Below, piece by piece: positions 1-37,015 of a stretch of 37,015 nt of DNA. This DNA comes from Gammaproteobacteria bacterium (GTDB lineage Bacteria; Pseudomonadota; Gammaproteobacteria; QZLD01): NCBI GenBank assembly GCA_004796365.1, contig QZLE01000065.1, positions 1-37,015 of the forward strand. Direction: 5' to 3'. Position numbers and translations under genes: made by a program. The number at the start of each line of letters is the position of its first letter. Position 1 is the stretch's first letter. The notes beneath the pieces are model-generated. The model saw only the letters and a list, made by a program, of their open reading frames with translations. It made no database searches and was not told the DNA's origin.

Positions 1-212
1 CAGAAGCAGTTGCTGAACAAGCTGGTTCAAAAGCAGCAGCGGCAACAGCAAAATCTGTAGCAGATAATACGGCGCGTGAAACTGCTGAATATATGTTCAA
101 TCAGCAGTTCAAAAAGATCAAACGCAAGATACTATTTACCAGCATAGGGTTTTCAATAGTCGCAATTGCTGCTTCTGTCGCAATTGGGTTCTTTTTGCCG
201 CAGTTTATTTAA
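1..212 (+). CDS. C-terminal fragment of unrecognised membrane-anchored protein
   Basis: The window opens inside a reading frame (codons begin at position 3) that ends at TAA 210-212. The visible 69 residues start with an Ala/Lys/Glu-rich, probably helical stretch, then a basic patch (FKKIKRKI) and a hydrophobic segment of about 20 residues ending in FFLPQFI. This looks like a C-terminal membrane anchor. I do not recognise the family. It is separated from the polysaccharide genes by a repeat-bearing spacer and may belong to the flanking chromosome. Confidence 0.6.
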   Translation, partial: EAVAEQAGSKAAAATAKSVADNTARETAEYMFNQQFKKIKRKILFTSIGFSIVAIAASVAIGFFLPQFI

Positions 213-232
213 TAATACAGATACTAACTATT

Positions 233-281
233 GGTGGGCAATGCCCACCCTGCATAGCTGGATACCGGCCTACGCCGGTAT
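233..281. repeat. two tandem palindromic hairpins, REP-like
   Basis: Two short perfect inverted repeats lie back to back. The first has arms ggtgggca (233-240) and tgcccacc (242-249) separated by one base. The second has arms ataccggc (262-269) and gccggtat (274-281) with loop ctac. The GC-rich palindromes stand out from the AT-rich surroundings and resemble dispersed intergenic repeats of gammaproteobacteria. They start 21 bases after the stop of the upstream gene and could also act in its transcription termination, although no long T-run follows. Confidence 0.5.
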
Positions 282-349
282 GACGTGCTTTTTTCGAAAA
301 GTGTTATGAGCGCAGGTGATGCTACACCAGCCCTTTTAAATCCAACGAA

Positions 350-450
350 TATTTTTCTAAAGACAAGACGCAGCAAAGATTTTTTAAGGAAGTTAGCTGT
401 AGCTAATGACGCAAAAAATCTGCAGGTGCAACGCCGTATTTAGGAAAATA
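350..450. repeat. imperfect ~100-bp inverted repeat (MITE- or REP-like)
   Basis: The left arm begins tatttttctaaa (350) and the right arm ends taggaaaata (450). Folded about the central palindrome tagct-gt-agcta (centre near 400), the arms align with a few mismatches and small gaps, including a shared agattttttaa/gattttttgcg block. No open frame is present. This looks like a small dispersed element or a strong transcript-end structure just past the last gene of the leftward block, whose stop is at 460. Whether it is repeated in the genome cannot be seen here. Confidence 0.5.
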
Positions 451-459
451 GACGAGGAT

Positions 460-1467
460 TTAACAGTAGAACCCCTTATACCACTCAACAAATTTAGAGA
501 CCCCTTCCTCTATAGAAGTAGCAGGCTTAAACCCAACATCATCCATTAGATCATCAACATCCGCGTATGTCGCAGGAACATCTCCAGGTTGAATTGGCAT
601 CATGTTCTTTTCAGCCTTCTTACCCACTGCCCCCTCAATGGTTTCAATCATATGCATCAGCTCAACTGGGTTGTTGTTGCCAATATTATAGATTTTGTAA
701 GGAGCCTTACTGGTTCCCGGATCAGGTATATCGCCACTCCAGCCACTATTTGGTTGAGCAGTATTATCTAAGGTACGCATCACGCCTTCAACAATATCAT
801 CAACATAGGTAAAGTCACGACGCATTTTGCCATGATTAAACACATCAATTGGACGCCCTTCAATGATTGCCTTGGTAAAGATAAACATCGCCATATCAGG
901 CCTACCCCAAGGACCGTAGACGGTAAAAAACCTTAGACCTGTAGTTGGAATACCATACAGATGCGAATAGGTGTGAGCCATCAACTCATTAGACTTTTTG
1001 GTCGCTGCATAAAGCGATAGAGGATGATCTACATTGTGATGCACCGAGAATGGCATCTTGGTATTAGCACCGTAAACAGATGAAGATGAAGCGTATACAA
1101 GGTGCTTAATGTCATTATGGCGGCAACCCTCAAGGATATTCATAAACCCCTGGATATTGCTATCAATGTAAGCATGTGGATTTTCCAATGAATATCTAAC
1201 ACCTGCCTGAGCAGCTAGATTAACTACCTTTTCAAACTTCTCTTGTGCAAAGAGTTTTTCAATTCCTTTTCTATCTTCCAGAGACATATTAACTTCTCTG
1301 AAACTCTTGTGTACCGTAAGCTGCTTAAGCCTAGCCTTCTTAAGGTTTACGTCATAGTAATCATTAAGATTATCTAGACCAATAACCTCATCGCCACGCT
1401 CCATAAGGCGCTTAGCAAGATGAAAACCAATAAATCCGGCAGTACCGGTAACAAGAATTTTTGCCAT
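460..1467 (-). CDS. lpsL: UDP-glucuronate 4-epimerase (extended SDR)
   Basis: A 335-residue NAD-dependent epimerase that probably interconverts UDP-glucuronate and UDP-galacturonate in the cytoplasm. The N-terminus carries the Rossmann motif [12 protein letters not shown] (7-18). The catalytic region has a Ser-rich strand (ASSSSVYG, 126-133) and YAATK with Tyr153 and Lys157. The segment [17 protein letters not shown] (31-47) is typical of the CapI/LpsL subgroup of UDP-GlcA epimerases. The ATG lies 6 bases after the tviB stop, and the end of tviB supplies a GGAG upstream of it. It is the last gene of the leftward block and would use the product of ugd (4300-5466). Family assignment is firm; exact substrate is inferred. 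Confidence 0.88.
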
Positions 1468-1473
1468 AATCTT

Positions 1474-2772
1474 TTATAATCTCCAACCGTCAAATCCTGC
1501 AGCAGCCAGTTCATCTCGGCAAAATGCAGATTTAACATCAATAAACGGAACAGAACCCTTACATTTTGCTGCCAACCCGTGCAGATCCATATTTAGTATC
1601 TCTTCATGGCTAACCGCTGCGATAATTGCATCAATACCATTAACATTATCAAATTCTGCTAGGTTGATTCCATACTCTTCCTGAGCCTCATGGTCTTCCG
1701 CTACCGGATCCCAGATAACTACATCCACACCGTATGTTTCCAGCTCTTCAACCACATCTACTACACGGGTATTGCGCAGATCAGCACAGTTCTCTTTAAA
1801 GGTTAGTCCCATAATAAGAACCTTGGCGCCTTTCACCTGAGCATTCTGGGCAATCATCTTTTTAACTGTCTGCTCAGCGATAAACTTACCCATACCATCA
1901 TTGATACGACGACCAGCAAGAATAACTTCTGGATGATAACCAACTACAGATGCCTTATATGTAAGATAGTATGGATCAACACCAATACAGTGGCCACCAA
2001 CTAGGCCTGGGCGGAATGGTAAAAAGTTCCACTTGGTACCCGCCGCTTCAAGTACATCAAGAGTGTCTATATCCATGATATTAAATATAACAGATAACTC
2101 ATTCATCAAGGCTATATTAAGGTCACGCTGAGTATTCTCAATAACTTTAGCCGCCTCTGCCACCTTGATAGAAGCCGCGCGATGCACACCAGCATCAATC
2201 ACTAGCTCATAAACTTGCGCAACCGTTTCCAATACTTCTGGAGTATCACCGGAAACCACTTTGACAATCTTTTCCAGAGTATTAACCTTATCACCTGGGT
2301 TGATACGCTCTGGTGAATAGCCGATGTTAAAATCTTTTTTCCACTTCAACCCTGACTCTTTCTCTAATATAGGCACACAAACTTCTTCAGTAGCCCCAGG
2401 ATAAACTGTAGATTCAAAAACGACTATCGCACCTGGTTTAAGATTTTGGCCAACAGTTACACTCGCCTTCTCAACAGGTGTCAGATCTGGTTGTTTGGCA
2501 TGATTTATAGGAGTAGGCACAGCTACAACAACAACATCAGCTTTTTTAATATCAGCAGCATCAGTGGTATATAAAATATTATCTTTGGCTGCTGCAAACG
2601 CAGGAGCCTCCATTTCTCCAGTTGGATCTATCCCTTTATTATAGGCATCTACCTTGGCCTGGCTAATCTCAAAACCTATTGTTTTAATTTTACGCCCAAA
2701 AGCTAGCGCCAACGGAAGGCCAACATAACCTAAACCAACGACTGCAACAGAATTAACCCCACTGATTGCCAT
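1474..2772 (-). CDS. tviB: UDP-N-acetylhexosamine 6-dehydrogenase (TviB/WbpO type)
   Basis: A 432-residue UDP-sugar dehydrogenase that oxidises C6 of UDP-GlcNAc or UDP-GalNAc to the uronate using NAD+. It has the N-terminal Rossmann motif VVGLGYVGLPLA (11-22), the family stretch FESTVYPGATEE (119-130), the central helix VAEAAKVIENTQRD (204-217) and the nucleophile motif GGHCIGVDPYY with Cys262. These features place it with the TviB/WbpO/VipA group rather than the Ugd group, which is represented separately at 4300-5466. A Shine-Dalgarno GGAG lies 9 bases before the ATG. The product is the likely acceptor for the AsnB-type amidotransferase further right. GlcNAc versus GalNAc cannot be decided by reading. 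Confidence 0.88.
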   Translation of the reverse strand: MAISGVNSVAVVGLGYVGLPLALAFGRKIKTIGFEISQAKVDAYNKGIDPTGEMEAPAFAAAKDNILYTTDAADIKKADVVVVAVPTPINHAKQPDLTPVEKASVTVGQNLKPGAIVVFESTVYPGATEEVCVPILEKESGLKWKKDFNIGYSPERINPGDKVNTLEKIVKVVSGDTPEVLETVAQVYELVIDAGVHRAASIKVAEAAKVIENTQRDLNIALMNELSVIFNIMDIDTLDVLEAAGTKWNFLPFRPGLVGGHCIGVDPYYLTYKASVVGYHPEVILAGRRINDGMGKFIAEQTVKKMIAQNAQVKGAKVLIMGLTFKENCADLRNTRVVDVVEELETYGVDVVIWDPVAEDHEAQEEYGINLAEFDNVNGIDAIIAAVSHEEILNMDLHGLAAKCKGSVPFIDVKSAFCRDELAAAGFDGWRL

Positions 2773-2845
2773 ATTTCATTTCTCCAAAAAGCTGTGTATA
2801 AAGGCCGAAAATTGCATTTCTGACTTATAAATAAAAAGTTAAATA

Positions 2846-4261
2846 CTATATACGACCATAGTTGTCCTGTAGACGAATAATATCATCTTCTCCCAGATAG
2901 TCACCACATTGCACTTCAATTAGTTGCAAATCAGTACCTCCAATATTAGTAAGGCGATGCACCGCCTCTTTCTCAATATAGATTGACTGGTTGGCTTCAA
3001 GAACTTTAGTTTCCGCGCCATTGACCACCTCAGCCTTACCCACAACAACTGTCCAATGTTCACTACGGTGCATATGTTTTTGCAACGACAGGGATTGTCC
3101 AGGAAACACAACAATTTTCTTCACTTTGTAGCCAGCAGATTCAATTAGGTTAGTATACCCCCCCCAAGGGCGCCTAGTAGTTTTTTTCTCGCTGTATTCC
3201 GGTCTTTGCCCCTGCTTTAAGGCCTCAACAACCTTCTTAACATCCTGAACCTTATCCTTGTGCACTACTAAGGTAGCATCTTCATCATTCACAACAACAA
3301 TATCATTTACACCAACAACTGCTGTTAAGCGCTGCTTACTATCGACCAAACAATTATTAGAATCGATAGCTATCACATCACCTTCAACAGCATTACCATT
3401 ACTGTCCTCATCAAATACATCTGCCATAGCTGCCCAAGAACCAATATCATTCCACTCAAATGCAGCTGATACTACGGCAACATTATTTGCCTTTTCCATA
3501 ACAGCATAATCAATAGAATCACCTTCAACCCGTTTAAGTGAATCTGCATCAAGAACCAGCGGAAGGCTATCTGCATTTGTCTGCTCCCAGCAGCTACTGA
3601 TTTGCTCAAACATTTCAGGTGTATATTGGCTCAGCGCTTCAAGAAAGGCACTTGCCTTAAAGCAAAACATACCTGAATTCCAAACAAACTTACCAGAAGC
3701 AAGATATTCCTGCGCCTTTCCTAAATCAGGCTTTTCCACAAATCTGAAGACCTCAAAACCAGATTCTGAAATCGAGCCTCCCTTTTCGATATAACCAAAA
3801 CCAGTTTCGGGATGGGTTGGCTCAATACCAAAGGTAGCTAAAAAATCTTGCTCAGCAAGCTCTACTGCATTATCAACCGCCAGCTGAAAAATATCCTGCT
3901 GCGAAATAAGATGATCCGCCGGCAATACCAACATAACCACATCTTCCCCAAATCGCTCTTTAACTCTAAAGGCTGCTGCTGCAATAGCCGGAGCAGTGTT
4001 TTTCCCAAACGGCTCTAATACGAAATCTAACTTCACACCATCACAGCTCTTTTCAAACTCTTCCCGCGTACGAAAATAATAATTTTGGTTTGTAACTACC
4101 AAAATATCTGCCACACCCGAAAGATTTGCTGCACGAGCAAAAGTTTTACCGATGATGGAATTGCCATCAGGCAATTGCATAAATGGCTTTGGATCTGATT
4201 CCCTGGAAACTGGCCATAAGCGTGCCCCGGCGCCGCCAGAAATAATTACTGGTATTAACAT
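2846..4261 (-). CDS. manC: mannose-1-phosphate guanylyltransferase / mannose-6-phosphate isomerase
   Basis: A 471-residue bifunctional ManC/AlgA/WbpW-type enzyme that makes GDP-mannose. The N-terminal nucleotidyltransferase carries a variant of the GGSGSRLWPLSR pyrophosphorylase signature, here GGAGARLWPVSRESDPKPF (9-27), and FVEKPD. The C-terminal type II phosphomannose isomerase cupin carries GQSLSLQKHMHRSEHW. No manB, gmd or other GDP-mannose gene lies in the window, so the mannose may be used as such or the partner genes are elsewhere. A run of eight C (3158-3165 on the plus strand; eight G in the mRNA) encodes part of the conserved PWGGY motif joining the domains. A one-base slip there would remove the isomerase domain. 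Confidence 0.92.
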   Translation of the reverse strand: MLIPVIISGGAGARLWPVSRESDPKPFMQLPDGNSIIGKTFARAANLSGVADILVVTNQNYYFRTREEFEKSCDGVKLDFVLEPFGKNTAPAIAAAAFRVKERFGEDVVMLVLPADHLISQQDIFQLAVDNAVELAEQDFLATFGIEPTHPETGFGYIEKGGSISESGFEVFRFVEKPDLGKAQEYLASGKFVWNSGMFCFKASAFLEALSQYTPEMFEQISSCWEQTNADSLPLVLDADSLKRVEGDSIDYAVMEKANNVAVVSAAFEWNDIGSWAAMADVFDEDSNGNAVEGDVIAIDSNNCLVDSKQRLTAVVGVNDIVVVNDEDATLVVHKDKVQDVKKVVEALKQGQRPEYSEKKTTRRPWGGYTNLIESAGYKVKKIVVFPGQSLSLQKHMHRSEHWTVVVGKAEVVNGAETKVLEANQSIYIEKEAVHRLTNIGGTDLQLIEVQCGDYLGEDDIIRLQDNYGRI

Positions 4262-4299
4262 TATTTACCCATAGTTATTATTGAAGATTAGACCTTTGA

Positions 4300-5466
4300 C
4301 TAATCGCTGCCGAACAAATCTCTAGTATATACCTTATGCTCTACATCTTTTATGTCATCTGACAGCCTATTGGCAACTATAATATCAGAAACTTGTTTAA
4401 ATTCAGATAAATCTTTTATTACCCTAGAGCGATAAAATTCATCTGCATCCAATACAGGCTCATAGACAACCACCTCAATTCCCTTTGCTTTAATTCTTTT
4501 CATAATCCCCTGAATGGATGACGCCCTGAAGTTATCCGACCCTGCTTTCATAATCAGGCGATGCACACCAACAACCTTAGGGTTCTTGCTGGTAATTGAA
4601 TCTGCAATAAAGTCTTTCCTGGTAGTATTTGCATCAACAATAGCTTGAATAATACTGTTTGGAACATCCTGGTAGTTAGCCAATAGTTGTTTGGTATCTT
4701 TAGGCAGGCAGTAACCTCCATAACCAAATGATGGGTTGTTATAATGGCCACCAATTCTTGGGTCCAATCCGACCCCCTCAATTATCTGCCTGGCATCTAA
4801 TCCATGTTTTTCTGCATAAGTATCAAGCTCATTGAAGTAAGCAACACGCATAGCCAGGTAGGTATTAGAAAACAATTTTACTGCCTCAGCCTCAGTAGAA
4901 TCAATAAACAGCTTTGGAATATCTTGTTTAATTGCTCCCTGAGCCAATAAATCAGCAAATTCTCGAGCGCGCTGAGAATCTTCACCTACAATAATTCTAG
5001 AAGGATATAAGTTATCGTAGAGAGCCTTACCTTCACGCAAAAACTCAGGGGAAAAGATAATATTATCGCAACCAAACTTCTCACGAATGTTTTTTGTATA
5101 TCCAACTGGAACAGTTGATTTTATAATCATTAGCGCACCACTTTTTATATCAAGCGCGCTCTTGATAACTGACTCAACAGACCCAGTATTAAAATAGTTA
5201 GTTTTCGGGTCATAATCAGTGGGAGTAGCTATAATTATGAAATCAGCATTTCTATATGCCTCTTCATAATCCAAAGTGGCTTTAAGGTCTAATTTTTTTG
5301 ATAAAAAAAACTCTTCGATCTCTCTATCAACAATAGGGGATTTACGCTGATTTATTAGATTTATTTTTTCTTCAACTAGATCAACAGCGACAACCTCATT
5401 ATTCTGAGCCAATAATACTGCATTTGAAAGACCAACATATCCTGTACCAACTATTACAACCTTCAT
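4300..5466 (-). CDS. ugd: UDP-glucose 6-dehydrogenase
   Basis: A 388-residue UDP-glucose dehydrogenase producing UDP-glucuronate. It shows the Rossmann motif [11 protein letters not shown] (6-16), IIATPTDYD (78-86), KSTVPVGYT (116-124), [14 protein letters not shown] (139-152) and the nucleophile motif [11 protein letters not shown] with Cys253. The length matches the short bacterial Ugd class. It lies 38 bases upstream of manC and follows the WbpM-type gene by 53 bases, so the five minus-strand genes probably form one transcript. UDP-GlcA would feed the 4-epimerase at 460-1467. An AAGGGA lies about 9 bases before the ATG. Confidence 0.92.
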
Positions 5467-5519
5467 CCCTTCTTTTCCCTTATTCTTTCGAAAAACTGAT
5501 AGATTAAATATTACTTGCG

Positions 5520-7484
5520 CTATGAAGAAGATCCAAATGGAATAATCTTTTGTTGTTTTTTTATTCTTATATTATTTTCCAACCAAACTTTGTCCTGAAT
5601 ATCACATTCAGGATCGTATCCAGAAATCACAGCAAGCAGTATATCACGAACCCCTTTTACATTAATATCATGGCAACACTTATCTAATTCACCAATTATT
5701 TTTTGCAGCTCATCCCATGGAATTGAAGTCTCCTCAGCCCTCATAATCAATGGGTGCTCGGTACCGGTTACGTTGTCGCCAATAAGAAGCTCCTCATACA
5801 GTTTCTCCCCCGGACGTAACCCAACTATCTTGATCTCGATATCCCCATCGGAAGAGGCTGTTTTCTCTTTATATCCACTCAATGCAATCATCTTTCTAGC
5901 TAGGTCGATAATCTTAATCGGCTCCCCCATATCCAGCACACAAACATCACCACCCTTAGCTATAAACCCAGCCTGCATCACCAACTGCGACGCTTCAGGT
6001 ATAGTCATAAAATACCGCGTCACTTCTGGGTGCGTTACTGTAATTGCCTCTTTATTTTCAATCTGCCTAGCAAATAAAGGAACAACTGATCCAGATGAAT
6101 TAAGAACATTCCCAAATCTGACCATACAAAACTTCGTTTTGGTTTCCGACTGAGAAATCCCTTGCAAAACGAGCTCAGCAAACCTTTTGGTTGCTCCCAT
6201 AATATTCGTAGGACGTACAGCTTTATCCGTTGAAACAAGAACAAATGTTTCCACCTCCGTTTCATTAGCAGCAACTACCGTATTTAGAGTGCCAAAAATA
6301 TTATTTCTTACACCCTCAATAGGGTTGTGCTCTACTATAGGTACATGTTTATAAGCAGCAGCATGATAAACAGTTTGTACATCATATGCTCGCATAACCT
6401 GCAACAACCTTTTCTTTTGCTGAACTGAGCCAAGCAAAGCTATGATTTCAATCTCGACGGAATACTCTTTAATCATCATTGATTTAAGCTCAGACTCAAC
6501 TTTATACAAAGCAAACTCAGAAAGTTCGAATAAGATTAGCTTTTTAGGGCCCAACACCACAATCTGGCGACAAAGCTCCGAACCTATTGAACCGCCTGCA
6601 CCTGTAACCAATACCGTTTTACCCTGTATACAACCACTCAGCAATTCTTTTCTAGGAAGAACAGTATCACGCCCAAGAATATCATCAACAGATATCTCTC
6701 TTAGTTCCTCAACCCTTGACTCTCCAGACACAATTCGAGCAAATCCTGGCACCGTCTTTACTCTCACACCACAGTCAAGCAATTTTTCCAGTATTTTTTT
6801 ACGCTTATTCTGATCAGTATTAGGAATAGCTAAATACACCTCATCAACAGCATGCTCTTTGCATAACCTCTTTAGCTCGGCTGATGAAAAAACCTCAACC
6901 CCGTCAATTTCCCTACCAAACAATTTTTTGTCTTCATCAAAATAAAGAACATGTATAAATTCAGAGGTACTTGAAATATAGCGAGCCAAACGCACACCAG
7001 TAGCCCCCGCCCCATAAATAGCAATTCGCTTCTTGTTACAAGGTTTAGTTTCCCTAAGTCTCCCAGTAGCCAAAGAGCTAAAAATTTGTCGCGCGAAAAA
7101 TCTACTACCTCCCAAACACAATATTGATAATAACCAAAAGATTGCATATACACGCAAAGGAACTGCTCCAGCATAAAAAAGCTTAGTGCTAATAACCAAC
7201 CAAATAGTTGCAACACTAGCAGCCCCCACAACAGTCCAAATAGTCTTCAGCCCAAGATAACGCACAATAGCTCTATACATACCGAGTTTCAAAAAAATAA
7301 CTGATGTGACTATTGGCAAAGAAAGATAAACCATCCAAGGAATACGATTAGACAACCCGTAACTGCCTGTTATCAAATAGCAAGATAGATAAAGTGAAAA
7401 GGGGATCAAAAACAGATCATTTACCAACAAAATCAGGCTCTTACAAAGGCGCGGCAATTCTTCTAATTTTTCAAGAAAATTCAT
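5520..7484 (-). CDS. wbpM: WbpM/CapD-type membrane UDP-sugar 4,6-dehydratase
   Basis: A large nucleoside-diphosphate-sugar dehydratase expected to convert UDP-GlcNAc to UDP-4-keto-6-deoxy-HexNAc at the inner membrane. It has four N-terminal membrane helices, a first Rossmann-like domain ([15 protein letters not shown]), then a catalytic extended-SDR domain with [12 protein letters not shown]. Its active-site motif is MGATK, with Met in place of the usual SDR Tyr, as in WbpM and FlaA1. The open frame extends upstream to 7559. I chose the ATG at 7484, giving 654 residues, because the family normally starts with a short amphipathic segment like [13 protein letters not shown] just before the first helix and the extra 25 residues look non-coding. 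It heads the leftward block and probably acts with WbpV (33288-34247). Confidence 0.9.
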
Positions 7485-7721
7485 ATTCAAGGTCTTTCCA
7501 TGACTTAAATTCAACCCATAATAAATATAGCCTGAAGGCAGGCGATAACATAATATCATCTACTTTTCACATTTAATAGGCTGGTATTTTATTTTTAAAC
7601 TATGTTATATTGCCGAGCTGGGAAAGCGGATATTGCTTTGCTCCTATAGGAAGAATCTCCTAGGGCGGTAGCGTGCTTTATTCAAGCGAAAAGAGTAAAT
7701 GGAATTACAACCAAAACAATT
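7485..7721 (+). promoter_or_regulatory. divergent promoter region / JUMPStart leader
   Basis: This 237-base non-coding stretch separates the leftward nucleotide-sugar block from the rightward cluster and must hold the promoters for both. A plausible -10 hexamer for the rightward transcript is TATATT at 7606-7611, but I see no convincing -35 at the right spacing. A hairpin with arms aaagc and gcttt (near 7623-7639) precedes the ops element. The start of transcription cannot be fixed by reading. Confidence 0.45.
7664..7676 (+). promoter_or_regulatory. ops element (JUMPStart core), RfaH recruitment site
   Basis: The sequence GGCGGTAGCGTGC matches the known operon polarity suppressor element (GGCGGTAGCGTG) exactly. 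In Escherichia coli this element, in the non-template strand of a paused RNA polymerase, recruits RfaH, which suppresses termination through long surface-polysaccharide operons. It lies 58 bases upstream of the first plus-strand gene and points into the 27.5-kb rightward block. An rfaH homologue is encoded at 35270-35752, which strengthens the call. Confidence 0.92.
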
Positions 7722-9515
7722 ATGACTACAAGTGAGACAACCTCCCTTTTTCAAGACCTTAAACGACTTTGGAAGCATATTTCTTCAAAAAGACGCTTTC
7801 AGATAGTTGCATTAGGTGGCGGCATGTTATTGGGAACAATTGCAGAACTTGCTTCATTAGGAATGGTTTTTCCTTTTCTTGGTGCCTTGACTGCTCCTGA
7901 TAATATTTTCAAGCATGAGCTTGCCCAGCCTCTAATATTCAAGCTAAATTTAACATCTTCTGATCAATTACTGTTACCACTTACTTTTTTATTTGGTATT
8001 GCAGCAATTTTTTCAGGATTCACCAGACTTGCATTACTGTGGGGGCAGGCAAGAATAGGAAATGCAATAGGCAATGATCTAGGCTCCGAAGCTTACCGCC
8101 TCACTCTTTACCAACCATACAAATTTCATGCCTCACGCAATAGCAGCGAAATCATCGCTATATTGATGACAAAAATCAATACGGTCGTCTATTACATAAT
8201 AATTCCGTTGCTTATGCTTATTACCTCTATTTTCACTGTATTTACAATTGTTGCCTTTATGATTCTGGTTGCTCCAAAACTCACATTAGCCACATGCCTT
8301 GGGTTTGCTTGCATATATTTTTTTATCGCTTACTCAACAAAAAAACGCCTCAAAAAAGACAGCGAACATGTGACTACTGGCCAAAATAATGTTGCCAAAA
8401 TTGTTCAGGAAGGCCTTGGGGGAATAAGAGATATTCTTATTGATGGCCTTCAAGAAACTTATCATAATATCTATCGCCAAGCAGATAATAAATTCAGGCG
8501 AGCACTAGCAAATATTGCTATTATTAGCGGAGCTCCAAGACCTGCAATTGAGGCTTTTGGTTTAGTGCTTATCGGCTTCATAGCCTATATGTTTACCAAC
8601 CCAAAAAATGGCATGACTACTGCGATACCACTACTTGGGGCTCTCGCACTAGCTGCTCAACGACTACTGCCATTAGTACAACAAGGATATGCTGGCTGGA
8701 CTTCTATGCAAGGAGGGCGTGACTCTCTAAAAGACGTTCTTGAGCTTCTTGAGCAGCCTCATCCACATTACATCAAGCAACCAATTTCAACTCCTATCCC
8801 ATTTAAAGACAACATATCCATTAATAACTTAGAGTTTCAATATAGCCTCGACAACCCTATTGTATTACACGATATTAATTTAAAAATCCCTTGTGGAAGC
8901 AAAATCGGCTTTATCGGCACAACAGGTAGCGGGAAAAGTACTTTGCTAGATATAATAATGGGCCTACTCACCCCAACCTCAGGCAGTTTATGTATCGATG
9001 GAATTCAAATTGATGAAAAGAACCAACGTGCTTGGCAAGCCCATATCGCCCATGTACCTCAAACAATATACCTTGCCGATGCTACTGTTGCAGAAAATAT
9101 AGCTTTCGGAGAAAAATTAGAAAACATCAATCAAGAGAAATTAGCAAATGCTGCAAATATGGCGCAAGTATCTGATGTTATTGAGTCTTGGGATGACGGA
9201 TATAATACTTTCGTTGGTGAAAGGGGCATTCGCCTCTCTGGAGGTCAGCGACAACGAATTGGCATTGCCAGAGCTATTTATAAGCAAGCCAACGTCATCG
9301 TTTTTGACGAGGCAACAAGCGCATTAGATAACAAAACAGAGAAATCTGTAATGGAATCAATTAACTCTCTCGGTAGAGATATTACGATTATAATGGTAGC
9401 TCACCGCATAACAACATTGCAGAGTTGCGACACTATCGTTGAATTAAATCATGGAAAAATTCAGCGGATAGGCTCATATGAAGATATTTTCAACACACCA
9501 CCTAAGAAGACTTAA
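7722..9515 (+). CDS. ABC transporter, lipid-linked oligosaccharide flippase (PglK-like)
   Basis: A 597-residue half-transporter with an N-terminal membrane domain (about six helices, residues 25-330) and a C-terminal ATPase. The ATPase shows Walker A GTTGSGKST (about 398-406), signature LSGGQRQR, Walker B VIVFDEATSALD and switch VAHR. The opening GTIAELASLGMVFPFL resembles the PglK family, which flips lipid-linked oligosaccharides across the inner membrane. As first gene after the ops element in a cluster with Wzy and Wzz but no Wzx, it is the best flippase candidate. A general MsbA-like exporter is the alternative. No strong Shine-Dalgarno precedes the ATG. Confidence 0.85.
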   Translation: MTTSETTSLFQDLKRLWKHISSKRRFQIVALGGGMLLGTIAELASLGMVFPFLGALTAPDNIFKHELAQPLIFKLNLTSSDQLLLPLTFLFGIAAIFSGFTRLALLWGQARIGNAIGNDLGSEAYRLTLYQPYKFHASRNSSEIIAILMTKINTVVYYIIIPLLMLITSIFTVFTIVAFMILVAPKLTLATCLGFACIYFFIAYSTKKRLKKDSEHVTTGQNNVAKIVQEGLGGIRDILIDGLQETYHNIYRQADNKFRRALANIAIISGAPRPAIEAFGLVLIGFIAYMFTNPKNGMTTAIPLLGALALAAQRLLPLVQQGYAGWTSMQGGRDSLKDVLELLEQPHPHYIKQPISTPIPFKDNISINNLEFQYSLDNPIVLHDINLKIPCGSKIGFIGTTGSGKSTLLDIIMGLLTPTSGSLCIDGIQIDEKNQRAWQAHIAHVPQTIYLADATVAENIAFGEKLENINQEKLANAANMAQVSDVIESWDDGYNTFVGERGIRLSGGQRQRIGIARAIYKQANVIVFDEATSALDNKTEKSVMESINSLGRDITIIMVAHRITTLQSCDTIVELNHGKIQRIGSYEDIFNTPPKKT

Positions 9516-9570
9516 CAAATGAGCCATTCTTTTAACTGTTTGATGTACTTATATTGCAAAACCATGGTTC

Positions 9571-9575
9571 GGAGG
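9571..9575 (+). promoter_or_regulatory. ribosome binding site deciding the NeuB-family start
   Basis: GGAGG stands 5 bases before ATG 9581. The frame is open from an earlier ATG at 9554, but that one has no Shine-Dalgarno and the extra nine residues do not look like family sequence. The start is therefore placed at 9581. Confidence 0.8.
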
Positions 9576-9580
9576 AAAAA

Positions 9581-10663
9581 ATGACCAATACACCATCTTC
9601 GGTAATTGAAATCGATGGGACAAAAATCAGCCTAAACGACCCAGTTTATTTTATCGCAGAAATAGGTTCAAACTTTGACCGTGATCTCAATAGAGCTAAG
9701 GATCTAATTTACCTCGCAAAAGAGGCTGGTGCCGATGCTGCAAAATTTCAGCATTATACGGCAGCATCACTTGTCAGCGACCATGGTTTCAAACAACTGG
9801 GATCCAAACAATCTCATCAAGCATCATGGAAAAAATCCGTTTTTGACACATATGAAGACGCATCCTTGAACAAAGATTGGACCGCAGCATTAAAAGCAGC
9901 ATGCGATGAAGTCGATATCTCTTTCTTTACTAGCCCTTATTCCATTGAGCTAGTTGATTTTGTTGATCAATTTGTTCCGGCATACAAAGTTGGATCAGGA
10001 GATATTACTTGGCCTGAAATAATTGAGCGTATGGCTTCAAAAAACAAACCAATTCTTCTAGCAACTGGAGCATCAGACATTTCCGATGTTGACAGAGCTA
10101 TGCAATCTGCACTTTCGGTTACTTCAGATGTAATTCTCATGCAATGCAATACTAACTATACTGCAAAGTTTGAAAACTATTATCATATACAACTGAATGT
10201 TCTAACAAAGTTTCGCTCCATGTACCCTGGTGTAGTACTAGGCCTTAGCGATCATATGCCTGGTCACGTTTCTGTTCTAGGAGCAGTTGCTTTAGGGGCA
10301 CGAGTAATCGAGAAACATTTTACCGACTCTGTCGACCGCGACGGTCCAGACCACCCGTTTTCCATGACCCCATCATCGTGGAAAGAGATGGTAGACAGAA
10401 CTCGAGAATTAGAAGCCTCACTTGGAAATGGCCAAAAGAAAATTGAAGAAAATGAGCTGCAAACAGCTATAGCTCAGCGCAGGAGCATAAGAGCAAACTG
10501 CGACCTTGCAAACGGAGCAACTCTTACAGAAGATAATTTAACTGTGCTTAGACCATGTCCTGAAGACGCAATCCCACCATACGACCTAAACAAGCTAATT
10601 GGGAAAAGAATTAAAAGAGGCGTTAGTGAGGGCGAATATTTAAAATGGGATAACATCCTCTAA
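9581..10663 (+). CDS. NeuB-family nonulosonic acid synthase
   Basis: A 360-residue PEP-condensing synthase of the NeuB/PseI/LegI/SpsE family, which joins phosphoenolpyruvate to a six-carbon sugar to make a nine-carbon keto-acid. It carries FIAEIGSNFDRDLNRAKDLI near the N-terminus, AGADAAKFQ, metal-binding histidines in LSDHMPGH (near residue 223) and EKHFTD (near 245), GPDHPFSMTP, and a C-terminal SAF (antifreeze-like) domain with RRSIRA and IGKRIKRG. The family's usual asparagine-histidine pair after AEIG is altered (SNFDRD instead of VNHNGD), so the substrate may not be a standard ManNAc derivative. It opens a four-gene cassette with a dehydratase, an unknown protein and a cytidylyltransferase fusion. 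Confidence 0.85.
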   Translation: MTNTPSSVIEIDGTKISLNDPVYFIAEIGSNFDRDLNRAKDLIYLAKEAGADAAKFQHYTAASLVSDHGFKQLGSKQSHQASWKKSVFDTYEDASLNKDWTAALKAACDEVDISFFTSPYSIELVDFVDQFVPAYKVGSGDITWPEIIERMASKNKPILLATGASDISDVDRAMQSALSVTSDVILMQCNTNYTAKFENYYHIQLNVLTKFRSMYPGVVLGLSDHMPGHVSVLGAVALGARVIEKHFTDSVDRDGPDHPFSMTPSSWKEMVDRTRELEASLGNGQKKIEENELQTAIAQRRSIRANCDLANGATLTEDNLTVLRPCPEDAIPPYDLNKLIGKRIKRGVSEGEYLKWDNIL

Positions 10664-10687
10664 TTGTTATTTAATAAGGTTTTAATA

Positions 10688-11686
10688 ATGTTACCAGAAA
10701 AAACTCGAATACTCGTTACTGGAGGCTGCGGATCTGTTGGGTCTGCATTAGTGCAACGTTTGCTTGAAGAAGGACATACTGTTTGTGCCTTTGATCAAAG
10801 TGAAGACGGACTCTTCAAGCTTGAACAAGAACTAAAAGATAAAGCCAATGGTCGGCTAAAACTATTTCTCGGAAATGTGCGAGATGAAAACCGCCTCAGA
10901 CGCGCCATGGAAGGAGTTCAACTAGTATTCCATTGCGCAGCCTTGAAACATGTGTACCTTTCTGAATACAACCCATTTGAGGCGATGTTAACCAACATCG
11001 ATGGCACCAATAATGTAATTCAAGCTGCTGTTGCTGCTGAAGTAGAGCGCGTAGTTATAACAAGTAGTGACAAGGCAGTTAACCCAACAAGCACAATGGG
11101 AGCTACAAAATTACTTGGCGAGCGTCTTTTTGTCGCTGCAAATCATTATGCAGGCCATAAAACTCGATTCGCATGTGTACGTTTTGGGAATGTCTTAAAC
11201 TCTAACGGATCAGTATTGCAAATATTCAAACGCCAAATAGAGAACAAACTGCCGTTAACAATAACATCAACTGAAATGACTCGTTTCTATATTTCTATGG
11301 ACCAAGCTGTTGACCTCTGCATAACTGCTTCTGAGCGCATGATTGGAGGTGAAATTTTTGTAATGAGCATGGGAAGCAGCGATATTATGAGCCTTGCAAA
11401 AGCCATATCTGATAATGAAGAATTTAATTATACTGAGATTGGCCACAAACCAGGTGAGAAACTTTATGAAGAGCTAGTAACAGAAAGTGAAGCTCCACGT
11501 ACTGCATTTGATGGAAGCACATATATTGTTCTACCAGATACGATGGATATGATGCCAGCCAACATCAGAGATGAATATTCCGTTTATAATGAGCACCCAA
11601 AGCTCAGTGCTCCACTTCGCTCTGATGAAGACTTACTATCAGTAGCAGATGTTAAAAAAATGCTTTTCTCTGCAGGATTACTTTAA
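10688..11686 (+). CDS. short-form FlaA1/PseB-like NDP-sugar 4,6-dehydratase (SDR)
   Basis: A 332-residue soluble extended SDR. It has the NAD motif LVTGGCGSVGSAL, VFHCAALKHV, SSDKAVNPTSTMGATK with Met in place of the catalytic Tyr, and the C-terminal [17 protein letters not shown] block. These are hallmarks of the soluble FlaA1/PseB/CapD dehydratases that start pseudaminic and legionaminic acid pathways and FucNAc synthesis. The frame is open from a TTG at 10664, but ATG 10688 with TAAGGT upstream is the better start. Following the NeuB-family gene directly, it probably supplies a 4-keto-6-deoxy sugar to the same pathway. C5-inverting versus retaining chemistry cannot be told by eye. Confidence 0.82.
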   Translation: MLPEKTRILVTGGCGSVGSALVQRLLEEGHTVCAFDQSEDGLFKLEQELKDKANGRLKLFLGNVRDENRLRRAMEGVQLVFHCAALKHVYLSEYNPFEAMLTNIDGTNNVIQAAVAAEVERVVITSSDKAVNPTSTMGATKLLGERLFVAANHYAGHKTRFACVRFGNVLNSNGSVLQIFKRQIENKLPLTITSTEMTRFYISMDQAVDLCITASERMIGGEIFVMSMGSSDIMSLAKAISDNEEFNYTEIGHKPGEKLYEELVTESEAPRTAFDGSTYIVLPDTMDMMPANIRDEYSVYNEHPKLSAPLRSDEDLLSVADVKKMLFSAGLL

Positions 11687-11734
11687 AAAAACGGTGCCAT
11701 TGATTGTGTCAATTAAATTAAAGGCTGATTACAT

Positions 11735-12481
11735 ATGTTGGAAAATATAAACGGTATATCAAGCGATCATTTTTCGCACCTTTCACAAGCATATCAAAGT
11801 GTTGGTGGTAAAACTTGGGCTAATAATGACTTTCTTGAAGCAAACCTTGAAAGCTCAAGAAACCTTTTTACTGAAGAAAGCATGATCAAAAGATGCCCTC
11901 TACCAAAAAAACTAGAAGTTTTTGCGCTTGTCGCAGGCCTGCCATTCCCACAAGAGTTCATTAATAGCATTACTAACGTCCAAAAACAGATTTCCGAAAT
12001 CATTGGTGACTGCCTTCATTATTGGGTTAAACCAAATAATCTTGGCGTAGAGTATTGCGTTTTTAAATGGCCTACAGATCCATGGAAACAAGAGTGGCTT
12101 GAAATAGCTCAAAATGAGCTAGAAATAATCCAGCAACCAGCTTTTAAATTCTCAATAGGCGGCATACAAATTAATCCTGATGGTTGCGTGGTTGCAAGAG
12201 GATATGATGAGAACAGCACATTATTCAATATAAGAGATCATATTAAAGCAAATATTGACTTTTTACCTTCGAAACAATCAGGGTGGGCCCATGTGCCTCT
12301 TGGAAGAATTTTGGAACCAGTTGGTACAGATAAGTTTGCTAAACTTGCAGAATTTATTAGCTCAATATCGGATACACTTATCACCTGTACAACCATTAGT
12401 TCAATGAAATTAATTCATGAAAAGCGTTGGTACATGGAGGAAAAAACCGTTCTTAAAGAGTATATGCTGAATGATTCTTAG
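11735..12481 (+). CDS. unrecognised 248-aa protein in nonulosonate cassette
   Basis: Soluble, with no signal peptide or membrane segment. Its arrangement faintly recalls the two-lobed 2H phosphoesterase (LigT/2'-5' RNA ligase) fold: a strand-rich first half (FALVAGLPFP, LHYWVKP), then FKFSIGGIQINPDGCVVARG and AHVPLGRIL. The last resembles the second HxT motif of that family (HITLGRI), with Pro replacing Thr. The first HxT motif is not evident, so even if the fold is right the protein may be catalytically altered. It lies between the dehydratase and the cytidylyltransferase fusion, so it probably belongs to that pathway. It could fill the missing hydrolase or another step. Function is not known to me. 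Confidence 0.75.
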   Translation: MLENINGISSDHFSHLSQAYQSVGGKTWANNDFLEANLESSRNLFTEESMIKRCPLPKKLEVFALVAGLPFPQEFINSITNVQKQISEIIGDCLHYWVKPNNLGVEYCVFKWPTDPWKQEWLEIAQNELEIIQQPAFKFSIGGIQINPDGCVVARGYDENSTLFNIRDHIKANIDFLPSKQSGWAHVPLGRILEPVGTDKFAKLAEFISSISDTLITCTTISSMKLIHEKRWYMEEKTVLKEYMLNDS

Positions 12482-12493
12482 AGAAGTTAGACC

Positions 12494-14557
12494 ATGGGTA
12501 TAAAGAAAAAAATTGTTGCAATTGTTCAAGCTCGAATGGGGTCATCTCGATTACCAGGCAAAAGCATGGCAGACGTAGCAGGAACACCTTTAATAAACCG
12601 CGTACTAATGCAACTAAAAGGCAGTTCACTACTTGATGAAATTGTAGTTGCCACCAGCACCTCTTCAGAAGATGATATTATTGAAGAGTTTGTAAATAGC
12701 AAAGGCTTTCTTGTAACCAGAGGGCCTATAGATGATGTACTTACTCGATATAACATAGCTGCAGAAATTTCAAAGGCAGACATCATTATTCGTATAACAG
12801 CTGATTGCCCACTACATTCAGGCGATACGATAGATGAAGTTATAAATGACTTTTTAACTAACGATGCTGACTATGCTTGCAATACAAATCCTTATACGAG
12901 ACCCGATGGTCAGGACGTGGAAGTTTTTACTAGAAATGTCCTAACTCTTGCATCCAAGCATGCTTTGCAAGGACCAGATAGAGAACATGTTACCCCCTGG
13001 ATTAAACGTAATAGTGAAATCAAAAAACTTGATGTTCTGCACTCCCCCCCCCACCAGCCATCAATGCGATGGTCCGTTGATTACCCTGATGATCTAGAAT
13101 TTGCACGTACAATTTGGTCATACCTTGACCAAATTGGAACTAAACCATTTAACTTCGAGGATATTATGTCAGCTGTCATTAATAGTGGCGCCAAGCAAGG
13201 TGCTGCAATTATCAACGAAGGATTTTATCTTTCTATATATAATGAAGCTTCTGCAGAAGCTGCACCAGCACTTTCTCTTGAAAAGAGTTTTTCTTGGTTG
13301 GAACGAAGCGAACAGGTTATTCCTGGAGGCGCTCAAACCTATTCAAAAAGCTGGCGCCATCACATAAGAGGAGTCACACCTATTTTTCTTGAAAGAGGTG
13401 ATGGCGCAATTGTTACAGATGTCGACAACAATGAATACGTGGACTTAATCCAAGGTTTGCTGCCAAATATCCTTGGTTACGCTAACAAAGAAGTAAACCA
13501 AGCCGCATATGATCGTGCCAGCAATGGTCACAGTTTTTCTCTTGCTCACCCAATAGAAGTAGAGCTTGCTGAAAGACTATGTAACATTTTTCCTTGTGCT
13601 GAAATGGTCAGATTTGGCAAAAATGGTTCGGACGCAACAGCAGGTGCTGTTCGCGTTGCACGAGCCTATACAGAACGAGAACATGTAGCAGTTTGTGGAT
13701 ATCACGGATGGCAAGACTGGTTCATTGGAACAACGTCACGCTCAGCTGGGGTACCTAAAGGGGTTCAAGAACTTGCACATCCTTTTCCATACAATGATAC
13801 TGATGCATTAGAGGAACTTCTATCCAGTAAACCTGGACAGTTTGCTGCTGTGATCATGGAACCTGTTAATTTTATTTGGCCTGAACCGGGATATCTTGAA
13901 AAAGTTAAAGAGATCACCCATCGCCATGGTGCACTATTGATCTTTGATGAAATTTGTTCAGGATTCCATTTTGGTTTAGGCGGAGCTCAAAAACTATTTG
14001 GAGTAACTCCTGACCTAGCTACTCTAGGAAAAGCAATTGGAAACGGTTGGCCAATAAGCTGCGTCGTCGGCAAACGTGAAATAATGAAAACTTTTGAAGA
14101 TGCTTTTGTTAGCTTCACCTTCGCAGGTGATGTTTCTGCTATGGCAGCTGCAATGAAAGTATTAGATATACTTGAATCAGGTAATGCTTATGCACGTATG
14201 AGTGCTGCTGGCACTAAATTATTTGATGGAGCACGAGTTATGGCATCCGCAGCAGGGTTGGGGGATGCATTCCAATTAAAAGGGCATCCTCATTGGTCAA
14301 TCTTTTCTTTCGTTGATGAAAATGGTGAAGATGATCCAGCAACTAGAGCTTTATGGATTCAAGAAGTGACTCGCAAAGGGGTATTAATTCTGACAACATT
14401 TAATATCTCTGCCGCTCTCGATGATTCTTCTGTCACAACAGCATTATCAGCTTTTGCTCATGCATTTAAGAGAGTTGCTAAAGCAAAATCCCTCGGCATT
14501 CCCCCGGAATCTTGGCTTGATGGCCCAATACCAGTTCCTGCTTTTCGAGCTAGATAA
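12494..14557 (+). CDS. fusion: SpsF-like cytidylyltransferase + class III aminotransferase
   Basis: A 687-residue two-domain protein. Residues about 5-245 form an SpsF/NeuA-like cytidylyltransferase (VAIVQARMGSSRLPGKSM, ITADCPL, REHVTPWI, MRWSVDYPDDLEFAR), expected to activate an acidic sugar as its CMP derivative. Residues about 265-675 form a PLP-dependent class III aminotransferase like glutamate-1-semialdehyde aminomutase, with GKNGSDATAGAVRVAR, YHGWQDWF, LIFDEICSGF and the PLP lysine Lys513 in TLGKAIGNG. The two activities, often separate in sps-type loci, are joined here, suggesting they serve one pathway. A nine-C run at 13044-13052 falls in codons 184-187, inside the first domain. Confidence 0.88.
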   Translation: MGIKKKIVAIVQARMGSSRLPGKSMADVAGTPLINRVLMQLKGSSLLDEIVVATSTSSEDDIIEEFVNSKGFLVTRGPIDDVLTRYNIAAEISKADIIIRITADCPLHSGDTIDEVINDFLTNDADYACNTNPYTRPDGQDVEVFTRNVLTLASKHALQGPDREHVTPWIKRNSEIKKLDVLHSPPHQPSMRWSVDYPDDLEFARTIWSYLDQIGTKPFNFEDIMSAVINSGAKQGAAIINEGFYLSIYNEASAEAAPALSLEKSFSWLERSEQVIPGGAQTYSKSWRHHIRGVTPIFLERGDGAIVTDVDNNEYVDLIQGLLPNILGYANKEVNQAAYDRASNGHSFSLAHPIEVELAERLCNIFPCAEMVRFGKNGSDATAGAVRVARAYTEREHVAVCGYHGWQDWFIGTTSRSAGVPKGVQELAHPFPYNDTDALEELLSSKPGQFAAVIMEPVNFIWPEPGYLEKVKEITHRHGALLIFDEICSGFHFGLGGAQKLFGVTPDLATLGKAIGNGWPISCVVGKREIMKTFEDAFVSFTFAGDVSAMAAAMKVLDILESGNAYARMSAAGTKLFDGARVMASAAGLGDAFQLKGHPHWSIFSFVDENGEDDPATRALWIQEVTRKGVLILTTFNISAALDDSSVTTALSAFAHAFKRVAKAKSLGIPPESWLDGPIPVPAFRAR

Positions 14558-14620
14558 GAAACAAGCAATGTTAGACATAATAGCTTTTTTTGTTACATAA
14601 AGGATTAATATAGATCAAAT

Positions 14621-16084
14621 ATGGAATTCACAATTCTCACAATAGGCTGGGAGCCTGATTTTATAAATGAATTACTTGGCCCAATAGAAAAACAGCTAGA
14701 TATTAGTTTTATTCATGGTCTTGTTGGTGATTCATCACGTATTACACCAGCAAAAAAAGAGTACCCTAATCTAAATTTTATTTCTGTTTCTAAAACAAAG
14801 AACGAACCTTTACCTGCTACAGATTTTGAACTTCTTGCAAGTTTAGAAAGCCCTGGAATCCCAACAATTAAAAGTATGATTCAAGGCGATAGAGTTCTTA
14901 GAAACAGAAATGAAAACGAATCGCTTGGATATGCAACACTGCTTGCAACCAATATTAAAAAGGCAATATTAGATATCAAACCTGACTTAGTCCTAGGATC
15001 TCATGATAGCATCCATTCGGGCATAAGTTTAGCTGTAGCAAAATCGCTTGAAATTCCTTGGGTAGCAATGGCTTTTCCTGTAATACCGGAAAACCTAACT
15101 GGCTTTTGCTACAGCCTAACTCCAAACTCGCTTGTCCAAGTTACCACACAAGAACCTCAACATTATATTGATACCGCTAAATCCATTATTGAAAATGTAC
15201 GCTCACAGAAACAAAAGGTTGTAGCATATCGTGCTCCAACCACCATTTCTCAATGGATGAAGCAATATCTATTGCACTACAAAAATCTCTTACGTAGAAA
15301 GCAACAGTCAGAAATATTAGGAATAGATCATTTTATATATTCATCTGCAATAGAGCGTATTTCAGATATAATTCGTAGATCATGCAATCGCTTACGTCTT
15401 CCAGCAAAGAGATTTATTAATTCCCCCCCTAAATCAAAGTATGTATATTTCCCCTTACATATGGCACCTGAATCAATGCTTGATACATGGTCTCCATATT
15501 ATCAAGACCAACTTTCTTTTATAACCCAGCTCTCATTATCTATTCCTATAGACATTGAATTTGTTATTAAACTGCACTTTAGCGACCCCAATAATTACAG
15601 CTATAGCCAATTAAATCGTTTAATGAACATGCCAAAGCTTAAAATAGCTCATCCGAATGCATCTGGAAATGAATTCCTAAAGAACGCGGCTCTTATTATT
15701 GGCATACAGGGAACATCTTGTTTGGAAGCTGCTCTAGAAGGGAAACCCGTACTTCTTTTTGGAGATTCACCATACCTCCATTTCCCTAGAACAGAGCGAG
15801 CAAAGCGTCCTGATGAAATATTTAATCAGATAAAAGAAATGCTTAACCAACCTGAGCCTACTAGAGAAGAAATTGTTAAACAATATGCTGTATATTTGTC
15901 AAGATATTTACCAGGGCGCGTGAATGATTGGTCAAGACCAACTACACAAGCAGACCTTAACAGGTATTCTGATTGTTTTAACTCATTGAGAAATTATCTT
16001 CAAATAGCAAATAATCGTAACAATTGGTATAAAAAGCCTCCTTTTGTTGCTTACAAACAAGGCGACCTTTACCCATCAAAATGA
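14621..16084 (+). CDS. KpsC/Capsule_synth-like GT-B glycosyltransferase
   Basis: A 487-residue protein with no membrane helices. The second half has features of the capsule synthesis (KpsC/KpsS) and related GT-B transferases: YVYFPLHMAPESMLDTW, then a dQlsfi helix, FVIKLHFSDPN, and the donor-site-like stretch IGIQGTSCLEAALEGKPVLLFGDSPY. The N-terminal half (DLVLGSHDSIHSGISLAVAKSLEIPWV) fits the acceptor lobe. Family members often use CMP-activated keto-acid sugars such as CMP-Kdo, so it is a reasonable candidate to transfer the product of the preceding cassette. Its stop overlaps the next gene by ATGA (16081-16084). A seven-C run occurs at 15423-15429. Substrate is inferred from position only. 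Confidence 0.65.
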   Translation: MEFTILTIGWEPDFINELLGPIEKQLDISFIHGLVGDSSRITPAKKEYPNLNFISVSKTKNEPLPATDFELLASLESPGIPTIKSMIQGDRVLRNRNENESLGYATLLATNIKKAILDIKPDLVLGSHDSIHSGISLAVAKSLEIPWVAMAFPVIPENLTGFCYSLTPNSLVQVTTQEPQHYIDTAKSIIENVRSQKQKVVAYRAPTTISQWMKQYLLHYKNLLRRKQQSEILGIDHFIYSSAIERISDIIRRSCNRLRLPAKRFINSPPKSKYVYFPLHMAPESMLDTWSPYYQDQLSFITQLSLSIPIDIEFVIKLHFSDPNNYSYSQLNRLMNMPKLKIAHPNASGNEFLKNAALIIGIQGTSCLEAALEGKPVLLFGDSPYLHFPRTERAKRPDEIFNQIKEMLNQPEPTREEIVKQYAVYLSRYLPGRVNDWSRPTTQADLNRYSDCFNSLRNYLQIANNRNNWYKKPPFVAYKQGDLYPSK

Positions 16085-17403
16085 TTAATAAGGTAAAATC
16101 AAATATTATAGACTCCTCACTTGCTGCTGTAATCATTTTTTATGGTGCGCTTGTATTTTGCCTTCCAGTGCCTCATTCATATGAAGTTGTAAGCCTTTAT
16201 CCATGGTGGAGCAAAAAAATTGGATTCGGAAATATCCAACTACAAGAGTTATTATTCATAGTTTGGTTTTTTCTAGTCGGATTCAAATTTGAATATAGAA
16301 CACTTCTTAAAGGTGGCATCCCAACAAGGCAAGCAGGAGTCTGGTTAATCTCCTTGGCATTATGGTGCGGCTTAATATCATTAACAGCGCCTTTACCATG
16401 GATTGATACTGGGCGTACCTTCCGTTTACTTTTAAATGTAGCCCTTATGTTTGCAGTTGTTAGATGGACAAAGAAAAGCGGAAACATGCCACTCACCATG
16501 TTAGTATTAGGGTTTTTTACTGGCACTATTATTAATTTAATAATATCTTTCAGATTTCCATTAATAGTAAATGAAACTATGCGTCTATCAGGGCAAAGTA
16601 CGCCTGGTGTAGCAATGGGAATTGCAATTCATCTCTCTGCTTGGTTATTTTTCACAAGCAAGCAAACATCTATAAAAATATTCAGCTTTTGCTCTGCTTT
16701 AGTATTCTCTATGGCTTGCTCGATCAGTTATTCCAGAGTTGGTTGGTTTGCTGGCGGGCTCGGTTTGATTGCTTGGGGCTACGTTCTATTAATTGCCAAA
16801 CCCAAAGATCGAACTCAGAAGAAATACCTTAAAATACTAAGAATCCTTTTGGTTCCTGCTTTTTTTGCATCTTTGGCAATTGCCCAGAAAAGCCAATTAA
16901 TTCAAGAAAGCCTTCATTGGGTCACATCCCTTATTGAACAAAAAGTTTCAGGGCCTGGCGAAAGTGATTCTATTCGCTGGGCCTATGTAGAAGGAACAAT
17001 GGAAATCATATTGAGATCGCCACAAGGGGTGGGCTATTCAGGTTTTTATGATGCAATGATAGAAACTGATATTTACTCCAGCGGTAAAGCTGCTGAAGAA
17101 GAATCAGCTAACTCAGCTAATCCGCATGCGACTATTCTTTGGTATATTACAGCAGGAGGAATTCCTGGTGGGATCATTTCTATAATGGTATTTTTATTGT
17201 TATTAAATAGTTTGAGGATAGGTTTGCGTATATCTTTGGGGTCACCAGGAAGAGTCTTGTTTTTCTTAATTCTTTTCCCTTTCATCGTGATTAGCCTAAC
17301 GGTACCATATCTTTTCAATTCAACTATTTTAATAGTGCCCACAGCTATAGCTGCTGGCTGGGGGTGGCGAAACAAAATATCATACAATAATCAAACTGCT
17401 TAA
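16081..17403 (+). CDS. wzy: O-antigen polymerase/ligase family membrane protein (Wzy or WaaL)
   Basis: A 440-residue inner-membrane protein with about ten or more hydrophobic segments. The segment SYSRVGWFAGGLGLIAWGY matches the Wzy_C/O-antigen ligase family signature (SRxxWlg). A large periplasmic-type loop follows, and NPHATILWYITAGGIPGG resembles the conserved HN/PH region of that family. It is the only protein of this kind in the window. With Wzz present, the likelier role is polymerase; ligase (WaaL) remains possible because the two cannot be separated reliably by sequence. Translationally coupled to the preceding glycosyltransferase by a 4-base overlap. Confidence 0.75.
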   Translation: MINKVKSNIIDSSLAAVIIFYGALVFCLPVPHSYEVVSLYPWWSKKIGFGNIQLQELLFIVWFFLVGFKFEYRTLLKGGIPTRQAGVWLISLALWCGLISLTAPLPWIDTGRTFRLLLNVALMFAVVRWTKKSGNMPLTMLVLGFFTGTIINLIISFRFPLIVNETMRLSGQSTPGVAMGIAIHLSAWLFFTSKQTSIKIFSFCSALVFSMACSISYSRVGWFAGGLGLIAWGYVLLIAKPKDRTQKKYLKILRILLVPAFFASLAIAQKSQLIQESLHWVTSLIEQKVSGPGESDSIRWAYVEGTMEIILRSPQGVGYSGFYDAMIETDIYSSGKAAEEESANSANPHATILWYITAGGIPGGIISIMVFLLLLNSLRIGLRISLGSPGRVLFFLILFPFIVISLTVPYLFNSTILIVPTAIAAGWGWRNKISYNNQTA

Positions 17404-17418
17404 TCATTAACGAATAAT

Positions 17419-18168
17419 ATGGAAACTTATATGGAACAGGAAATTAATTTCGACAAAAAAGTATATGACAAAGTCTTACAGAGCAACTTAATTGATGTCT
17501 TTAACAAGCATCACCGAAAGGACATTTCTCCTCACTATATTGAGCGAGCAGATAGAAATATATTTGCGGCAAATCAAATAGAAAAGACTCAAATAGAGCG
17601 AATACTCAACCTAGGTGGAGGAGGTAAACGTCATTTACAGGCTAGCTTTTCTGATAACAACATTGAAGTCTATGAAGTTGACATCCAAGGTGACTGTGAT
17701 TTAAAAATTAATATTGATTCACTAGAAAAATTACCTTTTGAAGACAATTCTTTTGATGCTGTATGTGCCTTTGATGTTCTAGAGCACCTTGAAAATTTTC
17801 ATTTAATTAACGAAGAAATGTTCAGAGTATCAAAAGAATATGTATTAGTTTCTTTACCGAATAGTGCAACAGAGATCTTTAGCACGGTTTTTCGAAATAA
17901 GGCGCAAAAGAATCCTGATTTAGATAGAGGGGTTTTTTCATATTTTTATGGATTACCACTTGCTCCTCCTAGCGATAGACATCGATGGTGGATTTATTTT
18001 CAAGATATTATTAGGTACTACTATTACTTTTCACTAAAAAACAATGCTTCAATTGAATTTTGGACCCCTAAACTTAATTTGAAAAAGAAGCTTTTCAAAA
18101 CAATTTTTGGTTCTCACCTATATCATACTTTTTTCTGTCAGCATGTATGGATAAAAATAAGCAAATGA
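17419..18168 (+). CDS. class I SAM-dependent methyltransferase
   Basis: A 249-residue cytoplasmic methyltransferase. Motif I is atypical (RILNLGGGGKRHL in place of a vLDvGcG-like motif). The acidic end of strand 2 (YEVDIQGDCDL), LPFEDNSFDAVCAFDVLEHLEN and the later YVLVSLPNS are typical of the Methyltransf_11 family. The C-terminal third is rich in Tyr, Phe and Trp and has no recognised motif. In a polysaccharide cluster it could O- or N-methylate a sugar or cap the chain. It starts 15 bases after wzy, and a second in-frame ATG at 17431 is an alternative start. Confidence 0.75.
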   Translation: METYMEQEINFDKKVYDKVLQSNLIDVFNKHHRKDISPHYIERADRNIFAANQIEKTQIERILNLGGGGKRHLQASFSDNNIEVYEVDIQGDCDLKINIDSLEKLPFEDNSFDAVCAFDVLEHLENFHLINEEMFRVSKEYVLVSLPNSATEIFSTVFRNKAQKNPDLDRGVFSYFYGLPLAPPSDRHRWWIYFQDIIRYYYYFSLKNNASIEFWTPKLNLKKKLFKTIFGSHLYHTFFCQHVWIKISK

Positions 18169-18238
18169 TAATCATACACTAGCGTGTGTTTTATAATGTT
18201 ATGCCTTCCATTAACTAAGCACTAGTATTTATTTAACA
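18169..18238 (+). other. 70-base internal gap with ops-like core
   Basis: A short non-coding gap in the plus-strand operon. It contains TAGCGTG (18180-18186), the same seven bases that end the ops core at 7664-7675; over 12 bases, 8 match ops. No clear terminator or promoter is visible. The element is too degenerate to call as functional. Confidence 0.25.
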
Positions 18239-19396
18239 ATGAAACAAAACATAGATGAATTAGCCAAATTTAAAATCGCTTTTTTTCTGCAAAGCCTTGC
18301 GGGGGGGGGAGCCGAGAGGGCTATCGTTGCTTTAGCGGGAGCAATTGCAGATCAAGGATTCACTGTTGATCTAGTCATAGGGGATGCACAAAGTGATTAC
18401 CATTCCGAAATAGCCTCGAATGTTAATGTCCATGATTTTTCAACGCGATCACCTGTGAAAACTATGCGCTGTCTGATGGCATATCTACGATATCATAACC
18501 CACAAGTAATTATGTCGGCCCTTGACATACCAAATCTAATGCTGATCATTTCAGCCAAACTCGTTGGTTACAAAGGAAAAATCTTTATCAGCCAAAGAGC
18601 TGTTATTGACGCAAGTTTGCGCAACCTTAAACCTTGCAGAAGAATCATAACAGCCTTTCTGCAAAAACTTCTTTTCCCGTATGCAGATACACTAATAAGC
18701 AATTCCAAAGCAGCTGCTAACGAGTTACTAAATAGACTTAGCATTCCTGCTGAGAAAATAATTACAATTCAAAATGCGATTGATTCAGAAAGAATATACA
18801 AATTATCATTAGAGCCGCTACATGATAAATTTATTGAGGAAAATTCCCTACCAGTAATTCTTACAATTGGAAGTTTGACCAAACGCAAGGATATACAGAC
18901 ACTGATCAAGGCCATTGCAATTGTTATTAAACACAAAAAAGTAAAATTAGTTATTCTCGGCAAAGGTCCGGAGCAAAAAAATATAGACACATTAATTTCT
19001 AAGCTGAACCTGGAAGAATATATCCATCTACCAGGATTTGATGTAAATCCATACAAATGGATTGCGGCATCGTCGGTATTTGTTAGTTCTTCAACTGAAG
19101 AAGGTTTTCCAAATGTAATTGCTGAAGCACTTGCACTAAACTGCCCTGTAGTTGCTACTGATTGCCCAGGAGATACAAGTGATCTGTTAGAGTTCGGCAA
19201 ATGGGGAAAACTTGTACCCGTTGGTCATGTAGAGCAAATGTCAGAGGCTATACTGACTACCATTAACGCCTCAAATAATCCTGATGGTCGTAAACGAGCT
19301 GCTGATTTTACTCCGGACAAAGTGACAGCAGCCTATCTAGAAGCTCTTATGTCAATGCAATGTCAAACTAGCAGCAACATTTGGAGACAGGAATAA
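18239..19396 (+). CDS. GT4-family glycosyltransferase
   Basis: A 385-residue GT-B fold transferase. The N-terminal motif LAGGGAERAIVALAGAI is typical of GT4 enzymes. The C-terminal donor domain has TIGSLTKRKDIQTLIKA, LVILGKGPEQ, IHLPGFDVNPYKWIAAS and the E-x7-E motif in EEGFPNVIAEAL, followed by NCPVVATDCPG. It would add one sugar to the lipid-linked unit on the cytoplasmic face. Codons 21-24 (AGGG) are written as nine consecutive G (18301-18309), an unusual choice in this AT-rich DNA. A slip at this point would abolish almost the whole protein, so the gene is a candidate on/off switch. The next gene begins 5 bases downstream. Confidence 0.88.
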   Translation: MKQNIDELAKFKIAFFLQSLAGGGAERAIVALAGAIADQGFTVDLVIGDAQSDYHSEIASNVNVHDFSTRSPVKTMRCLMAYLRYHNPQVIMSALDIPNLMLIISAKLVGYKGKIFISQRAVIDASLRNLKPCRRIITAFLQKLLFPYADTLISNSKAAANELLNRLSIPAEKIITIQNAIDSERIYKLSLEPLHDKFIEENSLPVILTIGSLTKRKDIQTLIKAIAIVIKHKKVKLVILGKGPEQKNIDTLISKLNLEEYIHLPGFDVNPYKWIAASSVFVSSSTEEGFPNVIAEALALNCPVVATDCPGDTSDLLEFGKWGKLVPVGHVEQMSEAILTTINASNNPDGRKRAADFTPDKVTAAYLEALMSMQCQTSSNIWRQE

Positions 19397-19401
19397 AAAA
19401 C

Positions 19402-21273
19402 ATGTGTGGCTTAGTTGGAATTGCATCGACACAACATAGTATAAACAGATCATGGTTATGTAGCGGCCGCGATACTATGACCCACCGAGGACCTGATGAC
19501 GCAGGAGAATGGTGGTCAGATGATGGTCGTGTCGGCCTTGGACATCGGCGCTTATCAATTATTGATCTTTCACCTCTCGGACATCAGCCAATGAGAGATG
19601 AACACCGAGGATTAACTATTGTATTCAATGGCGAAATATACAACCACAGTGAATTACGCAACAAATTAGTAGCATTAGGCTTTGTATTCAACTCACAAAG
19701 TGATACCGAAGTCTTACTTGCTGCATACGCAGCTTGGGGTGAAGAATGCTTAGCGCACCTTAATGGAATGTTTACCTTTGCACTCTTTGATGATCGCCAA
19801 CAGAAACTGTTCCTAACCCGGGATAGGGCTGGAGAGAAACCTCTTTTCTACCATTTTAAAGATGGTACTCTTCAATTTTCATCAGAACTCAAGGCGCTGC
19901 TTGCCAATCCGTCAAATCCTCAGCAAATAAATTCTGTTTCTTTAGACTGTTATTTGGGAATGGGGTTCATACCCGGTGAGCTTTGTATCCTGAAAGGCTA
20001 TAACAAACTACCACCTGCTCATGCAATGAGGTTTGACCTTCAAAGTGGGAAACTTAAAACATGGCGATACTGGAAATTGCCCGAATTATCAACATTTACA
20101 CCAGCTGAAACAAAGAACGAAAATGAACTACTTAACGAGCTTGAAACCCTTCTGGAAGATGCTGTAGGGCAACAACTAGTAGCAGACGTACCTGTTGGTG
20201 TCCTCCTAAGCGGAGGATTAGATTCAAGCCTGGTTACTGCCATGGCTGTACGCCGATCCCAAAAAGTTCGCACTTTTACCATAGGCTTTCCCGGTCATGG
20301 CAAACTGGATGAGACACAGCACGCTCGAAAGATTGCCAATCATTTTGGTACTGTTCATACCGAACTGATGGCAGAGCCTACCACAGCAGACCTTATCCCA
20401 CAGTTAGCAGAGCAGTTTGATGAACCAATGGTAGATTCCTCAATGATTCCAACCTGGTTAGTGAGTAACTTGGTACGTCAACACTGCACTGTAGCCTTGG
20501 GTGGAGATGGTGGTGATGAACTATTTGGGGGATACTCTTACTATACCAAGCTAGCCTGGATGGAACATAAGCTAACTCAAATTCCAAGTTGGATCCGCAA
20601 TATTATCGCTAGAACATCAGAAAAGTGGCTCCCAGTAGGAATGAAGAGTCGCAATTATCTGCAAGGATGCCATATTGATCTGAGAAACTGTTTACCGCTG
20701 CAGGTTGCAGGGATATTTGACGCTACCACTCGCCGTAAACTTATGCGAAATGTGCCTAATTATAATTTAATTGCCGAGGATATATATCGAAACCGCACCC
20801 CAAAGCAACAAGATATTATTCAGCGAGTCACCAGAATGGATTTCCAAAATTACCTAAGTGAAGACATTCTAGTTAAGGTTGATAGAGCTAGTATGATGAA
20901 TTCACTTGAAGTGCGAGCACCATTGCTAGACCACAGATTAATCGAATTCGCATTCGGGCATGTACCATCCCATCTCAAAGCTACGCTGAGCGACAAAAAA
21001 GTTCTGCTTAAGCGCCTTGCTCACAAAGTACTTCCTCCAGAATTTGAAAAGAAACGCAAGCAGGGTTTTTCCATTCCGCTAAATGAATGGCTTAAAGCAG
21101 GTCCATTCCGGGAATTGATCTGGGATACCTTGACCAGAGCAGATTGTCTGTTTGATCAAGTTATGGTACAAAACCTGCTGAATGGCCAAGATCGTGGTTT
21201 CAATAATGGTGAACGACTATTTGCTCTGACACAGTTTGAGCTTTGGCGGCAGCATTATCGTGTAGGGCTTTGA
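19402..21273 (+). CDS. asnB: AsnB-type glutamine-dependent amidotransferase
   Basis: A 623-residue class II glutamine amidotransferase of the asparagine synthase family. Start ATG 19402 is set by the catalytic Cys2 (MCGLVGIAS), which must be N-terminal after Met removal, and by AGGA 9 bases upstream; an in-frame TTG at 19381 would bury that cysteine. The glutaminase domain shows HRRLSIIDLSPLGHQPM, FNGEIYNH and RDRAGEKPLFY. The synthetase domain shows the PP-loop LLSGGLDSSL and GGDGGDELFGGY. In O-antigen loci such homologues (WbpS, WbtH) are linked to amidation of hexuronic acids. The TviB-type dehydrogenase in this window would provide a suitable uronate. Asparagine synthesis itself is less likely here. 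Confidence 0.85.
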   Translation: MCGLVGIASTQHSINRSWLCSGRDTMTHRGPDDAGEWWSDDGRVGLGHRRLSIIDLSPLGHQPMRDEHRGLTIVFNGEIYNHSELRNKLVALGFVFNSQSDTEVLLAAYAAWGEECLAHLNGMFTFALFDDRQQKLFLTRDRAGEKPLFYHFKDGTLQFSSELKALLANPSNPQQINSVSLDCYLGMGFIPGELCILKGYNKLPPAHAMRFDLQSGKLKTWRYWKLPELSTFTPAETKNENELLNELETLLEDAVGQQLVADVPVGVLLSGGLDSSLVTAMAVRRSQKVRTFTIGFPGHGKLDETQHARKIANHFGTVHTELMAEPTTADLIPQLAEQFDEPMVDSSMIPTWLVSNLVRQHCTVALGGDGGDELFGGYSYYTKLAWMEHKLTQIPSWIRNIIARTSEKWLPVGMKSRNYLQGCHIDLRNCLPLQVAGIFDATTRRKLMRNVPNYNLIAEDIYRNRTPKQQDIIQRVTRMDFQNYLSEDILVKVDRASMMNSLEVRAPLLDHRLIEFAFGHVPSHLKATLSDKKVLLKRLAHKVLPPEFEKKRKQGFSIPLNEWLKAGPFRELIWDTLTRADCLFDQVMVQNLLNGQDRGFNNGERLFALTQFELWRQHYRVGL

Positions 21274-21324
21274 TTTATACTTGAGAAAATGAGATTTTTA
21301 AATCTCGATTGAACGGAGAGCAAA

Positions 21325-22335
21325 ATGATAACACCTGAATTTTTACAACTGCTACGATGCCCGCAATCTGGTCAACAGCTTGTTTTGGAATCTAGCACAG
21401 TAAACTCAAGCCCAGAGGGAGAAATTGAAAGTGGTTGGTTAGTTTCAGAAGACGGTAATTATCGTTATCCTATCAAAAATAACATCCCTCGCTTTGTCCC
21501 AGAAAATAACTATGCCGATAATTTTGGTATGCAATGGAATCACTTCGCCAAAACTCAACTTGACAGTCATTCAGGCCACCCTATTTCGTCTGAACGCTTT
21601 TGGAATGCTACAGGTTGGCAGTCTAAAGATCTATGTGGCAAATGGGTGTTAGACGTAGGATGTGGTTCAGGACGTTTTGCCGAAATAGCATTAAGTACTG
21701 GTGCAAATGTAGTAGCTTTAGATTACTCAAGCGCTGTTGATGCTTGTTATTCCAACCTCAAAAAACATCCAAACCTACATATTGTCCAGGGAGATATCTA
21801 TGCGCTCCCTTTTGCATTGGAAACATTTTCATTTGTCTATTCACTCGGAGTCTTGCAACATACACCTGATGTTGAAAAAGCTTTTAATTCTCTTCCTCCA
21901 ATGCTTAAAGATGGTGGACGATTATGTGTAGATTATTATGAAAAATCTGCAATGAGTCGCTTTTTCCCAAAATATTGGTTAAGGCCGCTAACCAAACGGC
22001 TGCCTAAGAAAAAACTATTCACAACGTTACAACTGCTGGTTCCAATTATGTTACCGATCAGCCGCCTAACATCGTCCATTCCTGTATTAGGAAAATACCT
22101 AAAGCGCCTGATTCCAGTAGCAAACCTTGATGGTATAGCTCCTCTTGACAAACAACAGCAGATAGAGTGGTCACTTCTTGATACGTTCGACTGGTTCTCT
22201 CCAGCATATGACAACCCCCAAACTGCCGAAACAGCAAGAACATGGCTGGAAAGAGCAATGCTTAAGGAAATTGAAGTTAAAAAAGCAGGACACCTGGTGG
22301 GCAGAGGAATCAAGAGGGATGATTTGAATAAATGA
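21325..22335 (+). CDS. SAM-dependent methyltransferase with N-terminal Trm112-like domain
   Basis: A 336-residue methyltransferase. The N-terminus (LLRCPQSGQQL to YRYPIKNNIPRFVP) resembles a Trm112-like zinc-ribbon-type module, although only one cysteine remains visible in it. The catalytic domain has VLDVGCGSGRFAEIAL, VVALDYSSAVD, QGDIYALPFALETFSFVYSLGVLQHT and LKDGGRLCVDYYEK. Such proteins are common in polysaccharide loci, where they are thought to methylate sugars or lipid-linked intermediates. A good GGAG precedes the ATG. A 7-bp hairpin (gagattt/aaatctc, 21291-21306) lies in the gap before the Shine-Dalgarno. Its stop overlaps the next start (ATGA, 22332-22335). Confidence 0.78.
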   Translation: MITPEFLQLLRCPQSGQQLVLESSTVNSSPEGEIESGWLVSEDGNYRYPIKNNIPRFVPENNYADNFGMQWNHFAKTQLDSHSGHPISSERFWNATGWQSKDLCGKWVLDVGCGSGRFAEIALSTGANVVALDYSSAVDACYSNLKKHPNLHIVQGDIYALPFALETFSFVYSLGVLQHTPDVEKAFNSLPPMLKDGGRLCVDYYEKSAMSRFFPKYWLRPLTKRLPKKKLFTTLQLLVPIMLPISRLTSSIPVLGKYLKRLIPVANLDGIAPLDKQQQIEWSLLDTFDWFSPAYDNPQTAETARTWLERAMLKEIEVKKAGHLVGRGIKRDDLNK

Positions 22336-23459
22336 TTTTGGGTATCAATGCCTCACGAGCAAGGTCTGGTGGTGGAAAATCACACCTAATCGGCATCATA
22401 AGTAATGCGGAACCTGAAAAACATGGCATCAATCAAATCCACGTCTGGAGCTACCGCACGTTACTAAATGAACTGCCAAATAAGCCATGGTTAGTCAAAC
22501 ACGAGGCGCAGAAACAAGATGATTCAATATTTCAACAGCTATTATGGGAGAGGTATAAATTACCAAAACTCCTAAAAGAGAACTCTTGCTCAATTTTATT
22601 GAATGTGGATGCAGGAACGGTGTGCCGATTTCATCCTGCTATCACTATGAGTAGAGATATGCTTTCATACGAGCCAGGCGAAATAAATAGATATAAATTA
22701 TTCAGTAAGGCAAGGCTTAGACTTTTGCTATTGCGTTATGTGCAAAATGCCTCTCTCCGGGCAGCAAATGGAGCTGTATTCCTTACCCGTTATGCAGGGA
22801 AAGTCATTCAAGAATCTTGCGGCACACTGAAACAAGTAGCTTATATCCCTCACGGAGTTAGTGATACCTTTAAAAAAATCAAACCTCAAGATTGGCCTCA
22901 TGGTAAAAATCGCCCTATCCAATGCCTATATATCTCTCCGGTTTCCCAATTTAAACATCAATGGATTGTTGTTAAGTCAATAGAGGAACTACGTAATACT
23001 GGATTGGATATCACTCTTACATTGGTCGGAGGTGGTAATGCAACCGCAATAGACATTTTGCACAAGCAGCTACTTTTATCCGATCCTAACGGAAAATTTG
23101 TGCATCTTGTAGGAGCTGAACCTCAAAGTAAATTACCTAAACACTTGGCAAAAGCTGATCTTTTTGTGTTTGCATCCAGCTGCGAAAATTTACCCAATAC
23201 TCTTCTTGAAGCCATGGCTGCAGGCCTACCTATCGCCTGTTCAAACCGAGGGCCAATGCCCGAAGTTCTTGAAGATGGTGGTGTATATTTTGATCCTGAA
23301 AATATCAAATCAATTAAAGATGCAATACTGAAATTAGTATCAGATGAAAATCTACGCTGCTCAGCAGCGAGACGGGCAAAGGAAATTTCAAACAATTATT
23401 CATGGAACACAACTGCCACCAAAACCTTTGAATTTATTAAAAAAATAACTGACGGCTAA
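22332..23459 (+). CDS. GT4-family glycosyltransferase
   Basis: A 375-residue GT-B transferase. It opens with ILGINASRARSGGGKSHL, typical of GT4 proteins of this kind. The donor domain shows CLYISPVSQFKHQWIVVKS, LTLVGGGNATA, LAKADLFVFASSCENLPNTLLEAMAAGLPIACSNRGPMPEVL, with the acidic E-x7-E pair in ENLPNTLLE. It is translationally coupled to the preceding methyltransferase by a 4-base overlap, so the two may act on the same residue. It is the second of three GT4 enzymes in the cluster. Donor and acceptor sugars are unknown. Confidence 0.85.
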   Translation: MILGINASRARSGGGKSHLIGIISNAEPEKHGINQIHVWSYRTLLNELPNKPWLVKHEAQKQDDSIFQQLLWERYKLPKLLKENSCSILLNVDAGTVCRFHPAITMSRDMLSYEPGEINRYKLFSKARLRLLLLRYVQNASLRAANGAVFLTRYAGKVIQESCGTLKQVAYIPHGVSDTFKKIKPQDWPHGKNRPIQCLYISPVSQFKHQWIVVKSIEELRNTGLDITLTLVGGGNATAIDILHKQLLLSDPNGKFVHLVGAEPQSKLPKHLAKADLFVFASSCENLPNTLLEAMAAGLPIACSNRGPMPEVLEDGGVYFDPENIKSIKDAILKLVSDENLRCSAARRAKEISNNYSWNTTATKTFEFIKKITDG

Positions 23460-23504
23460 ATATTTAAAAATTGTAATAGTTTTGAAAAGGAAGACGCGGT
23501 TAGA

Positions 23505-23543
23505 ATGAAAAAATTTCTTGAATGGACAAATAAACCAGTATAA
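23505..23543 (+). pseudogene. 12-codon ORF with good ribosome site, possible gene remnant
   Basis: In the gap before the acyltransferase, AAGGAAG (23487-23493) precedes an ATG at 23505 that opens a frame of only 12 codons, MKKFLEWTNKPV, stopping at 23541-23543. It could be the 5' stub of a gene lost when the acyltransferase gene was inserted, a leader peptide, or chance. Confidence 0.2.
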
Positions 23544-23569
23544 CCATAAGGAGCTATCATAAGTACGGC

Positions 23570-23588
23570 ACCGCTTTTTTAAAGCGGT
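23570..23588 (+). other. 8-bp hairpin upstream of acyltransferase gene
   Basis: Perfect inverted repeat accgcttt (23570-23577) and aaagcggt (23581-23588) with a three-T loop, ending 26 bases before the acyltransferase ATG. There is no following T-run, so it is not a classic terminator. It may be an RNA-stability or attenuation structure. Confidence 0.35.
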
Positions 23589-23614
23589 TATACCAGAAAG
23601 GGTACAAACTGAGT

Positions 23615-25390
23615 ATGAAATATGTAAACATTAATGGCTACAGAGATGATATAGATGGACTAAGAGCTATAGCCGTTTTATCAGTGATTTTTTTCCACTT
23701 TGGATTTCTGCCAAATGGATATCTTGGTGTAGATGTTTTTTTTGTTATAAGTGGCTATTTAATAACTGGAATAATATACAATGAATTAAATGAAAAGCGG
23801 TTCTCGATTGTTAACTTCTATCTTAGAAGAACAAGAAGAATAATTCCTTTGGCACTATTCATATGCTTAGTATCGCTTGTAGTAGGCATTGCTACAATGC
23901 TGCCTGACGACTTAGAGAATCTAGCTCAATCCATTGTGGCTACAAATTTATTTAGTAATAATATTTTACAAGCTATTACTACAAAAAATTATTGGGATAT
24001 TGCGAATGAGTATAAGCCATTAATGCACACCTGGAGTTTAGGGGTAGAAGAGCAATACTATTTCTTGTATCCACTGCTTTTATTGTTTATAGGAAAAAAG
24101 CGTAGGACATGGATTTTACCTTTGCTTATTATCCTGACAATTTGTTCTTTTGGGTTATCTTTTTCATCATATAGCGACTATGTAAAATTTTATCATATTC
24201 CTTTCAGATTTTATGAGCTATCGGTAGGGGGCATTGCAGCTATTTATTTAAATAATAAGCTATTTACTCATAAATTTTCATCCGTTTTTGTTATTGGCTT
24301 AATAGTTATTTTGTTTTTTAATTTCAGTTTTATGCCAAACCAGAATATATTATTACCAATCACTGTCTTAATAACTTTATGTATTATTGCGTCTTCAAAC
24401 GAACAAAGTAAATTATCTTCATTAATATTTAAAAATAAACTCATGTCATATCTCGGCGTAATAAGTTTTAGTTTATATATGTGGCACCAAGTGTTACTTG
24501 CATTTACCAGATACTTTATTACTCAAGAATTAGAATTATTTCACGTAATTATGATTTTCATTATTACTATGCTGCTTTCTGTGCTTTCATTTACATTCAT
24601 AGAGCAGCCATTTAGAAATAAAAACAAAATTAATACTAAAAATTTGCTTTTGACTCTTAGTATCGCCTTTATTGTAATAAATTCTATTTCACTCTATATA
24701 TATTCTAAAGCTGGTGTATTAAAAAATATTCCAGAATTAGATATCACAGCAGAAGATGCAACTAGAAATTTACATTCAAAATATAATTCAAAAATATATA
24801 CGTACGATAGAAACTTTAGCACAGTAAATAAAATACGAGTTCTTGTAATAGGTAATAGCTTTGCCAGAGATTGGGCAAACGTTCTACTTGAATCAAGATA
24901 TGCTAACAAACTAACCATTTCATATATTTACGACCCCTTTAGTCATAAAGAGCTTATATCTAGAGCACAAGATGCAGACATCATATTTTATTCAACTGCT
25001 AAAAAAATAGATATTATAAATTTAGGAATAGATGAGTCGAAACTCTTTGTGGTCGGAACCAAGAATTTTGGCTCAAGTTCGGGAATATTTTACAACCACT
25101 ATGGTAGTGATTACTTTAAACAAAGAACCCTGATGGAAAAAGGATATTTGGAAAAAAACAATAAAATGTTTGAAGAATGGGGCAATAAATATATTGACTA
25201 CATAGCAAAGGTCATAAACGAGGAAAAAACGGTTCCTGTCTTTACGCCAGATAATAAATTCATTAGCCAAGATAGCAGGCATTTTACAAAAGCAGGAGCA
25301 TTATATTTCGCTCAACTATTTGACACTAAATTAGGTTCCATCTTCAATCCCCTAAAATCAGAAGGAACTACGAGTAGAAAACATTATTAA
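23615..25390 (+). CDS. acyltransferase 3 family protein with C-terminal SGNH-like domain
   Basis: A 591-residue inner-membrane O-acyltransferase (OafA-like). Residues 1-360 form the Acyl_transf_3 domain: DDIDGLRAIAVLSVIFFHF with the family's conserved Arg, GYLGVDVFFVISGYLIT, FYLRRTRRI, HTWSLGVEEQYYFLYPLLL and about ten membrane helices. After a last helix near 345-365 comes a periplasmic SGNH-hydrolase-like region with VLVIGNSFARDW (Asn where GDS is usual) and a late DSRHFTKAGA resembling the Asp-His block. It would acetylate or otherwise acylate the polysaccharide. Base composition is much more AT-rich than the neighbours (12 G/C of 60 at 24241-24300), suggesting separate acquisition. Confidence 0.88.
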   Translation: MKYVNINGYRDDIDGLRAIAVLSVIFFHFGFLPNGYLGVDVFFVISGYLITGIIYNELNEKRFSIVNFYLRRTRRIIPLALFICLVSLVVGIATMLPDDLENLAQSIVATNLFSNNILQAITTKNYWDIANEYKPLMHTWSLGVEEQYYFLYPLLLLFIGKKRRTWILPLLIILTICSFGLSFSSYSDYVKFYHIPFRFYELSVGGIAAIYLNNKLFTHKFSSVFVIGLIVILFFNFSFMPNQNILLPITVLITLCIIASSNEQSKLSSLIFKNKLMSYLGVISFSLYMWHQVLLAFTRYFITQELELFHVIMIFIITMLLSVLSFTFIEQPFRNKNKINTKNLLLTLSIAFIVINSISLYIYSKAGVLKNIPELDITAEDATRNLHSKYNSKIYTYDRNFSTVNKIRVLVIGNSFARDWANVLLESRYANKLTISYIYDPFSHKELISRAQDADIIFYSTAKKIDIINLGIDESKLFVVGTKNFGSSSGIFYNHYGSDYFKQRTLMEKGYLEKNNKMFEEWGNKYIDYIAKVINEEKTVPVFTPDNKFISQDSRHFTKAGALYFAQLFDTKLGSIFNPLKSEGTTSRKHY

Positions 25391-25704
25391 ACTAGAGCAA
25401 AGAAGTTTACTATGGCAATAATCTGGATTATATAGCAGGTGCTACTGACGACTAGTCAGTAGCGTGACATAGCATGAGTTTTGCGCCCTTAAACAAAATG
25501 CATAACAAAATAGGAACAATGAATGCATTGAGCACTCAGAAAGAGAATCAGCAAATATACAAATCAGATTGTGCTGAACTAATCAATAATAGAAATATAA
25601 ACTTCGATTTAACGTTTCAAATTGATTTTAAACATTTCTGACCAAATCTGGAAAGCTAAAACTATTGCTTTTCAAGAATGATATTCAATTGATGGTAGGT
25701 ATTT
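25391..25704 (+). other. 314-base gap: hairpin and ops-like sequence, no convincing gene
   Basis: This is the longest gap within the plus-strand block. It contains a 9-bp hairpin, arms gctactgac (25441-25449) and gtcagtagc (25455-25463) with loop gacta. The right arm continues into GTCAGTAGCGTG (25455-25466), matching the ops element in 10 of 12 bases. A 55-codon open frame (25474-25641) lacks a ribosome site and is probably not a gene. The gap follows the AT-rich acyltransferase gene and precedes the amidotransferase trio, so it may mark a junction between cassettes or hold a secondary promoter. Confidence 0.4.
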
Positions 25705-26838
25705 ATGACTGAAACAGTAGTATGTACAAATTGCGTTATGGACACAACCGATTCCATGATAGTTTTTGATGACAAAGGAGTGTGTGATCACTGTAATACG
25801 TATTATAATCATACTCTACCAAATTGGCATACTGATGAGCGAGGCCAACAAGAACTTGATGCTTATGTTGAATCGATTAAGCAAGCAGGTAAAGGAAAAG
25901 ACTTCGATTGCATTATTGGAATGAGCGGAGGAATTGATAGCTCATACTTAACTTATATTGCAAAAGAAAAACTAGGTCTCCGCCCCCTAGTTTTTCATGT
26001 TGATGCTGGCTGGAATTCTCAAATTGCCGTTAATAACATTGAAAGATTAGTTGATGGTTTAGGGCTGGATTTATATACAGAAGTAATTAATTGGGAGGAA
26101 ATGAAGGACCTTCAGCTAGCTTTTTTCAAATCAGGCGTTCCCCATATCGATGCGCCTCAAGATAATGCTTTTTTCGCTACTATGTACAAATTTGCTGAAG
26201 AGTACAATGTAAATAATATTTTGACAGGGGCAAATTTATCAACAGAATGTGTACGAAATCCAGTTGAATGGATGTATTTTCAATCTGACTCAGTTCAACT
26301 AAAAGATATTCATCGCCGATTTGGACGCAAACCACTGATTAATTATCCAACGACTTCAATTGTAAAACATAAAATATATTTGCCTTATATTAAAAAAATT
26401 CGTGTCATAAGACCTCTGAATTATATACCCTATATAAAAGAAGATGCGATCAATATTTTAAGTGATAAATTTGGCTGGCAACCTTACCCTCAAAAACATT
26501 TTGAATCACGCTTCACGCGATTTTATGAGAGCTATTGGTTGCCGAAAAAATTTGGTTACGACACCCGCAAAGTACAATTTTCAAGTTTAATATTAACAGG
26601 GCAGATGACTCGAGATGAGGCCTTAGAAAAGCTAAAACACCCAGCTTATGATCCAGAAACCATCAATCAAGATATAGAGTTTGTGGCAACAAAACTTGGA
26701 ATTTCAGTTGAAGAGCTAGAAGGTTATCTTGAAGCCCCCAATAAAACATATCGTGACTACCGATCTCAAGCTTGGCTATATGATTTAGGCTCAAAAATGA
26801 TGAAGTTTTTACAAATGGAAGTTGGAGGCAAACGTTGA
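25705..26838 (+). CDS. wbpG: N-acetyl sugar amidotransferase (WbpG/PseA family)
   Basis: A 377-residue ATP-PPi type amidotransferase that converts an N-acetyl group on a sugar to an acetamidino group, using ammonia supplied by the HisH/HisF-like partners. It has an N-terminal four-cysteine site (Cys7, Cys10, Cys27, Cys30; CTNCVMD and CDHCNTY), the PP-loop IGMSGGIDSSYL (near 76) and GANLSTECVRNP. Length matches WbpG of Pseudomonas aeruginosa and PseA of Campylobacter. The stop overlaps the TTG start of the hisH-like gene (TTGA, 26835-26838), showing tight coupling. The acceptor is unclear: the WbpA/B/D/E/I enzymes of the ManNAc3NAmA pathway are absent, so a nonulosonate or HexNAc uronate is possible. 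Confidence 0.9.
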   Translation: MTETVVCTNCVMDTTDSMIVFDDKGVCDHCNTYYNHTLPNWHTDERGQQELDAYVESIKQAGKGKDFDCIIGMSGGIDSSYLTYIAKEKLGLRPLVFHVDAGWNSQIAVNNIERLVDGLGLDLYTEVINWEEMKDLQLAFFKSGVPHIDAPQDNAFFATMYKFAEEYNVNNILTGANLSTECVRNPVEWMYFQSDSVQLKDIHRRFGRKPLINYPTTSIVKHKIYLPYIKKIRVIRPLNYIPYIKEDAINILSDKFGWQPYPQKHFESRFTRFYESYWLPKKFGYDTRKVQFSSLILTGQMTRDEALEKLKHPAYDPETINQDIEFVATKLGISVEELEGYLEAPNKTYRDYRSQAWLYDLGSKMMKFLQMEVGGKR

Positions 26839-27452
26839 TAACCATCATTAATTATGGTTTAGGAAACATACAAGCCTTTTATGAAATTTATAAACGGCTC
26901 AACATCCCTGTCAATGTTGTTGAAACCCCGGGGCAACTAAAAAATATACAGCGTATTATTTTACCAGGAGTTGGGGCCTTTGACTGGGCAATGGGCAGGC
27001 TTAATTCATCAGGGATGCGAGAAGTTCTTGATGAATTAGTATTGGGGGAAAAATGTCCTGTCTTAGGGGTTTGCGTTGGGATGCAAATGATGGCACATAG
27101 CAGTGATGAAGGAAAACTTCCAGGACTAGGTTGGATTAACGCTCATGTAAAAAGATTTGATGACTCAAGATTTACACAAAAAACACACCTTCCTCATATG
27201 GGTTGGAATAATGTGGAACCAGTAATTAATGATAGCTTGTTTCATGAAATAAATTCGCCTAGATTCTATTTCCTCCATTCATATTATTTCCTTCCTAAAA
27301 AGCAGGAAAACGTTCTTGCGACAACGGACTATAACGGTACTTTTGTATCATCGGTTCGGGCAAATAATGTTTTCGGCACACAGTTTCATCCTGAGAAGAG
27401 CCATCAATGGGGTGTGCAGCTATTGAAGAACTTTGCAGAAAGAGAGATATAA
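26835..27452 (+). CDS. hisH: HisH-like glutaminase subunit of sugar amidotransferase
   Basis: A 205-residue class I glutamine amidotransferase. It shows INYGLGNIQAF, LPGVGAFDWAM, the nucleophile Cys80 in LGVCVGMQMM, LPHMGWN and the His/Glu pair in FGTQFHPEKSHQWG. It releases ammonia from glutamine for the amidotransferase encoded just before. The start codon is TTG, overlapping the wbpG stop by four bases. Context with wbpG and an altered HisF identifies it as the polysaccharide paralogue (HisH2 of Pseudomonas), not the histidine biosynthesis enzyme. Confidence 0.9.
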   Translation: MITIINYGLGNIQAFYEIYKRLNIPVNVVETPGQLKNIQRIILPGVGAFDWAMGRLNSSGMREVLDELVLGEKCPVLGVCVGMQMMAHSSDEGKLPGLGWINAHVKRFDDSRFTQKTHLPHMGWNNVEPVINDSLFHEINSPRFYFLHSYYFLPKKQENVLATTDYNGTFVSSVRANNVFGTQFHPEKSHQWGVQLLKNFAEREI

Positions 27453-27455
27453 CCG

Positions 27456-28238
27456 ATGTTGCGGCCAAGAATTATCCCTTGCCTGCTTATCCATAATAAA
27501 GGATTGGTAAAAACGGTGAAATTCGGTAACCCCAAATATGTCGGAGACCCAATTAATGCCGTCCGAATTTTTAATGAAAAAGAAGTGGACGAACTTATAG
27601 TTCTGGATATTGATGCGACAGTAGAAGGTCGTGAACCTGACTACACATTGATTCGAAATCTTGCATCTGAGTGCAGAATGCCGTTATGTTACGGAGGCGG
27701 AGTAACTTCTGTCGAACAAATTGAACGCATTGTAAGCCTAGGAGTTGAAAAAGTAGCAGTCAGTTCAGCAGTTATTGCCAATCCTAAGCTGGTATCCGAT
27801 GCGGCAAAAAGGGTTGGAAGTCAGAGCGTTGTAGTTGTTCTAGATGTCAAAAAAACTGGAATACTGCGACGTTTCGAGGTGTTTACTCACAATGCTAAAA
27901 AGAAAACCGGATTAAATCCAGTTGATTTTGCTCATCATCTTGAGCAATTAGGCGCAGGAGAAATTGTAATTAATTCAATAGAATTTGATGGTGAGATGAA
28001 AGGGTATGATAACGATCTAATTGAAAAAATCAGAAACGTTATTACGCTTCCTTTAACAACGTTAGGAGGAGCTGGCTCACTTAAAGATATTGAGAAAGTT
28101 ATTCAAAAATTCGGCATAATTGGCGCTGCAGCTGGAAGTCTTTTTGTATTTAAAGGGAAGTATCGCGCTGTATTAATTAATTACCCTAATCGTTCAGAGA
28201 AAGAAGATCTACTCAGACGCGCTGGAGCTATAGAGTAA
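27456..28238 (+). CDS. hisF: HisF-like ammonia-channel subunit of sugar amidotransferase
   Basis: A 260-residue TIM-barrel protein homologous to imidazole glycerol-phosphate synthase cyclase. It has RIIPCLLIHNKGLVKTVKF at the N-terminus, VLDIDATVEG, CYGGGVTS, VVVLDVKKTG with Asp130 and LTTLGGAGS. The catalytic Asp11 of true HisF (CLDV) is replaced by Leu11 (CLLI), so the histidine pathway reaction is unlikely. The barrel probably serves to channel ammonia from HisH to WbpG. It starts 3 bases after the hisH stop. Confidence 0.9.
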   Translation: MLRPRIIPCLLIHNKGLVKTVKFGNPKYVGDPINAVRIFNEKEVDELIVLDIDATVEGREPDYTLIRNLASECRMPLCYGGGVTSVEQIERIVSLGVEKVAVSSAVIANPKLVSDAAKRVGSQSVVVVLDVKKTGILRRFEVFTHNAKKKTGLNPVDFAHHLEQLGAGEIVINSIEFDGEMKGYDNDLIEKIRNVITLPLTTLGGAGSLKDIEKVIQKFGIIGAAAGSLFVFKGKYRAVLINYPNRSEKEDLLRRAGAIE

Positions 28239-28305
28239 TCAAAACTGACTCAAGGTAATTTAATAGATTGAATACTTTAAAATCATATGATTTAAGGAGC
28301 CAACT

Positions 28306-30402
28306 ATGAAGCAAATTCTCCAAAGTCTTAAAACCGGTACTACAGAAATAGCAGATGTACCATGCCCTTCAACAAATCGAGGCCAACTTTTGATTCAATC
28401 TTCCTGCTCTTTGGTTTCAGCTGGCACTGAAAGAATGCTTGTTGAATTTGGCAAAGCAGGATGGCTGGAAAAAGCCCGTAAACAACCAGATAAAGTACGC
28501 ATGGTCCTAGACAAAATAAAGACTGATGGATTAAAGCCTACATTAGAGGCTGTTTTTAATAAGCTAGACCAACCATTACCTCTAGGTTACTGCAATGTAG
28601 GAGAAGTAGCAGAAATTGGGGCAGGGGTTACACAATTTAAAGTTGGAGATAGAATAGCTTCAAATGGAAAGCACGCTCAAGTTGTTTCAGTTCCAGTAAA
28701 TTTATGCGCAAAGATTCCTGATAATGTTAGCGATGATGAGGCTGCATTTACAGTAATTGGGGCTATTGCCCTCCAAGGCATACGCCTCGTTCAACCAACC
28801 CTAGGTGAAACTATTGTTGTTACAGGGCTAGGACTAATTGGACTAATTACTGTTCAGTTACTAAAGGCTAATGGATGCCATGTAATTGGCTTGGATTACG
28901 ATAAAGAAAAGTTGGAATTAGCTCGTCAATTCGGAGCTACGGTAGTAGATTTATCATCTGGAGAAGATCCAATAATTGCTGCAGAGCAATTTTCTCGGGG
29001 GCGCGGAGTTGATGCGGTTATCGTAACAGCATCAACTAAAAGTAGTGAACCTATGCAGCAAGCAGCAACCATGTGCAGAAAACGTGGTCGTATAGTATTA
29101 GTTGGAGTCACTGGCCTTGAGCTTTCGCGAGCAGATTTCTTTGAGAAAGAACTAACCTTCCAGGTATCCTGCTCCTATGGTCCAGGAAGATATGACCCTG
29201 CATATGAAGAAAAAGGTTTTGACTACCCAGTTGGCTTTGTACGTTGGACAGAGCAAAGAAACTTTGAAGCTGTACTTGATATGATGGCTGATGGTCGTTT
29301 AGATGTTAAGCCTTTAATATCTCATAACATTGCAATATCAGAAGCTCAAAAAGCTTATGAAATTATAGTCGGCTCTGAACCTTCACTTGGTATTTTATTA
29401 GAATACCCACCTATTGAAGTAACCCCTGAGTCCAGAACTATTTCGTTTGCAACTAACAATGAAAAAGTAGCAGCATCACAAAAGGCTTCTGTTAGTTTTA
29501 TTGGGGCAGGAAATTATGCTTCATCTGTATTAATACCTGCTTTTAAAGATACACAAGCTCAACTACAAACAGTTGCTTCAAATACTGGCGTTAGTGGACT
29601 TCATGCAGCAAAGAAGTTTGGCTTCAATGAAACAACTACAGACACAGACAAAATATTCACCGACGATAGCACCAATGCCATTGTTATCACAACTCGCCAT
29701 GATAGCCATGCAAAATATGTATTAAAGGCCTTAGATGCTAATAAACATGTTTTTGTGGAAAAGCCTTTAGTTTTATTAAAGAGTGATCTGGAACAAATCG
29801 AACAGAAGTACCAAGACTCCAAGGCTCTGATAATGGTTGGATTTAACCGTCGGTTTGCACCACAAGTCATAAAGATCAAGTATCTATTATCAAGTGTTTC
29901 TGGGCCTAAATCATTTATAATGACAGTAAATGCTGGAGCAATTCCCGCAGACCATTGGACACAGGACAGGGAAATTGGCGGCGGCAGAATTATTGGAGAG
30001 GCATGTCATTTCATTGATCTACTACGCCATTTAGCAGATTGTTCTATTGTCGAATATAATAAATGCCCAATGGATTCCTCTACAAATGATACTGTCTCGA
30101 TACATTTAAAGTTTGCAGACGGTTCAATAGGCGCAATTCATTATTTTGCCAATGGTGATAAATCATTCCCAAAAGAAAGACTTGAGGTATTTGCATCTGG
30201 CCGTATTTTACAACTAGATAATTTTAGAAAGTTAACTGGTTATGGGTGGCCAGGGTTCTCGAAGATGAAACTTAAAAATCAAGACAAAGGTCAAAAAGCT
30301 TGTGCTCTTGCCTTTATTCAGTCTATTAATACAGGAGCTTCCTCTCCAATACCTATTGAAGAGATCTTGGAGGTAAGCAGAATAAGTATCGAGTTAGCAT
30401 AG
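28306..30402 (+). CDS. bi-domain oxidoreductase (MDR + Gfo/Idh/MocA)
   Basis: A 698-residue fusion. Residues 1-370 form a medium-chain (zinc-type alcohol dehydrogenase-like) reductase: GTERMLVEFGKAGWLEKA, PLPLGYCNVGEVAEIG, VGDRIASNG and the Rossmann motif VVTGLGLIGLITVQLL. Residues about 395-698 form a Gfo/Idh/MocA oxidoreductase: VSFIGAGNYASSVLIPAF, ITTRHDSHAKYVLKAL and VFVEKPLVL. Such fusions recur in surface-polysaccharide clusters next to a heparinase II/III family gene, exactly as here, but their shared reaction is not established to my knowledge. AAGGAG at 28294-28299 gives a strong start, preceded by the palindrome aaatcatatgattt (28280-28293). The MDR half shows no clear zinc-site cysteine set. 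Confidence 0.85.
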   Translation: MKQILQSLKTGTTEIADVPCPSTNRGQLLIQSSCSLVSAGTERMLVEFGKAGWLEKARKQPDKVRMVLDKIKTDGLKPTLEAVFNKLDQPLPLGYCNVGEVAEIGAGVTQFKVGDRIASNGKHAQVVSVPVNLCAKIPDNVSDDEAAFTVIGAIALQGIRLVQPTLGETIVVTGLGLIGLITVQLLKANGCHVIGLDYDKEKLELARQFGATVVDLSSGEDPIIAAEQFSRGRGVDAVIVTASTKSSEPMQQAATMCRKRGRIVLVGVTGLELSRADFFEKELTFQVSCSYGPGRYDPAYEEKGFDYPVGFVRWTEQRNFEAVLDMMADGRLDVKPLISHNIAISEAQKAYEIIVGSEPSLGILLEYPPIEVTPESRTISFATNNEKVAASQKASVSFIGAGNYASSVLIPAFKDTQAQLQTVASNTGVSGLHAAKKFGFNETTTDTDKIFTDDSTNAIVITTRHDSHAKYVLKALDANKHVFVEKPLVLLKSDLEQIEQKYQDSKALIMVGFNRRFAPQVIKIKYLLSSVSGPKSFIMTVNAGAIPADHWTQDREIGGGRIIGEACHFIDLLRHLADCSIVEYNKCPMDSSTNDTVSIHLKFADGSIGAIHYFANGDKSFPKERLEVFASGRILQLDNFRKLTGYGWPGFSKMKLKNQDKGQKACALAFIQSINTGASSPIPIEEILEVSRISIELA

Positions 30403-30422
30403 TAAAAAAATATCCGGAAGAA

Positions 30423-32105
30423 ATGATTTTGAATAAACTCAAAATGATCTTGCGTTATTATCACACGCTAAAATATCTAAAATTACGGCAGTTTTTTTGG
30501 CGCATAAGATATCGTTTTTTTCGAAACAACACTGCTGACCTTAGCCCTCCTCCACAAATGCGGGATGAAAATGGCATATGGAAACTACCTGCTGCAAGAA
30601 GAGCATCAATGGTAGCAAATAACTGTTTTCTGTTCCTAAATCAGGAAGGAGAACTTAACTCTGTAGATGACTGGCAAAATCATAGCTCTAAACTATGGCT
30701 TTATAACCTGCACTACTTTGATGATCTTAATGCAAACGGGTCGTCTGAACGAACTGAATGGCACTCATCATTAATTAATCAATGGATTAATGATAATCCT
30801 CCAGCCAAAGGGGAAGGTTGGGAGCCATACCCTTTATCCATCCGCATAATCAACTGGATTAAGTGGCACCTTAAAGGAAACCAGCTAACACCAGAAGCTA
30901 TAGAGTCGCTTGCTATTCAAACTCGCTGGTTAACTAAAAGATTAGAATGGCACCTTCTTGGAAACCATCTGTTTATTAATGCAAAAGCACTGGTTTTTGC
31001 TGGATGTTTTTTTCATGGTATTGAAGCAGATAAGTGGCTTGAGAAAGGGATAGAAATTCTACTCCATGAAATACCTGAGCAGATATTGCAAGATGGAGGG
31101 CACTTTGAAAGAAGCACAATGTACCATGCTCTCGCCTTTGAAGACATGCTGGATTTGTATAACATTTCAAACAGATTCCCCCGAGCCTTTAAAACATGGA
31201 ACAAAGAAATATCCACTTGGCCTGAAATAATCAAAAAAATGGGACAATGGCTAAAAGCAATGAGCCATCCAGATGGAGAGATCTCTTTTTTCAATGATGC
31301 AGCAATTGGAATAGCTCCAACACCTTCAGAGATTTTTAGATATGCTGAGGATCTTAATATAGAGTGCGCAGATTTAACAAAAGAAGAAGTTATTTGGCTG
31401 CGTGAATCTGGGTATATTCGAATTAACCATCATGATATTGCATTAATAATCGACATTGCACCTGTTGGCCCTGACTACCTCCCTGGTCATGCGCATGCTG
31501 ACACCCTGAGTTACGAACTTTCTATCAATGATAAACGAATAGTTATTAATTCTGGAACGTCAAGATATGGTTTAGGAGCTGAGCGAGAAAGAGAAAGAAG
31601 CACTGCCGCTCATTCTACTATAGAAGTTGACAAAGAAAACTCATCAGAAGTTTGGGCTGGATTTCGCGTTGCTCGCAGAGCTTACCCGCTTCAACCAGAG
31701 GTATTATCAAACAAAAATGAAATTTCAGTTTCATGCTCACACAATGGTTATTTAAGGTTACCTGGGCGCGTTATTCATAAAAGAACATGGAACATCACAG
31801 AAACACAAATTAGCATACTAGATCAAATTGATGGGAAATATTCATCAGCAACTTCTCGAATCTTCTTTCACCCTGAAATCAAGCCTGACTTGAACAATTT
31901 AGAAGGGCATTTTTCGGTTGATAACCAGCAGTTTTTCTGGAATCTAAGTAATGGCGATCCAGTTCTCTCCAATTCGAAATATTCACCCGAGTTTGGCGTC
32001 CAAATGGACAACGTTTGCCTTGAGATTAATATAGACTCACCAACAGTTGAATTTAGAATAGAACTTCCAAATTCAAATATCCAAAATTCGGTTCAGGAGA
32101 TTTAA
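30423..32105 (+). CDS. heparinase II/III family protein (alginate-lyase-like)
   Basis: A 560-residue protein with an N-terminal helical toroid (LWLYNLHYFDDLN, WEPYPLSIRIINWIKWHL, RLEWHLLGNHLFINAKAL, GGHFERSTMYHALAFEDML) and a C-terminal beta-rich heparinase II/III domain (PGHAHADTLSYELSIN, INSGTSRYG, RSTAAHSTIEVDKENSSEVW). The Asn-His, Tyr-His and His-Ala-His features are those expected for uronic-acid polysaccharide lyases. No signal peptide is visible, so it would act in the cytoplasm, which argues against simple polymer degradation. It is paired with the preceding bi-domain oxidoreductase and probably shares its pathway. A GGAAG precedes the ATG. Confidence 0.85.
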   Translation: MILNKLKMILRYYHTLKYLKLRQFFWRIRYRFFRNNTADLSPPPQMRDENGIWKLPAARRASMVANNCFLFLNQEGELNSVDDWQNHSSKLWLYNLHYFDDLNANGSSERTEWHSSLINQWINDNPPAKGEGWEPYPLSIRIINWIKWHLKGNQLTPEAIESLAIQTRWLTKRLEWHLLGNHLFINAKALVFAGCFFHGIEADKWLEKGIEILLHEIPEQILQDGGHFERSTMYHALAFEDMLDLYNISNRFPRAFKTWNKEISTWPEIIKKMGQWLKAMSHPDGEISFFNDAAIGIAPTPSEIFRYAEDLNIECADLTKEEVIWLRESGYIRINHHDIALIIDIAPVGPDYLPGHAHADTLSYELSINDKRIVINSGTSRYGLGAERERERSTAAHSTIEVDKENSSEVWAGFRVARRAYPLQPEVLSNKNEISVSCSHNGYLRLPGRVIHKRTWNITETQISILDQIDGKYSSATSRIFFHPEIKPDLNNLEGHFSVDNQQFFWNLSNGDPVLSNSKYSPEFGVQMDNVCLEINIDSPTVEFRIELPNSNIQNSVQEI

Positions 32106-33278
32106 TTGAAAATACTATTCTTGAGTTTTTATTATAAACCGGACTTGTGCGCAGGATCTTTCCGTTCGTCAGCTTTAGTCAAAGCCCTTCAGGCAATTGC
32201 CCCTACTGCAGAGATTGACATAATAACGACTCTACCAAATAGATATAGCTCGTTCTCTCAAGAAGCGCCTGAATACGAAAATGATGGCAATATTTCTATT
32301 CACAGAATTAAGCTTCCTTCTCATAAAAGCGGAATGTTAGATCAATCCAAAGCATTTCTAACTTATGCCAGGAAAACCTTAAATGTAATAAAAGGCAATC
32401 AATATGATTTAGTTTATGCAACCTCAAGCCGATTAATGACAGCGGCTTTAGGTTCATGGATAGCAAAAAAGAATAAATCGCCGCTATATCTAGATATAAG
32501 AGATATTTTTGTAGATACAATAAAGGATGTACTACCAACCCATTTATCTATTTTAAGATATGTTTTTGACACAGTAGAAAAGCTAACTATTAAGCAAGCA
32601 AATAAAGTTAATTTGGTTTCAAAAGGATTTGAAGATTACTTTTCTAGCCGCTATCCAAATACAAAGTTTTCATATTATTTCAATGGTGTCGATGATGAGT
32701 TTATTGATGCCAGTTCAAATGAAAATAATACCCCACCTGCAAATAACCCTATTTCAGTTCTTTATGCGGGAAACCTAGGGGAAGGGCAAGGATTACACTC
32801 AATACTTCCTTCGCTTGCAAATAAATTAGCAGGAAAAGTCCAGTTCGTTATATTTGGTGATGGAGGTAGACGGGAGGCTTTAGAGAGTGCTTTAGAAAAA
32901 GAGCAGATTTCAAACGTTGAAATTCACCCTCCTGTTACACGAGATCAACTCATTGAAGAATATAAACAAGCAGATATATTATTTCTCCACTTAAATGATT
33001 ATGATGCCTTCAAAAAGGTATTGCCTTCAAAAGTTTTCGAATACGCCGCCCTAGGAAAGCCTATATGGGCTGGAGTTGCAGGATTTGCAGCTAAATTCAT
33101 CAACTCGGAAATAGAAAATGCCCAAGTATTTGAACCTTGTAATTCAAACCAGGGGCTAGAAACTTTTCAGCAGTTAAAGGTTGAACATACACCAAGAAAA
33201 GATTTTATTGATAAATATAAGCGTTCGAGCATCATGAAAGATATGGCTAAAGACATACTATCAATTACAGATTGCTAA
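32106..33278 (+). CDS. GT4-family glycosyltransferase (WbuB-like)
   Basis: A 390-residue GT-B transferase. The start is a TTG directly after the heparinase stop, with CAGGAG 10 bases upstream. The N-terminus ILFLSFYYKPDLCAGSFRSSALVKAL and YDLVYATSSRLMTAALGSWIA are typical of WbuB-like GT4 enzymes often found near WbpV and WbpL. The donor lobe has SVLYAGNLGEGQGLHSILPSLA, VIFGDGGRREALE and KVLPSKVFEYAALGKPIWAGVAG, with acidic residues at the usual place. By position it may add the second sugar onto the HexNAc loaded by WbpL. Confidence 0.85.
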   Translation: MKILFLSFYYKPDLCAGSFRSSALVKALQAIAPTAEIDIITTLPNRYSSFSQEAPEYENDGNISIHRIKLPSHKSGMLDQSKAFLTYARKTLNVIKGNQYDLVYATSSRLMTAALGSWIAKKNKSPLYLDIRDIFVDTIKDVLPTHLSILRYVFDTVEKLTIKQANKVNLVSKGFEDYFSSRYPNTKFSYYFNGVDDEFIDASSNENNTPPANNPISVLYAGNLGEGQGLHSILPSLANKLAGKVQFVIFGDGGRREALESALEKEQISNVEIHPPVTRDQLIEEYKQADILFLHLNDYDAFKKVLPSKVFEYAALGKPIWAGVAGFAAKFINSEIENAQVFEPCNSNQGLETFQQLKVEHTPRKDFIDKYKRSSIMKDMAKDILSITDC

Positions 33279-33287
33279 GAGGTAAAA

Positions 33288-34247
33288 GTGAATATTCTAG
33301 TAACAGGTGCAGATGGTTTTGTAGGTTCATCTTTATGCAAGTACCTTTCTAGTAAAGGACTAACCGTAAGGGGGGCTTTGTGGAAACAAACTGAAAAATC
33401 AATTAGCTGCCATGAAACTGAAGTCATTGGCAATATTGATGGTGACACCAACTGGAAAAAAGCTCTTGAGAATATCGATATAATTGTTCATTGCGCAGCC
33501 AGAGTTCATGTAATGAAAGATAGCTCGGACGACCCTCTGAATGAGTTTAGAAAAACAAATGTCGATGGAACTTTAAACCTTGCATCCCAAGCTGCTGCAG
33601 AGGGGATAAAAAAAATAATTTTTATTAGCTCAATAAAAGTAAATGGTGAATTCACACACAAGGAGAAACCATTTAGGCATGATGATAGCCCAGCGCCAGT
33701 CGATCCATACGGAATTTCAAAACTTGAAGCGGAAGAATGCTTGAAGAAAATTTCAAAAACTAGTGATCTAAATTACACAATTATCAGACCAACTCTTATT
33801 TATGGACCAGGAGTTAAAGCCAATTTTTTAAACATGATGAAATGGCTATACAAAGGGATGCCTTTGCCGTTTGGCAAAATCAATAATATGCGTAGCCTGT
33901 TAGCTCTAGATAATTTGACAGATTTCATTTATTGCTGCGCAATAAATAGTAAATCGGATAATAAAACCTTCTTAATTTCTGATGATAATGACTTATCCAC
34001 AACTGAGTTAATGAAAAAGACTTCAGCCTTATTGAATAAAAGGTCCAAGCTACTACCGATTCCAGAAAAGGTAATTCAATGCCTAGCCAAAATAGTCGGC
34101 AAAGAAGACTTTGCACAAAGGTTATTAGGTTCTCTACAGGTTGATATTTCATTTGCAAAAGAAACGTTAAATTGGACCCCTGTAATAAGTTTCGATGAAG
34201 CATTAGAACAAACAACTAAGGATTTCTTAAAAGGGTGTCATAAATGA
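33288..34247 (+). CDS. wbpV: WbpV-like NAD-dependent epimerase/reductase
   Basis: A 319-residue extended SDR with ILVTGADGFVGSSLCKYL, VHCAARVHVM, ISSIKVNGE, the catalytic DPYGISKLEAEE (Tyr and Lys of YxxxK intact) and IIRPTLIYGPGVKANFLNMM. The VHCAARVHVM and SSIKVNGE signatures mark the WbpV/WbiG group, which reduces the 4-keto product of WbpM to UDP-QuiNAc or UDP-FucNAc. The start is GTG with GAGG upstream. It overlaps wbpL by ATGA (34244-34247), the common wbpV-wbpL pairing, which implies that its product is the sugar used for chain initiation. Confidence 0.85.
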   Translation: MNILVTGADGFVGSSLCKYLSSKGLTVRGALWKQTEKSISCHETEVIGNIDGDTNWKKALENIDIIVHCAARVHVMKDSSDDPLNEFRKTNVDGTLNLASQAAAEGIKKIIFISSIKVNGEFTHKEKPFRHDDSPAPVDPYGISKLEAEECLKKISKTSDLNYTIIRPTLIYGPGVKANFLNMMKWLYKGMPLPFGKINNMRSLLALDNLTDFIYCCAINSKSDNKTFLISDDNDLSTTELMKKTSALLNKRSKLLPIPEKVIQCLAKIVGKEDFAQRLLGSLQVDISFAKETLNWTPVISFDEALEQTTKDFLKGCHK

Positions 34248-35254
34248 CAATACTGCTCATATCATTAATATGCTTTATCACTTCAGTTTTTTTAACTTGG
34301 ATTATTAGAATATATGCCTTAAAAAAGAAAATTGTTGATATTCCAAACTCTAGGAGCTCCCATATAATTCCAACCCCCAGAGGCGGAGGGCTATCATTCA
34401 TAATAGCATTTATTGCTGCCTTAATTTTCCTCTTAGCCTCCAACTTGGTAGACAAGAATTTGGCCATTGCATTATTAGCCAGTGGTGGAATTGTGGCTAT
34501 TGTAGGTTTAATTGATGACCATAATAATCTAAAACCAAAGATAAGAATTACAGCGCATTTTATCGCAGCATCTATAGGGGTGTATTGTTTAGGAGGACTG
34601 CCTGCTTTAACATTTTTTGGGAAAACTACGGATCTTGGCATAATTGGAGACCTACTCGCTATCATTGGCACAGTATGGATTCTTAATCTAAATAACTTTA
34701 TGGATGGAATTGATGGAATATCTTCAATCGAAGCCATTTCTGTTGCATTATTTTTATCTCTATTAATTTTTCATTTTGGTCAACATAAAGAGGTTATTGA
34801 TCCACTAATAATATTGGCATTCGCAGTTGCTGGATTTTTGGTTTGGAACTTCCCTCCAGCAAAAATATTTATGGGGGACTCTGGAAGTGGTTTTTTGGGC
34901 ATCACCCTTGCCTTAATCGGAATAAAATCTGCCAATATTGATCAAAACTTCTTTTGGATTACTCTGGTGTTGATCGGTGTATTCATGGTAGATGCGACGT
35001 ATACTTTGATTGTACGCATTAAAAATGGCGAAAAAGCAAGTGAAGCTCATAGAAGCCATGCATATCAATTTGCTTCAAGAAAATATGGGCATAGGGCAGT
35101 AACACTATCTGTTTTTGTTATTAATGCTGCTTGGCTTGCGCCTATATCTTGGAGCATAGCCGCTGGAAATATTGATGGTGCGGTAGGTATGGTGGCAGCT
35201 TATTTGCCCTTAACCTTATTAGCATTCAAATTTAATGCTGGTAAAAGAGAGTGA
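34244..35254 (+). CDS. wbpL: undecaprenyl-phosphate HexNAc-1-phosphate transferase (WbpL, MraY/WecA family)
   Basis: A 336-residue polytopic inner-membrane enzyme that starts the repeat unit by moving a HexNAc-1-phosphate onto undecaprenyl phosphate. It has about ten membrane helices and the family motifs DIPNSRSSHIIPTPRGGGLSF, VGLIDDHNNLKPKIR, LNLNNFMDGIDGISS (Asp-rich Mg site), PPAKIFMGDSGSGFLG and a cytoplasmic EAHRSHAYQFASRKYGH. It is the last gene of the rightward block and ends 15 bases from the convergent rfaH stop, with no clear terminator between. Confidence 0.93.
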   Translation: MTILLISLICFITSVFLTWIIRIYALKKKIVDIPNSRSSHIIPTPRGGGLSFIIAFIAALIFLLASNLVDKNLAIALLASGGIVAIVGLIDDHNNLKPKIRITAHFIAASIGVYCLGGLPALTFFGKTTDLGIIGDLLAIIGTVWILNLNNFMDGIDGISSIEAISVALFLSLLIFHFGQHKEVIDPLIILAFAVAGFLVWNFPPAKIFMGDSGSGFLGITLALIGIKSANIDQNFFWITLVLIGVFMVDATYTLIVRIKNGEKASEAHRSHAYQFASRKYGHRAVTLSVFVINAAWLAPISWSIAAGNIDGAVGMVAAYLPLTLLAFKFNAGKRE

Positions 35255-35269
35255 TTTTTACAGCATTCA

Positions 35270-35752
35270 TCAAGCGCTTAACTGCTCAAGTGGCAGTTTG
35301 ACGCGATGCCATTTATTCATCATATTAAGCAATACAATTGCTCTTTTATCTCCATCCATTTCATGATAAATTGCATCCAGCTGCTCAAATGGTCCATCTA
35401 TAACACTTATGTTATCGCCCTTTGAGAATAATGGCCTTGAAATATTACCATGATCACTACTATCTTTTAGTCCAGAAATCATAGATTCATCAACTGGTAT
35501 TGGCTTACTACCAAAAGACACTAATTTTATTACCCCCCTGGTAGATCTAATGGCCGACATATTAATACTCGCTATGTCTATATTGATAAACAAATACCCT
35601 GGGAACAAGGGCTCCTTTGCTTTCACCAATACCCCTTTATTAATCTTTTCAGTTATTATCTCAGGTTTATAACACTGAAAACCTTGATTGCATAAATGCA
35701 AAACTGCCCGATCTTCCTGCCCATACTTGCATTGTATAAGATACCAGTTCAT
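35270..35752 (-). CDS. rfaH: RfaH-type transcription antiterminator (NusG paralogue)
   Basis: A 160-residue NusG-like protein. The NGN domain shows NWYLIQCKYGQEDRAVLHL, CYKPEI, KEPLFPGYLFINID and STRGVIKLVSFG. The C-terminal part has the KOW-like KGDNISVIDGPFEQLDAIYHEMDGDKRAIVLL. Length and the opening WYLIxCK match RfaH (E. coli 162 residues). It would bind the ops element at 7664 and carry RNA polymerase through the 27.5-kb gene block. I chose ATG 35752; a TTG one codon earlier, abutting the wzz stop at 35756, is the alternative. It is transcribed with wzz and converges on the operon it probably controls. Confidence 0.92.
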   Translation of the reverse strand: MNWYLIQCKYGQEDRAVLHLCNQGFQCYKPEIITEKINKGVLVKAKEPLFPGYLFINIDIASINMSAIRSTRGVIKLVSFGSKPIPVDESMISGLKDSSDHGNISRPLFSKGDNISVIDGPFEQLDAIYHEMDGDKRAIVLLNMMNKWHRVKLPLEQLSA

Positions 35753-35755
35753 CAA

Positions 35756-36652
35756 TTAGCCCTCAGCGCTATTATCATCATTAGACTTCAAAAAATGTCT
35801 AATAAAAATCAATAACATATTCGCCATCACCCCCAATATGCCTCCAAAAATAACTAAGAGCTTCCTTTTCGGTTTGCTTTTTTGTTCTGGTTCTAATGCA
35901 GGATCAAGCACCTTAAATGCATAATCCTTCCTTACATTAGCAAGCTTCGTTGTCTGCAATTCTTTCTCAATTAACTTATAGAGTAGTTCCTGAATTCCAA
36001 CTTCATTTGTATTGCTAATTTGATCTTTTAGATAAGATATACTTTGGCTTGCCTCATCAATGGCCTTTTGCTTTAAAAAAGCATTTGCTTTATTAACTAG
36101 CAAATTTGCCCACTTAGCAGAAATCTTTGGATCAAACCATTCAATTGTAACAACAATTAAACCATTTTTTTTAACCTCGGTAATTTTAAGTACACCTTGT
36201 GAAAATTTCTCATAACCTTTTAGCAAGCTCGGAACTTGCTTCTCATCTTCTACTAACCATTTATTATTTGTGGAATCCCACTTTTCTGCAAACAAAATTG
36301 GTAAGAGGTTATTTTCTTTTATAAATTCCATTATAAATTGACGGGACTTTATAACTGCTATATTTACTGGAACATCACCTCCGCTCGATGTTGATATTCC
36401 AGCCAAGGAAGCAAGCCCACCTAGGGCACCAAGTCCTCCAGCAAAAGAGTTACCATCTGAACTAACTGGAGCTAGAGTTACTTCTGCAGTATATATATTT
36501 GGAAGAGACATTGCATATATTACTGAGCCCACAGTGAACATAGCCGTAATAACCACTATCATTAACTTGTGCGCCCAGAAGACTTTGAATAATTCGACTA
36601 AATCTATTTGGTCATCTATTGCACTATTTGCATTTTGTTCAAGTTGATTCAT
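35756..36652 (-). CDS. wzz: Wzz-type chain-length determinant / polysaccharide co-polymerase
   Basis: A 298-residue inner-membrane protein. It has an N-terminal DLVELFKVFWAHK, a first membrane helix (about 30-50), a large periplasmic domain starting YTAEVTLAPVSS and a second helix (about 266-285) preceded by the Pro-rich segment DPALEPEQKSKPKRK. This layout defines class 1 polysaccharide co-polymerases that set O-antigen chain length together with Wzy. No C-terminal tyrosine kinase is attached. A Gly-rich stretch (AGGLGALGGLASLAG) lies near residues 70-84, as in the Wzz/FepE type. AAGG precedes the ATG, and rfaH follows immediately. Confidence 0.9.
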   Translation of the reverse strand: MNQLEQNANSAIDDQIDLVELFKVFWAHKLMIVVITAMFTVGSVIYAMSLPNIYTAEVTLAPVSSDGNSFAGGLGALGGLASLAGISTSSGGDVPVNIAVIKSRQFIMEFIKENNLLPILFAEKWDSTNNKWLVEDEKQVPSLLKGYEKFSQGVLKITEVKKNGLIVVTIEWFDPKISAKWANLLVNKANAFLKQKAIDEASQSISYLKDQISNTNEVGIQELLYKLIEKELQTTKLANVRKDYAFKVLDPALEPEQKSKPKRKLLVIFGGILGVMANMLLIFIRHFLKSNDDNSAEG

Positions 36653-36678
36653 ATGCCTTACTATTATTTCAATCCATT

Positions 36679-36819
36679 TTACAAAGCAAGAGAGGACTCA
36701 GCTGCACCGCTCCGCCGGTATGCTTTGTTGATTCCTTCCTTAAAGGGAAGCACATTTACTTCCTTTTTTGCATTTTTCTTTGTCGTCTCGATATTCTCAA
36801 TCAAATTAGAAATACCCAT
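36679..36819 (-). CDS. possible 46-aa small protein between export protein and wzz
   Basis: An ATG at 36819, 11 bases after the stop of the export gene, opens a 46-residue frame that begins MGISNLIENIETTKKNAKKE and ends AAESSLAL. It is charged and soluble, with no membrane segment or recognised motif. No strong ribosome site is visible, although coupling to the upstream stop is possible. It fills most of the 178-base gap before wzz. It could be a genuine small gene, a degraded fragment or chance. Confidence 0.3.
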   Translation of the reverse strand: MGISNLIENIETTKKNAKKEVNVLPFKEGINKAYRRSGAAESSLAL

Positions 36820-36830
36820 TATTTCTATGA

Positions 36831-37015
36831 TTAAAACACCCCAACCGTCTTCAACGTCGCAGCTGTTGTAGCCAGCTGGAACAGTATCCTTGATACATTA
36901 CTCCACTGCACCATTGGGCTAACAGCATCAACATCATAAGGGACAACAACAGTATCACCTGCATTTATTTCTGTCCCAGGCTGGTTAAACCATACAGATG
37001 TGTTCGATGCTAGCA
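36831..37015 (-). CDS. wza: C-terminus of polysaccharide export protein (Wza/SLBB type), partial
   Basis: The minus-strand frame entering from the right edge ends at TAA (36831-36833). Its last 60 residues include WFNQPGTEINAGDTVVVPYD, then VDAVSPMVQWSNVSRILFQLATTAATL. The GDTVVVP turn and the closing hydrophobic helix after a PMVQW-like segment are typical of large SLBB-domain polysaccharide export proteins of marine gammaproteobacteria, which form the outer-membrane outlet or a periplasmic part of it. The rest lies outside the window. Being just upstream of wzz and rfaH, it may share their transcript. Confidence 0.7.
   Translation of the reverse strand, partial: LASNTSVWFNQPGTEINAGDTVVVPYDVDAVSPMVQWSNVSRILFQLATTAATLKTVGVF

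Follow-up and report, generated by a model that had tools for sequence, protein, structure and literature searches.

A nine-guanine tract in a GT4 glycosyltransferase gene of a gammaproteobacterial polysaccharide locus and its weight as evidence for phase variation

The tract, its gene and the surrounding locus

The stretch of DNA analysed here (37,015 nucleotides, hereafter the window) carries a polysaccharide cluster which, on the basis of Pfam matches, includes a mannose-1-phosphate guanylyltransferase-type enzyme and a Wzy_C protein. Searches with NCBIfam models add NeuB/PseI-like and PseB-like enzymes, a WbuX amidotransferase and a chain-length-like protein, with only the WbuX match exceeding its curated cut-off. 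The WbuX gene is followed by two further genes (25705-28238 for the three together), which, judged from their sequences, are probably HisH-like and HisF-like. Elsewhere in the cluster, a cytidylyltransferase domain and a class-III aminotransferase domain are joined in a single gene (Table 1).

An earlier note on this DNA had described nine consecutive G residues encoding the Ala-Gly-Gly-Gly of a GGGAER motif, and both the sequence and the reading frame bear this out. The run is bounded by C at position 18300 and A at position 18310 on the forward strand, and the codons across it (GCG GGG GGG GGA GCC GAG AGG) specify A21 G22 G23 G24 A25 E26 R27. The gene had been assigned to the GT4 family, correctly so, because matches to the Pfam families Glyco_trans_1_4 (E-value 1.7e-29; 103.3 bits against a cut-off of 27), Glycos_transf_1 (4.1e-27; 95.2 against 26.4) and Glyco_transf_4 (1.8e-14; 54.6 against 28.5) place both a group 1 C-terminal domain and a Glyco_transf_4 N-terminal domain above the family cut-offs. 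In having these domains together with an N-terminal glycine loop, the protein resembles GT4 glycosyltransferases that carry a Gly-Gly-Gly-Ala-Glu-Arg loop. PglJ (NF050063) is the top-scoring NCBIfam model for the gene, at 169.6 bits against a cut-off of 500 bits. Searching solved structures with the GT4 sequence returned GT4-type chains only, nearly all of them aligned outside the glycine loop and so uninformative on the tract. Promoter and terminator signals near the gene were predicted at about the level of shuffled sequence. The earlier note on the nine-G tract made no mention of the C9, C8 and C7 runs that are also present in the window.

Table 1. Homopolymeric runs in the window and the genes that contain them
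Feature	Coordinates	Strand	Remarks
Nine-G homopolymer	18301-18309	+	Third base of codon 21 (GCG), codons 22-23 (GGG GGG), first two bases of codon 24 (GGA)
GT4 glycosyltransferase gene	18239-19396	+	385 aa, intact ("on" configuration); tract lies inside its GGGAER loop
T7 run	18280-18286	+	In the GT4 gene, 14 bases upstream of the G tract; second, shorter slippable run
C9 run (Ser-Pro-Pro-His)	13044-13052	+	In intact cytidylyltransferase/class-III aminotransferase fusion gene, 12494-14557
C8 on + strand, read as G8 (Trp-Gly-Gly)	3158-3165	-	In intact mannose-1-phosphate guanylyltransferase-type gene, 2846-4261
C7 run (Ser-Pro-Pro-Lys)	15423-15429	+	In 487-aa gene 14621-16084, which has no Pfam match

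Computed translations agree with the earlier proposal that a slip would kill the enzyme near its N-terminus. Gain or loss of one or two G leaves truncated products of 31-43 residues (42 aa for a tract of 7 G, 31 aa for 8 G, 43 aa for 10 G and 32 aa for 11 G). Moreover, neither an alternative start nor an overlapping frame of any use for making a second product from a slipped tract was found, and the other two frames are open for at most 96 bases through the tract. Two properties expected of a contingency gene can be recognized here, the first being a homopolymer long enough to slip that lies inside a frame or promoter (the in-frame G9), and the second, found by computation only, being loss of the GT4 product at off-length tracts.

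Abundance of G/C runs in the window and in the genome

The window is AT-rich, as had been pointed out, with a GC content of 0.386, and alternatives to GGG were available, given that GGA (0.32) and GGT (0.30) are both used more often among glycine codons than GGG (0.17). In the window, glycine is encoded by GGG in 17.4% of cases and alanine by GCG in 8.0%, which gives a product of frequencies of 0.0024 for GCG GGG GGG. Similarly, of 50,000 synonymous-codon shuffles inside the GT4 gene, 0.31% placed a run of at least nine at the site. The excess extends to the window as a whole, in which a seven-G pattern has 9 overlapping matches where dinucleotide shuffles average 1.38 (0/100 shuffles reach 9). 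In its coding sequences, 3 G/C runs of at least eight are present as opposed to the 0.18 expected from synonymous shuffling (P 0.0003), and 2 runs of at least nine as opposed to 0.02. A/T runs of at least eight, on the other hand, are depleted in the same sequences (4 vs 10.8 expected), and the G/C runs are therefore not a sign of general laxity. By comparison, 398 kb sampled elsewhere in the same genome, taken as 20 stretches of which two were known beforehand to contain a run, show no G/C excess (1 coding run of at least eight vs 2.76 expected).

The genome itself is a 2.77 Mb draft in 201 contigs, 82.8% complete; among the genomes compared, its genus has no other member and its order just one more. 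It contains 14 G/C runs of at least eight bases (eight of 8, five of 9 and one of 10), three of which are located in the window. Given that the window is 1.3% of the genome, 0.19 would be expected (unadjusted P 0.0008). Conditioning on the reported tract, the probability that at least two of the other 13 runs fall in the window is 0.013, and a scan of the genome puts the chance of some triple of runs within 37 kb at 0.15 and within 15 kb at 0.03. We regard this clustering in the polysaccharide locus as weak positive evidence for a switch, suggestive rather than strong.

Runs of this length are also found well away from surface functions. Nine of the 11 runs outside the window lie in open genes that give no sign of a surface-sugar role, encoding an alpha/beta hydrolase (G9 in a GHSMGGG stretch), a cytidylyltransferase-like protein, a ketoacyl synthase, Mrp/NUBPL (G9), PrmC, a PHA synthase subunit, a sigma-54 activator, a rhomboid protein and one protein without a Pfam match. 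Of the remaining two, one immediately precedes the first start codon of a peptidase-M24 gene, and the other lies in no gene. Long tracts are thus distributed with 3/14 in this locus and 9/14 in other coding genes, several of which are core genes, and in all 12 tract-bearing coding genes the frame is open through the tract. The longest run in the genome, a G10, is the one in the sigma-54 activator gene (1577-1586 of L115, G000:C139). It is not conserved, its counterpart in the sister-genus genome (G001) being without a run and having different residues at this point.

Homologous loops and the sister genus

Efforts to find a close homologue of the GT4 protein were unsuccessful in every collection searched. 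Among 369 genomes of the class, 322 of which gave some match, the best identity is 35%; a genome-collection search returned three distant homologues only (22-26% identity), nothing in E. coli genomes matched, and plasmid matches are all below 60% identity. Of 29 homologous loci in the class, 27 have the loop as searched, and the longest G run at these loops is 8 in one case, 7 in one, 6 in two and at most 5 in 23. A nine-G run at the loop is therefore seen in none of the 27 distant homologues, with no ortholog having been found for a comparison of the orthologous site. In this respect the tract differs from its loop-bearing relatives in the class, and the protein motif alone does not force the run because these homologues encode it otherwise. 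We also scanned the 369 genomes with a DNA pattern encoding GGGAE(R/S), the codon after it having to begin with RT. This pattern misses the site in the window itself, which has Ala as its next residue, and its 70 sites, in 58 genomes, may include some outside GT4 genes. At only two of these sites are the first two glycines encoded by GGG GGG. One (G348) has its run antisense to the end of a 219-aa gene, and at the other (G333) the motif is read by no open frame of at least 40 aa, so that, judged from the frames rather than from family assignment, neither site appears to lie in a glycosyltransferase frame.

The sister-genus genome has 19 G/C runs of at least eight, including runs in the genes for MraY, GlnD, an amidohydrolase, an AcrB-type transporter and several histidine kinases. 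As in the genome under study, such runs fall at Gly-Gly or Pro-Pro codons of ordinary genes, including genes that could hardly be switched off. Tract length alone is consequently no marker of a switch here, since equal runs occur in housekeeping genes of both genomes. A surface locus is represented as well, because a G10 (6741-6750 of L102, C292) lies at about residue 92 of a 410-aa Wzy_C frame located between two glycosyltransferase matches. In the same genome, a remnant of a phage-integrase N-terminal domain, which is a decayed gene, changes frame exactly at a C9 run (contig positions 8077-8085 of C226, L097). In addition, a G9 (L092, 1596-1604) and a G8 (L094, 1557-1564) each sit immediately before an open frame's first start codon. 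One of the two precedes a gene with weak PKD-domain matches, and a slip there would alter the spacing to the start.

Mismatch repair was considered separately. MutS is present in the genome under study, and MutL was not found in this 82.8% complete draft with two Pfam families and the sister-genus protein as queries. The sister genus carries an intact mutL, which the sigma-54 activator gene adjoins there, whereas in our genome this gene adjoins a folD-like gene, and gene order therefore gave no answer. We rejected the loss of MutL as support for switching, given that the draft may simply lack the mutL-miaA segment; the sole MiaA match is a gene of 32% identity in other surroundings.

Readings of the tract

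Poly-G and poly-C tracts are well represented among contingency genes of pathogens. PMC4965091 counts 29 loci with poly-G or poly-C tracts of seven or more in C. jejuni NCTC11168, and gives switching frequencies of 0.004 and 0.02 for tracts of G8 and G11. The GT4 gene is like these phase-variable genes in having an in-frame G/C run of this length class at which a slip truncates the product. In C. jejuni, however, switching between colonies has been measured, whereas here the tract is known from the sequence of one genome, in which equal runs occur in housekeeping genes. A similar likeness exists to the poly-G contingency genes of meningococci, among which most homopolymers of at least eight bases varied in the genomes tested (PMC5084427) and G9 is an "on" length of hmbR (PMC4085013, PMC5084427). 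Meningococcal tracts have been compared among strains, whereas the tract here comes from a single genome, with MutS found and MutL not found in a draft of 82.8% completeness. According to PMC2831843, poly-G and poly-C tracts of more than 2 bases are as a rule under-represented in 99 prokaryote genomes. Our literature search found no paper combining phase variation, metagenome-assembled genomes, homopolymer and glycosyltransferase.

The earlier note had read the tract as a possible phase switch. The parts of that argument concerning the GT4 family and the truncating slips stand, and the polysaccharide locus and the switching of G8 and G11 tracts in Campylobacter (PMC4965091) support it; the equal runs in housekeeping genes and the lack of nine G in distant homologues weigh against the conclusion. 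We favor instead, with a probability of about 0.5, an incidental, slip-prone tract in an ordinary GT4 gene. On this account, the conserved Gly-Gly-Gly loop of the enzyme would simply happen to be spelled GCG-GGG-GGG-GGA, the run presumably arising from a three-glycine motif in a genome region that uses GGG for ~17% of its glycines. The nine-G run would then be a mutation-prone spot, at which above-average slipping may be expected by analogy with the work on Campylobacter and Neisseria, and would be tolerated in the same way as the similar runs in everyday genes of this genome. The probable outcome would be occasional loss-of-function mutants and revertants, with no maintained on/off programme. 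Several observations argue against this incidental origin: the window has an excess of runs, with none in the 398 kb taken from elsewhere; three of the genome's 14 runs cluster in it; long A/T runs are depleted in the same genes; none of the 27 distant homologues with the loop has the run; and the sister genus has its G10 in the Wzy_C gene of a glycosyltransferase locus.

The excess of runs in this locus and the sister-genus G10 are consistent with a contingency locus, in which the G9 of the GT4 gene, the C9 of the cytidylyltransferase/aminotransferase gene and the G8 of the guanylyltransferase-type gene would have been selected for switching individual sugar steps on and off. Support for this idea is also provided by the 5' position of the tract in the GT4 gene, where a slip truncates the product fully, and by the switching of G8 and G11 tracts in C. 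jejuni (PMC4965091). Nevertheless, all three tract-bearing genes of the window are in frame, runs of equal length occur in housekeeping genes, and distant homologues have no nine-G run at the loop; we therefore consider selection for switching possible but doubtful. The broader proposal, that slippage at poly-G and poly-C tracts independently switches several steps of one surface polysaccharide (guanylyltransferase, cytidylyltransferase/aminotransferase fusion and GT4, with a Wzy_C polymerase or ligase in the sister genus) in an uncultured lineage outside the classic pathogens, seems to us unlikely.

Relaxed selection would explain the excess in a different way, if polysaccharide genes that are dispensable and often exchanged do not have slip-prone runs purged as core genes do, with no selection for switching. 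The excess in the window and its absence from the background agree with this, as does the want of a close GT4 homologue (35% identity at best in the class), which is expected of exchanged genes. The integrase remnant of the sister genus, shifting frame exactly at its C9, likewise fits slippage where nothing preserves the frame. Long A/T runs are nonetheless depleted in the same window genes, and runs must therefore still be purged there; moreover, G/C runs are found in core genes too. We consider relaxed selection unlikely, and rank it just behind a contingency locus. Finally, homopolymers are error-prone in some sequencing methods and the genome is a fragmented draft, yet a true tract length other than nine is very unlikely because an assembly error would break the frame unless it were a multiple of three, and the frame is intact through the tract into full GT4 domains.

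If the tract does switch, this little-known lineage would possess a multi-gene contingency system for its surface sugars, which might, speculatively, serve in phage defence. If, as we think likelier, it is an incidental slip-prone run in an ordinary GT4 gene, the case would serve as a warning that the length of a tract in a sugar gene is insufficient evidence of a switch, since core genes of the same genome carry runs just as long.
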